This document shows, piece by piece, positions 1 to 64,000 of a stretch of DNA of 64,000 bases (its first letter is position 1; the number at the start of each line of letters is the position of its first letter). The stretch lies in the NCBI GenBank assembly GCA_017540825.1, contig JAFYAH010000011.1, forward strand, positions 1-64,000, given 5' to 3'. The DNA comes from Candidatus Methanomethylophilaceae archaeon (GTDB lineage Archaea; Thermoplasmatota; Thermoplasmata; Methanomassiliicoccales; Methanomethylophilaceae). The notes under the pieces were generated by a model. It ran no database searches. It had not been told where the DNA came from and was given only the letters and a program-made list of their open reading frames with translations. The position numbers and the translations under genes are program-made.

Positions 1-2
1 AC

Positions 3-74
3 TGTCAGAAGAGGACCGCATCGACCGGTCAGAAGGTAGGATTCCTGCCTCCTAAGAAGAAAGTTAAGAAGTGA
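3..74 (+). CDS. rplB: Ribosomal protein L2 (uL2), C-terminal end only
   Basis: The first 72 bases, in frame 3, are the tail of a gene that starts before the window. The end reads GQKVGFLPPKKKVKK and then TGA. Archaeal L2 ends with a similar GxKVGxIA stretch and a basic tail, and L2 precedes S19 in the archaeal S10 operon, so position and sequence agree. L2 is a core large-subunit protein near the peptidyl-transferase centre. Only 23 residues are visible, so the call rests mainly on synteny. The stop is followed within 5 bases by the start of rpsS. Confidence 0.75.
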   Translation, partial: CQKRTASTGQKVGFLPPKKKVKK

Positions 75-79
75 TTGCA

Positions 80-547
80 ATGGCAAAGAAGATTATTGCA
101 GGATCGGCAAAGGCCTCGAGGAGGAAGTCCAGGAAGAAAGCGTCCGCGATCCAGGCGAGGAGGAAGAAGGAGTTCCTCTTCCGCGGGTTCAACATGGAGG
201 AGCTCCTCGCAATGCCTTTCGACGACATACTCGGGCTCCTGCCTTCCAGGGCCAGGAGGACCTACCTCCGCGGGCTCAACTACGAGCAGCAGCTGCTCTA
301 CGACAAGCTCTCCGCGGCCGAGCCCGGAGCGGTCGTCAGGACCCACCGCAGGGACCTGCCCATCGTCCCCCAGTTCGTCGGCAAGACCGTCAGCATATAC
401 AACGGAAAGGAATTCAAGAACGTTGAGATCAAGCCCGAGATGATCGGATGCTTCCTCGGAGAGTTCGCCCTCACCAGGAAGGCCCCTCAGCACTCCGGAC
501 CCGGAGTCGGTGCTACCAGATCCTCGAAGTTCATGCCGCTCAAGTGA
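80..547 (+). CDS. rpsS: 30S ribosomal protein S19 (uS19)
   Basis: A 155-residue S19 of the archaeal/eukaryotic size class, binding the head of the small subunit near the A site. The C-terminal half carries the family landmarks: THRRDLPIVPQFVGKTVSIYNGKEF, then the GEFALTRK and GVGATRSSKFMPLK stretches. I chose ATG 80 over an in-frame GTG at 71 because the protein then begins MAKKII. It lies 5 bases after the L2 stop and 9 bases before L22, so it is co-transcribed with both. Ends with TGA. Confidence 0.95.
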   Translation: MAKKIIAGSAKASRRKSRKKASAIQARRKKEFLFRGFNMEELLAMPFDDILGLLPSRARRTYLRGLNYEQQLLYDKLSAAEPGAVVRTHRRDLPIVPQFVGKTVSIYNGKEFKNVEIKPEMIGCFLGEFALTRKAPQHSGPGVGATRSSKFMPLK

Positions 548-556
548 GGTGAAGTC

Positions 557-1006
557 ATGGTTTCAGGATACACAGCAGCAGCAGACCCCGACACGACCGC
601 GAAGGCCCTCGGGAAGGAGATGCCCATCTCCCCCAAGTACGCCCGCGAGGTCGTCGGCATGATCCGCGGAATGAAAGTCGAGACCGCCAGGAAGGCTCTG
701 GAGGACGTGATCGCCAAGAAGAGGCCCGTCCCCCTCAAGAGATACAACAAGCGCGTCTCCCACAAGCCCGGCGTCGGTCCCGGAAGGTACCCCGTCAAGG
801 CGGCCAAGCACATCCTCGGCATCCTCAACAGCGCCGCTTCCAACGCGGAGTTCAAGGGGCTCGAGGTTTCGAATATGGCGATCTCCACCATCTCCGTCTC
901 CAGGGGACGCACCATACCCGGGCACATGCCCAGGGCCCACGGCCGCGCCACCCCGTGGAACCAGGAGACCGTGAACCTCGAGATCATCATCCAGGAGGTT
1001 GAGTGA
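557..1006 (+). CDS. rplV: 50S ribosomal protein L22 (uL22)
   Basis: A 149-residue archaeal L22, which lines the peptide exit tunnel. The N-terminal ISPKYAREVVGMIRG helix and the C-terminal loop with GRTIPGHMPRAHGRATPWN are typical of the archaeal branch. A GAGGTGA Shine-Dalgarno sequence precedes ATG 557. The gene ends with TGA at 1004-1006, two bases before the rpsC start, consistent with translational coupling in the superoperon. Confidence 0.96.
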   Translation: MVSGYTAAADPDTTAKALGKEMPISPKYAREVVGMIRGMKVETARKALEDVIAKKRPVPLKRYNKRVSHKPGVGPGRYPVKAAKHILGILNSAASNAEFKGLEVSNMAISTISVSRGRTIPGHMPRAHGRATPWNQETVNLEIIIQEVE

Positions 1007-1007
1007 A

Positions 1008-1694
1008 ATGGCATCAGAGAGAAAGTTCGTTGCCGAGAACGTCCGCAGGGTCCTTCTCAAGGAGTACCTCATGAAAGAGGTCAGCCGTGCGGGATTCGGC
1101 GGTCTCGACGTCCAGAGGACCCCCATGGGGACCCGCGTCGTGCTCACCACCGAGAGGCCCGGTCTCGTCATCGGAAGGCGCGGTCAGACCATCAAGAACC
1201 TGACCACCGTCATAGAGGACCGCTTCGGCTTCGAGAACCCCCAGATCGAGGTTCAGGAAGTCAAGAACCCCAGCCTTAACGCCCAGATCATGGCCGAGAA
1301 GCTGGCCTTCTCCCTCGAGAGGGGATGGCACTTCCGCAGGGCCGGGCACTCCACGGTCCGCAGGATCATGGACGCAGGCGCCCGCGGATGCCACATCATC
1401 GTGGCAGGGAAGCTGACCGGCCAGAGGCACAGGACCGAGAAGTTCAAGGAGGGGTACATAAAGTTCTGCGGAGAGCCCAAGGCGAACTTCATCGACCACG
1501 GATACGCGGTCGCGAAGCTCAAGATGGGCGTCATCGGAGTGACCGTCGAGATCATGGACGAGCACGCCAAGCTCCCCGCCGACATAACCGTCATGAACAA
1601 GACCGAAGCAGCGTCCCTGCTCCCCGACCTGTTCGCCGCTCCCGCCGAGCCCCAGGTCGTCGAGGAGGCGACCGAGCCCCAGGAGGGACAGTGA
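1008..1694 (+). CDS. rpsC: 30S ribosomal protein S3 (uS3)
   Basis: A 228-residue S3. The KH domain has the RPGLVIGRRGQTIKNL loop at about residues 50-65, and the C-terminal domain follows; the tail is acidic (EEATEPQEGQ), as in many archaea. S3 sits at the mRNA entry channel. ATG 1008 is preferred over an in-frame TTG at 999 because GGAGGT at 993-998 lies at proper spacing. The stop overlaps the ATG of the L29 gene (ATGA arrangement). Confidence 0.95.
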   Translation: MASERKFVAENVRRVLLKEYLMKEVSRAGFGGLDVQRTPMGTRVVLTTERPGLVIGRRGQTIKNLTTVIEDRFGFENPQIEVQEVKNPSLNAQIMAEKLAFSLERGWHFRRAGHSTVRRIMDAGARGCHIIVAGKLTGQRHRTEKFKEGYIKFCGEPKANFIDHGYAVAKLKMGVIGVTVEIMDEHAKLPADITVMNKTEAASLLPDLFAAPAEPQVVEEATEPQEGQ

Positions 1695-1897
1695 TGGCCT
1701 CGCTCAAGACCGCAGACATAAGGAACATGAGCGCTGAGGAACGCAACCAGAAGCTCAAGGAGCTCCGCGACGACCTCATGCACGAGAAGGGTGTCACCGC
1801 TTCCGGAGGCGCCCCGTCCAGCCCTGGCGCGATCCGCGCCCTCAGGCTGAACATCGCCCGCATCCTGACCGTGCAGAAGGAGGAGGAAGAGATCTGA
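1694..1897 (+). CDS. rpmC: 50S ribosomal protein L29 (uL29)
   Basis: A 67-residue L29, a small two-helix protein near the exit tunnel. It begins MASLKTADIRNMSAEE and has a second helix LRLNIARILTVQKEEEE, both typical. Its ATG overlaps the rpsC stop and its own TGA overlaps the start of the SUI1 gene, so the three are translationally coupled. Length matches archaeal L29. Confidence 0.93.
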   Translation: MASLKTADIRNMSAEERNQKLKELRDDLMHEKGVTASGGAPSSPGAIRALRLNIARILTVQKEEEEI

Positions 1898-2196
1898 TGG
1901 CTGAGATCTGCCCGGTATGTGGATTGCCCAAAGAGCTGTGCATGTGCGAGGAGATCGCGCGTGGGCAGCAGACCGTAAGGATATCTACCGACAGCCGCAG
2001 GTACGGCAAGACTGTGACCGTAATAGACGGGATCGACGAGAACGACATCGACATCGGAGACCTCGCCAAGCAGCTGAAGAACAGGTGCGCCACCGGCGGA
2101 ACATGCAAGGACGGGCGCATCGAGCTCCAGGGGGACCACAAGAAGAAGGTGAAGTCCGTCCTGGAGGAACTGGGATTCCGGATAGAGGTAGTATGA
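1897..2196 (+). CDS. sui1: Translation initiation factor aIF1 (SUI1 family)
   Basis: A 99-residue SUI1/eIF1 homologue that monitors start-codon selection on the small subunit. The N-terminus has a CPVCGLPKELCMC zinc-ribbon-like motif seen in archaeal members. The core contains KTVTVIDG, the LKNRCATGGTCKDG loop that contacts the P site, and IELQGDH. Its position between L29 and Rpp29 in the spc region is the standard archaeal order. Start and stop overlap both neighbours by the ATGA arrangement. Confidence 0.95.
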   Translation: MAEICPVCGLPKELCMCEEIARGQQTVRISTDSRRYGKTVTVIDGIDENDIDIGDLAKQLKNRCATGGTCKDGRIELQGDHKKKVKSVLEELGFRIEVV

Positions 2197-2447
2197 AAGA
2201 ATCTAGCTTCATTAGGACTGAGCTCATCGGGCTGGACGTGGAGGTGCTGTCCGCGCCGTTCTCGGGGATATCCGGGAAGGTCGTGGACGAGACCAAGCGC
2301 ACGTTCACCATCGAGTCGGCAGGAGCCGAGAAGATGGTTCCCAAGCCCGGCAACGTGTTCAGATTCGCATATGAAGGCAGGACCATCGACATCATCGGAT
2401 CAGAGATAATGCACCGACCAGAGGACAGAATCAAGAAGGTTAGGTGA
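2193..2447 (+). CDS. rnp1: Ribonuclease P protein component 1 (Rpp29/Pop4)
   Basis: An 84-residue Rpp29, a protein subunit of archaeal RNase P that folds as an Sm-like barrel and helps 5' maturation of pre-tRNA. Family features are LIGLDVEV, the [14 protein letters not shown] strand pair, GNVFRF, and the C-terminal RPEDRIKK motif. The Arg of that last motif (residue 75, bases 2415-2417) is encoded by CGA. It is one of only two CGA codons I found inside gene bodies in the window, and the conserved residues after it show that it is translated. The stop lies in an AGGTGA sequence that serves as the S17 ribosome binding site. Confidence 0.93.
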
Positions 2448-2452
2448 ATCAA

Positions 2453-2785
2453 ATGGCAGCAGAAATTAAAGACATCGGATTCGACGTCGCCCCTCCCTCC
2501 ATGGAGTGCAACGACCCCAACTGCCCGTTCCACGGCAGCCTTTCGGTCAGGGGACAGACGATCGACGGAGTGGTTGCGACTGTCAAGATGAACAAGACTG
2601 TCGTCGTAGAGCGCAACTACCTCAGGTACGTGAAGAAATACGAGAGATACGAGAAAAGGAGCAGCAGGTACTCCGCCCACGCCCCCGCATGCCTCGGCCT
2701 CAAGGCCGGGGACAGGGTCACCATAGCGGAATGCCGCCCCATCTCCAAGACCGTGTCCTTCGTAGTCATCGAGAAGAAGGAGTGA
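2453..2785 (+). CDS. rpsQ: 30S ribosomal protein S17 (uS17)
   Basis: A 110-residue archaeal S17 with an OB fold. The N-terminal extension has [16 protein letters not shown], followed by [20 protein letters not shown] and a [12 protein letters not shown] basic stretch, all diagnostic. ATG 2453 was chosen over GTG 2444 because AGGTGA at 2442-2447 is then correctly spaced. Ends with TGA, 6 bases before L14. Confidence 0.95.
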
Positions 2786-2791
2786 TCTGCA

Positions 2792-3190
2792 ATGAAGGGA
2801 ATAGCTGGAAACCAGACCAGGGGACTTCAGAACGGATCCAGGCTCGATGTGATAGACAACACCGGAGCCAAGGTCATCGAGATCATCACCGTCCCCGGAT
2901 ACCACGGGGTCGCGAGGAGGGTGCCCAGCGCAGGAGTCGGAGACCTGGTCATCGCCTCCGTCAAGAAAGGCACCCCTCAGATGAGGAGGCAGATCGTCTT
3001 CGCGGTCATCGTCCGCCAGAGGCGCCCCATGAGGAGGGCCGACGGGACTATCGTCTTCTTCGAGGACAACGCCGCGGTCATAACGACCGAGACCGGCGAG
3101 ACCAAAGGAACGGACATCAAAGGCCCCGTCGCGAGGGAGGCTGCCGAGAGGTGGCCCCGCATATCCGCGACCGCGAACACTATAGTCTGA
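2792..3190 (+). CDS. rplN: 50S ribosomal protein L14 (uL14)
   Basis: A 132-residue L14, at the inter-subunit face. It contains the family segments SRLDVIDNTGAKVIEII, GDLVIASVKKGTP and RQRRPMRRADGTIVFFEDNAAV. A GGAGTGATC ribosome binding site lies just upstream, overlapping the end of rpsQ. Length and order are standard for archaea. Ends with TGA. Confidence 0.96.
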   Translation: MKGIAGNQTRGLQNGSRLDVIDNTGAKVIEIITVPGYHGVARRVPSAGVGDLVIASVKKGTPQMRRQIVFAVIVRQRRPMRRADGTIVFFEDNAAVITTETGETKGTDIKGPVAREAAERWPRISATANTIV

Positions 3191-3200
3191 GGTGTCAAGC

Positions 3201-3575
3201 ATGGTCAGCAGCAAAGCAAGAGTACAGAGGAAGAAGCAGGCGCACGCCCCCCTGCACGTCAAGAGGAAGATGCTGTCCGCGCACCTCAGCGACGAGCTCA
3301 GCAGCAAGTACGGAGTCCGCTCCGCCAGGGTCTGCAAGGGAGACACCGTCATCGTCGTGCGCGGCAACAGCGACATAAGGAACATCGAGGGCAAGGTCGT
3401 GTCCGTCTACACCAAGACCGGGCGCGTCGCCATCGAGGGGGTCACGATAAAGCAGGCGGACGGGACCGACACCGAGCGTCCCATCCACGCGTCCAACCTG
3501 GTCATCGTCAAGCTCAACACCGAAGACCAGTGGAGGGTCGAGACCCTTTCCAAGAAGAAGGAGGCTAAAGAATGA
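3201..3575 (+). CDS. rplX: 50S ribosomal protein L24 (uL24)
   Basis: A 124-residue archaeal L24, an assembly-initiator protein with a KOW motif. The protein starts MVSSKARVQRKKQAHAPLH and has the KOW region KGDTVIVVRGNSDIRNIEGKV at about residues 45-65. ATG 3201 is preferred over GTG 3192 because GAGGTG precedes it. Its stop overlaps the rps4e start by four bases. Confidence 0.95.
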   Translation: MVSSKARVQRKKQAHAPLHVKRKMLSAHLSDELSSKYGVRSARVCKGDTVIVVRGNSDIRNIEGKVVSVYTKTGRVAIEGVTIKQADGTDTERPIHASNLVIVKLNTEDQWRVETLSKKKEAKE

Positions 3576-4279
3576 GCGATCACATGAAGAGGCTGGCGGC
3601 GCCCAGGACCTGGCCCCTCAAGAGGAAGGTCAGCATCTGGGTAGCCAAGCAGTCCGCGGGAGCCCACTCCGTCGAGGAGTCCATGGCGGCGGTCACCGTC
3701 CTCAGGGACATGATCGGGGTCTGCGACACCGCGAAAGAGGCCAAGAGGATCATCGGGGACCGCGAGATGTTCGTCGACGGAAAGGCCGTCAAGAACCCCA
3801 AGATGCCCGTCGGGTTCATGGACGTCGTAACCATACCCAAGATGGACCTCAGGTACCGCATGCTCTTCACCGACAAGGGCAAGCTCACGCTCGTCCCCAT
3901 CGACGAGGCCGAGGCCGCGTGGGAGATATGCAAGATCGAGAACAAGACCGTCGTCAAGGGCGGCAAGTTCCAGCTGAACCTCAGCGGCGGAAGGAACGTC
4001 CTCATCGAGAAGAACGCGTACAAGTGCGGCGACTCCCTGAAGATCTCCTTCGACGGCCAGAAGATCCTCGAGCACTACCCCTTCACCGAGGGGTGCACCG
4101 TGTTCATCAAGGAAGGGTCCCACAGCGGAAGCGTCAAGACCGTCAAGGGGATCCAGATCCTCAAGAGGTCCGGACCCAACGTCGTCATATTCAGCGACGG
4201 CACCGAGACGGTCACCGACAACTGCATGGTCATCGGCAGCGCCGGCCCGGCCATCAAGCTCCCGGAGGCCTCCGAATGA
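3572..4279 (+). CDS. rps4e: 30S ribosomal protein S4e (eS4)
   Basis: A 235-residue eS4, found in archaea and eukaryotes but not bacteria. It starts [19 protein letters not shown], has the central S4-like RNA-binding region with [24 protein letters not shown], and a C-terminal KOW segment. Overlaps L24 upstream and L5 downstream by four bases each, so it is translationally coupled. Ends with TGA. Confidence 0.96.
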
Positions 4280-4785
4280 ACGCCATGAGGCAGCTCCACG
4301 TCGACAAGGTCGTCGTGAACATAGGCGTCGGCGAGGCCGGAGAGAGGCTCGTCAAGGCCGAGAAGGTCCTCGAGATGGTCACCGGGCACAAGCCTGTCGA
4401 GACGATCTCCAGGACCGTCAACAGGGACCTCGGCATACGTATCGGGATGCCCCTCGGGTGCAAGGTCACCCTCAGAGGGGAGGACGCCGAGGAGTTCGTC
4501 AGGAAGGCTCTCGTCATACGCGAGATGCGCGTCCCCGAGTACTCCTTCGACAAGGAGGGCAACATGTCCTTCGGCATCTCCGACTACACCGACTTCGAGG
4601 GTATGAAATACGACCCCGAGATAGGCATATTCGGAATGGACATAAGCGTCGTCCTGAGGAGGGTCGGGAACAGGATCACCCAGAGGGCGCTCCTCAAGAG
4701 GAGGGTCCCCAAGAAGCACCGCGTCGACCGCGACGAGGCGATCCAGTACATGAAAGACACTTTCGAGGTTCAGGTGATTCAGTGA
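4276..4785 (+). CDS. rplE: 50S ribosomal protein L5 (uL5)
   Basis: A 169-residue archaeal L5, which binds 5S rRNA. It starts [22 protein letters not shown] and contains the [23 protein letters not shown] segment and FGISDYTDF. Start and stop overlap S4e and S14 by four bases. The upstream portion of this frame inside S4e is not coding. Confidence 0.96.
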
Positions 4786-4928
4786 AGCCCAAGAAACAGT
4801 ATGGAAGATCGGTCGGCTGCTCCCGCTGCGACCGCAAGAGGGGCATCATCAGGCGCTACGGGATGCACCTGTGCCGCCAGTGCTTCAGGGACATGGCTCC
4901 CGAGCTCGGATTCAAGAAGTATTCGTGA
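4782..4928 (+). CDS. rpsN: 30S ribosomal protein S14 (uS14), zinc form
   Basis: A 48-residue S14 starting at GTG 4782, which overlaps the rplE stop. Two CxxC pairs (CSRC and CRQC) form the zinc knuckle of the short C+ type. The remainder reads [14 protein letters not shown] and ends ELGFKKYS, as in archaeal S14. It sits in the head of the small subunit. The GTG start is the only one that gives a full protein. A GAGGTGA site for S8 follows its TGA. Confidence 0.93.
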
Positions 4929-4938
4929 GGTGAGATGA

Positions 4939-5328
4939 ATGCAGTGCGACCCACTCAACGACGCCATGTGCGTCATCAAGAACGCAGCTCTCAACGGAAA
5001 GAGCGAGTGCGTTATCCAGCCTTCCTCCAAACTCATCGGCCGCGTGCTGAAGGTTATGCAGGACCGCGGATACATCAGCCAGTTCGAGTACGTCGAGGAC
5101 GGCAAAGCAGGTAAATTCCGCGTCATGCTCGACGGAGCCATCAACGACTGCGGCGTTATCAAGCCCAGGTACTCGGTCTCCGTGACGGACGTCGAGAGGT
5201 TCGAGGCGAGGTTCCTCCCCGCCCAGGACTTCGGGCTCCTGATCCTGACCACGACCGCGGGTGTGATCACCCAGGACCGCGCCAAAGAGCTCGGAATCGG
5301 CGGCAAGTTGCTCGCCTACGTGTATTGA
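4939..5328 (+). CDS. rpsH: 30S ribosomal protein S8 (uS8)
   Basis: A 129-residue archaeal S8, a primary binder of 16S helix 21. It contains DPLNDAMCVIKNA, the IGRVLKVMQDRGYI helix and the C-terminal LILTTTAGVITQDRAKELGIGGKLLAYVY. GAGGTGA lies 8-14 bases upstream of ATG 4939. Ends with TGA. Confidence 0.96.
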   Translation: MQCDPLNDAMCVIKNAALNGKSECVIQPSSKLIGRVLKVMQDRGYISQFEYVEDGKAGKFRVMLDGAINDCGVIKPRYSVSVTDVERFEARFLPAQDFGLLILTTTAGVITQDRAKELGIGGKLLAYVY

Positions 5329-5337
5329 GGAATACGA

Positions 5338-5889
5338 ATGACAATAGCAGGGAAAATCGAAAGCACCATCGCTATCCCCGGTGGGGTGTCCGTCCAGATG
5401 GACGGGGGCATCATGAAGGTCAAAGGGCCTAGGGGTGAATTAAGCAGAAACTTCGCGCACCCTGGAATAGATATCGCCGTGAACGCGACCGAGGTCACAG
5501 TCAGCTGTGAGTACCCTAGGGTCAAAGACAAGGCAATGGTCGGTACCTACGTTGCGCACGTGAAAAACATGATCAAGGGCGTGACCGTAGGGTTCACCTA
5601 CCACCTCAAGGTCGTGTACAACCACTTCCCCATGAAGATCGCTGTCAAAGGCGACCGTGTAGAGGTCAACAACTACATGGGAGGAAAGGCTCCCCGCTAC
5701 GCCAACATCGTGCGCGGATGCACCGTCAAGGTCAGCGGAACCGACATAACCGTCGAGGGCAACGACATCGAGGCTTGCGGACAGACCTCCGCCAACCTCG
5801 AGAGGGCCACCTCGAGGCTCGGGTTCGACAAGAGAACGTTCCAGGACGGGATATACATCGTCCAGAAATCCCATAAGGTGAAAGAATGA
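5338..5889 (+). CDS. rplF: 50S ribosomal protein L6 (uL6)
   Basis: A 183-residue L6 with two repeated alpha/beta domains near the factor-binding site. Landmarks include KVKGPRGELSRNF near residue 30 and, in the second half, VEGNDIEACGQTSANLERAT and DKRTFQDGIYIV. Its stop overlaps the L32e start by four bases. Length is normal for archaea. Confidence 0.96.
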   Translation: MTIAGKIESTIAIPGGVSVQMDGGIMKVKGPRGELSRNFAHPGIDIAVNATEVTVSCEYPRVKDKAMVGTYVAHVKNMIKGVTVGFTYHLKVVYNHFPMKIAVKGDRVEVNNYMGGKAPRYANIVRGCTVKVSGTDITVEGNDIEACGQTSANLERATSRLGFDKRTFQDGIYIVQKSHKVKE

Positions 5890-6542
5890 CCGTCAAATCA
5901 CTGTTAGAGCTCCCCGGCATGACCGCGGAGAACGTGAAGGAGCTCGAGTCCATCGGGATCACCTCCGTTTCCGAGCTCACCGAGGCCGTCAACGACGAGG
6001 CGAAGGTCAAGGAGATCGTGAAGACGCTGTCCGGCGTCGGTCCCAAGGCCGTCTCCGGATGGAAGGCCGCGCTGGAAGGGTCCGAGGAGGTCGCAGCCTC
6101 CGTAGTCGAGGCCGTCCCGGCCGCAGAGAAGCCCTACGTGGTCAAGGCCAAGCCCGAGCTCACCGACGAGGAGGCCGAGGCGCTCGCCAAGAGGGCCATC
6201 GTCTCCGGAAAGAGGCCCGCCTTCAAGAGGCAGGAGTGGTTCAGATACTCCAAGCTCGGCGAGAAGTGGAGAAAGCCCAAGGGAATCCACTCCAAGATGA
6301 AGAGAGGCCTCAAGAGGCGCCCCCCGATGGTGGACATCGGCTACCGCGGGCCCAAGGCCGCCAGGAACCTCCACCCCTCGGGATTTGAGGAGGTCCTCGT
6401 CTACAACGTCGACGGGCTTGAGGGCATCGACCCCAAGAAGCAGGCCGTCCGCATAGGCGGCACCGTAGGGACCAAGAAGAGGATCGCCATAGAGGACAGG
6501 GCCGACGAGCTCGGCATAAGGGTCCTCAACAGGATGGTGTGA
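5886..6542 (+). CDS. rpl32e: 50S ribosomal protein L32e (eL32) with N-terminal helix-hairpin-helix domain
   Basis: A 218-residue eL32. The C-terminal 120 residues are the ribosomal core (FKRQEWFRYSKLGEKWRKPKG, then RGPKAARNLHPSG). The first 60 residues (LLELPGMTAENVKELESIGI, LSGVGPKAVSGW) form a helix-hairpin-helix pair of the kind seen in radA-type and some euryarchaeal L32e proteins, here probably extra rRNA contact. An acidic/alanine linker joins the two. Ends with TGA three bases before the L19e start. Confidence 0.94.
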   Translation: MTVKSLLELPGMTAENVKELESIGITSVSELTEAVNDEAKVKEIVKTLSGVGPKAVSGWKAALEGSEEVAASVVEAVPAAEKPYVVKAKPELTDEEAEALAKRAIVSGKRPAFKRQEWFRYSKLGEKWRKPKGIHSKMKRGLKRRPPMVDIGYRGPKAARNLHPSGFEEVLVYNVDGLEGIDPKKQAVRIGGTVGTKKRIAIEDRADELGIRVLNRMV

Positions 6543-6544
6543 CC

Positions 6545-7003
6545 ATGTCAAACCTGAAGAACCAGAGAAGGATGGCCGCCGAAGTCCTGAAGTGCGGCCA
6601 GAACAGGGTCTGGATGAACCCTGACAGGCTCGACGAGGTCGAGAAGTGCATCACCCGCGCCGACATCCGCACCGCCGCCGACTCCGGGCTCATCAAAGCC
6701 AAGGTCAAGAACGGGACCTCCAAGGCGAGGACCAGGTACGCCAAGGCTCAGAAGGCCAAAGGAAAGAGGAAGGGGCCCGGATCCAGGAAGGGTACCGCCA
6801 ACGCACGCGTGAGCGACAAGTCTCGCTGGATCGGGACCATTAGGCCCATACGCGCGGAGCTCAAGTCTCTCAGGGCGGACGGCAAGATCACGCCTTCCGT
6901 CTACAGGCTCTATTACAGGAGGGCCAAGGGAGGACTCTACAAGTCTCGCGCTCACCTGAGGCAGCACATGGTAGCCGCCGGCCACCTTAAGGAGGAGATC
7001 TGA
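6545..7003 (+). CDS. rpl19e: 50S ribosomal protein L19e (eL19)
   Basis: A 152-residue eL19. It begins with LKNQRRMAAEVLKCGQNRVW and has KGTANARVSDKSRWI in the basic middle and the long helical C-terminal region LRADGKITPSVYRLYYRRAKGG. ATG 6545 is chosen over an upstream GTG at 6539. The stop overlaps the L18 start (ATGG following the A of TGA). Confidence 0.95.
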   Translation: MSNLKNQRRMAAEVLKCGQNRVWMNPDRLDEVEKCITRADIRTAADSGLIKAKVKNGTSKARTRYAKAQKAKGKRKGPGSRKGTANARVSDKSRWIGTIRPIRAELKSLRADGKITPSVYRLYYRRAKGGLYKSRAHLRQHMVAAGHLKEEI

Positions 7004-7503
7004 TGGCAACAGGGCCTAGATACAAAGTTGCGTTCCGCAGAAGAAGAGAGAACCGCACCGACTACTACCAGCGCCGCAGGCTCCTCGCAGCCAAAGAGGC
7101 CAGGGCGGTCGTCAGGAGGTCCAACAAGAACATCGCCATCCAGTTCGCCGAGTTCGGCATGGAGGGCGACAGCATAATCGCATCGGCGTCCACCAGGGAG
7201 CTCAAGGCGCTCGGATGGGAGCACTCCTGCTCGTCCATCCCCGCGGCGTACCTGGTCGGATACCTCGCTGGGAAGAGGGCTGTCGGAGCCGGGATCGAGT
7301 ACGCGGTCCTGGACATCGGCATGCAGAAGGTCCAGCACGGCGGAGTGCTCTTCGCCACCGTCGCCGGCATGACCGACGCCGGGCTCGAGGTCCCCCACGG
7401 AGAGGACGTCCTCCCTGACGAGGACAGGCTCAAGGGGAAGCACATCGACGAGGGCATCGAAGCGGCCGTCGAGAGCGTGAAACAGAAGATGGAGGCTGAG
7501 TAA
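7003..7503 (+). CDS. rplR: 50S ribosomal protein L18 (uL18)
   Basis: A 166-residue archaeal L18, a 5S rRNA binder. It contains YKVAFRRRRENRTDYYQRRRLL, the SNKNIAIQFAEF segment and YLAGKRAVGAGIEYAVLDIG. It ends with TAA, the only ribosomal gene in the block not ending in TGA. S5 follows after one base. Confidence 0.95.
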   Translation: MATGPRYKVAFRRRRENRTDYYQRRRLLAAKEARAVVRRSNKNIAIQFAEFGMEGDSIIASASTRELKALGWEHSCSSIPAAYLVGYLAGKRAVGAGIEYAVLDIGMQKVQHGGVLFATVAGMTDAGLEVPHGEDVLPDEDRLKGKHIDEGIEAAVESVKQKMEAE

Positions 7504-7504
7504 A

Positions 7505-8185
7505 ATGGCAGACTGGGTACCTAAGACCAGGCTCGGACAGATGGTCCTCAACGGCGACATAACCACCATGAGCGACGCTCTGGCCACTAAGCTGCCCCTC
7601 CGCGAGCCCGAGATAGTGGACATCCTCCTCCCCGACCTGAAGGACGAGGTCATCGACCTCAACATGGTCCAGAGGATGACCGACTCCGGAAGGAGGGTCA
7701 GGTTCGCCGTCACATGCATCGTCGGTAACGGCGATGGATTCATCGGGATCGGAAGGGCCAAAGGAAAGGAGGTCGGGCCCTCCATCAAGAAGGCCATCGA
7801 CAACGCCAAGCTGAACATAATCGAGATCAAGAGGGGCTGCGGGTCCTGGCAGTGCGGGTGCGGAAAGCCCCACTCCCTGCCGTTCGAGGTCGTCGGGACC
7901 ACCGGTTCCGTCACCGTGTCCCTCAAGTCCGCCCCCCGTGGCGTGTCCCTCGCCGTGGGCGACGTCGCCAAGAGCCTTCTGACCCTTGCCGGCGTCCGCG
8001 ACGCATGGGGATTCGCCAGGGGCAACACCAAGACCAAGGTCAACTACGCGATGGCGACCTTCGAGGCCCTCAAGATGACCTCTCGCATGAGAGTCACCGA
8101 GGCCCAGGAGAAGAGCCTCAACATCGTGTCCGGACCCATCGGCGTGACATTCGCCGAGACCGACGTCGAGAACCAGGAGGAATGA
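7505..8185 (+). CDS. rpsE: 30S ribosomal protein S5 (uS5)
   Basis: A 226-residue archaeal S5. It has the dsRNA-binding-like N-terminal half (GRRVRFAVTCIVGNGDGFIGIGRAKGKEVG) and the C-terminal alpha/beta half with RGCGSWQCGCGKPHSLPFEV, including the archaeal cysteine cluster. S5 contributes to decoding accuracy. GGAGGAATGA at its end supplies the ribosome binding site for L30. Confidence 0.96.
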   Translation: MADWVPKTRLGQMVLNGDITTMSDALATKLPLREPEIVDILLPDLKDEVIDLNMVQRMTDSGRRVRFAVTCIVGNGDGFIGIGRAKGKEVGPSIKKAIDNAKLNIIEIKRGCGSWQCGCGKPHSLPFEVVGTTGSVTVSLKSAPRGVSLAVGDVAKSLLTLAGVRDAWGFARGNTKTKVNYAMATFEALKMTSRMRVTEAQEKSLNIVSGPIGVTFAETDVENQEE

Positions 8186-8187
8186 GG

Positions 8188-8652
8188 ATGGCATATGCAG
8201 TCATTCGCGTGCGCGGCCAGCCCGATGTCAACTACAACATCGAGTTCACCATGGGGCTTCTCGGCCTCAACAAGGTCAACCACTGCGTGATAGTTCCCGA
8301 GAACGACTCCGTCAAGGGAATGCTCCAGGTCGCCAAGGACTATGTCACCTGGGGAGAGGTCGACCAGGCCACTCTCGCCGAGATGCTCCGCGCTCGCGGA
8401 AAGGTCGTCGGCGACGCGGCAGTCACCGACGAGTACGTCAAATCGAACTCCGAGTTCGCCAGCATCGACGACCTCGCCAAGGCGATGATCGACAGCGATT
8501 GCAGGCTCAAGGACGTCGAGGGCGTCAAGCCCGTCATCCGTCTCCACCCTCCCGTGAAGGGATACGAGGGCAACAAGCGCTCCTACAAGAACGGCGGAGC
8601 TCTCGGATACAGGGGAGCCGCGATCAACGACCTCATCAAGAGGATGCTGTGA
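8188..8652 (+). CDS. rpmD: 50S ribosomal protein L30 (uL30), archaeal long form
   Basis: A 154-residue L30, of the long archaeal type rather than the 60-residue bacterial type. The start is MAYAVIRVRGQPDVNY, followed by TMGLLGLNKVNHCVIV. The C-terminal half has PPVKGYEGNKRSYKNGGALGYRG. ATG 8188 is preferred over ATG 8182 because the GGAGGA at 8176-8181 would directly abut the earlier start. Ends with TGA. Confidence 0.94.
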   Translation: MAYAVIRVRGQPDVNYNIEFTMGLLGLNKVNHCVIVPENDSVKGMLQVAKDYVTWGEVDQATLAEMLRARGKVVGDAAVTDEYVKSNSEFASIDDLAKAMIDSDCRLKDVEGVKPVIRLHPPVKGYEGNKRSYKNGGALGYRGAAINDLIKRML

Positions 8653-8661
8653 GGGATAGAG

Positions 8662-9084
8662 ATGCCTAGCAGAACCAAGAAATTCAGAGGATACAGGACC
8701 CACGGGCGCGGAAAGAAATCCGGGCGCGGGGCGGGTATCATCGGCGGACACGGCCAGGCCGGACTCAGCAAGACCGGCAAGATCGGAATGCTGAAGTATG
8801 ACAGGGACCACTTCGGCCGCCACGGGTTCAAGAGACCCCAGTGCATGGTCGAAGCCAACCGCACGATCAACGTCGGAGAGCTGTCCGAGCAGGTCGAGAG
8901 GTTCGTCGCTATGGGATTCGCATCCAAAGAGGGGAACGCGTACAGCGTCAACCTCACCGATGCGGGCATAGACAAGCTTCTCGGGGCCGGAAGCATCGGC
9001 GTCGCCGTCAACGTGACGGTGGCCGAGGCCTCGGAGAAGGCGCGCTCCAAGATCGTGGAAGCTGGCGGGTCTATCGTAGAGTGA
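8662..9084 (+). CDS. rplO: 50S ribosomal protein L15 (uL15)
   Basis: A 140-residue archaeal L15. The glycine- and arginine-rich N-terminus (KKFRGYRTHGRGKKSGRGAG, IIGGHGQAG) is typical, and FGRHGFKRPQ follows. It is the last ribosomal protein gene before secY, the conserved archaeal order. Ends with TGA; 21 bases separate it from secY. Confidence 0.95.
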   Translation: MPSRTKKFRGYRTHGRGKKSGRGAGIIGGHGQAGLSKTGKIGMLKYDRDHFGRHGFKRPQCMVEANRTINVGELSEQVERFVAMGFASKEGNAYSVNLTDAGIDKLLGAGSIGVAVNVTVAEASEKARSKIVEAGGSIVE

Positions 9085-9105
9085 GTATATCGAGAGGTAG
9101 ATTGG

Positions 9106-10641
9106 ATGGAAGAGACAAAAAGCCTGTTGTACAAGGTCAAGCCAATTGCCGACAGGCTCCCCTCCGTCAAGAGGCCTGAAGGGCACGTGCACTTCAGGAC
9201 CAAAATGATGTGGGTAATCGTCATATTGGTGCTGTACTTCATAATGACCAATGTGTATCTTTACGGCTTGGACCAGTCCGAATCGCTGGACTTGTTCGCA
9301 CAGTATAGAACCATCATGGCAGGAGCTTCCGGATCGCTACTGCAACTCGGTATCGGACCGATCGTCACTGCATCCATCATAATGCAGCTGTTCGTCGGTG
9401 CAAAGATCATCAAACTGGATCTCGCGAAGCGCGAGGACAAGGCTTGCTACCAGTCGGTAATGAAGCTGCTCGTCATCGTCATGATCATCTTCGAGGCCAT
9501 ACCTCAGGTGTTCGGCTACCTCGTGCCCTCCAGCGGCGCCGTCGGCGCTCTGGGCAGCGGAGGCGCCAAGCTCCTGCTGATATTCCAGCTCTTCGTGGGA
9601 TCCTACATACTCTTCATGATGGACGAGGTGGTGTCCAAGTGGGGTATCGGAAGCGGTATCTCCCTGTTCATCGCCGCGGGAGTGGCCCAGGCTATATTCA
9701 CGGGAACCCTCAACTGGAACCCCGTGGACATGTCCTCGGCTATGTCGCTCTCCAACCCGCCTGCAGGTACCATACCCAGGTCGCTGTACTACGTGTTCAC
9801 CATGTCGCCCGAGCAGATGGCGTCCGGAGGGTACGAGTCGCTGTTCATCGGCAGCCCCAACCCGATCATAGCCCTGATAGGGACGCTAGTGATCTTCGTG
9901 GTCGTGTCGTACCTCGAGTCCACGCGCGTCGAGCTGCCTCTGGCGCAGGGAAGCGCGAGAGGGGCCCGCGGTCGCTACCCGATCAAGCTGATGTACGCGA
10001 GCAACATCCCTGTCATCCTGATGTCCGCCCTGCTTGCGATAGTGAGCATGGTGGCGCTGCTGCTGTACAGCAACGAGCTCCTCAGCCAGATACCGTTCCT
10101 CGGAGGAAACTCCTCGATCGGATACTTCGAAGAGGGCTCCACGTACGCGGCTGGAGGGCTGGCATGGTACCTGTCCGCGCCTCAGGGCATATCGGACTGG
10201 CTGATGCCCATCCTGGACCCGCTCACGTACGGAAACGGCCATGGAGCCATCCAGAACCTGGCCCGCGTGGTGATCTACTTCACCGTCATGGTGATGGGAT
10301 CCATCCTGTTCGCCAAATTCTGGGTCGAGACCACCAACCTGGGGCCCGAGTCCGTGGCCAACCAGATCCAGAGGAGCGGAATGCAGATACCCGGATTCCG
10401 TCGCGACCCCCGCATCGTCAAGCGCGTGCTGGAGAGGTACATCCCCACCATCACCGTGATGTCGGGAGCCCTGGTCGGAGCCCTCGCCGCTTTCGCGGAC
10501 ATGATCGGAACCACCGGTAATGCGAGCGGAACAGGAGTGCTGCTGACCGTCGGCATCCTGATCCATCTCTACGAGGCCATCGGCCGCGAGCAGATGATGG
10601 AGATGAATCCTGTCATGAGAGGATTCTTCGGCGGAGAGTGA
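9106..10641 (+). CDS. secY: Preprotein translocase subunit SecY
   Basis: A 511-residue SecY, the central channel of the Sec translocon, moving and inserting proteins through the cytoplasmic membrane. About ten hydrophobic helices can be read; the first is at residues 30-50 (MMWVIVILVLYFIMTNVYLYG). The conserved loop QGSARGARGRYPIKLMYASNIPVIL lies near residue 285, and RRDPRIVKRVLERYIP near residue 425 is the cytoplasmic loop that docks the ribosome. A GAGAGG sequence precedes ATG 9106. The archaeal adenylate kinase gene often found next is absent here. Confidence 0.97.
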   Translation: MEETKSLLYKVKPIADRLPSVKRPEGHVHFRTKMMWVIVILVLYFIMTNVYLYGLDQSESLDLFAQYRTIMAGASGSLLQLGIGPIVTASIIMQLFVGAKIIKLDLAKREDKACYQSVMKLLVIVMIIFEAIPQVFGYLVPSSGAVGALGSGGAKLLLIFQLFVGSYILFMMDEVVSKWGIGSGISLFIAAGVAQAIFTGTLNWNPVDMSSAMSLSNPPAGTIPRSLYYVFTMSPEQMASGGYESLFIGSPNPIIALIGTLVIFVVVSYLESTRVELPLAQGSARGARGRYPIKLMYASNIPVILMSALLAIVSMVALLLYSNELLSQIPFLGGNSSIGYFEEGSTYAAGGLAWYLSAPQGISDWLMPILDPLTYGNGHGAIQNLARVVIYFTVMVMGSILFAKFWVETTNLGPESVANQIQRSGMQIPGFRRDPRIVKRVLERYIPTITVMSGALVGALAAFADMIGTTGNASGTGVLLTVGILIHLYEAIGREQMMEMNPVMRGFFGGE

Positions 10642-10645
10642 GCCT

Positions 10646-11356
10646 ATGCCAAACCCTGGAAGCCCTGAGAGCATGCAGAACGTCCAGCAGCAGATGCCTG
10701 GGATGTCCGGAAAGACCATGATGGGCATGATGCTCGCCATGGTCATCATGCTCGTAGTCACGAGCTTCAGGGACCCTATCGGGGAAGCCTTGGACGTGGT
10801 GTTCAAATACATCGCGTTCAAGGACAGCCCCGTGCTGACCCTGATACTCGCCGGTATCATCATGATCACCATCAGCACGGTGGCTAGGAGCCTAATGACC
10901 GACTTCGTCGGAATGGCAAGGAACCAGCAGATCCAGAGCGACTTCAACGCGGAGTTCCGCGAGGCGAGGAGGGAGAACAACCTCTTCAAGATGAAGAAGC
11001 TCCAGGAGCAGCAGCCTCAGATCATGGCCATGTCCATGGAGGCGAGCACGCAGCAGATGAAGGTCATGCCTGTCACCATGCTCTTCGTCATCCCTGTGTA
11101 CGCATGGGTCTACTACTTCCTGAAGACCGGCGACACCGCCGCTTACTTCCCTGGGGAGACGGTCATCGTCAACATGCCCTGGGGATCTCTGGACGTCAAC
11201 TCCCTGCTCATGGGGTTCTTCCCCTCCTGGATCATCCTGTACACCCTGGTGAGCCTTCCTATCGGACAGGTCGAGAACAGGCTAATCAGGCTGGTCCTGC
11301 TGAGGAAGCGCCTCAGAGAGCTGGACCACGAAGTCAAGAAGGCTGAGCTCGGATGA
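10646..11356 (+). CDS. DUF106 membrane protein, archaeal YidC/Oxa1/EMC3-like insertase
   Basis: A 236-residue integral membrane protein. Hydrophobic segments lie near residues 20-40 (MMGMMLAMVIMLVVTSF), 55-85, and two near 140-200. Between them is a charged helical hairpin (FNAEFREARRENNLFKMKKLQEQ), the arrangement of archaeal DUF106 proteins. The family belongs to the Oxa1 superfamily with YidC, EMC3 and TMCO1, and is thought to insert membrane proteins together with Sec. The location directly after secY, four bases away, fits this. The stop overlaps cmk by four bases. Confidence 0.88.
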   Translation: MPNPGSPESMQNVQQQMPGMSGKTMMGMMLAMVIMLVVTSFRDPIGEALDVVFKYIAFKDSPVLTLILAGIIMITISTVARSLMTDFVGMARNQQIQSDFNAEFREARRENNLFKMKKLQEQQPQIMAMSMEASTQQMKVMPVTMLFVIPVYAWVYYFLKTGDTAAYFPGETVIVNMPWGSLDVNSLLMGFFPSWIILYTLVSLPIGQVENRLIRLVLLRKRLRELDHEVKKAELG

Positions 11357-11913
11357 GGATAACCATAAGCGGTCCGCCCGGATCGGGCAAGACGACCGCA
11401 TGCTGCCTGCTCTCGGAGGCGCTCGGGCTGGAGATGGTGGTCTTCGGCAAGATCTTCCGCGAGCTGGCGGCTGAAAAGAACTTAACACTCGGGGAGCTCG
11501 GCGCGATCGCCGAGGAGGACCCATCCATCGACCGCATGATCGACGAGAGAATCCTCGAGATCGCGCGCGAGAACCCCGACATAATTCTGGAGTCCAGGCT
11601 TTCCGCCTACATGCTCCACAGGAACGGCATACCGGCCTTCAAGGTCTATCTGGACGCCAGCCCCGAGGTGCGGTTCGCCCGCATAGGGACGCGCGAAGGG
11701 GAGACCCTGGAGGAGGCAGTGCGGAAGACCGTGGAGCGCGCCGCCTCCGAGGCCAAGAGGTACATGATGTACTACGGCATCGACATAGAGGACAGGAGCG
11801 TCTACGACCTCGTCGTCGACACCGGCGACAAGACCCCCGAGCAGGTGGTCCAGGCCATAATCGACGGCATGGGTGAAGCTGATGCTGGTGAAGGACCCGA
11901 ACGCGATTCCTGA
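11353..11913 (+). CDS. cmk: Cytidylate kinase, archaeal type
   Basis: A 186-residue nucleoside monophosphate kinase that phosphorylates CMP and dCMP. The P-loop GPPGSGKTTACCLL is at residues 7-20, and VVFGKIFRELA replaces the usual substrate-binding segment. ILESRLSAYML and the LID-like VRFARIGTREG follow. Location between the DUF106 gene and truB is the archaeal norm. Its 3' end overlaps the truB start by 41 bases. Ends with TGA. Confidence 0.92.
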   Translation: MRITISGPPGSGKTTACCLLSEALGLEMVVFGKIFRELAAEKNLTLGELGAIAEEDPSIDRMIDERILEIARENPDIILESRLSAYMLHRNGIPAFKVYLDASPEVRFARIGTREGETLEEAVRKTVERAASEAKRYMMYYGIDIEDRSVYDLVVDTGDKTPEQVVQAIIDGMGEADAGEGPERDS

Positions 11914-12877
11914 CAGATGGGGGAAGAGGCCCTCCGACCGTTCCGTCGGGGAGCTCCTCCGCGGAGGCGTGCTCATACTGGACAAGCCTCCGGGGCCCAC
12001 CTCCCACCAGGCCACCGCCTGGGCCAGGGACGCGCTGAAGGTCGACAGGATCGGCCACGGCGGGACCCTCGACCCCTATGTCAGCGGCGTGCTCCCCGTC
12101 ACGGTGGGGAAGGCCGTCAGGCTCACGGACGTCGTCCTGTCCTCGGACAAGGAGTACGTCTGCCTCATGCGCCTGCACGCGGACCGCCCCGAGACGAGGA
12201 TCAGGGAGGTCGTCTCCCGCTTCCAAGGGAAGATATACCAGCTCCCTCCGGTGAGGTCCGCGGTCAAGAGGCAGCTCAGGATAAGGACTGTCAAGGAGCT
12301 CGAGGTGCTGGACGTCCGCGGCCGCGACGTGCTCCTCAGGATATCCTGCGACGCCGGGACCTACGCGCGCACCCTATGCGTCGACATCGGCGACGTCCTG
12401 GGATGCGGGGCCAACATGGTGGAGCTCAGGCGCACCCGCTCAGGCAAGATGACCGAGCAGAGGGCAGCCACGCTCCAGGACATCCGCGACTCGTACGTGT
12501 TCTGGCAGCAGAACGGGCGCGGCGAATGGCTCAGGAGCCTTCTCCTGCCGATGGAGGTCCTAGTGGAGCCTCTTCCGAAGATAGTGGTCAAGGCCACTGC
12601 CGTCGACGCCATATGCCACGGCGCAGACCTAAGCGTGTGCGGGATCCATATGCTGGACGAGGGGATACGCAAGAACGCCCTCGTCGCGATGATGACCGCC
12701 CGCGGGGAGCTAATAGCCCTGGGAAGGATGGCGATGTCCTCCGAGAAGGTCATGGCGTCCTCCAAGGGGAAGGCGGTCGACACAGAAAGGGTGTTCATGG
12801 AAGAGGGCCACTACCCGAGGATGTGGAAGTACTCCACCGATCTGGAGGAGCTTTCCGAGCCTGTGTTCTCCGAGTAA
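11873..12877 (+). CDS. truB: tRNA/rRNA pseudouridine synthase (Cbf5/TruB family)
   Basis: A 334-residue Cbf5-type enzyme that makes pseudouridine, in archaea as the catalytic subunit of H/ACA ribonucleoproteins and also for tRNA U55. The catalytic region HGGTLDPYVSGVLPV has the Asp at about residue 66, and LDKPPGPTSHQATAW is the upstream conserved motif. A C-terminal PUA domain (residues ~240-320, with AICHGADLSVCGI) is present. GTG 11873 is the annotated start; ATG 11882 in the same frame is a good alternative and shortens the overlap with cmk. Ends with TAA. Confidence 0.92.
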   Translation: MKLMLVKDPNAIPDRWGKRPSDRSVGELLRGGVLILDKPPGPTSHQATAWARDALKVDRIGHGGTLDPYVSGVLPVTVGKAVRLTDVVLSSDKEYVCLMRLHADRPETRIREVVSRFQGKIYQLPPVRSAVKRQLRIRTVKELEVLDVRGRDVLLRISCDAGTYARTLCVDIGDVLGCGANMVELRRTRSGKMTEQRAATLQDIRDSYVFWQQNGRGEWLRSLLLPMEVLVEPLPKIVVKATAVDAICHGADLSVCGIHMLDEGIRKNALVAMMTARGELIALGRMAMSSEKVMASSKGKAVDTERVFMEEGHYPRMWKYSTDLEELSEPVFSE

Positions 12878-12915
12878 GCGTTAACCGTACATACGACCCC
12901 TGCCTTCTCCCGGCC

Positions 12916-13254
12916 ATGAAGCTGTTCGAGAAGAGGACCCAGGTCTACGGGCCCGAGACCGTCTCCGTGGGGGATTTCGACATAACCGTCGACGGGTGCT
13001 ACCGCAACGTCTTCATCGCCACCCTCAAGGTCAAGCCGAAGCATTCTTTATACGTCAGCATCGAGTCCGACAACCCGGTGGACGTGGCGGTGGCCAACGA
13101 GGACAACTCCGCAGCAGGCCACAAGGACAGGATAACCAAGGACGTCCTCGGCCCTTTCAGCACCAAGAAGTTCATGACGATGGGGCTGTTCATAGGCGTC
13201 TACCGCGGAGACAAGGCCAAGGTCTCCATAGACGCATGGATGGAGAAGGAGTAA
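12916..13254 (+). CDS. Conserved small protein of unknown function, beta-rich
   Basis: A 112-residue soluble protein that I do not recognise. Alternating hydrophobic and polar residues (VSVGDFDITVDG, HSLYVSIESDNPVDVAVANED, KAKVSIDAW) suggest a beta-sandwich. It has no cysteines in pairs and no signal peptide. ATG 12916 lies 38 bases after truB and no strong ribosome binding site is visible, so it may have a short or no leader. TAA is followed immediately by a hairpin terminator, so the gene looks like an independent unit. Confidence 0.7.
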   Translation: MKLFEKRTQVYGPETVSVGDFDITVDGCYRNVFIATLKVKPKHSLYVSIESDNPVDVAVANEDNSAAGHKDRITKDVLGPFSTKKFMTMGLFIGVYRGDKAKVSIDAWMEKE

Positions 13255-13255
13255 G

Positions 13256-13276
13256 GTGCGGGGAAAGCCCCGCGTT
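13256..13276 (+). terminator. Hairpin plus T-run after the 12916 gene
   Basis: GCGGGGAAAGCCCCGC forms a stem of at least six GC pairs with an AAA-type loop and is followed by GTTTTG. It stands between the TAA of the upstream plus-strand gene and the stop of the convergent membrane gene, where a transcription terminator is expected. Confidence 0.6.
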
Positions 13277-13280
13277 TTGC

Positions 13281-13658
13281 TCAGACGCCGAAGAACTCCT
13301 TGACGTTGGGCCTGAAGATGTAGTACAGGAGCAGAGCCTGTATGATGATGCCTATTATGCTCGTGGCGCCTGTGAAGAAGATCGCCACGACATCGATCAC
13401 GAGGGATATGATGCCGAATATCACAGCCAGGTACCATATGGCCTTCCATCCGTTCCAGAACCCTCCGGCAATCACTATCGATATGAGCCCAACCAAAAGC
13501 AGGACGCCTCCCACGGCCGTGGTCAGCGCTCCGAACTCAGGTAGCGTCATGCCTCCTAGCAATATAGCCGCACCGCCCAATACGAATAGCACGCCGAGCA
13601 CGAAATACAGTATCGCGATCAGCGTGATGAGCAGCGGGCGTTCTTTTCCGCTTGCCAT
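13281..13658 (-). CDS. Small four-helix membrane protein, function unknown
   Basis: A 125-residue membrane protein. Four hydrophobic segments are readable: LLITLIAILYFVLGVLFVLGG, LTTAVGGVLLLVGLISIVIAGG, AIWYLAVIFGIISLVIDVVAIF and SIIGIIIQALLLYYIF. No cofactor or catalytic motif is visible. I start at 13658 (MASGKERP) because an AT-rich TATA-like sequence (TTTTATT on the coding strand) lies about 25 bases upstream, which would give a leaderless mRNA. The longer frame starting at 13706 would run through that promoter. Ends with TGA. Confidence 0.72.
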   Translation of the reverse strand: MASGKERPLLITLIAILYFVLGVLFVLGGAAILLGGMTLPEFGALTTAVGGVLLLVGLISIVIAGGFWNGWKAIWYLAVIFGIISLVIDVVAIFFTGATSIIGIIIQALLLYYIFRPNVKEFFGV

Positions 13659-13695
13659 GCGAGACAAATCGCATGTCGCCAATAAAATTGTTTCT

Positions 13696-14100
13696 TCGTG
13701 GAGCATCCTCGGAGCGCATGCGGACCCCCCATCCTGCGTAGTACTCCCTGGACGGCTTGAGCATGAGGAGGACGACGGAGAGGATCCCGAGGGCCGTCAT
13801 CAGATAGTCGTTGTTCATCGCTTCTTCCGACTTGATGGACATTATCTCGAGCGCTATCAGAATGGCCATGACGGCTATGGACGCCTTCTGGGCTACAGGC
13901 ATCCCTGCGAGGAGAAGCCCAGCGAGCAGGAGCAGCAGGACGGACAGCAGCGTGAAGTACTCGACGACGGAGGAGTAGAACTCGTTGTGGCCGAAGGTGT
14001 CGGAATAGGACAACGCGCACATAGCCTCGAACAGAAGGGTCATTCCTACGACGAACATGAACCCGATGGCGTAGTTCGCAGCGTATGGGCGATTCATCAT
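13696..14100 (-). CDS. Small membrane protein, function unknown; ends at in-frame CGA
   Basis: A membrane protein starting MMNRPYAANYAIGF at 14100, with four hydrophobic segments up to LMTALGILSVVLLMLKP and a short polar tail REYYAGWGVRMRSEDAP. No standard stop follows; the frame would stay open to 13537 and overlap the next gene by 122 bases with an arginine-rich tail. The first in-frame CGA (13696-13698) falls exactly where AT-rich promoter sequence of the next gene begins, so I end the gene there at 134 residues. The end is inference; the gene itself is likely. Confidence 0.62.
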
Positions 14101-14173
14101 GCGCTGTAGAGTGCTTAGGTTTATATACGTTCGGCATGGCACGTTTTTTATTGGTGTTGGGGATTGAGGCGCT

Positions 14174-15892
14174 ATGTCGCGCAGCACCGGCCGCACGCTC
14201 GGGTTCTATCTTCGCCCTTACTCGTGGGAGATCCTGGTCATCGTCACGTTCCAGGCCATCGGAGTGGTCATGCAGGTGCTGGCGATCGGAATGCTCAGGC
14301 CGATCCTGGACAGCAGCGTGGAAGGCTACGGCGTCGAGTACATACTGGATGAGGGGGTCATCCTCCTAGGGATGACGATCGCGTTCGCCGTTTTCGTATC
14401 ACTGGCGTCGAGGATGTCGTCCCAGCTGTCGCTGTCTGTGTCCTCCGACATGAGGCGCGACGTACTGGCTTCGTCGCTCAAGGTCCAGAGGCTGGACTCG
14501 GTGGGGGACATGGGGTCGTTCTCGATGACCTGTCTGACGTCCGACGTGCAGGAGGTCCAGGAGCACGTCTTCAAGTCCTTCTCCACTTATCTTGCCCTGC
14601 CGTTCTTGGCGACTGCCATGGTCGCCTGCACATATATGATAAACGCGACGGTGGGGGTCATGGTCATAATGGCGATGATCTCGGTCATCTTAATAACGTA
14701 CCTTCTCTCCCGGCGCACGTACGAGGCGTATGCGGAGAAGATCGTCAGTCTCGACAATCTGAACACGATGTTCAAGGAGGAGGTCAAAGGCGCTAGGATG
14801 ATCAGGGCGTTCGGGGGGAAGGACCACGAGATGGAGAAGTATCTCCGCGCAAGCAACACGTATGGGTCGTGCACCAAGAGGATAGCGCTGAACAGCTACT
14901 ACCTCCCATCGTTCTCCATGGCGTTCGTCTGGATATTTGTGGTCATGGTCTATATGATCGCGGCTTTAGGGCTGTCGTCGCATGTCATCCGCCCCACGCA
15001 CCTGGTCCTCTTCATGCAGTTCACCACCTGCATAATATCCTCGCTCGCCTTGGTGCCCTACATCTGCCTGAGCATCCCCCGCGCCAGAGTGAGCATGAGA
15101 AGGATAGGGGGAGTCTCCGGCCTGCACGAGTCCCCTGTGCCGAACACCGAGAGGGCGGAGGACCCCTGCGACCTCAGGGCGTCCGGCACGAGGTTCGAGG
15201 ACGGCTTCGGCCGCGTCATGCTGGACGGGCTGGACCTGGAGATTCCGAGAGGCACGGTCGCGACCGTCACCGGAGCCAACGGATGCGGTCTGACGGAGCT
15301 CGTCGACATCGTCACGGCGTTCTCCCTTCCCACTTCCGGCAGCGTGTCCGTATGCGGGATGGACGTGGGTTCCTCCGACCCTCGCGACATCCGCAGGGCA
15401 GTTTCCTACGCCGGCCGCCAGTCGGGAGTGTTCTCGGGGACCATCCGCTTCAACCTGGATCCTGCCGGGGCCTGCGACGACGACTCCATACTGGAAATGT
15501 GCAGGCGCACGGGCTTCATAGACTACGTGGAGCTGTCCGAAGGCGGCCTGGACGCGAAAGTGTACTCCGCTATGATGTCCGGGGGGCAGGTCCAGCTGAT
15601 GGCTCTGACCAGATGCCTTCTGAGGGATGCGGAGATGTACGTGCTGGACGACTGCCTGTTCTCCATGGACGAGGCCACCAGGAGGAAAGCCGTCCGCGCG
15701 GTGCTGGACGTCCGTCGCGGAAGGACGGTGTTCTTCGCCTCGCACGAGATGGATACCGTGGAGGTCTCCGACGTGGTCTTCCTGATGAAGGACGGGCGCA
15801 TCGTGGATTCCGGGACTCATGAGCGCCTCATGTCCTGCTCCGGCGCCTATTACGAGATGTATTCGAGAAGCTCGGGAGGGATCGTTTGCTGA
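14174..15892 (+). CDS. ABC exporter half-transporter with degenerate Walker A
   Basis: A 572-residue protein with an N-terminal transmembrane domain of about six helices (residues 18-300) and a C-terminal nucleotide-binding domain. The Walker A motif reads GANGCGLTEL (about residues 366-375), with Leu where the phosphate-binding Lys should be. The signature MSGGQ (about 468) is intact. Walker B is YVLDD, with Asp at the catalytic Glu position, and the H-loop ASHE is present. The product therefore probably binds ATP without hydrolysing it. It is translationally coupled to the next gene, whose motifs are degenerate in the complementary way, so the two should form a heterodimeric exporter. Substrate unknown. 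Confidence 0.9.
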   Translation: MSRSTGRTLGFYLRPYSWEILVIVTFQAIGVVMQVLAIGMLRPILDSSVEGYGVEYILDEGVILLGMTIAFAVFVSLASRMSSQLSLSVSSDMRRDVLASSLKVQRLDSVGDMGSFSMTCLTSDVQEVQEHVFKSFSTYLALPFLATAMVACTYMINATVGVMVIMAMISVILITYLLSRRTYEAYAEKIVSLDNLNTMFKEEVKGARMIRAFGGKDHEMEKYLRASNTYGSCTKRIALNSYYLPSFSMAFVWIFVVMVYMIAALGLSSHVIRPTHLVLFMQFTTCIISSLALVPYICLSIPRARVSMRRIGGVSGLHESPVPNTERAEDPCDLRASGTRFEDGFGRVMLDGLDLEIPRGTVATVTGANGCGLTELVDIVTAFSLPTSGSVSVCGMDVGSSDPRDIRRAVSYAGRQSGVFSGTIRFNLDPAGACDDDSILEMCRRTGFIDYVELSEGGLDAKVYSAMMSGGQVQLMALTRCLLRDAEMYVLDDCLFSMDEATRRKAVRAVLDVRRGRTVFFASHEMDTVEVSDVVFLMKDGRIVDSGTHERLMSCSGAYYEMYSRSSGGIVC

Positions 15893-17565
15893 GGAGGCTC
15901 TTCTGGCCGGAGGCCTTCGACCTGCTGGAGGGCTACGCCGAGAAGCCGGCGAGGAAGATGCGCGTTTATGCCGCTCTGTCGCTGCTGTCCGTGGTGCTGC
16001 TGTCGTCGGTCCCTTACATCGCAGGAACGTTCATCAACGGGCTGGTCAAGGTCAGCTCCGACCAGAACGACATCGACCTCGCTTTCGTCATGGACACGGG
16101 GGCTGTCGTCGTCCTGATCATCACGTTCTGGTACGTGACCACGTCCAGCATCCAGAAGGAGATGGTGCTGCAGAGCCTCGCTCTCACCAGGAAGATCAGG
16201 GAGGACCTGGGCGACAAGCTCATGACGGTGTCGATCGGGGACGTGGAGGCCATCCGCTCCGGAGAGATGTCTGCGAAGTTATCCGGGGATCTTCCTGCGG
16301 TCGGAAACCTCCTGTCCAAGGACTTCGTGGAGTTCTTCTCGGGGAACGTGATGATCGTGATGATACTCGTCGCCATGGTGTTCGTCTCGCCGGCCCTGGC
16401 CTTGGTTTACATCGTCACGATCCCGTCCACGCTCATCGCCGCGAGGATATTGACGAGGATGTCCGAGAGGGACTTCCTCACCAGGAAGGAGACGATGGAT
16501 GCGATAAGCTCCGGGATGGGGGACATCATAGCCAACCACCGCACGATCAAGATAAACAACCTCGAGGACGTGATGATGGACAGGTTCGAGGAGTCCAATC
16601 GCCAGTTCGTGAGGGCTACGGTGCAGTCCGAGTCCCGCAGCGGCCTGATGGTGCCCCTGGCCAGCGTGGCGTCCAACTTTGGCTACGTGGCCACGGTCCT
16701 CGCCGGGGCCGTGATGATGTTCGACATGACCCTGGACCTGGGGATGTTCCTGGCGTTCATGGTATACGTTCGCCTGGTCAACAAGCCTCTTGCCCAGTCC
16801 GCCTCTGCGTACGACAACATAAAGTCGGAGACCATGTCGCTCAAGCGCATGCTGTCGATACTGAACATGCCGGACGAGGAGGAGAAGGACCTGGAGGACG
16901 GGCCCGATCTTCGCGGGAGCGTGGAGTTCGAGGACGTGAGGTTCTCGTACTCGCCGGGGAAGGAGGCCCTCCGCGGCGTGTCGTTCACTGTGGAGGAGGG
17001 AGAGGTCGCGGTCATCGCAGGGCCGACCGGCTCCGGCAAGACCACCTTGCTGAACCTCCTGATGCGCTTCTACGTCCCCGATTCGGGAACCGTCAGGATC
17101 GGAGGGCGCGACGTGAGCGGCATATCGCGCAGGGACCTGAGCCGTACGGTGGCGGCCGTGCTCCAGGACCCGTGGGTGTTCGACGGGACCATAAGGGAGA
17201 ACATAGTGTATAACAGGAAATGGGTAACCCAGGAGGACCTGGACGCTGCGCTCGCGATCACGGGGTTCGAAGGATACGTGAACAGCCTTCCGGACGGCCT
17301 CGAGACTCGCGTGGGCGACGATGTCCGTATACTCCCGCTGGCCCAGAGGAGGATGCTGGCGATGGCCAGGGCGGTTCTCGGTGACCCGAAGATCCTCGTG
17401 CTGGACGAGGCGTTCTCCGGGCTGGACCCCCTGACCGAGTCGGCCGTGTTCGAAGGGCTGAGGCGCATCATGGCCGGGCGCACCGTCCTGATCGTGAGCC
17501 ATGAGCGCGTCATGGCCGACTGCGCCGACAAGGTGATACGCCTGGAGTCCGGCAGGACCGTGCGA
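15886..17565 (+). CDS. ABC exporter half-transporter with degenerate signature motif; ends at CGA
   Basis: A 559-residue partner of the preceding protein. It starts at TTG 15886, overlapping the upstream stop. Six membrane helices precede a nucleotide-binding domain with perfect Walker A (GPTGSGKTTL, about residue 380), Q-loop VLQDPWVFDG and Walker B ILVLDEAFSGLD with the catalytic Glu. The signature motif is lost: LPLAQRR stands where LSGGQ is expected. Paired with its neighbour, one composite ATP site would be fully canonical and the other dead. The frame has no standard stop until 17601, inside the convergent gene; the in-frame CGA at 17563-17565 ends it at VIRLESGRTV, leaving one base between the two genes. 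Confidence 0.88.
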
Positions 17566-17566
17566 C

Positions 17567-18013
17567 TCACCAGAGGCTCGACCTGTCGACGTTGCTGTTG
17601 ACCCTTCCGGGGGAGTCCAAGCCCTTGATGATAGGCATGAACACGGCTCCGGAGGACATGCCGGGGGTCTTGTTCAGGCCTATGATCTCCGGCTCGTGAT
17701 AGTTGGTTATGATGACCTGGTACCTCTGTACCTGGTCCTCGACCGAGATGCAGGGGTGCTCGGAAGATTTCAGTATGTCCAGGGTGACGTCGGCCAGCGC
17801 CTGTATCTCCTCCGGGGTGACGTCGTCGGAGAGATGGATGAAGAACGTGTGCTCCTCGGTGGTCCCGTTGAGCAGGTACGTGACCTCGGACTCGCCGACG
17901 ATCTTCTTGAACTTCTCCGGCTTCTCGCCTTCTCCTGCGAGGGCGATCATGCGCCTCTTCCAGGTCTCAGGGATGTCGATGTAGATCGCATCCTCTCCGA
18001 GTATCTTCCACAT
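17567..18013 (-). CDS. Conserved protein of unknown function
   Basis: A 148-residue soluble protein that I do not recognise. It has an N-terminal region WKILGEDAIYIDIPETW, a central alpha/beta stretch EEHTFFIHLSDDVTPEEIQALADVTLDIL, and a C-terminal segment with VIITNYHEPEIIGLNKTPG. No signal peptide, membrane segment or metal motif is seen. The pattern recalls small alpha/beta substrate-binding or chaperone-like domains, but nothing decides it. It converges on the ABC transporter and ends with TGA at 17567-17569. Confidence 0.7.
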   Translation of the reverse strand: MWKILGEDAIYIDIPETWKRRMIALAGEGEKPEKFKKIVGESEVTYLLNGTTEEHTFFIHLSDDVTPEEIQALADVTLDILKSSEHPCISVEDQVQRYQVIITNYHEPEIIGLNKTPGMSSGAVFMPIIKGLDSPGRVNSNVDRSSLW

Positions 18014-18218
18014 AAGGGCAGGAATGTCGGCTTTCCGTTAATATGTTCCTTCCGGAACTGCTGTCTTCGGCGGAACGCGACCTCTACAGACTTCATCCTG
18101 ACGCCGATGCCCATGCATATGCTGCTTTCCGACCCAGGCTCGGCGGCGCATTGTTTTCTGCCAATCATGCATCGAGCCCTCATGCTCGCGTATTAGGTTG
18201 GCATTCGTCGGATTCGGA

Positions 18219-19925
18219 TCGGCTGTCGGCCCAGGACCGTTCTCTCGGAGTGATCACCGCCACGCGTTTCCCGCTTATCCCTATGGCGATCCAAACCACA
18301 TTCTCGTCGCCTGGTTCGGAGGAATACCCCTTGTCATAGATCTGCCTGAGGGCTGTGGCGGCCGATGACGCAGGTGGCTTCGACCAGGAGGTTTTTATCT
18401 CCACGACGATGGCCGGATGCTTCGAGTCTCCCGGCACGAAGATGTCGCAGGCTCCGAGCCCTTTCGGAAACTCCTCGAACGCTTTCATTCCTGACGCGCG
18501 CATAGCGGAGCAGAGAGCGTTCTTGTACCTGTCGTGGGCCGCCTTGTCCGATGCCCTTCCCGACTCGCAGCCCCCCTTCCAGGTGCTGTCCATCGAGTGC
18601 CCGCCGAGTATGAACTGCAGGTCGTCGCGTATGGACTTCGCATCCCCTGTCAGCATGTGCGCCCTCAGCCCGATGCTCACGTCCGCCTCGCGTTCCGCAG
18701 CTTTGTCCACCAGAGATCTGAACGACATCGCGATCTCGCGGTTGACCATTGCGATATCATAGTCTCCGTCTTCCGACGGCTCCGCCCTGAGGTATCCGGC
18801 CATCACCAGATACGAGTACACGAGCTTGGGATCCGTGTCGGGCTCGAACAGGTCGGGATAGGCTATGGACCTTTCCAGCTCGGTCCTGATCCTGGATTCC
18901 GGGTTCTGGTACAGGCTCTTCAGCTCCTGCAGGGCGACCCCGTCTATCCTGGAGACGAGCTCTGAGGACAGTCCGCCGCCGGTGGAGCCGTCCCAGTAGC
19001 TCCTGGCAGGCTTGTTCTCATCGTTGGACCTGGACTGCAGGTACTTCACGACGCTGTAGGGGTTGTAGATGTCGGAACTTCCGAATTTGTATCCGTCGTA
19101 CCAGTCCCTTATCTCGCCCATCGTGGCAGGGTCGTCGTAGCCAGTATCCTTCAGGAGGTCTCCGACTTCCTGTTCGGTGAAGCCGAAGTGCTCGTTTCCC
19201 TCCATGCTGAGGACATCCATCACCTTGGGGTTGTTGAAGCTGCTCAGCATGCCGGCTTTCATGAGCGGCATGATCCCGGTGATGACTCCGGTGCGCATAT
19301 GGGCGTTGGTCTTGAACGTCTGCTCCATGAAAGGTCTGATTCTTTTGATCAGAATGTCGTATGCGTCTTCGGACGCTATGTTCTGGAATACGTGGTCGTA
19401 TTCGTCCACAAGGACGATCGTCCTGTTGCCATACGTCGAATCGAGGACCTCGCACATGTCCGCTATGGAGCTGTTGAGCCCCGACTCGCTGAGCTCCATG
19501 CGGGAGCATCTGTCCAAGAGGCGGACGCTGGCATCGGTGAGCGACTCGCGAGGGATGCTGTCGGCCACTCTGGATACGATCTCTTTCAGGCTGTCTTCTA
19601 AAGATAGCGGGGATGACGGCACAAGCCTGCTGAAGTCCATTCTTATCACAGGATAGGCGTTTTTGTGCCGACCGCATTCTTTGCATGATGATATTTTTGA
19701 GCCTTTGAATAAATCAGGCTTGTCTTTGTACTTCATGTTGAAGAAGTAGTCCAGCATGGAGAGGTTGATGCTCTTCCCGAACCTGCGCGGGCGAGTGTAA
19801 AGGAGAACCTGGCCTTCCGCCTTGCAGACGTCCCGGATCATCAGTGTCTTGTCGACGAAGTAGTATCCACCGGTGACCAGTGACCTGAAGTCGTATACTC
19901 CGTCAGGGTACATCTTCGTCATCAT
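18219..19925 (-). CDS. AAA-ATPase / PD-(D/E)XK nuclease-like protein; ends at CGA
   Basis: About 568 residues. The N-terminal AAA-ATPase-like domain has a P-loop variant TRPRRFGKSINLS near residue 46 and a Walker B VLVDEYDHVF near residue 165. The C-terminal part has CDIFVPG...IVVEIKTSW (Asp, then Glu-x-Lys) of the PD-(D/E)XK nuclease fold. This pair of domains defines a family expanded in gut anaerobes and often mobile; its role is unknown. The standard frame ends at 18180, but the first in-frame CGA, after ITPRERSWADS (18219-18221), fits the usual C-terminus. No CGA occurs earlier in the gene. A TATA-like CTTTATTAAG lies about 25 bases upstream. Confidence 0.85.
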
Positions 19926-20077
19926 GGCGAGGAATTCATCGTATCGCTTAATAAAGATGACGTGCAGAATTCAGCGTCTCCATGCGCACAATGAAAGGTT
20001 GAAGCCTGCCACGGACGGTCACCAGTCCCCCGTCGGTTCCGTGCATGAGGCCGACCTCACTGAACGCCCGTGGAACT

Positions 20078-20090
20078 TATTATATTATAA
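20078..20090 (+). promoter_or_regulatory. TATA box of trpS
   Basis: TATTATATTATAA is an isolated AT block in GC-rich sequence, centred about 25 bases before the trpS ATG at 20111. That spacing predicts transcription starting at or next to the start codon, so a leaderless or nearly leaderless trpS mRNA. Confidence 0.7.
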
Positions 20091-20110
20091 TTGAGACTAC
20101 GGCGGGCCAT

Positions 20111-21235
20111 ATGGCAGAGGAGTTCAAGGTCACGCCGTGGGAGGTCACCGGCGACATAGACTACGACAGGCTTCAGCAGCAGTTCGGGACCACCCCGGTC
20201 GACGACGCCCTCATTGCGAGGCTCGCGAAGTACGGCGACGTCCACCCTATGGTCAGGCGCGGGATCTTCTACTCACACAGGGACATGGTGCCCCTTCTGG
20301 ACCAGTACGACAAGGGCAACCGCTTCGTCCTCTACACCGGGAGGGGACCTTCCGGGAACACCCATCTCGGGCACATGATGCCGTGGATATTCAACAAGTG
20401 GGTGCAGGACACCTTCGGCGTGGAGATGCTCTTCCAGATGACGGACGACGAGAAGTTCCTCTTCAAGGAGAAGCTCGACCTCGAGGACACCTCCTCCATG
20501 GCGTACGAGAACGCCCTGGACTTCATCGCCCTGGGGTTCGACCCAAAGAAGACCAGGATAATCCTCAACACGAAGAACATCGACAAGCTGTATCCCATCG
20601 CCCTGAGGATCTCCAAGAGGGTGACCTTCAGCACCGCGAGGGCCGTGTTCGGGTTCGACGACTCCACCCACATCGGGCAGATCTTCTATACCACCCTCCA
20701 GTCCGTCCCTGCTTTCCTCCCGTCCGTGGAGGCCGGCAGGCAGGTCCCCGTCCTCATCCCGTGCGGTATAGACCAGGATCCCCACTTCAGGGTCACCCGC
20801 GACGTCGCCCCCGGCATGGGGTTCCCCAAGCCCTCTCTGTTCTACTGCAAGATGTTCCCCGGGCTCTCGGGAGCCGACAAGATGTCCTCCTCGGACGAGA
20901 ACGCGACGATATACACCACCGACACGCCCAAGGCGGTCAAGAAGAAGGTCGGGAGGGCGTTCACCGGGGGATGCGTCTCCGTGGAGGAGCAGAGGCAGAA
21001 GGGCGGCAACCCAGAGGTCTGCGCCGTGTTCAAGTACAACTACTATCTTTTCGAGAGCGACGATGCGAAGCTGAACGAGCTCGCCGAGAAGTGCCGCAAG
21101 GGGGAGATCCTGTGCGGGGAGTGCAAGATGTGCCTCACCGAGAAGATCAACGTGTTCCTGGAGGAGCACCAGGACAAGAGGGAGAAGGCGAAGGACGTCG
21201 TCGGCAGCATGACGTATGACGGTTTCGAGTGGTGA
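20111..21235 (+). CDS. trpS: Tryptophanyl-tRNA synthetase
   Basis: A 374-residue class I synthetase charging tRNA-Trp, of the archaeal/eukaryotic branch. The HIGH-type motif is GPSGNTHLGHMMPW (about residue 80) and the KMSKS-type motif is ADKMSSSDE (about residue 255). FQMTDDEKFLFKE and GIDQDPHFRVTRDVA are characteristic. I start at ATG 20111 because the TATA box lies about 25 bases upstream; a longer frame to 20045 would include the promoter. The end overlaps the ribosome binding site of pheS, so the two synthetase genes form an operon. Ends with TGA. Confidence 0.95.
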   Translation: MAEEFKVTPWEVTGDIDYDRLQQQFGTTPVDDALIARLAKYGDVHPMVRRGIFYSHRDMVPLLDQYDKGNRFVLYTGRGPSGNTHLGHMMPWIFNKWVQDTFGVEMLFQMTDDEKFLFKEKLDLEDTSSMAYENALDFIALGFDPKKTRIILNTKNIDKLYPIALRISKRVTFSTARAVFGFDDSTHIGQIFYTTLQSVPAFLPSVEAGRQVPVLIPCGIDQDPHFRVTRDVAPGMGFPKPSLFYCKMFPGLSGADKMSSSDENATIYTTDTPKAVKKKVGRAFTGGCVSVEEQRQKGGNPEVCAVFKYNYYLFESDDAKLNELAEKCRKGEILCGECKMCLTEKINVFLEEHQDKREKAKDVVGSMTYDGFEW

Positions 21236-21240
21236 TCACG

Positions 21241-22752
21241 ATGGAGTTTTCAGAGATGCTTGAGGGGCTCAGCTACAACGAGAAGAGGCTTCTGCTGGCG
21301 GCGGACGCCAGAGGCGGCAGGGCGCGCATCGCAGACCTGGTCTCGGAGGGGAGCTTCTCCCTCGAGGTCGAGGCGATGGGAGCGGCGTCCTGGCTGGAGT
21401 CCAAGGGGCTGGCCAGGCTGAGCGAGAGGTCGGAGAGGTTCTACGTCTCTCCCGGAGCCGTCGGCGAGCTTCCCGAGCGGACAGCCGTGAAGGCGATAGA
21501 CGCCGCAGGCGGAAGCATGGCCATGGACGCCCTGGCCGAAGCCATGCCCGGAGGCGCGGACAAGATCGCCGTGGGATGGCTCAAGAGGAAGGGGCTGGCG
21601 GACATAGCGAAGGAGGGCGACTCCAAGGTCCTCCGCCTCACCGTTAAAGGGCGCGACGCGCTTTCGCAGGAGATGCCCGACGAGGCCCTCCTCAGGAGGC
21701 TCGCCGGAGGCCCTGTGCCAGAGGCCGAGGCAGACAAGGCGCTGATCAAGGACCTGAAGGGCCGCCAGGGCATGGTCGCCGAGAAGGTCGTCACGGAGAG
21801 GTCCGTGGAGCTCACCGAGCTGGGGGTCAGAGCCGCCCGCTCCGGTCTGGAGATTAAGCCACAGGTCACGGACGTCACCGACCGCATGATACAGAGCGGC
21901 GAGTGGAAGGGCGCGGAGATGAGGAAGTATGACGTGCAGACGTTCGTGCCCCCGGCGGTGCCGGCCAAGAAGCATCCCCTCACCAGGCTGAGCGCCCAGG
22001 TCAGGAGGATCTTCACCGACATGGGGTTCGAGGAGATGTCCTCCGAGTACGTGCAGCCGGCGTTCTGGAACCTGGACATCCTCTACACGCCGCAGGACCA
22101 TCCCGCCAGGGACCTCCAGGACACGTTCTACCTCGAGCACCCCGCGAGCATCCGCGTAGAGGACGAGGGCCTCGTGGCCAAGGTCAGGAGCATCCACGAG
22201 GACGGGGGCGACACCGGGTCCACCGGCTGGGGCGGGAAGTGGTCCAGGGAGAGGGCCGAGGCCGCCCTCCTGAGGACGCACAGCACCGTCAGCAGCATCA
22301 AGTACATCGCCGAGCACCCCGACGCCCCCCGCAAGGCGTTCTCGATATCGCGCATATTCAGGAAGGAGTCCATCGACGCCACCCATCTCCCGGAGTTCAC
22401 CCAGATCGAGGGGATAGTCATGGACGAGCATGCCAACTTCGACATGCTCATCACCCTCATCAGGGAGTTCTACGCCAGGATGGGGTTCGACAGGATACGC
22501 ATCCGCCCCGCCTACTTCCCGTACACCGAGCCCTCCCTGGAGCTGGAGGTCTTCTTCAACGGGAAGTGGATGGAGCTGGGCGGAGCCGGGATGTTCCGGC
22601 CCGAGGTCCTCGCCCCGCTCGGGGTGGAGACGCCTGTGCTGGCTTGGGGGTTCGGGTTCGAGAGGCTGGCGATGCTCAAGTGGGACATCAAGGACATCAG
22701 GGAGCTCTACATCTCCGACCTGGACATCCTCAAGGGCAGCACGGTCCTCTGA
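21241..22752 (+). CDS. pheS: Phenylalanyl-tRNA synthetase alpha subunit
   Basis: A 503-residue class II synthetase subunit with an N-terminal winged-helix region (residues ~1-200), as in archaeal/eukaryotic PheS, and a catalytic domain from about residue 240. Class II motif 2 is FSISRIFRKESIDATHLPEFTQIEG; motif 3 is LAWGFGFERLAMLKW. The GGTGATC just before ATG 21241 favours this start over GTG 21229 or 21232. Ends with TGA at 22750-22752, directly abutting the CGA of the convergent regulator gene. pheT is not in the window. Confidence 0.95.
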   Translation: MEFSEMLEGLSYNEKRLLLAADARGGRARIADLVSEGSFSLEVEAMGAASWLESKGLARLSERSERFYVSPGAVGELPERTAVKAIDAAGGSMAMDALAEAMPGGADKIAVGWLKRKGLADIAKEGDSKVLRLTVKGRDALSQEMPDEALLRRLAGGPVPEAEADKALIKDLKGRQGMVAEKVVTERSVELTELGVRAARSGLEIKPQVTDVTDRMIQSGEWKGAEMRKYDVQTFVPPAVPAKKHPLTRLSAQVRRIFTDMGFEEMSSEYVQPAFWNLDILYTPQDHPARDLQDTFYLEHPASIRVEDEGLVAKVRSIHEDGGDTGSTGWGGKWSRERAEAALLRTHSTVSSIKYIAEHPDAPRKAFSISRIFRKESIDATHLPEFTQIEGIVMDEHANFDMLITLIREFYARMGFDRIRIRPAYFPYTEPSLELEVFFNGKWMELGGAGMFRPEVLAPLGVETPVLAWGFGFERLAMLKWDIKDIRELYISDLDILKGSTVL

Positions 22753-23910
22753 TCGGGCCTGCCCGTCTTTCCTAGTGGCCCTCGCAGCCTCTTCCAGAGC
22801 GGAGGCCCTCTCGCTCCTCCCCAGGGCCTTGTCGGCCAGGGCCTCCTGCTCCATCACCTCGTCCAGCCTGAACAGGCACCCTGACTCCATCATCCTGCGC
22901 CTGGACATCCTCAGGTACACCAGCGCCTCCTCCGGCCTGCCTGCGGCCAGCATGCACTTCCCCAGCGCGAGCGAGGAGCCGCTGTCCTCGGAGTAGCAGC
23001 CCAGGGCGACGTCCAGCGCCTCGTCCGTCATCCCCTCCGCGAGCAGCACCTCCGCCGACATGGCCTTCGCCCTGTCCCCGTCGCCCGCGGTCCTCATGGC
23101 CGCCCTGGCGCTGCTCGTGTCGCCCATGCGGAGGGCCAGGAGAGCGGTCGCCAGGGAGAGCTCCTCGTCCCCCGTTCTCTCGCACAGCCCCAGCATGGTC
23201 TCCATGATGCCGGCGTCCCGGGAGTCCGCTACGGCGAAGCGGTACTCGGAGGTGAGCTTCGCCGCTTCACGGAGGCGCCCGGAATGCAGGAGGTGGTGCA
23301 GTCTCTCGGGGAGGTCCTCCCAGCTGCTCTGGTACACGTCCGCCGCGGCGCTGTGCCACCTCTCCATCTCCCCTTCCTTCGCGGTGCCGAGGAACCTTTC
23401 GCGGGCGTCCGGCCTCAGGGACAGGTTGCCCTTCCCGTCGAACGGCATCCCGTACATCCCCCTGATCCCCAGCGCCTGCCGCTTGGCCGGGCGTCTCAGC
23501 ACGCACAGCATCCCTGCCACGTCCCTCTCCTCCGGAGGCATGGCGCGCATCATGTCCGCGCTCATGCGGTTGAACGGATGGTGGAGAGCGAGCTCGGAGC
23601 GGGGGACGCCGGAGGACTCCAGGCCGTCGAGGAAGGCGTTCATGACCTCAGTCCCATGCTCCGACAGGAGGTAGATCTTCTTCTTCACCTTGCAGCTGGA
23701 GCGGCTGACGCGGGACAGCCCTGTCAGCACCTCTCCGGCCTTCTCCATCCTTATGAGGGTGGTGCAGGCGTGGGAGCGGGTTATCCCTAGGGCGGCCGCG
23801 ATGCCGTCCTGGGTTATGTCCTCCGGCGCGCCGTACTCCATGTTCACGTCCAGGTTGCTGAACCTGGCCAGGTGCAGCATGATGTGCTGGCGGGTGTTGA
23901 ACTCGTACAT
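22753..23910 (-). CDS. Winged-helix regulator with TPR-like C-terminal region; ends at CGA
   Basis: A 385-residue protein. The N-terminus (GAPEDITQDGIAAALGITRSHA, then IRMEKAGEVLTGL) is a MarR/winged-helix DNA-binding domain. Residues ~200-380 are alpha-helical with repeated A/L-rich pairs (LSLATALLALRMGDTSSARAAM, DEALDVALGCYSE, ALGKCMLAAGRPEEAL), like TPR units. I start at ATG 23910, after a TATA-like GGTTATTTCC about 25 bases upstream. No standard stop exists: the frame would remain open for 500 codons antisense to pheS. The first and only in-frame CGA (22753-22755) touches the pheS stop and gives a sensible end, EEAARATRKDGQA. Its DNA target is unknown. Confidence 0.75.
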
Positions 23911-23989
23911 GCACGGGTGCTGTCCTGAGCGGAAATAACCGATGTCGGCTCTGAATAAGGTTGTTAAACGGGACCGCCATGCGGGAGGC

Positions 23990-24835
23990 ATGTCCAGGCT
24001 CCTGATATGCTCCGAGGTCGATCTCCCGTCCGTCAACATGAGGTCTCGCCTCCTCGCGAAGGGAGGATGGGAGGACATCGGGGACGACAGGGAATGCGCC
24101 TATATGGCGAAGGGGGACGCGGTCCTGATGTCGATGCCCGACATGCACATCCGCCACGAGCTCCCCGACGAGCAGGCCGAGAGGTTCGGGGTCAGGGTGG
24201 ACGACATAGTGGTGATGTCAAAACACTCGGCTAAGAGCGGCATGCCGGCGCTCACGGCCCATCCCATAGGGAACTATCACGAGAACCAGTACGGGGGGCT
24301 CGCGGAGACCCTCGCGCCCGCATCTCCCGCCCTAATGACAGACGCCTTGAGGCGCATCGTCAGGTACAACCCGGAGGAGGGCGTCCAGACGTGCTTCGAG
24401 GTCACGCACCACGGGCCGTTCGCGAGGAAGCCGATATTCTACATCGAGATAGGCAGCGACGAGTCCAACTGGGGGAACATGACGGCCGCTGAGACATTGG
24501 CCAACGTGATAGCGGACCTGGAGCCCGACGACGGAGCCATCAGGCTGGTGGGCGTGGGAGGCGGGCATTACGCGCCTCGCTTCTCCGAGGTCGCGCTGAG
24601 GTACAGGGCGTCCTTCGGCCACATGCTGCCCAACTACCAGATGGAGGGCCGCGACGACGAGGACATAGTCAGGATGATGAGGGCCGCATGCGAGGCGACC
24701 GGAACGAAGACGGTGTACCTCCACAGGAAGTCTATGAAGAAGCCGGAGGAGAGGCGCATCTCGGGCCTCATATCCTCCGCAGGGCTGGAGCAGGTACAGT
24801 CCGCCGATCTGGAGCCGCTCGGTGGGAGTCCACGA
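23990..24835 (+). CDS. dtdA: D-aminoacyl-tRNA deacylase, archaeal type; ends at CGA
   Basis: A 281-residue DTD2/DtdA enzyme, which removes D-amino acids from mischarged tRNA. Family motifs are HPIGNYHENQYGG, the FEVTHHGPFARKPIFYIEIGSDE block (about residues 115-140) and VGVGGGHYAPRFSEVALR. ATG 23990 is chosen because GGAGG lies 6 bases upstream; a frame to 23942 exists. The first in-frame CGA (24833-24835) comes after LEPLGGSP; a standard TGA follows four codons later at 24847, so the end is less certain than for other CGA genes. Convergent with pyrH, overlapping it by 17 bases. Confidence 0.9.
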
Positions 24836-25502
24836 ACGTCCCTTTGATCTCCTTGCCGAGGATGGCGTTGCGAAGCTCTTCGATGTCGCGGCCGTCCACG
24901 ATGAGGATGTCTATCTTGCTCTCTCTGGCGATCTTGATCCCAAGCGGGTCGAACACGCCTGAGCTGGAAGCGTGATGCTCGTCGTAGACGATGTCGTCCA
25001 GCTCGTCTATGGTCATCCTGCTTATCTTCTTCGCGTTCGGGTCCTTCCGAGGGTCCGCGGTGTACACCCCGTCCACAGCGGTGGCGTTTATCATGCGGCT
25101 GGCCCCGAGGGCCCTGGCGACCATCGCCGTGACGGCGTCCGTGGTGTGCCCCGGCTCGGTCCCTCCCATGACGGAGATGCGCCTCCCGTCGTTGACCAGG
25201 TCCTCGGGACGCCTGTGGACGTCGTCGGGCATGTCCCCCAGCGCCAGTGCCAGGAGCTGCGCGTTCATGCGGGTGGCGGCTATCCCCAGGATGTCCTGCT
25301 CGTAGTCCCCGCCTCCAAGCTCCTTCGCGATCCCGGCGTAGTACCTCGCGGTCTTCCCTCCGCCGCATATCACGGCGAGCCTGGCGTCCTTGGAAACCTC
25401 CTTGAGCATTGCTGCCAGGCGCAGGATGTACTCGGAATCGTTCTCTCCCGGAACGAGGACTGATCCTCCTATCGACACTACGACGCTGTCCGTTGCGACC
25501 AC
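24819..25502 (-). CDS. pyrH: Uridylate kinase; ends at CGA
   Basis: A 227-residue UMP kinase of the amino-acid-kinase fold, making UDP for pyrimidine nucleotides. Motifs: VVVSIGGSVLVPGEND at the N-terminus, VICGGGKTARYYA, VMGGTEPGHTTDAVTA and AVDGVYTADPRKDPNAKKI. GTG 25502 is the start, six bases after GGAGG. With standard stops the frame runs to 24768 and adds a tail SHRAAPDRRTVPAPALRRI that no kinase has; ending at the CGA (24819-24821) after GTFVDSH gives the length near 225 normal for archaeal PyrH. This gene is one of the clearest cases for CGA termination. Confidence 0.92.
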
Positions 25503-25595
25503 CTTTCCTCCCCATGGCGACGCCGTTGTTAAATGTTTACGCGGAGGAACTGGCCAGGCGGCCGGCGTGCTGCGCGACACTGTGCCCTCAAGCCA

Positions 25596-25608
25596 ATTTA
25601 TTTATAAG
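25596..25608 (+). promoter_or_regulatory. TATA box of prf1
   Basis: ATTTATTTATAAG is an AT block upstream of the release factor gene. Transcription should begin about 25 bases downstream, near 25630, leaving a 20-base leader that holds the AAGGTGATAG ribosome binding site before ATG 25651. Confidence 0.65.
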
Positions 25609-25650
25609 TAATCCCGATGTGAAGTCTTCAGAAACCACGAAGGTGATAGA

Positions 25651-26883
25651 ATGGGAGAAACCAATTCAGAGGACAAAGCGAGATATGATTTCAAGAAGGA
25701 CATGCAGGAGATCACGAAGTACCGCGGGAGGGGAACCGAGCTGATCTCCGTCTACATCCCGGAGAACAAGCAGATCTCCGAGGTCATGGCCTACCTGAGG
25801 AGCGAGCAGTCGCAGGCGTCCAACATCAAGTCCAAGACGACGATGAAGAACGTCACCAGCGCCATCGACTCCATCGCCGCTCGACTCAAGACCTTCAAGG
25901 CGCCCCCGAAAGACGGGATGGTCATCTTCTGCGGCGAGGTCCCTCGCGCTGGGGACCAGACCAAGATGGTGCAGTACGTCATCTACCCCCCTGAGCCGAT
26001 CACGGCCTTCATGTACAGGTGCGACTCCCAATTCTTCACGGACCCCCTGGACTCGATGCTCCTGGACAAGACGAGCTATGGGCTCATCACCATAGACAGG
26101 TCCGAGGCAACCATAGGCATCCTGTCAGGGAGCAGGATACAGGTGCTGAAGCACTTCGACTCCCTGGTCCCCAGCAAGCACCACCAGGGAGGCCAGTCCT
26201 CGGTCCGTTTCGAGAGGCTGATCGAGATCGCCGCGCACGAGTTCTTCGTCAAGGTCGCGGACAACGCCAACGAGGTGTTCCTCAACAGGCCGGAGCTCGT
26301 CGGGATACTCATAGGAGGGCCCGGAGCGACAAAGGACTTCTTCGTCAAGGAGGAGTTCATGCACCACGAGCTCAGGAAGAAGATAGTCTCCCCGCTGGTG
26401 GACACCGGCTACACGGACGAGTCCGGCCTCAGGGAGCTCGTGGAGAACGCCAAGGACATCATCGTCGACATCCAGCTCACCAAGGAGAAGATGTACATGC
26501 AGAGGCTCTTCACCGAGATCAGGAAGGCCGACGGAGGCCTCTCCTGCTACGGCGAGGACGAGGTCAGGACCGCCACGGACATGGGAGCGGTCGACATCCT
26601 CCTTCTCTCCGAGTCCCTCAAGAAGAAGCGCATAACGATACAGTGCCAGTCCGGGCACACCCACGAGCTGACGGTGGACGACGACGAGAGCAGGTTCCCC
26701 TGCCCCGAATGCGGAGGCAGCACGTCCATAGTCAAGGACGAGGACCTCATCGACGACTTCTTCCTCAGGGCGGACGCGTTCAACAGCCGCGTCCAGATAA
26801 TATCCCCCGACTCCGAGGAGGGCGACATGCTCGTGAAGGCCTTCGGCGGGATAGCCGCTCTGCTGAGATACAAGGTGAATTGA
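25651..26883 (+). CDS. prf1: Peptide chain release factor aRF1
   Basis: A 410-residue class I release factor of the eRF1/aRF1 family. Stop-codon recognition elements are present: NIKS at residues 58-61 and YRCDSQF (YxCxxxF) at 122-128. The hydrolysis motif GGQ is at 180-182, and a C-terminal zinc ribbon with CPECGG follows. Codon 78 (25882-25884), encoding the Arg of AARLK that aligns with the conserved RLK of eRF1, is CGA. This is one of only two CGA codons found inside gene bodies of the window, in the very gene that reads stop codons. Adjacent to argS with no gap. Ends with TGA. Confidence 0.97.
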   Translation: MGETNSEDKARYDFKKDMQEITKYRGRGTELISVYIPENKQISEVMAYLRSEQSQASNIKSKTTMKNVTSAIDSIAARLKTFKAPPKDGMVIFCGEVPRAGDQTKMVQYVIYPPEPITAFMYRCDSQFFTDPLDSMLLDKTSYGLITIDRSEATIGILSGSRIQVLKHFDSLVPSKHHQGGQSSVRFERLIEIAAHEFFVKVADNANEVFLNRPELVGILIGGPGATKDFFVKEEFMHHELRKKIVSPLVDTGYTDESGLRELVENAKDIIVDIQLTKEKMYMQRLFTEIRKADGGLSCYGEDEVRTATDMGAVDILLLSESLKKKRITIQCQSGHTHELTVDDDESRFPCPECGGSTSIVKDEDLIDDFFLRADAFNSRVQIISPDSEEGDMLVKAFGGIAALLRYKVN

Positions 26884-28644
26884 ATGAGCATAATGGACGA
26901 TTTCGAGAAGGAGGTCTCGGCCGCGGTCGCCGAGGCCCTCAAAGGGATGGGCGCGAGGGAGACGAAGTTCCCTGTGGAGCGCTCTTCCGTGGAGACCGTG
27001 GACCTCGCCGTCCCGTGCTTCTCCATGGCCAAGGCCCTCAGGAAGGCCCCCCAGGCCATAGCAGAGGAGCTGGCCTCCGCCATCTCCCCGTCGGGGCTGA
27101 TCTCCGCGGTCTCCTCGGCCAACGGGTTCCTCAACTTCAACATAGACCCTGCCGCGCTGGTCAAGGGGACCTTGGACGAGATCTGCTCCAGGGGCTCCGA
27201 GTACGGGTCCCTCCCAAAGACGGGGATCAGGGTGAACGTGGAGCACACATCCACCAACCCCACCGGCCCCATCCATGTGGGGCGCGCCCGCAACCCCATC
27301 ATCGGCGACACCTTGGCCAGATGCCTGAAGAAGTGCGGCCACGAGGTGTCCACCGAGTACTACGTGAACGACGTGGGGAAGCAGGTCGTGGTCCTGACAT
27401 GGGGCGTGGAGAACGCCACACCGGAGGAGGTCGCCGCGGAGATAGAGGAGCACGCGAGGACCATCGGCCAGAACGAGAAGGAGAGGGACAAGACCGACCA
27501 CAGGCTCGTCGCCAACTACCGCGTGGCCAACAAGAAGATGGAGGCCGACCCCGCCGTTCAGGAGCAGATCACCGCCATGCTCAGAGGGTTCGAGGCCGGG
27601 GACCAGAAGGTCATAGACACCGTCAGGCACACCGCCGAGATCATGCTGGACGGCCTCAGGGAGACCCTGTCCAACATCAACGTCACCCTGGACAGGTACA
27701 CCTGGGAGTCAGGATACATCGCCGACGGCTCCGCGAAGCGCGTGGTGGAGAAGCTTAAGGCGTCGAAGTACGCCGGGACCACCGACGACGGCGCCTGCTA
27801 CGTGGACCTGAAGGACTTCGGGGTCCAGGGCAAGAACACCAAGTTCACCTTCACCCGCTCCGACGGGACCACCCTGTACACCACCCGCGACCTCGCCTAC
27901 CACCTGGACAAGTTCTCCAGGGCCGACCGCCTCATAGACGTCCTCGGCGAGGACCAGAAGCTCGGGTCCAAGCAGCTCTGCTCCGCCCTGGAGATCCTGG
28001 GGAGCGAGAGGATGCCGGAGCCCCTGTTCTACGCGTTCGTCTCCCTCCCCGAGGGGAAGATGTCCACCAGGAAGGGCGTCGTCGTCTATCTGGACGACCT
28101 CATCGACGAGTCCGTCGCCCGCGCCTACGCGGAGATATCCAAGAGGCGCTCGGATATGCCGGAGGACAGGATGAGGGAGATTGCGAGGATCGTCGGGGTC
28201 GGCGCCATAAGGTACAACATCGTGCGCGTGCAGCCGGAGAAGCAGTTCGTGTTCAAATGGGAGGACGCCCTCAACTTCGACGGGAACTCCGGGCCGTACC
28301 TGCAGTACGTGCATGCCAGGGCGTGCAGCATGCTGAGGAAGGCAGGGGAGTTCGAGCGCGACACCGATCCGTCCAAGCTCACCGACGAGTCCGAGCTGAA
28401 GCTGGCCAAGGTCCTGTCCGAGTACGAGTCGGTCGTCAGGGCCGCCGGCGACGAGAAGAAGGTCCATCTCATGCCTGCCTACGGGCACGACCTGGCGTCC
28501 GCCTTCAACCAGTTCTACGCGTCCGTGTCCGTCCTGGACGCCGGCTCCCGCAGGAACGCGAGGCTGACCCTGGTGGAGTGCGCCAAGGTCGTCCTAGCCG
28601 ACGTGCTGGGGTGCCTGGGGATGGGCGCTCCCGAGGAGATGTGA
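26884..28644 (+). CDS. argS: Arginyl-tRNA synthetase
   Basis: A 586-residue class I synthetase charging tRNA-Arg. The HIGH-type motif is TGPIHVGRARNPI (about residue 125) and the KMSKS-type loop is GKMSTRKGVVVYLDD (about residue 395). The C-terminal DALR anticodon-binding domain includes YLQYVHARACSML and RLTLVECAKVVLADVLGCLGM. ATG 26884 follows the prf1 stop directly, so release factor and arginine charging are co-expressed, which is notable if the CGA arginine codon is unusual here. No CGA codon is used in the gene. Ends with TGA. Confidence 0.96.
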   Translation: MSIMDDFEKEVSAAVAEALKGMGARETKFPVERSSVETVDLAVPCFSMAKALRKAPQAIAEELASAISPSGLISAVSSANGFLNFNIDPAALVKGTLDEICSRGSEYGSLPKTGIRVNVEHTSTNPTGPIHVGRARNPIIGDTLARCLKKCGHEVSTEYYVNDVGKQVVVLTWGVENATPEEVAAEIEEHARTIGQNEKERDKTDHRLVANYRVANKKMEADPAVQEQITAMLRGFEAGDQKVIDTVRHTAEIMLDGLRETLSNINVTLDRYTWESGYIADGSAKRVVEKLKASKYAGTTDDGACYVDLKDFGVQGKNTKFTFTRSDGTTLYTTRDLAYHLDKFSRADRLIDVLGEDQKLGSKQLCSALEILGSERMPEPLFYAFVSLPEGKMSTRKGVVVYLDDLIDESVARAYAEISKRRSDMPEDRMREIARIVGVGAIRYNIVRVQPEKQFVFKWEDALNFDGNSGPYLQYVHARACSMLRKAGEFERDTDPSKLTDESELKLAKVLSEYESVVRAAGDEKKVHLMPAYGHDLASAFNQFYASVSVLDAGSRRNARLTLVECAKVVLADVLGCLGMGAPEEM

Positions 28645-28646
28645 GC

Positions 28647-29144
28647 ATGGAGATCCGCCCCCTGAGGATCAAGGACATAGAGAAGGTCCGCGAGCTCGAG
28701 ATATCCTGCATACGCGAGTACTTCGCGAAGACGCTGGAGAACAGGTGGGAGGACCTTCCCGAGGAGTGGAAGGACAACCTGGGCGCCAGCAGCAGGAACC
28801 ACCTCAAGGCCTATCTCGACGGCGGGCTGAGCTTCGTCGCCGAGGAGGACGGGGAGATCGTGGGGGTCATCTTTGCCCAGATGCTGCATCACATCTGCGA
28901 CGAGGACAACCTCCTCTGGATAGAGAACATGTGCGTCCATCCGTACTTCAGGCGCAACGCGATAGGCTACAAGCTCCTCAGGGAGTGCGTCAGGGCCGGC
29001 CGCGCGCAGGGAGCCACGGTGGCGCACAGCATGATCCAGGAGGACAACGTGCCGTCGATCCTCCTGCACAAGAAGCTGGGGTTCTTCATGGACAGGCGCG
29101 AGGTGGCGCTGCTGGACCTTAGGGACCCTGGGCTTAAGCTTCGA
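28647..29144 (+). CDS. GNAT-family N-acetyltransferase; ends at CGA
   Basis: A 165-residue acetyltransferase with the GNAT fold. It starts MEIRPLRIKDIEKVRELEI, has IENMCVHPYFRRNAIGYKLLRECV (motif A, acetyl-CoA binding; the pyrophosphate loop is R-RNAIG) and ends NVPSILLHKKLGFFMDRREVALLDLRDPGLKL. It may be a RimI-like protein acetylase, but the substrate cannot be told. Starts two bases after argS, so same operon. Standard reading continues to 29246 with a tail unlike any GNAT; the first in-frame CGA is at 29142-29144. Confidence 0.85.
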
Positions 29145-29338
29145 GCGACTTCTTTTCTGCATGCCAGCGGAGGGCGGAATCCACGTCCGCCCTCACGTCA
29201 TGCCCCGGGTCCGTTCCCGATCTGCGATTTTGCGGGATTGGCCTGAACAAGGGATGGCAGTCATCGTCCACATCCAAGTTCTTTGAGTGAATTCTGCCGA
29301 TAACCGTTAAATCATCGCATATTGTGTAGGATTCGCAT

Positions 29339-29603
29339 ATGTCCGTGATGGAGTTCGAGAACAGCGACCAGGAATGGATAGAAACTGGGACGAGTCTCAC
29401 TTCAAACCATGTCTGTTCTCTACAACATCGACGGAGGTTGCATGATCGTCGGACGCAGGGACGAAGAATCTTGTATTTGGTTTGCGGATCTCACAGACAT
29501 TCCTTTCTCCACGGTTAGGAAGCGTCTGAAGAAGATGACGGAATCAGGAATAGTCGAAAGAATGGGCAGCACCAAATCTAGCGAGTGGCGCATCATCGAC
29601 TAA
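29339..29603 (+). pseudogene. Degraded fragment, possibly of an AlbA_2/winged-helix ATP-binding protein
   Basis: The stretch looks like broken coding sequence. The first frame reads MSVMEFENSDQEWIE, resembling the start of AlbA_2-domain proteins. About 70 bases later the next frame reads NIDGGCMIVGRRDE, like the GGxxxIGVxDD loop of the same domain. It then runs straight into a winged-helix C-terminus (FSTVRKRLKKMTESGIVERM) ending with TAA at 29603. The middle several hundred residues would be missing. A 64-residue frame from 29409 could still be translated. AT content is higher than in neighbouring genes. The family assignment is tentative. Confidence 0.35.
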
Positions 29604-29684
29604 GTTGGTCCATTTCTTGGTCCATCAGAAAGTATCGCAGCAAACAGCAGGCTCTTGTCAAGAACCAGACAAAAACAAAGGGAA

Positions 29685-29700
29685 TGGGGCCGAAGCCCCA
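29685..29700 (-). terminator. Hairpin terminator of the anchored surface protein gene
   Basis: TGGGGCTTCGGCCCCA on the minus strand is a perfect stem with a TTCG loop, 5 bases after the TGA of the minus-strand gene. It is followed on that strand by a pyrimidine- and T-rich run (TTCCCTTTGTTTTTG). Confidence 0.65.
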
Positions 29701-29704
29701 GGTT

Positions 29705-30331
29705 TCATTCTTTCTTTTTCTTCTCGGAGAGGTATCTCTTCCTCTCGGTCGAAGGGGCGGGGGTCTTCGGAGACTTCTTCTCCGCCTTGCTGGCCATCTT
29801 TGCCTTCCTCTCCTCCTCGAGCTGCTCGAAGGTCATGTCAGGCTTCTTCTTGGGGGCTTCGCGCATCTTGATGTATATGATGATCGCGATGGCGATGACG
29901 GCTATGGCGATAACCACGTAGGTGGTCCAGTTGGACAGCACGTTCTTATCCACCACGACATGGACGCTGAAGTGGTCCATCCCGTCGAAGGTGTTGCCGG
30001 GGTCGTCGGACGTGCAGGTGACGACGAGGTCGTACGTCCCAGCAACATTGAAGTCCTTCATGTTCACCGTGATCGTGGCGGTGTCTTCCGCAGGAATCGG
30101 GCAGTCGTTTGCGGTGCCGACTACCTTGCTCCCGTTCTTGACGACGACGTCGATGGTGCAAGCGTCGCCGGTGTTCTTGACCTTGAAGCTCAGGGAGCCG
30201 CCGTTGAAGGTGTCGAACTTGGCGTCCGAGCTCGTGTCGGTTATGGTGAGGTCTGCATCCGACTCGGCCATGGGGGCCGCCAGCACCGCGAGGAGCAACG
30301 CCAGGGCTATCACGGTCTTCACGTATCTCAT
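29705..30331 (-). CDS. Secreted or membrane-anchored Ig-like protein
   Basis: A 208-residue protein. An N-terminal signal peptide (VIALALLLAVLAAPMAESDA) is followed by a single beta-rich domain (residues ~30-130; GGSLSFKVKNTGDACTIDVVVKNG, DTATITVNMKDF, AGTYDLVVTCTSDD) of CARDB/Ig-like type. A membrane helix (WTTYVVIAIAVIAIAIIIYI) comes next, then a basic cytoplasmic tail with many Lys. It is therefore displayed outside the cell and anchored at its C-terminal side. Function unknown. GAGGTG precedes ATG 30331. It lies 10 bases downstream of purP in the same direction. Ends with TGA. Confidence 0.82.
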   Translation of the reverse strand: MRYVKTVIALALLLAVLAAPMAESDADLTITDTSSDAKFDTFNGGSLSFKVKNTGDACTIDVVVKNGSKVVGTANDCPIPAEDTATITVNMKDFNVAGTYDLVVTCTSDDPGNTFDGMDHFSVHVVVDKNVLSNWTTYVVIAIAVIAIAIIIYIKMREAPKKKPDMTFEQLEEERKAKMASKAEKKSPKTPAPSTERKRYLSEKKKKE

Positions 30332-30341
30332 CCGCGGCACC

Positions 30342-31499
30342 TCAGGTGATGATCTCCTCGATGCGCTCCTGCTCTATGGCGCGCCTGATCTCCATGGACA
30401 GCCTCCTTCCCGAGGACATCTCGGTCCTCCAGAGGGTGTTGCCGTAGGGGTGGCCGACGGACATGTGCACGTTGGTCCCTCCGCCGATCCTGGGCGCGAC
30501 GTCGTAGATGTGGAACTTGAGGTCCTTGTCGACGCATGTCTGCAGGCAGAACGGCCCGATGATCCCCGGGTCGTAGAACTTCTTGGTCGCCGCGACGTAC
30601 TTCTCCGCGAGCTCGAAGGCCTTGTCCAGGAGGGATTCCCTCAGCGTGGCGGAGTTGTGGCCGCACACGGTGTACTCGGGGATGATCCCGTCGTTCTCCA
30701 GCTCGACCTGCTGCTTCCCGGGAAGCCTGCAGTATCCGTCCAGGGAGCTCTCGAACCTCCAGTCTATCCCTAGGAGCTCGATCTTGGAGCCCTTCTCCTC
30801 GAGCGGGGAGTAGAAGAAGTCGAGGTTGAAGACGGGGCCGATGATGTACTGCTCCATCCTCGCGTGCTTCAGGAAGTCCTCTTCGATGACCCCCTGGGCG
30901 ATGAGCTCGTTGGACTTCTGCACGAACTGGTCGTAGTCCTTGGCGGTGAAGAACCCCCTCTCGAGCTTCTTCACCTTGTGGTGGACCTTGACTATCGTCA
31001 GCCCGTCGATGTCCTCGGGCTTCTCGACCTTCTTGGGGAAGGGCATCCCTGCCTGCTCAAGGAGCCAGTAGTAGTCCCTCTCGTCGCCCCTCTCCTCGGA
31101 CCTGAGGAGGTTCCTGCTGCCGACCATGGGCATCTTGAAGTCGTTCTCGACCGCGTCGATGCCGCAATAGGACACGAAGGACCTGTTGGGAACGAACAGG
31201 ACGTTGTTGTCCATGAGGCTCTGCTGCACTTCCGGCTTGAGTATGCTGCTGAATTTGTCCAGTATCACCGGCTCGTCCACCACCCCTCTCACGATGTTCC
31301 CCTGTGCGTCCCTCTGGGACTTGAAATACTTGGAGAACGTCGCGTCGCGGCCCTGCTGGCATATCGCGACGGTCCTGAACCCTTCGGATATCGCTCCGTC
31401 GCAGGTGTCCAGGGCCGAGTGGGATGCGACGACGCCGACCTTGGCCTTCTTGAGGTCGTATTTCTCAAGGTTGCCGAGGACTTCGTCTCTGCTGATCAT
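30342..31499 (-). CDS. purP: FAICAR synthetase (5-formaminoimidazole-4-carboxamide ribonucleotide synthetase)
   Basis: A 385-residue ATP-grasp enzyme that formylates AICAR with formate and ATP, the archaeal route for the ninth step of purine synthesis. Diagnostic stretches are VVASHSALDTCDGAISEGF near the N-terminus, NFGSRNLL-type VGSRNLLRSEERGDERDYYW, EQYIIGPVFNLDFFYSP and the metal/ATP-binding DVAPRIGGGTNVHMSVGHPYG near residue 340. Ends with TGA. No CGA codon occurs in its 385 codons. purF lies elsewhere in the window. Confidence 0.95.
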   Translation of the reverse strand: MISRDEVLGNLEKYDLKKAKVGVVASHSALDTCDGAISEGFRTVAICQQGRDATFSKYFKSQRDAQGNIVRGVVDEPVILDKFSSILKPEVQQSLMDNNVLFVPNRSFVSYCGIDAVENDFKMPMVGSRNLLRSEERGDERDYYWLLEQAGMPFPKKVEKPEDIDGLTIVKVHHKVKKLERGFFTAKDYDQFVQKSNELIAQGVIEEDFLKHARMEQYIIGPVFNLDFFYSPLEEKGSKIELLGIDWRFESSLDGYCRLPGKQQVELENDGIIPEYTVCGHNSATLRESLLDKAFELAEKYVAATKKFYDPGIIGPFCLQTCVDKDLKFHIYDVAPRIGGGTNVHMSVGHPYGNTLWRTEMSSGRRLSMEIRRAIEQERIEEIIT

Positions 31500-31532
31500 C
31501 TGTGATTCCTCCTCCGCTCGTATGCGTTGGTC

Positions 31533-32774
31533 TTATATGATGTTCTTGTTCAGAGCCAGGCCGTGTTCGGCAGCCAGCTCCGCCAGGTTCTTCGGCTTGG
31601 GGTCCGGTATGGCCCCGAACACCCCTTTGAAGTACCTGTTGCGGTTGTTGTGGTTCCTCTGGGTGCGCTCGATCTCGGTTATCGGGATGATCCTGCCCTC
31701 CTTGGCCATGAATATGCTGTGGGGGTTGGCGTTCTCCAGGACGACGGTGTCGTGCGAGGTTGCCACCAGCTGTCCGGTCGAGTTGGACAGGCATTCTCCG
31801 AAGAGCGAGTTCAGCACCATCTCGTGGAGCCCGAACTCGATGTTGTCCACGAAGGCCACACCCCCCAAGGCCCTGGCCAGCAGAGCGGGCAGTATGCGGA
31901 CGGTCTCGCGGACCCCTTGGCACTCGTCTTCCAGGGACATCCTGGCGCCTCCTTCCTTGCCTGCGGTCATCTCGTATGCGACCAGCCCGTCGTCGAACTC
32001 CTCAGTCTCGTAGCGCAGGTCGGCGACGTCGTCGAACATCGAGCCTACGAACGCGCTCGCCACCTTCTCGAAAGGCTTCAGGCACCCGGCCTCCTCGGAC
32101 GCCATGGCTCCGGCCTCGGGGGACCGGTCGATGGCACGGGGGCCCATGCTCTCGTAGCCCGGGCGGCAGATGACTATGCTGTCGATGTACCCGATGACGT
32201 TCCTCATGCCGGTGCCGAGCATCTCGTTCAGATGGTCGGCGTCGGTCTCGAGCATCTCCCTTCTTATCATGGACAGCAGCGTGTGCTCCCCCCAGTGCTT
32301 CCTGACGCCGTACTCGACGATGTCCTTGGCCGCGCTGTTCTTGAAGAGCTGCCTGCTGTAGCAGTCCGTTATCGAGCCGTTCTCCCAGACGAGCTCGAAT
32401 ATGTTTCCGGCGTTCTTGTTTATGGTGTAGTCCAGCTTTTCCCTGACGAGCCTGCCGTCGTCGTCGAACTCCATCAGGTATTCCCCGTCCTCGTTCCCGT
32501 TCGTGAACATGAACTCGAGCTTCATGTTCCCTTCGCTGCCGATCCTCTTCACGGATCTGGCCATCTCGCCGAGGTCAGGGTCGTCTCCAGTTCCGACCAG
32601 GGTCTCCGTGGACAGCTTCAGAAACACCACGGAGTCGATGAGGTTGGACTTCCCGCTGCCGTTCGCGCCGTAGATCAGCGCCAGGCTGTTCGCCTTTCCG
32701 ACGTTCCCCTCGGTCAGGTTGAACTCCATCCTCTCGAATGATTTGAAATTACAGAGTGTTATTTTCCTAAACAT
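31533..32774 (-). CDS. AAA/ABC-class ATPase of the RecF/SMC-like (AAA_21) group
   Basis: A 413-residue stand-alone ATPase. The N-terminus MFRKITLCNFKSFERMEFNL and Walker A YGANGSGKSNLIDS (about residues 35-48) are typical of RecF/SMC-like ATP-binding proteins. The Walker B-like FVDNIEFGLHEMV (about residue 310) has the family's D-loop and His but Asn at the usual Glu. Such proteins occur in defence and DNA-repair modules; no partner nuclease is adjacent, so a role cannot be assigned. It is followed by purP in the same direction. The 190-base upstream region is unusually AT-rich. Ends with TAA. Confidence 0.85.
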   Translation of the reverse strand: MFRKITLCNFKSFERMEFNLTEGNVGKANSLALIYGANGSGKSNLIDSVVFLKLSTETLVGTGDDPDLGEMARSVKRIGSEGNMKLEFMFTNGNEDGEYLMEFDDDGRLVREKLDYTINKNAGNIFELVWENGSITDCYSRQLFKNSAAKDIVEYGVRKHWGEHTLLSMIRREMLETDADHLNEMLGTGMRNVIGYIDSIVICRPGYESMGPRAIDRSPEAGAMASEEAGCLKPFEKVASAFVGSMFDDVADLRYETEEFDDGLVAYEMTAGKEGGARMSLEDECQGVRETVRILPALLARALGGVAFVDNIEFGLHEMVLNSLFGECLSNSTGQLVATSHDTVVLENANPHSIFMAKEGRIIPITEIERTQRNHNNRNRYFKGVFGAIPDPKPKNLAELAAEHGLALNKNII

Positions 32775-32964
32775 AATATAGTATTCTGGTAGGAGTATAA
32801 TAAATATAATCTTTATGATTAGTTTGTAATATCACTATGAAAATAATGTACAACGGGTCTATTAACTACTATTTTTATGCATTTTATAGTTCAGTATGCT
32901 TGCACAACTATGGGCATCAGGGCAAGATACGAAGCACTGATGACACAATCGAGAAGAAATGAAG

Positions 32965-33037
32965 TAGCCTCGTGCAGATTCGAACTGCAGTCGCAGGATC
33001 CAGAGTCCCGCATGATTGACCACTACACTACGAGGCT
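32965..33037 (-). tRNA. tRNA-Gln (CTG anticodon)
   Basis: On the minus strand a full cloverleaf can be folded: acceptor AGCCTCG with CGAGGCT, discriminator A, anticodon stem CGGGA/TCCTG with loop CTCTGGA, and T arm with GTTCGAATC. Anticodon positions 34-36 are CTG, reading CAG codons. No intron and no encoded CCA. A TTTTAAAA TATA-like box lies about 25 bases upstream at 33062-33069. Confidence 0.92.
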
Positions 33038-33063
33038 GTATGGTTGGTGATTGGCTACTGGTT

Positions 33064-33411
33064 TTAAAAGTTTTCTATGGAGCGGCAGTCGCGGCGCTCT
33101 TTGGGATACTCCTCGTACAGGCTGCCGTCCCTGTACTCCTCCTCGATCAGGGACCTTATGCTCTTTAGCAGGGTGGCCACTCTGACCCCCTTCTCCGTGA
33201 GCATGTACGTGGTGGCCTGGTGCGGCTTGTCCACGGTGTACGATTTCAGAAGCCCGCACTCCACGAGGCGCTGGGCTCCGCTCTTGACCCTGTAGTATCC
33301 GCTGTTCACGCGCAGGAGGTCCCTGGAGCGGACCTCTTTCAGGTCGAGGACCAGTATCATTATCCCTGCGAGGTCGTTCTCGCAGAACAGCCACTTGTAG
33401 TCAGTCTTCAT
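33064..33411 (-). CDS. Winged-helix transcriptional regulator
   Basis: A 115-residue protein. It starts MKTDYKWLFCENDLAG and has a winged-helix DNA-binding fold: SRDLLRVNSGYYRVKSGAQRLVECGLL as helix-turn-helix and TTYMLTEKGVRVATLL as the wing. It resembles small archaeal wHTH regulators. ATG 33411 lies only 13 bases beyond the end of the next wHTH gene; the ribosome binding site reads AAGGCGATACT, where AAGGTGAT would be the normal sequence. Ends with TAA. The tRNA-Gln promoter overlaps its 3' end. Confidence 0.8.
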   Translation of the reverse strand: MKTDYKWLFCENDLAGIMILVLDLKEVRSRDLLRVNSGYYRVKSGAQRLVECGLLKSYTVDKPHQATTYMLTEKGVRVATLLKSIRSLIEEEYRDGSLYEEYPKERRDCRSIENF

Positions 33412-33424
33412 AGTATCGCCTTCG

Positions 33425-33787
33425 TCGGTCTTCGTTCTTCTGGATCCTGGACCTCGCCGTCTCGATGAGGCCGCGGACCTTCTCGTCCACGGAGTCCTTC
33501 TCAATGTCCAGATTTCCGGCCAGGCATTCCTCGCCCAGCGCCATGAGCGCGGCGAACTGTATCCCCACGTCGGTCAGGTTGACCCTGTAGCTCAGGTACG
33601 AGTCGTTGGTAAGCTCGTACTCCACAAGACCTATGCCGGCCAGCTTCTCCACGGTGCTCTTCCGGGTGGACTGGTTCCTGACCGCCTCGCTAAGCCCTGT
33701 CAGATTCGTGGTGCCTTTTTCCAGCAAGGCGACCAGGATGCGCGTGTCGTTTCCGTTCAGGGAGGAACTGCCTATGCGGTGCGCCAT
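33425..33787 (-). CDS. Winged-helix transcriptional regulator; probably ends at CGA
   Basis: A 120-residue wHTH protein: SLNGNDTRILVALLEKGTTNL and NQSTRKSTVEKLAGIGLVEYEL form the DNA-binding helices, SYRVNLTDVGIQFAALMAL the wing. It is first in a two-gene operon with a second wHTH regulator, suggesting a hetero-complex or a duplicated pair. Three in-frame CGA codons (33425-33427, 33422-33424 and 33416-33418) come within the last four codons before a TGA at 33401. I end at the first, after RIQKNED; the third lies in the ribosome binding site of the next gene. Two inverted repeats upstream may be its operators. Confidence 0.75.
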
Positions 33788-33821
33788 GAACGGCAGTAGA
33801 TATATCCATAATTATTCATTA

Positions 33822-33884
33822 TGAATCAATTTAGTGCATTGGATTCAATCTTATGAACCGTATACAGTTTCGTAAACTGCATAC
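33822..33884. promoter_or_regulatory. Two inverted repeats upstream of the wHTH operon (candidate operators)
   Basis: TGAATC at 33822-33827 and GATTCA at 33842-33847 form the arms of one dyad (extended arms TGAATCAAT / ATTGGATTCA). A second, nearly perfect dyad follows at 33860-33884: GTATACAGTTT, two bases, then AAACTGCATAC with one mismatch. Both lie just upstream of the TATA-like GGATATATC (about 33803-33815) of the regulator operon, between it and adk. This is where an autoregulatory winged-helix protein would bind. Confidence 0.45.
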
Positions 33885-33920
33885 ACTTTTGTATCATAAG
33901 ACGAAGAACAGAAGATTGGG

Positions 33921-33939
33921 GCGGGGTGCTATGCCCCGC
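33921..33939 (-). terminator. Hairpin after adk
   Basis: GCGGGGCATAGCACCCCGC on the minus strand forms a six-pair GC stem with a seven-base loop, 9 bases after the adk TAA, followed by a pyrimidine-rich stretch (CCCAATCTTCTGTTCTTC). This is the expected position of a terminator. Confidence 0.55.
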
Positions 33940-33948
33940 TTCTCATGT

Positions 33949-34575
33949 TTAGAGGACGGCCTTCTTGACCTTGGAGTAGATCTCGTCGATGCTGCCGACG
34001 CCCTCGATGGTGACCAGCTTGCCCTTCTTCTCGTAGTAGTCGATGAGGGGCAGGGTCTTCTCGCGGTAGGTGCTGAGCCTGTTGAGGACGGTCGCCTCGG
34101 TGTCGTCGTCCCTCTGGTAGAGCTTCGTGCCGCACTTGTCGCACACGCCCTCCTTCTTGGGCGCGTTGTAGATCAGATGGTAGACGGCGTTGCAGGAGGG
34201 GCAGGAGCGCCTCATGGTGATCCTCTTGACCAGCTCGCCGTCATCGACGTCGAGGTTGAGGGCGAGGTCCACGTCGAGCTGCTCTCCGAGGGCGTCCGCC
34301 TGCTCGATGGTCCTAGGGAACCCGTCGAGGATGACCTTCCCGTTTGCGGCGGCTATCTTCTCCTTCATGAGGCCGATGATGAGGTCGTTGGGCACGAGGG
34401 CTCCAGCGTCCATGTATTCCTTGGCCTTCTTTCCGAGCTCAGTCTGGTTCTTGACAGCCTCGCGGAGCATGTCGCCTGTGGAGAGCTTCACGTATCCGAA
34501 CTCGGTGCAGAGCTTTTCGCCCTGGGTCCCTTTTCCGGATCCAGGGGGGCCGAGAAGAACAATGGTTGACTTCAT
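33949..34575 (-). CDS. adk: Adenylate kinase, bacterial type with zinc LID
   Basis: A 208-residue adenylate kinase (AMP + ATP to 2 ADP). P-loop VLLGPPGSGKGTQGEKL at residues 5-21, the AMP-binding KLSTGDMLRE and ILDGFPRT, and a LID with SCPSCNAVYH and VCDKCG that would hold zinc. This is the bacterial/eukaryotic Adk family, not the archaeal AdkA usually located beside secY; AdkA is absent from that place here. Ends with TAA. Confidence 0.94.
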   Translation of the reverse strand: MKSTIVLLGPPGSGKGTQGEKLCTEFGYVKLSTGDMLREAVKNQTELGKKAKEYMDAGALVPNDLIIGLMKEKIAAANGKVILDGFPRTIEQADALGEQLDVDLALNLDVDDGELVKRITMRRSCPSCNAVYHLIYNAPKKEGVCDKCGTKLYQRDDDTEATVLNRLSTYREKTLPLIDYYEKKGKLVTIEGVGSIDEIYSKVKKAVL

Positions 34576-34730
34576 GCCGCTTGTGAGCCGATACTGGTAT
34601 ATAAACTATGAATCGTGACCGCCCCTGCATTCCCTGATGACGCGGCGCCCCATGCCGTCGCCCTGGCGATTCGCAAGCCGATGGAATTGACTATATACGC
34701 TTTCGGGCATGGGCCATCAGAGGTGTTCTC

Positions 34731-36164
34731 TTGGAACAGGAGATAATCGAGCGCATCGAAGGAGTCGTCGGCAAGGAGGGATATTCCGTGGAGCCGGCCG
34801 TTCTGTACACGTACGGCTTCGACGCTTCCATATTCCATCACACTCCGGACATAGTGGTCCAGCCCAGGACGACCGAGCAGGTGTCCGAGATAATGAAGAT
34901 CGCAACCGAATACAAGATCCCTGTAGTCCCTCGCGGCTCCGGCACCGGCCTCTGCGGGGCCGCGGTCCCGATAAAGGGAGGCATCGTCCTCGCGATGCAG
35001 AGGATGAACAAGGTCAAGAGGGTGAGCGTCGCAGACCTCTGGGTCGATGTGGAGGCAGGGTGCATCTACAACGACCTAAACGCCGAGCTGGCCAAGTACG
35101 GGTTCTTCTTCCCTCCGTCTCCTGGATCCGCCGAGGCGTGCCAGATCGGAGGGATGGTCGCCACCAACGCGTCGGGGATGCGCGCTGTGAAGTACGGCGC
35201 CACCAGGGACTTCGTCCTCGGGCTCACCTTCGTCAAGGCCGACGGCGAGATCGTCCGCTGCGGCACCAGGACGATCAAGGACGCGTCAGGATACCAGCTG
35301 GCAAGGCTGATGTGCGGATCCGAGGGGACGCTGGGAGTGATCACAGAGGTCACCCTCAAGCTCACCACGAAGCCCAAGAAGTCGGCTTCATGCCTGTGCG
35401 GGTTCGACACGGTGGAGGACGCCGGCAGGTGCATCTCGGCCATCATAGCCAAGCCGCTGATCCCCGCCTCCTGCGAGCTCATGGACAGCGTCAGCATTAC
35501 CGCGGTCAACAAGGCTCGCGGCAACCCCCTGCCCGACTGCGGGGCGCTGTGCATAGTCGAGGTCGACGGGGAGACGGACGAGGTCGTGGACAGGGACATA
35601 AAGATCGTCGAGGAGGTGGCCAGGTCCGTCGGGGCCATATCCGTCACCCCCACCAAGGACAAGGACCTCATAGCCAAGTGGACGGACGCGAGGAAGTCAG
35701 TCATGACCTCCCTCTCCGCCCTCAAGCCCGGATGCTCGTCGGTGTCGCTGGCGGACGACATGGGCGTCCCAGTGTCCCAGGTCCCCAAGGCGGTCAAGGC
35801 ATTCCAGGAGATCGCGGACAAGTACCGCGTCACGATAGCCACCTACGGCCACGCCTCCGACGGCAACCTCCATACCAAGATGGTCATCGACCCCACCGAC
35901 AAGGACGAGTGGGACAGAGGGGTCGCCGCCGTGGACGAGATCTTCGACGTCTGCATAGAGCTGGGGGGGACCGTCACCGGAGAGCACGGCGTGGGGATAT
36001 CCAAGGCGCCCAACTACATGAAGGAGCGCGCGTCCGAGCTCTCGTCCATCAGGGCCATCAAGAAGGCGATGGACCCGGACAACATACTCAATCCCGGGAA
36101 GGCGGACCAGTGGGTCGGCCCCATACTCGGGAGCCTCAGGTACCCCTGCAAGGAGTACATGTGA
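34731..36164 (+). CDS. FAD-linked oxidase, GlcD/D-lactate dehydrogenase-like
   Basis: A 477-residue flavoprotein of the FAD_binding_4 / FAD-oxidase_C family. FAD-binding landmarks are VVPRGSGTGLCGAAVPIKGG (about residue 65), SPGSAEACQIGGMVATNASG (about residue 127) and the C-terminal HASDGNLHTKMVID and GTVTGEHGVGISKA. Such proteins oxidise D-2-hydroxyacids and pass electrons to an iron-sulfur protein; in methanogens of this type a GlcD homologue often pairs with HdrD, but no hdrD is adjacent here. Starts at TTG 34731 with a TATA-like CTATATAC about 40 bases upstream. A bidirectional terminator follows. Ends with TGA. Confidence 0.88.
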   Translation: MEQEIIERIEGVVGKEGYSVEPAVLYTYGFDASIFHHTPDIVVQPRTTEQVSEIMKIATEYKIPVVPRGSGTGLCGAAVPIKGGIVLAMQRMNKVKRVSVADLWVDVEAGCIYNDLNAELAKYGFFFPPSPGSAEACQIGGMVATNASGMRAVKYGATRDFVLGLTFVKADGEIVRCGTRTIKDASGYQLARLMCGSEGTLGVITEVTLKLTTKPKKSASCLCGFDTVEDAGRCISAIIAKPLIPASCELMDSVSITAVNKARGNPLPDCGALCIVEVDGETDEVVDRDIKIVEEVARSVGAISVTPTKDKDLIAKWTDARKSVMTSLSALKPGCSSVSLADDMGVPVSQVPKAVKAFQEIADKYRVTIATYGHASDGNLHTKMVIDPTDKDEWDRGVAAVDEIFDVCIELGGTVTGEHGVGISKAPNYMKERASELSSIRAIKKAMDPDNILNPGKADQWVGPILGSLRYPCKEYM

Positions 36165-36170
36165 TAAACA

Positions 36171-36186
36171 GGGGGCCGCCGCCCCC
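36171..36186. terminator. Bidirectional hairpin terminator
   Basis: GGGGGCCGCCGCCCCC can fold as a six-pair GC stem. It stands between two convergent genes (stop at 36164 on plus, stop at 36196 on minus). On the plus strand it is followed by ATTCTATTCTT, so it can terminate that transcript and possibly both. Confidence 0.5.
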
Positions 36187-36195
36187 ATTCTATTC

Positions 36196-36882
36196 TTAAA
36201 TGATGTAATAGAGGTCCAGCCTCATCAGCATCAAGAACTCCGCAGCTGCCACGGCGACCGCGGCTATCCATATGACGACGTTCCATCTCAGTATCTTGGA
36301 GCCGTCCAGCGGCGGGACAGGGATCAGGTTGAACAGCGCCAGGGAGGCGTTCAGGGATGCGAGCAGGAAGAACGGCACGACGAGGACGTCCCCGTTCAGC
36401 AGCATGCATCCCGCGAATCCCACGGCCGAGAAGATTATGTTCACTATCGGCCCCGCGATGCTGATCTTGCCGTTCGTCCTGTCGTCCATGGGCCCGGCGA
36501 TCATGACCGCCCCCGGGGCAGCGAAGAGGAATCCTGTGAACGAGATCAGGAGCGTCAGGCCGAGCCCGAGGGGGAACATGCGGTACTCGGACCACAGCCC
36601 GCTCCTCTGCGCGACGAACTTGTGCCCCATCTCGTGGAGAAAGAAGCTGATGAACACCAGGCCGATGCAGACGATGAACAGGCCTAGGTAGGCCATAGCG
36701 CCCGTCCCGAACGTCCTCTCGAACGCCGTCATGATGAACCTGTTGTTCCTGGATGCGTAGACCAGGGTGAAGGCCAGCGCCAGCACCAGGATGGAGATGG
36801 CGATGTGAACGACCTCCACCTTGCTGAAGCGGGGCTTCCCGAAACCGGTGTTGACCTGATAGGTGTTTCCGCTGAAGTCCAT
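36196..36882 (-). CDS. M50-family intramembrane metalloprotease (site-2 protease-like)
   Basis: A 228-residue polytopic membrane protein. The zinc motif HEMGH lies in the second or third hydrophobic segment (FISFFLHEMGHKFVAQRSG, about residue 85), and the second metal ligand is in NLIPVPPLDGSKIL (about residue 190), both hallmarks of family M50. The enzyme should cleave membrane-bound substrates within the bilayer, often anti-sigma-like or regulatory proteins; the substrate is unknown. A TTTATAATG box on the coding strand lies about 25 bases upstream of the start. Ends with TAA. Confidence 0.9.
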   Translation of the reverse strand: MDFSGNTYQVNTGFGKPRFSKVEVVHIAISILVLALAFTLVYASRNNRFIMTAFERTFGTGAMAYLGLFIVCIGLVFISFFLHEMGHKFVAQRSGLWSEYRMFPLGLGLTLLISFTGFLFAAPGAVMIAGPMDDRTNGKISIAGPIVNIIFSAVGFAGCMLLNGDVLVVPFFLLASLNASLALFNLIPVPPLDGSKILRWNVVIWIAAVAVAAAEFLMLMRLDLYYII

Positions 36883-36978
36883 GCCCGGTGATTCATGAGC
36901 GCATTATAAACGTTCATCGTCTCGCATCTCCAGCGCGGCGAGGTTAGGGATGAATAGGACCACCGCCATGCGCATCCC

Positions 36979-38946
36979 ATGCAGTCTGACGACAGGGGCG
37001 GCGCTAGAAGGAACGCGGCCAACGGGAAGGAGAGGCTCGCATGGTGCGACGGGTGCGGAACGCTCCTCCTGGGAGGATCCTGCTCCAGATGCGGATCGTC
37101 CGGCAGGGAGTTCGAGGTCAACAGCCCCGGGGACATACGGCCCTGCATGGGGGATTCCGAGGCCCTCGTCCTCCGGCTGTTCCGCGAGGCGTTCGGTTCC
37201 GACTCCCCCCTGAGAGGGAAGTCCGTCTTCCTGAACAAGGTCCCGGGGGAGGACCGCGCGGACGAGGTCGTCGCCCACGGGGCAGTCCTGGGCGTGCTCA
37301 AGTTCGACCTCAGGCTGGGCAGGACGGTCCTGGAGCTGAGGCAGCCCGGGGCGGAGCTGTTCCTCCCAGTGGCGACCAGGAACGTGGTCGTCTTCGGCAA
37401 CATGTCCGGACATCTCAAGGGGAAGGCGGTTCCGGGAGAGAACGTGCTCGACGTGAAGGGGGAGTTCGAAGCCGGGGCGCCTCTTATACTGAAGAAGGGC
37501 CAGAAGGCAGGCCCCGGCGTGGCCCTGGTCTCCTCCAAGGACATGAAGGCGGCCGAAAAGGCGGCCAGGATACGCGACCTCGGCCCGACGTCCGGCATGC
37601 CAGTGTCTCCAGACGCCGGCCTGGACGAGTTCGTGCAGTGCAACAGGGAGCACGTCAGGCGCATCGGCCGCCGGGGGGTCCGCGAGATAAGGGCGTTCCT
37701 GGAGAAGAGCGGGCCCAGGAATCTTCCGGTCACCGTGTCGTTCTCCGGGGGGAAGGATTCCCTGGCGGCGTACGGGATCGCCCGCGAGGCCGTCGGAAGG
37801 CTGGACCTCCTCAACATCGACACGGGGCTGGAGTTTCCCGAGTCGACCGAATACGTGCGCAGGTTCGCGGAAAGAAGCGGGTGCAGGCTCCTGGTGGCGT
37901 CCGGAGGCGACGGGTTCTGGGACAACGTGGACTCCTTCGGCCCTCCCGCGAAGGACTTCAGGTGGTGTTGCAAGGTCTGCAAGCTCGGCCCGATGACAGG
38001 CCTCATAGAGCGCGAGTACCCGGACGGCGTGATAACCGTCGAGGGGAACCGCTGGCTGGAGTCGTTCGCCCGCTCGGGCATAGGGTTCGTGACGAGGAAC
38101 CCGTTCGTCCCGAACCAGGTCAACCTCAACCCGATAAGGTCGTGGCGCTCGGCCGACGTGTGGGCCTACATACTGTCCCACAGGCTGGAGTACAACCCGC
38201 TGTACGACAGGGACTTCGAGAGGATCGGCTGCTACCTCTGCCCCTCGTGCCTGGCCAGCGAGTGGAGGAACACCGGGAGGATACACCCCGAGCTGTACTC
38301 CCGCTGGGAGGGGTATCTCCACGAGTACTGCGAGAGGCGCGGCCTGCCGCCGGAGTATGCGGACATGGGATTCTGGAGGTGGAAGGTGCTGCCTCCGAAG
38401 ATGGTTCAGCTCTCCGAAGGGATGGGCCTGCGCGTCAAGCCCGAGTCGCCGGAGGGGCCGGCCATAGACATGCTCAAGGGGGCCTCGCCCTGCGCCGCAG
38501 GAGGGTACTCCGTGGAGGCCGTCGTCCGCGTCCAGAGGACCAGGGACTTCGACTACGTGGAGGACGCCCTACGCACGGTAGGGGACGTGAGGTACTCTCC
38601 GGACTACGAGATCGCGCTACTGAAGACTCCCGCAGGCAAGGCCAAGCTGTTCGGCGGGGGCCAGGTCTCCGTAACGGCTCCGGACGCCAAGAACGCGAGG
38701 AAGGTGTTCGAGAAGGCGGTGAAGGCCCTCATCAGGGCGGAGATGTGCACCGAATGCGGGATATGCGCCAAGAGCTGCCCCCGTCGCGCCATCAGGATCT
38801 CCGGCGGGATGAGGGTGGACCAGGACAGATGCACCTCGTGCGGCCGCTGCGAGTCGTCGTGCATGGTGGTGCACTACTACGACAAGCTGATGGAGGACGC
38901 GGGAGGCGGAGGACGTGCCCAGTGCTCCAAAGCGCGGCAGGGCCGA
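36979..38946 (+). CDS. PAPS-reductase-like ATP pyrophosphatase fused to zinc ribbon, PUA-like and 4Fe-4S ferredoxin domains; ends at CGA
   Basis: A 655-residue multidomain protein. N-terminus: zinc ribbon CDGCG...CSRCG (about residues 24-41). Residues ~100-190: PUA-like RNA-binding fold. From about 250: N-type ATP-pyrophosphatase with P-loop SFSGGKDSLAAYG, the fold of PAPS reductase, and a further cysteine set CYLCPSC. C-terminus: two ferredoxin clusters, CTECGICAKSCP (about 590) and CTSCGRCESSC (about 617). The mix suggests sulfur transfer or reduction on an RNA or nucleotide using ferredoxin-type electrons. Archaeal family; substrate not established to my knowledge. The first in-frame CGA is at 38944-38946, shortly after the ferredoxin domain; the standard frame would run to 39087 into the next gene. 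Confidence 0.85.
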
Positions 38947-39071
38947 GGGGCCGGGCCAGGGCTGACGGGTTCCGGCGCGCCGCCACAGCATCGACGCAGA
39001 GGGAACAGGCTCCGTCATGCGCCGCATATTCCCTGGGCAAGCATAAAATACGGGCATCCTCTAATGCGGGC

Positions 39072-39794
39072 ATGGAACTCCTCCTAGGTCTGGCGATGGT
39101 GCTCGGAATAGGCCCCGCCTTGGCTCTGATGTACCTGGTCGTAAGGAACTACACCTATCCGAAGGTCGAGCAGCCGTTCTTCAGCGATCCCGCGTTCTTC
39201 GGGCTGTTCATCGTCGGGCTGGTGGAAGGGTCCGTCCTCTACATGGCCTTGGCCCTGTTCAGGTTCGCGTCCAACCCGATCTACATGGTCCTATTCGCCG
39301 CCGTGGAGCTCATGGCGATGCTGGTCGTCATGAATCTGAGGAGGTTCCGCGGGAAGTCCGACTCCGTGTTCTACGGATACGCCATAGGCCTGGGCATGTC
39401 CAGCGGGCTGGCGACGGGCATATGCTTCGTCCTCGCCAAGACCGTCGAGCACTTCGACGCTTCCGCGATCACGATAGTCGTCATATCCGTCTCTCTGGCG
39501 CTCATTCTGGGCGCGTGCGGGACCAACGTGGGGGAAGGCATAGCGAGGCACCTGCCGATGCAGTACCTGCTCCAGGGGCTCATCCTGCTGATCGCCTACA
39601 ACCTGCTATTCACCGTGGTCCTGCAGGGCGGGGAGCTGGGCGGAGAGATAGTATACTACGTCTGCCAGGTGATGATGCTGGTCCTCTCGGCCTTCTACTT
39701 CTATCGCATAATGTACGTGAAGCTGCCCGGCGTGGTGAGAGACGTGCTGAAGATGGAAGGGAAGAAGCGCGACGACATCCCGGGGTCCAGGCGA
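39072..39794 (+). CDS. Multi-spanning membrane protein (about seven helices); ends at CGA
   Basis: A 240-residue membrane protein. Hydrophobic segments: LLLGLAMVLGIGPALALMYLV, FFGLFIVGLVEGSVLYMALALF, PIYMVLFAAVELMAMLVVM, YAIGLGMSSGLATGICFVLA, ITIVVISVSLALILGACG, YLLQGLILLIAYNLLFTVVL and IVYYVCQVMMLVLSAFYFY. The topology recalls PrsW-type proteases, but no clear metal motif is seen, so I leave it as unknown. No standard stop until 40253; the frame would cover the whole convergent zinc-ribbon gene. The first in-frame CGA (39792-39794), after KRDDIPGSR, is half of a CGATCG palindrome whose other half ends the convergent gene. Confidence 0.8.
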
Positions 39795-40232
39795 TCGCGC
39801 CTTGTAGACCCCTATCCTGACCTCGGATATGAGGCAGCGGTCCAGCATGGCGGCCACCATCTTCTCGGCCTTCGCGCCGGCTATGTCGCGGACGTCCTCC
39901 ATGGTGAACGTTCCCTTGATCTCGGTGAGCCCCTCAGCCAGTATGGCCATCTTGGTCTCGAGGTCCGAGCAGTGCTCGTATCTGTAGACGAGGGTGGAGT
40001 AAGGGTCGGCCCCTTCTATGCGCGCCTTCTTCTTGGCGGCGTCCGGGGGGACGAAGCCCATCGCCTGGGAGAGCGCCTCCCTGACCGCGCCCTGGTCGTT
40101 CGACGTGAAGTAGATGGGTATCCTGGAGTTCTCGAACGAAGCGCCGCAGTACGGGCAGGAGGATGTCGCCTTGGTCAGGTCGACGACCCTGGGACGCCCG
40201 CACGTGTCGCACCTGGACAGCCCGTACCTCAT
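39795..40232 (-). CDS. Zinc-ribbon / winged-helix protein of unknown function; ends at CGA
   Basis: A 145-residue protein. An N-terminal zinc ribbon CDTCGRPRVVDLTKATSSCPYCG (two CxxC pairs, shown here for the key cysteines) precedes a helical region; the C-terminal GTFTMEDVRDIAGAKAEKMVAAMLDRCLI looks like a winged helix. It fits archaeal DUF proteins thought to bind nucleic acid. ATG 40232 lies 5 bases after the pdaD end; the ribosome binding site reads AGGCGATC. The first in-frame CGA (39795-39797) follows RIGVYKA. Standard reading continues antisense through the membrane gene to 39606, which is not credible. Confidence 0.75.
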
Positions 40233-40236
40233 GCGA

Positions 40237-40710
40237 TCGCCTGTACTCCGTGAACACCAGGGCGGCGACGCAGCAGCCGTAGTTGTCCAGCGGGATGGCC
40301 AGCTCCTCGGTGACGAAGCGGATCTCCTCGAACTCCGTGTCGCGGATGCGCGCCATCTCCTCCATCTTCCATTTGAGGATCTCCTTCAGGGACTCCGCAG
40401 AGCCGTGTATATGGCCCTCGGCCACGTATCCTCCCTTCCCGTCCTTCCTGTAGGTGTACGCGATCCCGGCGGAGATGGTCTCGCCCTCGCATCCGCGCAT
40501 CTGGGCCAGCACGCAGTGGGTGATCGCGCCCATGGGCATCTCGCACGCCTCTACGCGCTCCGCGCCGACAGGTATCACGGACGACACCGAGACGAGGTTC
40601 TGCTCGCCGATGCCCGCTTTGATGAGTGCCTTGTCGAAGGCGTTCAGGTCCGACACCTCGCTGACCGCGGAGCTGCTCGTGATGAAGAATTTGGACGGTA
40701 CGAGTTCCAT
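40237..40710 (-). CDS. pdaD: Pyruvoyl-dependent arginine decarboxylase; ends at CGA
   Basis: A 157-residue proenzyme of the PdaD family, which decarboxylates arginine to agmatine after self-cleavage at a serine to form a pyruvoyl group. Visible motifs: the serine-rich segment FITSSSAVSEVSDLNAFDKAL (cleavage region, residues ~9-29), AGIGEQNLVSVSSVIPVGAE, and EGHIHGSAESLKE. Agmatine feeds polyamine synthesis and archaeal tRNA-Ile2 modification. In standard reading the frame continues into the next gene to 39934; the in-frame CGA at 40237-40239 after VAALVFTEYR gives the normal family length. The CGA lies within AGGCGATC, the next gene's ribosome binding site. Confidence 0.9.
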
Positions 40711-40748
40711 GAATGCGCCATGGCTGAGCCGTAGTTATCGTTGTCGGT

Positions 40749-41480
40749 TCAACCGTATATCTGCGTGCTGTCGTCGGGCAGCTGCACGGTCTGCTCCTGC
40801 AGGCGCTTGTCTATCTCCTGCGCCTCCCTCAGCAGCATCGTCGCGTCGACCTTGAACCCCGGGACCATCTTGGACACGGGGGCGATCACCTCGGCGGCGG
40901 AGCCCGGGTCGGGGAGGCTCTGGTTCCCGGGGACCATGACGGCCACGACGTCGAACCCGAAGAGCGGCCCGTCGTAGAGCATCACTCCAGTGGTGCCGCG
41001 TATCATCCCGCTCTCCATGGTCTTGATCTTGGTCTTTCTGATGATCTCGGACGCTCCGGGCCCGGATCCGCAAGCCATCATGACGTCCTCCTCGCTCATG
41101 CGGGGGACGCCCTCGAGGCAGATGATCTCCTTGGACCCTATGGACCGCAGGTATGCGCAGATCTCGTGCACCACGTCGTAGCACTGCTCGGGCTTGGGGG
41201 CGTACTCCGAGAGGCAGACGACGACGTCCTTGCCCTTCTTCCCCCTCTTCTCCTTCCCCTTGTATCCGTACATCCTGATGGGAGGGTAGGCGCCGCCCTC
41301 GTAGACGAAGCAGTACGGGGGCATCTCGGGGCCGGAGAGCCCGGCTATGACCGGCATCTTGAGCTGCGAGACGTAGTAGTTGGCCGCGATGGAGCTGACG
41401 AGGCCGCTGCTGGGGAACCCTATGATGGCGACGGGGGACTCCAGCCCCATGTCCGCATAACGGACGGTCCTAATGTCCAT
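40749..41480 (-). CDS. PAC2-family protein (proteasome assembly chaperone-like)
   Basis: A 243-residue PAC2-fold protein. Typical pieces are ESPVAIIGFPSSGLVSSIAANYY near the start, GPEMPPYCFVYEGGAYPPIRMYG, and IICLEGVPRMSEEDVM; MLYDGPLFGFDVVAVMVPGN is the second nucleotide/peptide pocket region. Archaeal PAC2 proteins are homologues of proteasome assembly chaperones and of PbaB; specific role unknown. It lies upstream of pdaD in the same direction, 38 bases apart. Ends with TGA. Confidence 0.87.
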   Translation of the reverse strand: MDIRTVRYADMGLESPVAIIGFPSSGLVSSIAANYYVSQLKMPVIAGLSGPEMPPYCFVYEGGAYPPIRMYGYKGKEKRGKKGKDVVVCLSEYAPKPEQCYDVVHEICAYLRSIGSKEIICLEGVPRMSEEDVMMACGSGPGASEIIRKTKIKTMESGMIRGTTGVMLYDGPLFGFDVVAVMVPGNQSLPDPGSAAEVIAPVSKMVPGFKVDATMLLREAQEIDKRLQEQTVQLPDDSTQIYG

Positions 41481-41584
41481 GGCCGGCCTAATCGTGTCGT
41501 GAGTAATAACACTAACCGTGCGATTCCGCCGTTCCAGGGGCCTGCAAGGGTTACAGTAATATCGTAAACCGCGATTGCCCGCGC

Positions 41585-42859
41585 ATGAGCAGCCGCAGCA
41601 TAGGCGTTTCAGAGACCTCGGGAGGGATACCCGTGGCCGTCGAGGCGATCCAGGGTAGCCAGAGCGCAGGGTTCATGATAGCGGTGGCCACCGGGTCCCG
41701 CGACGAGCATCCGGGGATATTCGGGCTCTCCCACCTTCTGGAGCACACCGTGTTCAGGGAGACCAAGACCCGGGACTCGTACCAGATGGCGAAGGAGATC
41801 GAGGGGGCCGGAGGCGAGATCAACGCCTTCACCGGCAGGGAGATGACCGCGTTCTACGGCATCACCATCAAGGAGACCGCCGACGTGGCGATGGACATAG
41901 TCGGCGATATAGTGGCCAACCCCACCATCAGCGAGAAGGACACCGAGCTCGAGAAGAAGATCGTCCTGCAGGAGCTCAGCATGATTAAGAACGAGCCCGA
42001 GAGCTACATCCACGACCTCTTCGAGTCGCAGCTCTGGAGGGGGCATCCCCTGTCCCAGGACGAGGGAGGGTCCGAGGAGGTCGTGGAGGGCCTGTCCTTC
42101 TCGGACCTGAGGGCGTACTACGACGAGAAGTACCGGATCCCCAACCTTTCCGTGTACGCCGTGGGAGCGGTGGACCTCGACTCGACAGTCTCCTGGGCGG
42201 AGGAGGCGCTGGACGGGATGTCCGGAGGCTCGAGGAACCCCAGGTCCCCGCCGGAGGCTCCCGCATCCGGATACAAGTTCGTGAAGAACGACGCGGACCA
42301 CTACCAGATAGCCATGGGGTTCCCGGCGTACGGGGCGTCCCACAAGGACAGGATGGCGGTGTCCATGCTCAGCGCGGTCCTTGGCTCCGGGACCAGCTCC
42401 AGGCTGTTCCAGGCGGTGAGGGAGGAGAAGGCGCTGGTGTACTCCGTGTTCTCGTCCGTGTCCCAGTGCAGCGACGCGTCGTCCCTCGCTACGTACATGT
42501 CGTGCACGGGGTCGAACGTCGTCGAGGCCATGCAGACCGCATCCGCCCAGTTCGGGAAGCTTCTGGCCGAGGGCCTCGGGAAGGGTGAGCTGGAGCGCTC
42601 CAAGAGGCTCGTGAAGGGGGCTAACGTCCGCGCCATGGAGTCCACCGAGAACAGGCTTTACAGGATGGGCGTGAACCACGTGCTCAACGGCTGCGTGGAG
42701 AGCCTGGAGGACCGTCTGGCCAGGATAGATGCCGTTACCGAGGACGACCTCATGCGCGTGGCCGAGGACGTGCTCCGCCCGGGGCGCATGAACACGGTGG
42801 TCCTGGGCAAGGGGAACAAGGCCGTCAGGGGCTGCGATCCGGAGAGTCTGTCTTTCTGA
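41585..42859 (+). CDS. M16-family zinc metallopeptidase (pitrilysin/processing-peptidase type)
   Basis: A 424-residue M16 peptidase. The inverted zinc motif HLLEH is at about residue 47 (GLSHLLEHTVFRE), and the third ligand Glu lies in the helix LEKKIVLQELSMIKNE near residue 125. Two halves of the M16 fold can be read, the second with FPAYGASHKDRMAVSMLSAVLGSG. The single-chain 420-residue form resembles bacterial M16B and mitochondrial processing peptidase; M16 is infrequent in archaea, so it may have been acquired. Ends with TGA, overlapping the convergent maturation-protease gene by 35 bases. Confidence 0.9.
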   Translation: MSSRSIGVSETSGGIPVAVEAIQGSQSAGFMIAVATGSRDEHPGIFGLSHLLEHTVFRETKTRDSYQMAKEIEGAGGEINAFTGREMTAFYGITIKETADVAMDIVGDIVANPTISEKDTELEKKIVLQELSMIKNEPESYIHDLFESQLWRGHPLSQDEGGSEEVVEGLSFSDLRAYYDEKYRIPNLSVYAVGAVDLDSTVSWAEEALDGMSGGSRNPRSPPEAPASGYKFVKNDADHYQIAMGFPAYGASHKDRMAVSMLSAVLGSGTSSRLFQAVREEKALVYSVFSSVSQCSDASSLATYMSCTGSNVVEAMQTASAQFGKLLAEGLGKGELERSKRLVKGANVRAMESTENRLYRMGVNHVLNGCVESLEDRLARIDAVTEDDLMRVAEDVLRPGRMNTVVLGKGNKAVRGCDPESLSF

Positions 42860-43340
42860 GCTCGTCGATGAGGTGGAGGACGGCGCTCCTGCCGCTATCC
42901 ACGGCCTCTTCCACTGCGGGGGTCATGGTCTCGGACATGGTGCGTATGTCCTGCACCTCTATCGCCACGAACCTGACCTCCTTCGGCATTATATCCGGGT
43001 CCATCTGGCGCCCGATCTTCATGGCGGTGGGGAGGTTCACGTCGTGGCAGGACGCCCCGGCGACGACCTCCTCGAAGTCCGACTCCTTGAACAGCATCAC
43101 CGTCCCGGGCTCGTACTGCATGGTCTGGATGGCGTCCACGATGATGGCGAATTCGTAGCCGTGTATGGCCGGCAGGATGTCCAGCCCCCCGATCGCCTCC
43201 TGGCGGCAGTCCACGCCGGGCAGGTTCATCCTCTGTATCTCCTCGGACACCCTGAGGCCGACGGCGTCGTCGCACATTATGGGGCTCCCGAGTCCGACCA
43301 CTACAAGGTCGGTGTCGCGCGCGCAGAATTCCTTCTCCAT
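42825..43340 (-). CDS. Hydrogenase maturation protease (M52 family)
   Basis: A 171-residue endopeptidase of the HybD/HycI family that removes a C-terminal peptide from the large subunit of NiFe hydrogenases after nickel insertion. Signature: VVVGLGSPIMCDDAVGLRV near residue 14, with the metal-binding Asp, and AIIVDAIQTM containing the second acidic ligand. SCHDVNLPTAMKIGR is typical of the F420-non-reducing hydrogenase group. Its presence supports a hydrogen-using methanogen. Ends with TGA. No hydrogenase structural gene is in the window. Confidence 0.88.
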   Translation of the reverse strand: MEKEFCARDTDLVVVGLGSPIMCDDAVGLRVSEEIQRMNLPGVDCRQEAIGGLDILPAIHGYEFAIIVDAIQTMQYEPGTVMLFKESDFEEVVAGASCHDVNLPTAMKIGRQMDPDIMPKEVRFVAIEVQDIRTMSETMTPAVEEAVDSGRSAVLHLIDELRKTDSPDRSP

Positions 43341-43448
43341 CGGAGGGGCGATGCTCTGTCCAGGCTTTATCGTTTTGTCGTCTCCCGGCCGGCGGGACGT
43401 CGCAGCGGGACGGCGCTTCTTTAATCTGTATAATCATATGGCCCGTGC

Positions 43449-44249
43449 ATGGAGATAAAGGCGGAAGTGTCACTGGAGGTCAACGGCACGGTCGTGACGG
43501 CGCGCCAGCTGGAGGCCCTTCTCGCAGTCCAGGACGCAGGCAGCCAGGCCGCCGCCGCCAAGAGGCTGGGGATCTCCGCCCCCGTTCTCAACAAGTACGT
43601 CTCCGCGGTGTCCGCGGCCGCCGGCGCCGACGTCCTCAAGACTACCCCGGCGGGATCGACCCTCACCGCGGAAGGCTTGGAGATCGCCCACGCCGCCCGC
43701 ACCATGGCACTTCGCTGCGATCCCGCCCGCTGCTTCACCGTCTGCTGCAGCCCGGTCACGGAGGAGCTCGTGCTGTCCGCCATGTCCTCCTTCAAGGCGT
43801 CCGCCTACAGGGTCGTGGTCTCCGACGACGAGAACAGCATCCGCATGATGAGGGAGGACCGCGCCGACCTGGCCGTCATAGACGACCCCCTTTACCTCTT
43901 CGACGCCGACGAGTTCGAGATGCAGGAGATATCGTACATGGGGATGGTGCTCGTGGACAACGGGCCGTCCTTCATGAGGTACAGATACGGGGCGCAGAGG
44001 GTGGCGTACATGTTCATGGAGTCGTCCGGACGGGAGTACTCAGTGGACGGGGAGACCGCCTCCCTGCAGGAGCTCCTGGGGTCCGGCAAGAGCTTCTTCA
44101 TAGACGAGATAATGCTTGCCAGGCGGAACATCCGCTGCAAGAGCGCCGTCGACCCAAAGATGCTCCGCCATGCCGTCACGGCGATATACCGCAAGGAGAC
44201 CCGCGGCGTCTCCCGCCTTCTGAAGGCGATGAAGGCCAGAACAGCGTGA
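43449..44249 (+). CDS. LysR-type DNA-binding regulator
   Basis: A 266-residue regulator. The N-terminal helix-turn-helix (LEALLAVQDAGSQAAAAKRLGISAPVLNKYVSAV) is of LysR/ModE type. The remainder (CFTVCCSPVTEELVLSAMSSF, ADLAVIDDPLYLFDADEFEM, ARRNIRCKSAVDPKMLRHAV) resembles the periplasmic-binding-protein-like effector domain. The effector is unknown. Divergent from the hydrogenase maturation protease, whose start is 108 bases away, and upstream of hdrCB, so it could control either. Ends with TGA. Confidence 0.82.
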   Translation: MEIKAEVSLEVNGTVVTARQLEALLAVQDAGSQAAAAKRLGISAPVLNKYVSAVSAAAGADVLKTTPAGSTLTAEGLEIAHAARTMALRCDPARCFTVCCSPVTEELVLSAMSSFKASAYRVVVSDDENSIRMMREDRADLAVIDDPLYLFDADEFEMQEISYMGMVLVDNGPSFMRYRYGAQRVAYMFMESSGREYSVDGETASLQELLGSGKSFFIDEIMLARRNIRCKSAVDPKMLRHAVTAIYRKETRGVSRLLKAMKARTA

Positions 44250-44334
44250 AATGGCATTATCCTAAAAGATAATACTTGTCCGCCGGAGACTGCCTGTATT
44301 ATATAGGCTGTCTACGTTGTGCTCCTCTGATACT

Positions 44335-44829
44335 ATGGCTACGCCCAACCCCGATTTTGCAAAACAGATCGCCGAGGCCGGCGGAGAGGAAGTCAAGATG
44401 TGCTTCCAGTGCGGAACCTGCACAGCAGGATGCCCCTCCGGCAGGCAGACGTCCTACAGGGTCAGAAAGCTCATGAGGATGGCTCAGCTCGGACTCAAAG
44501 ACCAGATCATCAACAGCGAGGAGCTTTGGGAGTGCAGCACCTGCTACACCTGTGTCGAGAGGTGCCCCCGCCAGGTCCCCATAGTCGACATCGTGATCGC
44601 CCTCAGGAACATCGCAGTCGCGGAAGGCCACATGTACGACAACCACAAGAAGACCGCTCAGAACCTCGCCAAGTTCGGCCACACCGTCCCTGTCCAGGAC
44701 AAGATCTCCGAGCTCAGGAAGAAGATCGGCCTTCCCGAGATTCCCCCGACCGTCCTCGCGAACCAGGCTGCTAAGTCCGACCTCGACAAGATCCTCAAGG
44801 CCACCGGATTCTGCAAGATCGTGGAGTGA
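44335..44829 (+). CDS. hdrC: CoB-CoM heterodisulfide reductase subunit C
   Basis: A 164-residue iron-sulfur protein. Two CxxCxxCxxxCP motifs, CFQCGTCTAGCP (about residue 23) and CSTCYTCVERCP (about residue 63), bind two 4Fe-4S clusters that pass electrons to HdrB. HdrABC reduces the CoM-S-S-CoB heterodisulfide, the last step of methanogenesis. ATG 44335 is favoured by the TATA box TATTATATAG at about 44297. The stop overlaps the hdrB start region. hdrA is not in the window. Confidence 0.94.
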   Translation: MATPNPDFAKQIAEAGGEEVKMCFQCGTCTAGCPSGRQTSYRVRKLMRMAQLGLKDQIINSEELWECSTCYTCVERCPRQVPIVDIVIALRNIAVAEGHMYDNHKKTAQNLAKFGHTVPVQDKISELRKKIGLPEIPPTVLANQAAKSDLDKILKATGFCKIVE

Positions 44830-44834
44830 TTAAG

Positions 44835-45680
44835 ATGGCAAAATACGCGTTTTTCCTCGGATGCATCGCGCCCCTCAGGTACCCCGGAATCGAGAAGTCC
44901 ACCAGAGAGGTCTGCAAAGCGCTGAACATCGAGCTCGTCGACCTCAAGGACGCGAGCTGCTGCCCCGCCCCCGGAGTCATCAGGGCGTTCAACAAGAAGA
45001 CCTGGCTCGCAGCCGCCGCCAGGAACCTCGCTCTCGCCGAGAAGGAGGGCCTCCCCATAGTCACCATCTGCAACGGATGCTACGGGTCCCTCTTCGACGC
45101 CGCCCACGAGCTCAAGGAGAACCCCGAGCTCCTCGCGGAGGTCAACAAGGTCCTCGCCGAGATCGGCCTGCAGTACAAGGGCACCACCGTCGTCCGCCAC
45201 TTCGCCGAGGTCCTCTACAATGAGGTCGGCGTCGAAGCCATCAAGGCCAAGGTCAACCACCCCCTCAGCTACAAGGTCGCCGCGTTCTACGGATGCCACT
45301 TCCTCAAGCCCAGCGCGATCAAGGAGCTGGACGACCCCGAGAACCCCCACATCCTCGACGACCTCGTGGAGGCCACCGGATGCAAGAGCATGCCCAGGGC
45401 CAACAAGATGCTGTGCTGCGGCGCTGGAGGAGGACTCAAGGCCGCCTTCGGAGACGTCGCCAAGAAGTTCACCCAGACCAACCTGGAGAACATGAAGGCC
45501 TCCGGCGCGGAGTTCATCATCGACGTCTGCCCGTTCTGCCACCTGCAGTTCGACGGGACCCAGAAGGAGCTCGGATACAACATCCCCGTCCTCCACCTGT
45601 CCCAGCTCCTCGGGCTTTCCATGGGCATGTCCTCCGAGGACCTCGCGCTCTCTGCGCACGTGACCCCTGTGGATCTCTGA
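44835..45680 (+). CDS. hdrB: CoB-CoM heterodisulfide reductase subunit B
   Basis: A 281-residue catalytic Hdr subunit. It starts MAKYAFFLGCIAPLRYPGIEKS and has the two CCG-type domains that hold the unusual noncubane 4Fe-4S clusters: DASCCPAPGVI (about residue 40) and the C-terminal CHFLKP...MLCCGAGGG...CPFCHLQFD set. It takes electrons from HdrC and splits the heterodisulfide. ATG 44835 is chosen over GTG 44826. A hairpin terminator follows. Ends with TGA. Confidence 0.95.
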   Translation: MAKYAFFLGCIAPLRYPGIEKSTREVCKALNIELVDLKDASCCPAPGVIRAFNKKTWLAAAARNLALAEKEGLPIVTICNGCYGSLFDAAHELKENPELLAEVNKVLAEIGLQYKGTTVVRHFAEVLYNEVGVEAIKAKVNHPLSYKVAAFYGCHFLKPSAIKELDDPENPHILDDLVEATGCKSMPRANKMLCCGAGGGLKAAFGDVAKKFTQTNLENMKASGAEFIIDVCPFCHLQFDGTQKELGYNIPVLHLSQLLGLSMGMSSEDLALSAHVTPVDL

Positions 45681-45690
45681 AACCTTTCAC

Positions 45691-45712
45691 GAGGGGCCAG
45701 TCCCCTCTTTTT
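45691..45712 (+). terminator. Terminator of hdrCB
   Basis: GAGGGGCCAGTCCCCTC is a perfect stem-loop, followed directly by TTTTTCTT. It begins 10 bases after the hdrB stop. A second pyrimidine-rich tract follows. Confidence 0.75.
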
Positions 45713-45987
45713 CTTCTGATTTCTTCCTTTTACTCCCCTTTCTGCCTTCATTGGTTGGATGCATTGTGCATATCGAATATCGGGTCTGTCTCGTGTCATT
45801 TACTCTAATTTTATTATAGTAATCTTTAAGTAAATGCGGTACTATTTTTTTGAGGATAATTATATCCTTTTTATGATAAAAAAAATTGTCTGGCTATCCT
45901 CGTTCCTGACGGATTTTCCGAGAGCTAGGTTTTGAGAACGTTTTAATACAATCAGGGTTTGGGTCGGTTCATAAAGGAGCTGTGAAC
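45713..45987 (+). promoter_or_regulatory. AT-rich intergenic region with promoter of the S3Ae gene
   Basis: A 275-base region without genes, much richer in A and T than its surroundings. It holds pyrimidine tracts after the hdrB terminator and TTATTATAGTAATC near 45810. GTTTTAATAC near 45940 is the likely TATA box for the gene starting at 45988, and AAAGGAG near 45974 is its ribosome binding site. No further feature is seen. Confidence 0.5.
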
Positions 45988-46701
45988 ATGGCACCCGCAA
46001 AGAAACCCAAGGCGGCAGCAGGCCGCAAGGTGAAGGACAAGTGGAAGGCGAAGGAGTGGTACAAGATCCACGCTCCTCGCATGTTCAACGAATCGGAGAT
46101 CGGAGAGACCCCCTCGGCGGACCCTGAGTTCGTCATCGGACGTACCGTCGAGGTGACCGTCCAGGACCTCACCGGCGACTTCTCCAAGATGCACATCAAG
46201 CTCAAGTTCAAGGTGGACTCCGTCGACGGATACGACGCCAAGACTGTCTTCGTCGGCCATGACCTCACCAGCGACTACGTCAGGAGGCTGACCCGCAGGA
46301 GAAAGACCAAGACCGACCACGTGGTCGACATCACCACCAAGGACGGCTTCGTCTACAGGATCAAGACCATGTCCATCGCCGAGAGGCGCATCCAGTCCTC
46401 CCAGGAGGAGGGCATGAGGGCCGTCATCGGAGAGACCCTCGTCCAGATCGGAAAGGAGAAGACCCTCTCCGAGATCGTCAAGGACATCGTCTCCGGCGAC
46501 CTCGCCAAGGACCTCGCCAGGGCATGCCGCGTCGTCATCCCCATCAAGAGGATCGAGATCCGCAAGTCCGAGGTCCTCATGGCCGGAGAGGGCGAGCCCG
46601 AGTCCATCCTCCCAGCCGCAGAGTCTGTCAGCGAGGAGGCTGCAGAGGAGCCCGCTGCGGAGCCCGAGGAGGCCCCCGCAGAGGAGCCCGCCTCCGAGTG
46701 A
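45988..46701 (+). CDS. rps3ae: 30S ribosomal protein S3Ae (eS1)
   Basis: A 237-residue eS1, specific to archaea and eukaryotes. It starts with a basic tail (MAPAKKPKAAAGRKVKDKW), then KEWYKIHAPRMFNESEIGET, the GRTVEVTVQDLTGDF strand region, and RRLTRRRKTKTDHVVDI. The C-terminal 40 residues are Glu/Ala/Pro rich, longer than usual. ATG 45988 is preferred over GTG 45982. A hairpin terminator follows. Ends with TGA. Confidence 0.95.
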   Translation: MAPAKKPKAAAGRKVKDKWKAKEWYKIHAPRMFNESEIGETPSADPEFVIGRTVEVTVQDLTGDFSKMHIKLKFKVDSVDGYDAKTVFVGHDLTSDYVRRLTRRRKTKTDHVVDITTKDGFVYRIKTMSIAERRIQSSQEEGMRAVIGETLVQIGKEKTLSEIVKDIVSGDLAKDLARACRVVIPIKRIEIRKSEVLMAGEGEPESILPAAESVSEEAAEEPAAEPEEAPAEEPASE

Positions 46702-46709
46702 GCTCAAAC

Positions 46710-46725
46710 CGGGCCTTCGGGCCCG
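46710..46725 (+). terminator. Terminator after the S3Ae gene
   Basis: CGGGCCTTCGGGCCCG is a perfect GC stem with a TTCG tetraloop followed by TTCTTTCC, 8 bases after the rps3ae stop. Confidence 0.75.
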
Positions 46726-46756
46726 TTCTTTCCATTTCTATCATCGTCAAAAGTAT

Positions 46757-46786
46757 GGGGCCGCCCGCCGTGACGGACGAGGCCCC
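46757..46786 (-). terminator. Hairpin after the leucine-rich-repeat gene
   Basis: On the minus strand GGGGCC ... GGCCCC arms enclose a loop, starting 9 bases after the TGA of the leucine-rich-repeat gene, with ATACTTTTG beyond it. This is a plausible terminator, facing the S3Ae terminator from the other side. Confidence 0.45.
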
Positions 46787-46795
46787 GAAGAGGTT

Positions 46796-49700
46796 TCAGA
46801 GGTAATGGATCAGGTGAGCCGAGTCTTCTCCTCTGAAGTCGTGGTAAGACAGGCTGTCGACGTCCTTGTCGATGACGGATCCGTCGTAGTCGTGGAACTC
46901 GAAGCCGTCCAAGGCTTTGGCATTGATGGACGTCAGGTTGTTGAAGTCGACCCTGACGACGTTGGCGCATCCGTAGAACGCGTACTTCCCGAGGGACGTG
47001 TCGCCCCCGTCCAGGTCGATCACACGGAGCTTGCTGCAGGAGGTGAACGCCCTCTCCCCGATCGCTATCGAGCCGCTGGCATGGATCTCCTCCACGACGG
47101 AGCTCTTGTAGAACGCCCTCTCCCCGATGGCCTCTATGGCGATCCTGGCGTGCCCGTTGGACGTGTACAGGTTCGCGTACGGCGTGATGCTTACGACCGT
47201 CGATGACTTGTCGTCCGCGAACCCAATGACCTCGGCGCGGTATTCGAACTCGGATGCGTACGTCACCCTGAGCTTCAGCACGTCGGCATTGAACGTGTCG
47301 CCGACGTTCACGACCAGGACCTTCACCAGCTTCCTGTCGGCTCCCTCGAACACGTTCCCTGTGAGCATGTTCGGATAGCTGGACTCGGGTATGAGGGTCT
47401 CGCCGTCGGCCATGTAGAACCTCAGCCCGTGGAACACGTCGCTTCCATATATGCAGCTGGCGTACATGGTCACGCGGGTTATGGACGTGCATCCGCTGAA
47501 GGCGCTCTTGCAGAGCTGCTGGACGCCTTCGGGCACATAGAGGGACTTCAGAGGGCAGCCGAAGAAGGCGTAGTCCTTAATGATGCCGTTAGACCTGGGC
47601 AGCTCCACGTACTCCAGGGTCGAGCTGGCGAACGCCCTGTTCCCGACCACGTTCACATGCTTCATGTCTATGGCCTTTATGGACTTGCAGCCGTAGAACG
47701 CCCTGTCGGCGATCTCGCTCACGGAATAGCTCGCGCCGCCCGTCGACACGCGCTCGGGGACCGCGATATATTGCTCGCTGCAGCCATCTGCATACCCTAC
47801 GACGGATGCTAGGGCTGCCGTCGTGTTGTTGGTTATCCTGTACTTCAGCGAACCGCTGTCGAACTCGTCGCCGACCAGGCAGGCCTCCATGACCAGCACG
47901 GAGCCGGCCCCGGTGTACGTGTGGCCGGGGAAGTCGGGGCTGTCCGGGCCGAGGCTCCTGGCGCCGTCGGCGTAGTAGAACTGGATGCCTCTGAACGCGT
48001 AGCTTCCGTACTCGCATTCCGGGACGTGCATGCTCGTGAGCGACTTGCATCCGTAGAACGCGTATGCGTCTATGCTCTCCATGGCGTCGGGCAGATCCGC
48101 CGCCGTCAGCGGGCAGTTGTAGAACGCATGGCTCTTGATCCAGAACACGTAGTCCAGGACCATGCTCTCCAGGGTGGACTTGGTGAACGCCCTGCTGCCT
48201 ATTATTTCGATGTATGGCATGGAGACGCTCTTGACCGTCTGGTCCCCGTAGAAGGCCCTGTCCGCTATCTCTCTGACGTTGAACGAGCACATGTCGTATT
48301 CGACCTCTCTGGGGATCTCCACGTCGGCGGCGGCCTTTCCCGAGGCGAACCCGATGACCGTGGCCTCGCCGCCATTTCCGTTGTAGTATTCGATCCTGTA
48401 CTTCAGGCACCCGTTCTCGAACACCTTTCCTTCCTCGGCGGCCTCCATGACGAGGTTCCTGTCGCTTCCCGTGTAGGTGTGGTATCCGAATCCCTGGTCT
48501 CCGGGATGTATGGGCGTGGTTCCGTCGGAAAGGAAGAAAGACAGGCCGTGGAACACGTTGGATCCGTACTCGTACTCGCTCTTGAGGGACACGCGCTCGA
48601 GGCTCGTGCATCCGCTGAAGGCGCTGGAGCCTATGCTTTCGATGGAATCGGGGAGGGTCAATTCCGAGATGCGGCACTTGTAGAACGCGTAAGGCCCGAT
48701 ATAGTTGAGCTCGTCTCCAAAGGATAGGCTCTTGATCCCGGAGCTCGCGAAAGCCTTGTTGCCGATGGAGCGTACCGACTCGGCGCTGAGGCTCTTCACC
48801 GCGGAGCATTGGTAGAACGCCTTGTCCCCAATCTCGTCGACGACGAACTCGGTGGAGCCGTAGGTCACGGAGGCAGGGACCATAAGGTCCGCCGGGGCTG
48901 CGACGTATCCGCTGAGCTCGGCGTAGCAGCTCTCGCTCGAGTAGTATGTCGGCTTGTAGAGGAGGCCGTCCACCTCGAACTCCTGGCCCACAGGGATCTG
49001 GCGCACGTACTTCCCGTCCTTGAGGATGAACGAGTATCCGGCCATGTCCTCCGGAGTAGGCTGCAGCCGGACCTCGCCCGAGAAGTCGTACAGATTCATG
49101 CCGGAGAAGGCGTCGCTGCCGATGCTGGAGACCGATCCCGGGATTGAGATGAACCCGGGCTTGAGCTTGCTGAATGCAGAAGCCGCGATGCTCTCGAGCC
49201 CTTCGGGCAAGGCGATCTCCTCCAGAGCGGTCCTGTAGAACGCATAGCCCCCGATGCTCTCCAGGGACTGGCCGGCGAAGGATATGCTCTTCAGGCTGGT
49301 GCATGCGGCGAAGGACTTGAACCCGATCGATTCGAGCGTGCTCGGGAGGAGGACCGTCGTTATGTATCCGTTCTCCTTGAACGCGTTGGGCGCTATGGAG
49401 GTGACGGAGAACTGGTAGCCCTTGCAGGTCACCTTGGCGGGTATGCTGTAGAAGGCGTACGGGTTGTACTGCGGGTCGACGCCTATGCACTTCGCCGTCC
49501 CGGAGATCCCGTCGAACTTCACGATCTCGAACAGCAGTTTGGAGTCGGATACGATCTCCCCAGGGAGGACGTCGCCGATCTGGACCATCTTGCTGTATCT
49601 TCCGGTGTACTGGTGGCCGGGGAACGCATCCGAATCGCAGGCTATCTTCGTCGTGCCGTCCGGCATGTAGAAGGAGAAGCCGTAGAACGCGTCGTGGTCC

Positions 49701-50782
49701 ACGCTCGCCGATCCCGGAACGATGTCGACGCTGGCGAGGCCCGTGCATCCTCTGAACGCATAGATGTCTATCGTCTCGGCGGTGGCGGGTATCGTCAGCT
49801 CGGTGAGGCCCGTGCATCTGTAGAAAGAGAGCTTGGAGAAGGTCGCCACCGCCGACAGTCCGTTGGAATCCGAGAATTCGGCGGAGACCATGTTGGTGCA
49901 TTCGTAGAACGCCCTTGTTCCGATCTTGCTGACATACGGGGCCTGCAGGCAGCGGATGTCCTTGTTGCCGAAGAACGCCCTGTCGCCTATCTCCGTCACG
50001 AAGACGGTGTGGTTTCCGGACAGGCTGCTGAAGTGCGTCATGTTGGGTATGGACAGCGTGCCGTCTGCGGAGGGGGATCCCCCGACGACCTTTGCGCTCC
50101 TGGAGGATATCAGCATGTAGTCCAATCCGCCAGAGCTGAACGCGTACCCAGCGCCCGGCTCCTCATACATCGAGTATGGCGTCTTTTTCGCGAAGCTCCT
50201 GTCGGCAAGGTGGTCCGCGTCGGCGCTGACGGCAGAGCCGTTCAGGTCATAGAAGCTGAACCCCGGGAACGCCTCGGCGTCCACGGATTCGAGATGGCCG
50301 AATATCACTCTTTCGATGTCGGTATCGTAGAAAGCGTTCCGCGCTATGTTGGCGCAGCTGGGAATCCACAGGTATAGATTCTCGCATCCTTCGAACGCAT
50401 AGGAACCTATGTCTCTCGCGGAGTCCAGGTTGATGTAGCAGGCCACGGAACCCGAGAACGCGTTATCGCCCACGGTGACCACGTTCGGCAGCCTGACGTT
50501 CGTCACGGTCTCGTTACCCTGGAGGATGCAATCGTGGACGGCGGTCACCGAGTACGTCTTGCCGTCGTTTTCGACCGTTCTGAGCTCCAGGACGCCTTTC
50601 TCGGTAGCGACCCTTATGAGCCTTGCCTCTAGGGCATCGTCATCCAGGTCCATCGTGAGCACATAGCCATCGGTATTGATGTTGACGATACGTGCATCCG
50701 CATCCTCGGCAGTCACGGACGTCGTCGCGACAACTGTCGCCGCCAGGATGGCGACGATGATGATCAGTTCTGTCTTTTTCAT
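46796..50782 (-). CDS. Giant secreted BspA-like leucine-rich-repeat protein
   Basis: A 1328-residue secreted protein. A signal peptide (ELIIIVAILAATVVATTSVTAEDA) is followed by repeats of the BspA/LRR_5 type, with units such as IGDKAFYQCSAVKSLSAE and SIGSSAFSGCTSLERVSL. The repeats are arranged in about six modules of roughly 200 residues. Modules are separated by linkers with the pattern GDxFxxGxLKYRI and a PGHxYTG turn. No membrane anchor or sorting motif is visible at the C-terminus. Such proteins act as adhesins in gut microbes and are common in gut methanogens of this order. Not one CGA codon is used. Ends with TGA. Confidence 0.92.
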   Translation of the reverse strand: MKKTELIIIVAILAATVVATTSVTAEDADARIVNINTDGYVLTMDLDDDALEARLIRVATEKGVLELRTVENDGKTYSVTAVHDCILQGNETVTNVRLPNVVTVGDNAFSGSVACYINLDSARDIGSYAFEGCENLYLWIPSCANIARNAFYDTDIERVIFGHLESVDAEAFPGFSFYDLNGSAVSADADHLADRSFAKKTPYSMYEEPGAGYAFSSGGLDYMLISSRSAKVVGGSPSADGTLSIPNMTHFSSLSGNHTVFVTEIGDRAFFGNKDIRCLQAPYVSKIGTRAFYECTNMVSAEFSDSNGLSAVATFSKLSFYRCTGLTELTIPATAETIDIYAFRGCTGLASVDIVPGSASVDHDAFYGFSFYMPDGTTKIACDSDAFPGHQYTGRYSKMVQIGDVLPGEIVSDSKLLFEIVKFDGISGTAKCIGVDPQYNPYAFYSIPAKVTCKGYQFSVTSIAPNAFKENGYITTVLLPSTLESIGFKSFAACTSLKSISFAGQSLESIGGYAFYRTALEEIALPEGLESIAASAFSKLKPGFISIPGSVSSIGSDAFSGMNLYDFSGEVRLQPTPEDMAGYSFILKDGKYVRQIPVGQEFEVDGLLYKPTYYSSESCYAELSGYVAAPADLMVPASVTYGSTEFVVDEIGDKAFYQCSAVKSLSAESVRSIGNKAFASSGIKSLSFGDELNYIGPYAFYKCRISELTLPDSIESIGSSAFSGCTSLERVSLKSEYEYGSNVFHGLSFFLSDGTTPIHPGDQGFGYHTYTGSDRNLVMEAAEEGKVFENGCLKYRIEYYNGNGGEATVIGFASGKAAADVEIPREVEYDMCSFNVREIADRAFYGDQTVKSVSMPYIEIIGSRAFTKSTLESMVLDYVFWIKSHAFYNCPLTAADLPDAMESIDAYAFYGCKSLTSMHVPECEYGSYAFRGIQFYYADGARSLGPDSPDFPGHTYTGAGSVLVMEACLVGDEFDSGSLKYRITNNTTAALASVVGYADGCSEQYIAVPERVSTGGASYSVSEIADRAFYGCKSIKAIDMKHVNVVGNRAFASSTLEYVELPRSNGIIKDYAFFGCPLKSLYVPEGVQQLCKSAFSGCTSITRVTMYASCIYGSDVFHGLRFYMADGETLIPESSYPNMLTGNVFEGADRKLVKVLVVNVGDTFNADVLKLRVTYASEFEYRAEVIGFADDKSSTVVSITPYANLYTSNGHARIAIEAIGERAFYKSSVVEEIHASGSIAIGERAFTSCSKLRVIDLDGGDTSLGKYAFYGCANVVRVDFNNLTSINAKALDGFEFHDYDGSVIDKDVDSLSYHDFRGEDSAHLIHYL

Positions 50783-50969
50783 GTTCGTTTCCCCTGGTCC
50801 CGCCTCTGATGCGCTGTCGGGAACGCTTATCCACGGTTTTATGCCGACTAAAAACTATTGCCGGCGGCCCTTGGAGCGGATCCTGCACGGGGAAGCATGC
50901 GCGGGACGCAGCGCATCGGGGCACTCAATATGCGCTTGGCAGGTTGGTTTTATAATAAGTGACGAAAAC

Positions 50970-50979
50970 AATATAAACT
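50970..50979 (+). promoter_or_regulatory. TATA box of tRNA-Met
   Basis: AATATAAACT lies 23-32 bases before the mature 5' end of the tRNA at 51002, the standard archaeal promoter distance. A second AT block, TTTTATAATAAG, lies 20 bases further upstream. Confidence 0.6.
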
Positions 50980-51001
50980 ATGAGCCGTTCCTCCGCTCAA
51001 G

Positions 51002-51109
51002 GCCGGGGTGGCTCAGCCTGGTGGAGCGTCGGACTCATAGGGTTCTGGTCAATAGACCTCTTCCAGGGAAATCCGAAGGTCATGGGTTCGAACCCCATTC
51101 CCGGCACCA
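51002..51109 (+). tRNA. tRNA-Met (CAT), elongator type, with a 31-base intron
   Basis: Acceptor GCCGGGG pairs with TCCCGGC, and the encoded 3' end is ACCA. Anticodon stem TCGGA pairs with TCCGA; loop positions 32-37 are CTCATA, giving anticodon CAT. An intron of about 31 bases (51040-51070) interrupts the loop at the canonical 37/38 position, to be cut by the archaeal splicing endonuclease at a bulge-helix-bulge. The GCCGGGGTGGCTCAG start is that of archaeal elongator tRNA-Met. The exact intron edge may shift by one base because of an AAA run. Confidence 0.9.
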
Positions 51110-51170
51110 TGTTCATCATCCAGCTCCTTTGTCGGTGCAGTTCATATAAAGGTACATTGTTCGATTCCTC

Positions 51171-52343
51171 ATGAGGCTCATCATCTACACCGGCAAGGGC
51201 GGGGTGGGCAAGACGTCCACGTCCGCCGCGACCGCGTACAGGCTGTCGAAGCTGGGCTACCGCACGATCCTGATGAGCTCGGACTCGGCACATTCCCTCG
51301 GGGACTCCCTGGGCATGAAGCTCGGCACGGAGATACAGAACGTGGCCGAGAACTTCGACGCGTTCGAGATCGACATCATACACGAGATGAAGACCAGATG
51401 GAGCGAGATACAGGAGTACGTGTCCGCCTTCATGCTCTCGCAGGGCATGGGGGACATCTCCGCGGAAGAGATGGCCATATTCCCTGGGATGGAGATGATC
51501 GCCGCCCTGTTCTATCTGAACACGTTCAAGAAGTCGGGGGAGTACGACGTCGTCATCCTCGACACCGCCCCGACCGGGGAGACCCTGAGGCTCCTGAGCT
51601 TCCCGGACGTCTCCAACTGGTACATGGACCGCCTGTTCTCGGTCCTGAGGAAGCTCATAGGGGTGGCACGCCTGACCGTCGGCAAGCTGATCGACATGCC
51701 GCTGCCGTCCAAGGAGGTTCTGGACTCGCTGGAGGTCATCAAGAGGAACATGGGCGAGGTCAAGGAGATACTCGAGGACTCCGAGAACACCACAGTGAGG
51801 CTGGTCCTCAACCCGGAGCGCATGATCATCAAGGAGACGATGCGCGCCTATACCTACCTCTGCCTGTACAACAAGAACGTCGAGGCGATAGTGGTGAACA
51901 GGGTCATTCCTGCGGAGGCGGCGGCGGGCGGAGGGTTCTTCGCCGAGAAGCTGAAGGAGCAGGAGGGGTACATGGAGGAGATCCACTCCGTGTTCGACCC
52001 CCTGGAGACGAAGACCTGCAGTATGATGCGCACCGAGCTGAGGGGCCTTGAGAAGCTGGACCTGATGGCGGACATGATCTTCGGCGACGAGGACCCGTCG
52101 AAGCTGTACTCCTCGGAGAGCCCGATGGAGTTCTGCACGGTGGACGGCGTGGACCATCTGGTCATGAAGATGCCGTTCGTGGAGAAGGCGGACGTCGAGC
52201 TCTTCCGGGTGGACACGTCCGTTATAGTGGTCCATGTGGGCAGCCAGAAGCGCAACATCCAGCTCCCGGACACCCTGGTCCACGCCGACGTGGTGGGGGC
52301 AGAGTTCAAGGACGGGAAACTTGTTATCAGATTCAAGAGGCGA
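51171..52343 (+). CDS. ArsA/Get3-like ATPase; ends at CGA
   Basis: A 390-residue P-loop ATPase of the ArsA/Get3 branch. It starts RLIIYTGKGGVGKTSTSAATAY (deviant Walker A, residues ~8-17), then MSSDSAHSLGDSLG, and LDTAPTGETLRLLSFP as switch region near residue 125. The CxxC zinc pair of Get3 is not seen, so tail-anchored-protein targeting is not assured; metal-related roles are possible. A CGA at 52341-52343 after VIRFKR is the first in the gene; standard reading would run to 52898 through the next gene. The CGA lies inside AGAGGCGATGG, the ribosome binding site of that gene. Likely leaderless start at 51171. Confidence 0.87.
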
Positions 52344-52347
52344 TGGA

Positions 52348-52863
52348 ATGGGTTACAGCGAGGAAGAGGTACAGAGGTTCGTAGACGAGAACAGGGAGCT
52401 GATCGAGGCGCTCATGGCCCGCAAGGACGCCTCGGACAAGGGAGGGCAGGAATGCGGCGACCGCAGTCGCTCCCGCATGGAAGAGGACATGGACCGCGCC
52501 AGGGACAGGGCGGACGGCGCCCGCCGCAGGCTCGAGGAGGACGTGGAATGGGCGCGCGGCAGGGCCGACCATGGCAGGGAGAGGGTCGAGGACGCCTTCC
52601 GCGAGACCTACGAGGCGTTCACAGACCCGGAGGTGCAGAAGCACTTCATGACCATGGGCCTGAACTTCATCATGGGCATGTCCGCGCTGATGCAGAGGAT
52701 GCCCGGGCCGGACTTCGTGAAGGACGCCGCCAACGGGATGGAGTCCAGCTGGAAGAAGGCCTCCTGCAGCACCAACTCGGAATGCAGCGCCAGGAAGAAG
52801 ATCGAGATCGACGACGGCAAGCCGACCGGCGTGGTGCCGATATCGTTCGACGAGGACGAGCGA
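52348..52863 (+). CDS. Charged helical protein of unknown function; ends at CGA
   Basis: A 171-residue protein. The N-terminal half is a highly charged helix, probably coiled coil (EEDMDRARDRADGARRRLEE, then WARGRADHGRERVEDAFRE). The middle (DPEVQKHFMTMGLNFIMGMSAL) is amphipathic, and the end has cysteines CSTNSEC and an acidic tail ISFDEDE. No family recognised. Position between an ArsA-like ATPase and AMMECR1 suggests a partner of the ATPase. The first in-frame CGA (52861-52863) is five codon-frame bases before the AMMECR1 ATG; the standard frame would run to 53205 through that gene. Confidence 0.72.
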
Positions 52864-52867
52864 TACG

Positions 52868-53467
52868 ATGGAAGCCGAGATCGGCAAGGCGGCCGTGAGG
52901 TACGCCCGCTCCGAGGTGATGTCCGAGACCTCTGGCTCCGCCCCGGCGGAAGCTCCCTCCGGGGACGCGTTCGGGGAGAGCCGCGGGGCGTTCGTCACGC
53001 TGAAGACGTTCCCGGACGGGATGCTCAGAGGCTGCATAGGGTACCCGTACCCCGTGTTCCCCCTTTACAAGACGATATCCGAGGCTGCGAGGTCCGCCTG
53101 CCACGACCCCCGCTTCCGCGACCTCACGTTCGAAGAGGCGAAGAGGGTCACGGTGGAGGTCACGGTGCTGACGGTCCCCGAGCCCTTCGGCCCGTCCTCT
53201 CCTGAAGAGATCGTCGGATCGGTGAGGATCGGCAGGGACGGCCTGATGCTGGAGCGCAGGGGATGCCGCGGGCTTCTTCTGCCTCAGGTGCCCGTGGAGC
53301 AGGGCTGGGACGTGATGGAGTACCTGCAGGGGCTGTCGTTCAAGGCGGGGCTGCGGCCGGACGCCTGGGCCCAGCCGGACGCGAGGCTGTTCCGCTTCGA
53401 GGGAGAGGTCTTCCATGAGACCGAGCCCTTCGGAGAAGCGGTGAGAGGCGATCCGGATGTCGTATGA
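52868..53467 (+). CDS. AMMECR1-domain protein
   Basis: A 199-residue AMMECR1 homologue. It has the family's LRGCIGYP-type motif as MLRGCIGYPYPVFPLYKTISEAA (about residues 55-75), then DLTFEEAKRVTVEVTVLT and GLLLPQVPVEQGWD. The family is conserved in archaea, bacteria and eukaryotes; its biochemical role is unsettled, with redox or radical chemistry alongside MEMO proteins proposed. Ends with TGA and overlaps the pyrC start by 11 bases. The pyrC ribosome binding site inside this gene reads AGAGGCGATCC. Confidence 0.9.
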   Translation: MEAEIGKAAVRYARSEVMSETSGSAPAEAPSGDAFGESRGAFVTLKTFPDGMLRGCIGYPYPVFPLYKTISEAARSACHDPRFRDLTFEEAKRVTVEVTVLTVPEPFGPSSPEEIVGSVRIGRDGLMLERRGCRGLLLPQVPVEQGWDVMEYLQGLSFKAGLRPDAWAQPDARLFRFEGEVFHETEPFGEAVRGDPDVV

Positions 53468-54722
53468 TTTGGTCGTCCGCGGAAAGGCCTTCGTCGGAGG
53501 GGAGCTGTCCTATCAGGAGATAGGGATAGAGGACGGCAGGATAGCGGCCGTATCGAAGAGCCTGGGCAGGGCGGACAAGGTCCTCGACATAGGATCCAGC
53601 AGGGCGATACTCCCCGGGTTCATGGACCCGCACGTCCATTTCAGGGACCCAGGCATGACGTCCAAGGAGGACTTCTCCACAGGGACCCTGTCCGCGGTGC
53701 ACGCCGGCGTGACGTGCGTCCTGGACATGCCCAACACCAAGCCTCCGGTCACGGACGTTCGCACCCTGAACGAGAAGAAGGCGGCCGTCCGCGGCAGGGC
53801 GCATGTGGACTACGGGCTCTTCGCGGCCGTCACGGCAGGCTGCAACGCGGCACTCCTGGCGCCGATGGTCCCTGGGTTCAAGCTCTTCATGGGCTCCACC
53901 ACCGGGAACATACTGCTCAACGACGACGCCGAGATGATCCCTGCTGTGAAGGGCGTCCTGGCGACCGGGAAGCGGATGAGCGTCCACGCCGAGGACGACT
54001 CCATGATATCCAAGGGCGGCGCCGAATGCACCCGCGACCATCTCCGCAACCGTCCCGCGGCCGCGGAGCACAACGCCATCAGGAGGCTGGCCGGCAGCTT
54101 CAGAGGGTCCAGGATAAACATCTGCCATGTCACCACCCCGGAGGGCCTGGACCTGGCCAGGGCGGCGGGGTTCACCACGGAGGTGACGCTGCACCACGTC
54201 CTTTTCGACGTCGACCGTCACACCGGGGCTGAATACAAGGTCAACCCCCCGATACGCGACCCGGCGACCCGCGAGGCACTCTACCGCAGGCTGCTGGCAG
54301 GGGACGTCTCCATGTTCGGGACCGACCACGCCCCGCATACCGTCGAGGAGAAGGGGCAGGAGTTCGAGGCCGCTCCCGGCGGGATCCCCGGAGTCGAGAC
54401 CACCATGCCCATCGTGATGGAGATGGTCCGCGGCGGGATCCTCCCGCTGTCCATGGCTGTGTCCATGGGGGCCGAGGTCCCGGCGTCCTCCTTCTCGGTC
54501 AGGAAGGGGAGGATAGCCGAGGGTTACGACGCCGACCTGTCGGTGTTCGACTTCCGCGCGCCCGAGCCGATAGACGTGAGGCGCCTCCACAGCAGGTGCG
54601 GCCATTCCCCCTACGGCGGGTTCAAGGCGATCTTCCCCGATACCGTAATAATCAGGGGAGAGCTACAGGTCGACGGAAAGGAGTTCTGCGGAGAGCGCCT
54701 GGGGAAGGATGTCTGTGGCTGA
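53457..54722 (+). CDS. pyrC: Dihydroorotase
   Basis: A 421-residue amidohydrolase closing the dihydroorotate ring in pyrimidine synthesis. The metal-binding start MDPHVHFRDPGMTSKEDF (HxH at about residue 60), the VHAEDDSM segment, ICHVTTPEGL, and FGTDHAPHTVEEK with the catalytic Asp near residue 285 identify the class I type. Starts within the AMMECR1 gene; the upstream AGAGGCGATCCGG deviates from the AGAGGTGATCC consensus by one base. Ends with TGA, overlapping the next gene by 14 bases. Confidence 0.94.
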   Translation: MSYDLVVRGKAFVGGELSYQEIGIEDGRIAAVSKSLGRADKVLDIGSSRAILPGFMDPHVHFRDPGMTSKEDFSTGTLSAVHAGVTCVLDMPNTKPPVTDVRTLNEKKAAVRGRAHVDYGLFAAVTAGCNAALLAPMVPGFKLFMGSTTGNILLNDDAEMIPAVKGVLATGKRMSVHAEDDSMISKGGAECTRDHLRNRPAAAEHNAIRRLAGSFRGSRINICHVTTPEGLDLARAAGFTTEVTLHHVLFDVDRHTGAEYKVNPPIRDPATREALYRRLLAGDVSMFGTDHAPHTVEEKGQEFEAAPGGIPGVETTMPIVMEMVRGGILPLSMAVSMGAEVPASSFSVRKGRIAEGYDADLSVFDFRAPEPIDVRRLHSRCGHSPYGGFKAIFPDTVIIRGELQVDGKEFCGERLGKDVCG

Positions 54723-55830
54723 TTACGAAGTCGATTACTCAGAGGTCGTCGGAAGGAAGATAGAGTGCCCGGAGCAGTGCGGGATGTGCTGCCTATGCCA
54801 GCCCGAGGTCCTGCCGGAGGAGCGCCAGTTCTTCAAGTCCAACCATCCGCGCTCCATCGTCAAGGTCGGCGCTCCCGAGCCGCATTACGCGTTGGCTCTG
54901 AAGAAGGGGCGCGGGTCCTGCGTCTTCCTCAACAACAGGCGCTGTTCCGTCTACGACCACAGGACGGCCTACTGCAGGCAGTTCCCGTTCCATCTGTACG
55001 CCAGCGACAGGGTGAAGGTGGAGCTGGACCTGTCCTGCAGGGGCGCATGGTACGGCACTGGATCCGACGCCCTCGCGGAGGCCAAGGACCTGGTCTCAAG
55101 GGCGAGCGCCAGGATAGTCCCGGCCCTGGAGGAGTCCAAGGCGGTGTACAGGGAGTTCTACGCCAACTGTCGCGAGGCGGGGGTCATGTCCGACCCTTCG
55201 AGGCTCCGCATGACCGTCTCCGAGAACATGTCCATGTTCGCCGACGTCTCCTACCTGAGCCGCATAATGGACATGTCCCAGATAGAGCCGGTAATGACCT
55301 TATCCGGCCTGGCTCCCGAGAGCCGTCCCGACATGGAGTCGCTGGAGGAGGCCGGGCGCGAGCTGGCGATGGACTCGATGTCCTCCGAGGACCCCGTCAA
55401 CGTCCCGGTGTACTGCGACAAGGACTGGAACTGGAACATGTTCATGGCCTCCGAAGGCAGGATAGACTGGAACGTGATGGACGACGACGGGGACCTGGCG
55501 AGGAAGGGGTCCGCCGATCCCAAGGACATAGCCCTGAGGCTCCCCGACGAGGCCGGCGCCAAGGTCCTGCTGGACTACGTGGCGACCCTGAACGGGAGGG
55601 ACAGCTTCATGGGCAGCGTGTTCTCCATGATGGACTACAACGGTTACGAGGACGACATGGCCAACGCCTACTACGGCAGCATGTCGGTCGCCGTGATGGA
55701 CCTCCTGTGGCGCATGTCGATGCTGGACCATTTCATGGGGACGGGATGCGGGGCCGAGGGGGTCAGGGAGGCCGTAATCTTCTACGACATGGACCGCCTG
55801 GACGCCCCCACCATAGGCGCGTTCATCTGA
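54709..55830 (+). CDS. YkgJ-type cysteine-cluster protein, function unknown
   Basis: A 373-residue protein whose first 120 residues form a YkgJ/zinc- or iron-chelating domain: CPEQCGMCCLC (residues ~20-30), then CVFLNNRRCSVYDHRTAYCRQFPF with further cysteines. The remaining 250 residues are mainly helical with no motif I know. Translationally coupled to pyrC by a 14-base overlap, so part of the ArsA-AMMECR1-pyrC operon. Ends with TGA; no terminator hairpin is clear. Confidence 0.78.
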   Translation: MSVADYEVDYSEVVGRKIECPEQCGMCCLCQPEVLPEERQFFKSNHPRSIVKVGAPEPHYALALKKGRGSCVFLNNRRCSVYDHRTAYCRQFPFHLYASDRVKVELDLSCRGAWYGTGSDALAEAKDLVSRASARIVPALEESKAVYREFYANCREAGVMSDPSRLRMTVSENMSMFADVSYLSRIMDMSQIEPVMTLSGLAPESRPDMESLEEAGRELAMDSMSSEDPVNVPVYCDKDWNWNMFMASEGRIDWNVMDDDGDLARKGSADPKDIALRLPDEAGAKVLLDYVATLNGRDSFMGSVFSMMDYNGYEDDMANAYYGSMSVAVMDLLWRMSMLDHFMGTGCGAEGVREAVIFYDMDRLDAPTIGAFI

Positions 55831-55899
55831 GGGCCCCGTTTAAGTCAGTATAATAGCAAAACAGATACGTTCTTATATTGCATCCAATATGGGCACGCA

Positions 55900-56005
55900 T
55901 TACGACCCTCGGCACGTGAAGTGCTCGACGTATCTGGACAGTCCGGAACGAGCGGGAGCCGAGGGGAGGCACGTTCGTCGCACGCCTCGCTTCACGAAAC
56001 ATCAC
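55900..56005 (+). other. Candidate structured RNA element upstream of rpl37e
   Basis: A 190-base gap between the YkgJ-like gene and rpl37e. A TATA-like TTCTTATATTG lies at about 55870. The transcribed part can fold: CCTCGG (55907-55912) pairs with CCGAGG (55959-55964), GCTCG (55923-55927) with CGAGC (55949-55953) inside it, and GAGGC (55966-55970) with GCCTC (55984-55988) as a separate hairpin. CGTGAAG (55915-55921) could also pair with CTTCACG (55990-55996), crossing the first stem. It may be a regulatory leader or a small guide RNA. I found no LSm gene here, which often precedes rpl37e. Confidence 0.4.
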
Positions 56006-56019
56006 AGGAGAGTTCGATC

Positions 56020-56190
56020 ATGGGAACTGGAACAGCTGCACAGGGAAGGCACAACAAATTCAAGACTCACATCCCCTGCCGCAGGTGCGGAAAGCGCTCT
56101 TACCACGTCAGGAAGGGCGTCTGCGCCTCCTGCGGTTACGGAAAGACCACGACCATCAGGTCATACGGATGGGCCAAGCTCCGTAACTAA
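56020..56190 (+). CDS. rpl37e: 50S ribosomal protein L37e (eL37)
   Basis: A 56-residue eL37 with the zinc finger CRRCGKRSYHVRKGVCASCG (two CxxC pairs) and the ending SYGWAKLRN. It begins MGTGTAAQGRHNKFKTHIP, as in other archaea. ATG 56020 follows ACAGGAGAG at good distance. Ends with TAA, 9 bases before purF. Confidence 0.94.
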   Translation: MGTGTAAQGRHNKFKTHIPCRRCGKRSYHVRKGVCASCGYGKTTTIRSYGWAKLRN

Positions 56191-56199
56191 GGGGATACC

Positions 56200-57591
56200 A
56201 TGTCGGGGCCGAAGCATAGTTGCGGCATCGTCGGGATCGCCGCGGACTCGGATGTCGCTGACGCAATATACACGGCCCTGATGGTAATACAGCACCGCGG
56301 TCAGGAGAGCGCGGGCATCTCCGTCTTCCGGGACGGAACCATCACGACCGTCAAAGGGGACGGTCTGGTGGACCGCGCCATAACGAAAGACGGCATGAGC
56401 AAATTGGCCGGGAAGATCGGCATCGGGCACGTCAGGTATGCCACCACCGGGTCCAAGGGCAACGAGAACGCCCAGCCTATAGCCGTGAAGGCGTACAAGG
56501 CTACGATCTCCGTCGCCCACAACGGCGACATCACCAACTATCCCCAGCTCAAGGAGAAGTACATGGCGGAAGGCAGGACCTTCCTCACCGACTCCGACAG
56601 CGAGCTCATACTGACCCTCATCGCCAAGCACAGGGTCGGATGCGACGACGAGGTCGCGGCAATACGCGCGGCCATGGAGGAGCTCGACGGCGCCTATTCT
56701 CTAGTAATCCTAATCAATGACAGGCTGTTCGCGATAAGGGACCCGTACGGGTTCAGGCCGCTCTGCCTAGGCAAGGTGTCCGGAGGATACATGGCCGTGT
56801 CCGAGAGCACCGCGATCGACGCCTTCAGGGGAGAGCTGGTCAGGGACGTCCTCCCGGGGGAGATCTGCGAGATCTTCAAGGACAGGGTCGAGTCCCATCC
56901 GATGGAGAGGAGCCATCCGCACGCCAGATGCATGTTCGAGTGGGTGTACTTCGCCAGGCCCGACTCCGTCATCGACGGGATAGAGGTGTACCAGGTTCGC
57001 AAGAACATCGGGAGGATCCTCGCAAGGGAGCATCCTGCAGACGTCGACCTAGTGATGCCCATCCCAGATTCCGGACGTGCCCACGCCATCGGATTCGCCC
57101 TCGAGGCGGGGATACCCTACGAGGAAGGGTTCATGAAGAATCGCTTCGTCGGAAGGACCTTCATCCTGCCGGAGCAGAAGCTGAGGGAGGCCGCGGTATC
57201 CAACAAGATGATCCCGATCAAGGGCACCGTCGCCGGCAAGAGGATCGTCATAGTCGACGACAGCATCGTCAGGGGGACCACGCTGAAGATCCTCGTCTCG
57301 ATGCTCAGGGACGCCGGGGCCACCGAGGTCCACGTGCGCATCGGGAGCCCCCCGATAATCGCCCCCTGCTACTACGGCGTCGACATGAAGTCCAGGGACC
57401 AGTTCGTCGCTACCAAGCTGTCCGTCGAGGGAATACGCGAGCTCATCGGAGCCGACAGCCTCGGGTACATCTCGATAGACGGACTCGTCGAAGCCATAGG
57501 GATGCCTGCCGAGGAGCTCTGCCTCGCATGCACCAACGGGCTTTATCCCACCAAGATAGAGAACGAGGCCCAGAGGCCTTCGTCCGACTGA
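56200..57591 (+). CDS. purF: Amidophosphoribosyltransferase
   Basis: A 463-residue enzyme making phosphoribosylamine from PRPP and glutamine, first step of purine synthesis. The N-terminal glutaminase has its nucleophile in HSCGIVGIA (Cys 8, after a short propeptide), followed by IQHRGQESAGISV and VAHNGDITNY. The phosphoribosyltransferase domain has the PRPP loop IVIVDDSIVRGTT (about residue 350). C-terminal CLACTNGLYPT includes cysteines that may bind an iron-sulfur cluster. Ends with TGA, followed by a terminator. Confidence 0.95.
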   Translation: MSGPKHSCGIVGIAADSDVADAIYTALMVIQHRGQESAGISVFRDGTITTVKGDGLVDRAITKDGMSKLAGKIGIGHVRYATTGSKGNENAQPIAVKAYKATISVAHNGDITNYPQLKEKYMAEGRTFLTDSDSELILTLIAKHRVGCDDEVAAIRAAMEELDGAYSLVILINDRLFAIRDPYGFRPLCLGKVSGGYMAVSESTAIDAFRGELVRDVLPGEICEIFKDRVESHPMERSHPHARCMFEWVYFARPDSVIDGIEVYQVRKNIGRILAREHPADVDLVMPIPDSGRAHAIGFALEAGIPYEEGFMKNRFVGRTFILPEQKLREAAVSNKMIPIKGTVAGKRIVIVDDSIVRGTTLKILVSMLRDAGATEVHVRIGSPPIIAPCYYGVDMKSRDQFVATKLSVEGIRELIGADSLGYISIDGLVEAIGMPAEELCLACTNGLYPTKIENEAQRPSSD

Positions 57592-57600
57592 GCCCCGGAG

Positions 57601-57637
57601 ACGAGCGGAGGGGGATCCTTCCCTCCTCGTGTTTTTT
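57601..57637 (+). terminator. Terminator of purF
   Basis: ACGAG-GGAGGG arms pair with CCCTCC-CTCGT around a short loop, and GTTTTTT follows at 57631-57637. The hairpin starts 9 bases after the purF stop. Confidence 0.75.
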
Positions 57638-57730
57638 GAGCGCTTCGCGTTCGCGATCACGTCTGTCATGAAGATTGAGGTGCGGATCATCCGATCCGAA
57701 TCCGGATTCGATGCGCACAGATTAGTAACA

Positions 57731-57740
57731 TTTATATATT
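57731..57740 (+). promoter_or_regulatory. TATA box of tRNA-Ala
   Basis: TTTATATATT lies 24-33 bases before the tRNA 5' end at 57764, the expected archaeal promoter distance. Confidence 0.65.
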
Positions 57741-57763
57741 ACAAATATATCAAGGGTCTTGCT

Positions 57764-57839
57764 GGGCAGGTAGATCAGTTGGAAGATCGTTACCTTGGCA
57801 TGGTAGAGGCCGCGAGTTCGAATCTCGCCCTGTCCACCA
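57764..57839 (+). tRNA. tRNA-Ala (GGC anticodon)
   Basis: Acceptor GGGCAGG pairs with CCTGTCC; anticodon stem TTACC/GGTAG carries loop TTGGCAT, anticodon GGC. T arm GCGAG-TTCGAAT-CTCGC; the CCA end is encoded. It has no intron. An integrase gene lies just downstream, so the 3' half of this tRNA is the likely attachment site of the integrated element. Confidence 0.9.
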
Positions 57840-57919
57840 TTTTTACCTTAGCCAGACGTCCGGAAAACGGCCCATAATCCGTTGTCCACCAACGTTTCAT
57901 GTATGATCCTGCAACGACC

Positions 57920-58882
57920 TCGCTGCCCTTCCTTCCTGTCCTCGCCCTCCTTCCACGCCCCGCGGGCCTTCCTCATGGCGTCGTCGAGCCTCCTGCGGCT
58001 GTAGAAGGTCTCGGTCATCCTGGTCGTGGAATGGCCCATGAGCACGCTCACGGACTCTATGTCCAGATCCCTGTCGAGGTACCTCTGCCCGAACGTCCTG
58101 CGGCACTGGCGCAGGTCGAACTTGATGCCGAGGTCCCTCTCCACCATGTTCTTGTAGTTCCTCAGGGTGTTGCCCGAGCAGTAGCCGTCCGGCGAGCTGT
58201 TCGAGGGGAAAAGGGCGTGCGAATCACAGTTTTTGTCCACCATGGTCTTTTTTCTCCCTAAAAGAAAAATACTGACCAATTGCCTGATCTCCGGCGGGAT
58301 CGGCACGTCCCTCGTTTGTCCGTACGAATCCTCCCCCTTCACGTGCACAATGTGCAATACCCAGTTTGCAATGTCGAGATCTTCAACGTTCGCGAGGCGG
58401 ATCTCCTTGTTCCTGGTCCCGGCGTTCAGGCACAGGAGGACGAGCGTGTAGGCGCGGACCCTCGGATAGTCGGTGGGGTCGATCTGCGCCGACTTCGCGA
58501 GGATCCTCTGGTAGGTCTCCTCGTCCATCGAGGCCTTCCTGCTGGGCTTGTTCCTGGGCCTCAGGCCGGGGTTGTGGTTCATGCAGACGTCCACGGCATG
58601 GTTGCCGGCGAACAGCAGCAGGTTGCGCAGCGCGTTCACCTCGTGGACCATGTCGGTCTGCGCCAGAAAGCTCTTGCAGTGGAGGATGTATTCGCGCACA
58701 TCCTCCTCCGTCATGCTCTTCGGCGACATGGTAGATATCCTCTTCTGTTCCTTCAGCTCTATGATCCTGCGCTCCATCCTTCTGTACCTGCGCGCCCTGG
58801 TCTTCCAGGTCTCCTCGGCGTAGACGCCGCGGACGGAGTCCATGTAGCGAGACGCGTACTCTCCGAACGGATACTTTCCCAT
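57920..58882 (-). CDS. Tyrosine recombinase / integrase; ends at CGA
   Basis: A 320-residue site-specific recombinase. Catalytic features: first Arg in NAGTRNKEIRLANVEDLD (about residue 160), the LRQCRRTFGQRYL box (Arg; Cys replaces the usual His), and MGHSTTRMTETFYSRRRL holding the third His/Arg group and nucleophile Tyr. It should integrate the element at tRNA-Ala. Standard reading continues to 57848, giving a tail that approaches the tRNA; the first in-frame CGA (57920-57922), after EGEDRKEGQ, is a more natural end 40 residues after the Tyr. Confidence 0.88.
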
Positions 58883-59107
58883 TTCCTACCTCCTTTCTCA
58901 GCGCCGGGGGCGAGGCATCGGCTCTCCGGGCCTGGGTGCACAACTTGGCACTGAACTGCATCCGCCCGCCCTCGGCATGAAGATGTATGAGTTCCACGTA
59001 TTAAAAACATTGTAAAAAGATACAAGATACATGATTGTTTAATTGACAAATGGGGAGCGACCGGGGGGCAACGCCAGTGGTGGACAATGCAGGAATCCAC
59101 TAATTGC

Positions 59108-59124
59108 ATTGCAAAATATGCAAT
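59108..59124. promoter_or_regulatory. Inverted repeat in the promoter of the element's wHTH gene
   Basis: ATTGCA AAATA TGCAAT is a perfect dyad with six-base arms, overlapping the likely TATA sequence and ending 33 bases before the start codon at 59158. It suits an autoregulatory operator of the winged-helix protein. Confidence 0.45.
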
Positions 59125-59157
59125 GGTTATTTCTATGTCCGAGCGCATCCCTGAGGC

Positions 59158-59469
59158 ATGGCACTGAAAGACGACGACATGGACGTCCTGGAGAGGAAGT
59201 ATTCTATGTACATCCTCCTCGCCGTCTCCGAGCACCCGATGTCGACCAAGACCGAGATAATGCGCCTCCAGCAGCAGAACGAGCGCACCAAGTTCAACAG
59301 GATAAACGAGCTCATCGCCCTCGGGCTGATCGAGTACGCGAGGTCCGAGAACTACAGCAGGGAGAGGATAGTCCTCTCGAAGGACGGCGAGGAGCTGGTG
59401 AGGATCATCAAGAAGGCCAGGACGGTCCTCAGGCGCGTCCAGAGGAAGGCGGAGGACTCCGACGAGTGA
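59158..59469 (+). CDS. Small winged-helix regulator of the integrated element
   Basis: A 103-residue wHTH protein. SKTEIMRLQQQ-type helix (TKTEIMRLQQQNERTKFNRI), then INELIALGLIEYARSENYS and the wing RIVLSKDGEELVRII. The architecture is like small archaeal repressors. It starts at ATG 59158 after an inverted repeat in its promoter, pointing to autoregulation. It probably controls element genes. Ends with TGA. Confidence 0.78.
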   Translation: MALKDDDMDVLERKYSMYILLAVSEHPMSTKTEIMRLQQQNERTKFNRINELIALGLIEYARSENYSRERIVLSKDGEELVRIIKKARTVLRRVQRKAEDSDE

Positions 59470-59543
59470 TCTTCCGGTGTCGGCCCGCGGCATCGTGTCA
59501 TGCGGGCCTCGGATTATTCTTGCGCCCGCTTAGCGGACGCCGT

Positions 59544-59924
59544 TCAAAGGGTTCTCCTCCTGCCGAGGATGCCGATAAGCTCCTCGGCGGATTCCACGTT
59601 CTCGGCCCTGCCGTCGAACCTTTCCACGGAAACGCTGTCGTCCGAGAACACGACGAACAGGTCGGGGTGGTAGTACGGCGAGAAGACGTACTCCGTCCTC
59701 CCGTCCGTGGCGCTCGCGCCCTCGAAGAAGAGCGATAGCTGGAAGATCACCTGCTCTGGGTCGATACAGTTGCGGAACTCGCCGAAGCGCCCGCAGATAG
59801 GGGCGAGGGGGCACATGCACATCCCTTTGGGGACGAGATAGCGCCCCTCCTCCTCGCAGTCGGGGTCCACGCATCCTATGTCGCTGTCGAAAACAATCTC
59901 GCAATCTATAACGGTCGATCTCAT
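59544..59924 (-). CDS. Cysteine-containing small protein of the integrated element, function unknown
   Basis: A 126-residue protein. The N-terminal half holds several cysteines (IGCVDPDCEEEG, GMCMCPLAPICG, FRNC), possibly a metal site; the C-terminal half (YYHPDLFVVFSDDSVSVERFDG, SAEELIGILG) looks alpha/beta. No family recognised. I start at 59924 (MRSTVIDCEIVFD) as the longer frame has no similar content. It converges with the wHTH gene. Ends with TGA. Confidence 0.65.
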   Translation of the reverse strand: MRSTVIDCEIVFDSDIGCVDPDCEEEGRYLVPKGMCMCPLAPICGRFGEFRNCIDPEQVIFQLSLFFEGASATDGRTEYVFSPYYHPDLFVVFSDDSVSVERFDGRAENVESAEELIGILGRRRTL

Positions 59925-60326
59925 TTCATCAGTCTCCTCGTAATGCCCGAGGGCCGAGACGGGATGGCGCCGGGCCGGCGCGACCCGATGTTTCATCGAG
60001 AACTAACCTGTGTTGGTCGTATAATACAATTCATTACATTTGTTTGACAATTGTAAATAAAATCAGTTACAAATGCAATATTAATCCATTATATTCTATT
60101 TTTAAAGCAGTAGAAGCAATCAGAACCAGACCCATGAAGCGATAATAATGCCCGATCAAGAATAAGAGAAAAGGGGAGACTAACTGTGCCATGTGCGCGC
60201 GGCCTCACCCATGCCTCCATCTCGCCGGGGCGTATCGGGGTTTCGCCCTCCATTCGATACATGGGCGCAACCGTCGTAACGCCCGGCTTCGGGCACCGGC
60301 CTCGGGTTTCGGCCCAGGTGCGCAAC
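59925..60326. other. Non-coding control region of the integrated element
   Basis: About 400 bases without a convincing gene. The first half (to about 60180) is strongly AT-rich, with several TATA-like sequences (GTATAATAC, ATTATATTC) and related short words (ACATTTGTTTGACAATTG, TTACAAATGCAATATT). It probably contains divergent promoters, possibly an origin. The GC-rich second half has hairpin-prone GGCTTCGGGCACCGG and CGGGTTTCGGCCC but no frame that looks like protein. Confidence 0.4.
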
Positions 60327-60509
60327 ATGAGACACAGCGCTATCGGAAAGAACTCGAGGACTCCGTCCTCGGCAAACACGTTAAGAAACGACTTCGAGAG
60401 CTTCGGCTTCGCCGACCACGGGGACAGCTTCTCCCCATGGGGATGGACGATGCGCGGGTACCCGCTGGACGACGACGGGAACTACCCCGAGAACGCGAGG
60501 TGGTACCGA
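60327..60509 (+). CDS. Small element protein of unknown function; ends at CGA overlapping the next start
   Basis: A 60-residue protein starting MRHSAIGKNSRTPSS, with NDFESFGFADHGDSFSPWGW and ending DDDGNYPENARWY. The acidic, aromatic-rich sequence looks natural; beyond the CGA (60507-60509) the frame turns into Arg/Ser/Thr-rich nonsense up to 60590. The CGA overlaps the next ATG as CGATG, the exact analogue of the common TGATG stop-start overlap. Function unknown. The start is uncertain as no strong ribosome binding site is visible. Confidence 0.55.
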
Positions 60510-60802
60510 TGGAGGACTGGCAGATCGCGGTCCTCAACAGCGAGGACATACGCGTGGACCAGGACGCCAGCACCGGCTACCGCCTGGTGATCCGCGAGAC
60601 CACGAGGGACAGGAGGATGACCGTCCCCGAGGTGGTGGCGACCGTCCGCCACTCCAACAGGAAGCCGGTCATCATGATGCCCGGCAGGGACTACGGGAAG
60701 TTCGCCCCGAGGAAGGAGGTGCTCTCGCAGCTCATGTCGACCCCGGAGTACGAGGAGTACACCATCTGGATGGCCGAGGCCAGGATGAACGGGGTGATCT
60801 GA
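60509..60802 (+). CDS. Small element protein of unknown function
   Basis: A 97-residue protein starting MEDWQIAVLNSEDIRVDQD, containing GYRLVIRETTRDRRMTVPEVVATVRHSN and ending YEEYTIWMAEARMNGVI. GAGGTGG lies 8 bases before ATG 60509. Similar short acidic proteins are common in plasmids and phages of gut microbes; I do not recognise the family. Ends with TGA one base before the next ATG, so the genes are coupled. Confidence 0.65.
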   Translation: MEDWQIAVLNSEDIRVDQDASTGYRLVIRETTRDRRMTVPEVVATVRHSNRKPVIMMPGRDYGKFAPRKEVLSQLMSTPEYEEYTIWMAEARMNGVI

Positions 60803-60976
60803 ATGGACCGCGAGACGATAATCGCGACCGTGGAGAGGCACCTCGATAGATACGGAAGCCTCAGGGCGATGCTGGACTACATCGAGGACAGCCCGTTCCG
60901 CGAGGAGATCTGGGAGTCGATCGAGTCCAAGGACCTGCGCGACGCAGCGGACGTCCTCGAGTACATGGGGGCCTGA
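60803..60976 (+). CDS. Very small element protein (57 residues)
   Basis: A 57-residue mainly helical acidic protein: METIIATVERHLDRYG-type helix (begins MDRETIIATVERHLDRYG), AMLDYIEDSPFREEIWESIE and ADVLEYMGA. GGTGATC just upstream is a good ribosome binding site, and the neighbours on both sides lie within 2 bases. Function unknown. Too short for most gene finders but well supported by context. Ends with TGA. Confidence 0.6.
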   Translation: MDRETIIATVERHLDRYGSLRAMLDYIEDSPFREEIWESIESKDLRDAADVLEYMGA

Positions 60977-60978
60977 GC

Positions 60979-61695
60979 ATGGGGAACAGAGCGGTGATCA
61001 CGACACAGAAGGACCTCGACGCCCACGGCGTCGGGGTGTACCTCCACTGGAACGGAGGGTACGACTCCGTGAGGCCCCTGCTGGACTACTGCCAGATGAG
61101 GGGCTTCGCCCCACCGGACAGGAGCGACTACGGGTACGCCAGGCTGGTCCAGACCATGGCGAACTTCCTCGGAGGCGACGGCTACTCGATAGGCGTCGGG
61201 CTGGTGGACCACCTGGACCAGGACAACTGGGACAACGGGACCTACGTCCTGAACGGATGGAAGGTGGTCGCGAGGCTCCACTTCGACGGAGAGGAGCAGA
61301 GCGAGTACGACCACGACCAGTTCATGGAGCAGCTGGACGAGTGCCAGCCGGAGGACCAGCGGATCGGTATCGAGATGATGCGCTGCCTCAGGGCCCACGG
61401 GAGGAGCCTCCCGGAGGTGTCGAGCCAGTACCACTACAGCATCATGAGGAGGGCGCTGGAGGGCATAACGCCCTCCGGGTTCCAGCCCGGGAGGTTCTAC
61501 GCCCCGTACAGGGACGCCAAGAGGAACATCATAGAGGTCCTCGAGGTGGACCGCGATTGGATGACCGTGAGCCTGGACGGCGACAGGTGCAGGGTCCCGA
61601 GGTTCGTCTGGAGGGACGGCTGCGAGTCGACGGTCTTCGAGGACGAGGACCTGGACGAGCACATCGTCGACTCCATGACGGAGGTGGGATCGTGA
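60979..61695 (+). CDS. Phage/plasmid-associated conserved protein, function unknown
   Basis: A 238-residue protein starting MGNRAVITTQKDLDAHGVGVYLHWNGGYDSV. The opening NRAVI...YLHWNGG and the later IGVGLVDHLDQDNWDNGTYVL are features of a protein family found in plasmids and phages of gut bacteria. The last 60 residues (FYAPYRDAKRNIIEVLEVDRDWMTVSLDGDRC) look like a small beta-barrel. No enzymatic motif seen. Overlaps the next gene by four bases. Ends with TGA. Confidence 0.72.
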   Translation: MGNRAVITTQKDLDAHGVGVYLHWNGGYDSVRPLLDYCQMRGFAPPDRSDYGYARLVQTMANFLGGDGYSIGVGLVDHLDQDNWDNGTYVLNGWKVVARLHFDGEEQSEYDHDQFMEQLDECQPEDQRIGIEMMRCLRAHGRSLPEVSSQYHYSIMRRALEGITPSGFQPGRFYAPYRDAKRNIIEVLEVDRDWMTVSLDGDRCRVPRFVWRDGCESTVFEDEDLDEHIVDSMTEVGS

Positions 61696-61818
61696 GCCTC
61701 TTCGAGCTGGGCGACGTCGTGATGACGTCCGGGGTAGCCGGCATTGTGGAGGAGCGTGACGGGGCCTTCGAGGCCGTCCTCGACTGCCTGCAGAGGCACG
61801 CCTCGGGCGACTGGGGGG
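61692..61818 (+). CDS. 5' exon of a gene interrupted by a group II intron
   Basis: GTG 61692 begins a frame reading MSLFELGDVVMTSGVAGIVEE and then LDCLQRHASGDWGG, where it is cut. The RHxxGDWG motif is a conserved signature of a small phage/plasmid protein family, so the insertion falls in its most conserved part. The downstream exon must lie beyond 64000. After splicing the protein would be restored. The upstream gene overlaps by four bases. Confidence 0.65.
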
Positions 61819-64000
61819 GTGCGCCCGCGACGGGACATAAACATTGCCAGATGTGGCACTGGATTACAACCGAAATCCAGTTACCCATCTGTCTAACTTG
61901 AATCGGAAACGAAGAGAGGACAATAGCATGACAGAGACGCGTAAGTATCTGAACTCGACGAATGGATTCGTTACGCTAGGGTATCACAGAGTATGGACAA
62001 AGGTATACTCCTTGAACCTCAGTTCCAAGTTCAAACGTCGCAAGATGTGCCCTTGCGAAAGGCAAGGAAGTGTCGAGGTATGCACATCAGGAAGGGGAAT
62101 AATCGGACCGTCACCCCGTCCGATTATAGGTTGTACCCCTTCCTCAGCGCGCAGTAAGCGCGATGAAGGAACGAACGAGGGTCCTAAGCTCTGTCCATAT
62201 GTTTATGTCTACGACCGGGGATGGCCTAAATCCCGCGAGGAATATGGCCACGGAGTTCCCATAGTAGTCAAGCTGGTTAATGGCCAGATAACGGCGAAGG
62301 GGAACAGGTCTTTCGACCTCAAGCAGAAGGGAGGGACGGCTGATGCGTGATGCCGAACGGACGCTTGAGGTACTCGGAAATATATCAACAAAGAACCATG
62401 AGTACAGATTCAAACGCCTTTATGAGAATCTGTACAACGAAGACTTCTACATTCGTGCCTATCTGAAACTTGCTCCTCATGAGGGGAACATGACGAAGGG
62501 CACTGATGGGAAGACCATAGACGGTTTTGGATTCGAGACCGTAGAGAGCATCATCCAGAGGATGAAGCTCGAACAATATCAGCCTAAACCTTCAAGATTG
62601 AAGTACATTGAGAAGAAGAACGGAAAGCTCCGCCCTCTGGGCGTAGCGAACTTCGAAGACAAACTGGTCCAAGAGGTTCTGAGGGAAATCCTCGAAGCCA
62701 TCTATGAACCCGTCTTCAAAGATTCATCACACGGTTTCAGACCAGGACGGAGCTGTCACACAGCCATGAGGAGAATCCAGCTAACAGGCAAAGGAGCCTC
62801 TTGGGTAATCGAAGGTGACCTGAGCAACTTTTTCGGAACAATCGACCATGACATCCTTTTGAAAATTCTGGCAAAGAGAATTGATGACGGACGGGTCTTA
62901 GGTCTAATCAGAAAGTTCTTAAAAGCAGGTTACTTGAACGGTTCTTCATTCCAAGAGTCCGAACTCGGAACCCCTCAGGGTTCCGTTCTGTCCCCGATTC
63001 TCGCTAACATCTATCTGCACGAATTCGATGAATACATGGAGACCCTGAAACGGGAATACGACAAAGGTAAGTTCCGTAAGGTCTCAAGTGAATATCAGAT
63101 TTGGATAAACAGATGGAGAAGGGCGAAGAAAGGAATCGGTAACTACGGCATCAGAGAAAGCCATGAACACATGGTGAAACTCAATACCAGAGATCCAATG
63201 GACCCCAACTACCGCAGATTGCAATATACTCGCTACGCGGACGACTTCACAGTATTCATTTCTGGAAGCAAGAAGGAGACCATGGAGATTCGCGATAGAA
63301 TCGCGGATTATCTCAGCCAAGAACTGAAACTTGTACTCAATCTGGAGAAGACCAAAATAACCAACCTTAACGATGAGAACCCGAGATTCTTGGGGTTCGA
63401 GATTCACAAACTGGTATACGACCCCAAGGATAGACATTCACCGAGGAAATCAGCCAACGGCAGCCTAACGTTGCTGATGCCCAAGGATGTTATCGATAAG
63501 AAGATGAAAGAGGTATCAAAGGGCTACAAACCAACGCCCAGAAAAGGTGTATCTGGATTCTCCGTCGAACATCTGATAAGGCTATACAACGCAGAGTTCG
63601 AAGGGCTGTACAACTATTATGCGATAGCCTCCAATGTAAGCTCAAGGATGCGCTCATACAGATGGATGCATCTCAGGAGCCTACAAAGGACAATCGCATG
63701 GAAGGAACACATCCCAGTTGGCAGGGTCCTCAAGAAATACTCGGTACCTACGAAACGTAAGGATGGTCACGGAATTAGGATGGCATTCGGAATCGTCAGA
63801 AAGGGGAAAGCTCCTGTCGTTTATTTCGACAAGAGCATAGTACACAAGACCTTCCCCCAAGACATTCCCAAAGATTCGCCCGCGGAGTTCGGGAAAGAAC
63901 TCCGCGACAGACTCATGTTGAAGACTTGTGAGGTATGTGGTTCTCACGACCTCATCGAGGTACATCACGTGAGGAATCTGGGTCAAACGGTCGAGGACTA
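61819..64000 (+). mobile_element. Group II intron (5' part; continues past the window)
   Basis: The intron begins with the consensus GTGCGCCCG at 61819 and contains, after about 520 bases of presumably structured RNA (domains I-III), a reverse transcriptase/maturase gene. Base composition and codon use (many AAA, GAA, AGA) differ sharply from the host genes before it, a sign of recent arrival. The 3' domains V and VI lie outside the window. A 168-residue frame from 61844 within domains I-III is not a gene. Confidence 0.8.
62343..64000 (+). CDS. Group II intron reverse transcriptase/maturase (partial, runs off the end)
   Basis: At least 552 residues, open to the window end. Reverse transcriptase motifs: RPLGVANFEDKLVQEVL, GFRPGRSCHTAM, the GTPQGSVLSPILANIYLHEFD block and the catalytic YADD in TRYADDFTVF (about residue 298). 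A maturase X domain follows, and the last visible residues CEVCGSHDLIEVHHVRNLG are an HNH endonuclease start. The enzyme copies and inserts the intron and helps it splice. I start at ATG 62343; no stop is reached. Codon use differs from the host, yet CGA is also absent. Confidence 0.9.
   Translation, partial: MRDAERTLEVLGNISTKNHEYRFKRLYENLYNEDFYIRAYLKLAPHEGNMTKGTDGKTIDGFGFETVESIIQRMKLEQYQPKPSRLKYIEKKNGKLRPLGVANFEDKLVQEVLREILEAIYEPVFKDSSHGFRPGRSCHTAMRRIQLTGKGASWVIEGDLSNFFGTIDHDILLKILAKRIDDGRVLGLIRKFLKAGYLNGSSFQESELGTPQGSVLSPILANIYLHEFDEYMETLKREYDKGKFRKVSSEYQIWINRWRRAKKGIGNYGIRESHEHMVKLNTRDPMDPNYRRLQYTRYADDFTVFISGSKKETMEIRDRIADYLSQELKLVLNLEKTKITNLNDENPRFLGFEIHKLVYDPKDRHSPRKSANGSLTLLMPKDVIDKKMKEVSKGYKPTPRKGVSGFSVEHLIRLYNAEFEGLYNYYAIASNVSSRMRSYRWMHLRSLQRTIAWKEHIPVGRVLKKYSVPTKRKDGHGIRMAFGIVRKGKAPVVYFDKSIVHKTFPQDIPKDSPAEFGKELRDRLMLKTCEVCGSHDLIEVHHVRNLGQTVED

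Follow-up and report, generated by a model that had tools for sequence, protein, structure and literature searches.

The release factor gene and its codon 78

Can a codon that ends genes elsewhere in a genome stand, conserved, inside the gene whose own product terminates translation? The question is raised by a gene in the window, by which we mean the whole stretch of 64,000 nucleotides analysed here. This stretch is contig C72 in a draft genome of 2.37 Mb (G000 in our numbering), whose nearest named relatives are Methanomethylophilaceae MAGs from ruminant guts. The gene, prf1 (25651-26883, + strand), is translated into an archaeal class-I release factor, aRF1, of 410 aa, and ends in a TGA of its own. 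Its match to the aRF1 profile TIGR03676 is full-length (534 bits, for a cut-off of 234.7), and the stop-recognition motifs QASNIKS and YRCDSQF are both present. No other class-I release factor gene exists in the genome, the second, weak match being below the cut-off and confined to the middle of the model.

Codon 78 of prf1 (25882-25884, + strand) is CGA. We propose that it serves as an internal stop with a regulatory role and that Arg is decoded there when aRF1 is scarce. It lies 17 codons past the last residue of the NIKS motif (codons 58-61, 25822-25833, + strand) and corresponds to the Arg of an RLK segment; on these points the sequence bears out an earlier note on this DNA. The note had also counted two internal CGA codons. 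Codon 78 is one of them, and the only CGA within prf1, but no second could be identified, codon 78 being by coding signal the only internal CGA in the genes of the window. The surrounding context is GCT CGA CTC (25879-25887, + strand), with a U before the codon and a C after it. Codons 79 onward give the conserved LKT in the same frame; since the frame is continuous, a frameshift at codon 78 was rejected. Codon variability 3' of codon 78, which bears on a possible downstream RNA structure, is ordinary. The gene that follows, argS (26884-28644, + strand), was used as a control; none of its 38 Arg codons is CGA.

CGA at the ends of genes

We called 560 genes with the standard code (table 11) in a 772 kb sample of the window's genome. 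CGA was found in 191 cases in 3' over-runs and in 204 cases in 5' over-runs of the ORFs, and only 8 sites had coding signal on both flanks: prf1, two NifH-NifD linkers, one junction of two genes in the same frame, and ORFs with a weak signal after the CGA. The control codons CGG (284), CGT (143) and TTA (58), and likewise AGA, were ordinary within the genes of this sample. Over 19 genomes of the genus, interior CGAs outside prf1 number 13 among 16,467 Arg codons, and several of these 13 are gene or domain junctions. This count replaces a cruder one of "core codons", which took in 5' over-extensions; the codon counts of one genome (G044) were left out, as the gene finder had been trained on wrong frames there. 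About 103 of 547 genes (~19%) end at CGA in the window's genome. Elsewhere in the genus the figures are 20/47 in G007, 7/44 in G026, 5/33 in G020 and 8/198 in G001, with 0-2% in several others. The base context of terminal CGAs is mixed at +4 and -1, so that a distinct context for them was rejected; a fixed T-CGA-C is found only in prf1.

The orthologues of these genes point the same way. We restricted the comparison to genes in which 10 or more codons separate the CGA from the ordinary stop that follows it. In 107 comparisons the orthologue's canonical stop fell no more than 5 codons from the CGA, and in 61 of these the two coincided exactly; 4 comparisons placed it at the later stop and 56 at some other position. 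Counted by gene, 24 had most of their orthologue stops at the CGA and none had them at the later stop. CGA and TGA or TAA are thus seen to interchange at the same gene-end position. For the UMP-kinase-like gene at 24768-25580 (- strand), with CGA at codon 254 (24819-24821), several genomes have TGA at offset 0 or 1 and G007 has CGA. In the gene at 39606-40232 (- strand; codon 146, 39795-39797), TGA stands exactly there in G001, G002, G020 and G028, and CGA in G026 and G030. Orthologues of the gene at 36979-39087 (+ strand; codon 656, 38944-38946) end in TAA or TGA 1-6 codons before the CGA. Those of the gene starting at 51171 (+ strand; codon 391, 52341-52343) have TGA at -1 to +2 (G028, G002, G020), and 16 further in-frame CGAs follow in the non-coding overrun past codon 391. 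Several orthologues of the gene at 23942-24847 (+ strand; codon 298, 24833-24835) have TGA within one codon, or CGA at that place. Probable further cases, with CGA near the end of the ORF, are the genes at 15886-17601 (+ strand; codon 560 of 571, 17563-17565) and 18180-19925 (- strand; codon 569 of 581, 18219-18221).

On the near-absence of CGA from gene interiors, its presence at gene ends and the orthologue stops taken together, we hold it very probable, as far as sequence comparison can establish it, that CGA is used as a stop codon in the genus. The supposition that CGA is a stop here, on which the earlier note had built its argument, is in this way supported.

Two observations on gene calling may be added. 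At L151:10509-11579 (- strand), a Toprim-like gene and a thymidylate kinase gene share one frame, parted by a CGA at codon 140; they are separate in G007, and any standard-code gene caller would fuse them. Of 27 TAG-ended ORFs in the window's genome, 15 show coding signal past the TAG (for instance L146:4006-6042 and L007:3165-4157, both + strand), and a pyrH orthologue in L292 (G019) is another example listed with such run-on ORFs. TAG is probably often read in the window's genome as pyrrolysine or another amino acid.

Conservation of CGA in prf1

Codon 78 is CGA in 26 of the 27 genomes of the genus that cover it, and CGC in the remaining one, G007. Loss of the codon among relatives with CGA-ended genes would have refuted the earlier note; it is instead retained. 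The other conserved Arg codons of prf1 in the genus are AGG, CGC, AGA or CGT, never CGA, and are mostly variable. The preceding codon is GCT or TCT in all 25 CGA78 genomes that cover it, although T-ending codons make up only 5.9% of the GCN and TCN (Ala and Ser) codons elsewhere in prf1 of the genus, and the base after the CGA is C in all cases. By inference, this T before and C after recall the contexts of leaky stops. The argS genes of the genus have no CGA in 833 Arg codons (prf1 versus argS, p = 3e-10).

The pattern extends beyond the genus. In Methanomethylophilaceae overall, prf1 contains one CGA or more in 62 of 65 genomes, at shifting positions, with almost none in argS. At least one is present in 38 of the 40 family members outside the genus, most commonly at codon 25 and otherwise mostly at codons 11, 27, 50, 78, 99 and 123; in these 40 genomes CGA accounts for 61 of the 886 Arg codons in prf1 and for 11 of the 1,299 in argS (p = 6e-15). 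The prf1 and argS counts are uncorrected for shared ancestry. In six non-genus genomes none of 3,488 interior Arg codons is CGA, yet prf1 has 7 among its 120 (codons 11, 25, 50, 78, 99 and 105). In the neighbouring Methanomassiliicoccaceae-like group, prf1 and argS do not differ in CGA use (p = 0.79). On the prf1 tree, the position of the CGA turns over repeatedly while a CGA persists. The CGA of prf1 is older than the genus, and selection almost certainly keeps it there. What is conserved is the possession of a CGA and not one particular site, which favours regulation over a constraint on residue 78 from the protein or its folding.

Separately, codon 186 of prf1 (26206-26208) is the rare codon CGT in all 28 genomes of the genus, CGT being common there in outgroups. 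An invariant rare codon is thus possible without any recoding, and this weighs against a feedback role for codon 78.

The proposed competitor, an arginine tRNA

Termination at CGA would have to compete with the tRNA that reads this codon. tRNA-Arg(UCG) is encoded at G000:C44:19984-20057 (- strand) in the window's genome and is present, in an altered form, in 27 of 31 genomes of the genus; a blastn result according to which near half of the genus lacked it was wrong, a covariance model having found the diverged form. All 19 genomes of one subclade have lost the 31-39 pair (A or C at 31 opposite A39), the remaining cloverleaf being almost fully paired and covarying; the pair is formed in all six outgroup sequences. 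In the other subclade the pair is intact and U33 has become C33 in 8 of 8 genomes. Two independent changes of this kind suggest selection for poor reading of CGA, the weakening of decoding itself being inferred. That the Arg at codon 78 of prf1 is read by this tRNA seems highly likely to us, though the residue inserted is again an inference.

The tRNA went undetected in four drafts, G007, G009, G025 and G029; G009 and G025 carry CGA78, and G029 lacks coverage of codon 78. The last three genomes are incomplete, the contig of G025 stopping beside the expected place and the expected neighbourhood being seen only partly in G009. The explanation that the Arg tRNA was lost altogether was rejected, given its presence in most genomes. 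Its retention indicates a dual meaning of CGA and not a full reassignment.

G007 (isolate SIG8) is the exception in several respects. It is the most extreme CGA-stop genome, with 43% of sampled genes CGA-ended, including prf1 and argS (L173/L101), which end in TGA or TAA in other species. Codons 77-79 of its prf1 read GCC CGC CTC. Neither the tRNA family search nor the specific model found tRNA-Arg(UCG) in this genome, which is 87% complete and in which the expected neighbourhood was partly seen. On the tree G007 branches as sister to the rest of the genus, so that the missing tRNA and the missing CGA78 amount to a single correlated event; the incompleteness of the genome imposes a further caution.

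A second conserved in-frame CGA

Of the 26 genus loci with a fused NifH-like/NifD-like ORF (L361-L386), 25 have a single in-frame CGA in the linker; in the window's genome it is codon 296 of the ORF at L152:13258-15432 (+ strand; the same as L379, G000:C23). In most loci the CGA lies 15-17 codons past LAAGR, and most lack an ATG, GTG or TTG from there up to the second domain's conserved cysteine motif; a GTG is present in this interval in G020, G028 and the G002 paralogue. In G007 the linker has TAG in place of CGA, followed by an ATG just before the cysteine motif. Outgroup linkers have a CGA in several cases and none in others. The simplest reading is that a leaky CGA in the linker yields free NifH-like protein together with some fusion. 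The NifH-NifD fusion has been reported in Methanomassiliicoccales, without mention of the codon in the part of that report available to us (PMC11237513).

A proposed feedback valve and its rivals

We propose that CGA has two meanings in these organisms, stop at most sites and Arg at a few, through the retained and weakened tRNA-Arg(UCG). At codon 78 of prf1, aRF1 and this tRNA would compete. When aRF1 is plentiful, termination would occur at codon 78 and leave a useless fragment of 77 residues; when it is scarce, the ribosome would wait, tRNA-Arg(UCG) would win and insert Arg78, and full-length aRF1 would be made in the same frame. Codon 78 would then act as a negative-feedback valve on the supply of release factor. 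Comparison of genomes shows the use of CGA as a stop, the conservation of CGA78, the family-wide CGA in prf1 and the altered tRNA. Recognition of CGA by aRF1 itself, Arg as the inserted residue and the setting of the aRF1 level by competition are inferred. There being no expression data, we regard negative feedback by aRF1 as likely, and the dual-meaning CGA with a valve at codon 78 as a likely explanation of the whole by only a shade less.

Could a simpler account suffice? CGA is rare family-wide, so codon 78 might be a chance leftover, but retention in 26 of 27 genomes in spite of one-step synonymous options and the purge elsewhere, with the contrast between prf1 and argS in the genus (p = 3e-10) and in the rest of the family (p = 6e-15), rules this out for practical purposes. 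A better contender, unlikely as we find it, is that the prf1 CGA is only a slow (hungry) codon, at which the ribosome pauses for folding or for tuning of expression without any action of aRF1. The tRNA does look weakened, and outgroups keep a CGA in prf1 with few CGA-ended genes (1/91 in G038, 0/59 in G031), so that their CGA might be no more than a slow codon, a point against the feedback reading. A mere pause nevertheless fits badly with a codon that demonstrably ends genes in the genus, it does not account for the release factor gene being the one singled out, and a folding pause is hard to reconcile with a CGA that shifts along aRF1 (codons 11, 25, 50, 78, 99 and 123).

Two further accounts grant the codon a special role and seem to us weaker still. 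Codon 78 might sense arginine or charged tRNA-Arg(UCG), low charging leading to termination and less aRF1; the competitor is indeed an Arg tRNA and the adjoining gene is argS. Yet the argS genes of the genus themselves lack CGA (0/833 Arg codons), and to aim such sensing at a release factor gene would be strange, whereas self-control belongs there naturally, which makes the idea improbable. We give even less credit to C-to-U editing of mRNA from CGA to UGA, full at terminal CGAs and partial at codon 78 of prf1. The swap of CGA and TGA at gene ends is a single C-T step, as editing would have it, but the purge of interior CGAs and the conserved changes of tRNA-Arg(UCG) would be left unexplained, and we know of no such editing in archaea.

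Against a role of aRF1 in reading a C at the first codon position, its motifs GTE, NIKS and YxCxxxF have no genus-specific change across the genus; a change in these known stop-recognition motifs common to the genus was accordingly rejected. As a separate observation, NIRS replaces NIKS in the aRF1 of two species near the window's species (prf1 in L177, L189; L024, L076), the lysine changed being one that presumably contacts the first base of stop codons.

Relation to known systems and significance

To our knowledge, sense-to-stop codon changes have been described only in organelles, and a release factor that controls itself by a stop within its gene has been described only from bacteria and giant viruses. 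We found no archaeal case of either in the literature searched, which did not cover preprints and most subscription papers. Of what defines a sense-to-stop change, the near-absence of the codon from gene interiors with its presence at gene ends is met, as are orthologues stopping at the same position with ordinary stops (107 versus 4); loss of the cognate tRNA is not, since 27 of 31 genomes of the genus retain an altered version of it. The change is of the sense-to-stop kind but, as the tRNA is kept, incomplete.

The bacterial gene for RF2, prfB, to which the earlier note compared codon 78, is alike in that a release factor gene carries early a stop signal that the factor itself would read, scarcity leading (in prf1 by inference) to full product, and in that C follows the stop in both (UGA C and CGA C). 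The logic of the analogy holds; the frameshift does not, for prf1 keeps its frame, with Arg as the inferred residue at the codon. The signal in prf1 is moreover a former sense codon, and a factor of the aRF1/eRF1 type is unrelated to RF2. An early in-frame stop conserved among relatives (26/27) is shared with it, but with neither the +1 frameshift at the stop nor the factor family in common, the CGA of prf1 does not belong to the prfB type. Closer in the factor concerned are the class-I release factor genes of Mimivirus and Megavirus (R726, mg280), of eRF1/aRF1 type, in which an in-frame stop is read through and autoregulation has been proposed (PMC3521657). These combine read-through of a canonical UGA with a frameshift, where prf1 has a single CGA with a cognate tRNA, family-wide, in a cellular archaeon. 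The decoding of UAG as pyrrolysine or UGA as selenocysteine resembles our case in that a codon is stop or amino acid, at few sites and with a special tRNA. It differs in that CGA is a sense codon turned stop and the residue is ordinary Arg, and there was no sign of a synthetase or insertion element dedicated to it.

Rare Arg codons of the CGN type or AGG were likewise found changed in bacteria with Codetta, to other amino acids (PMC8629427); the text of that paper makes no mention of a sense-to-stop change. Loss of one anticodon-stem pair also alters decoding in tRNAs with 4-bp stems, where it widens near-cognate decoding (PMC13092985). The change in tRNA-Arg(UCG) differs in affecting the cognate of CGA itself, at pair 31-39, with C33 instead in the sister subclade.

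Taking all this together, we lean, with some reserve, towards a sense codon, CGA, turned stop while a weakened Arg tRNA is kept under selection, with leaky CGAs in a few genes serving the self-control of prf1 and the NifH-NifD linker. Methanomethylophilaceae has cultured members (Methanomethylophilus and Methanoplasma strains), so that the reading of CGA by aRF1, and the capture of a sense codon as a stop, are directly testable. In the species with CGA stops, gene prediction with the standard code would misplace up to about 4-43% of gene ends. In these gut methanogens, a sense-to-stop change and a release factor gene with an internal stop would occur together.
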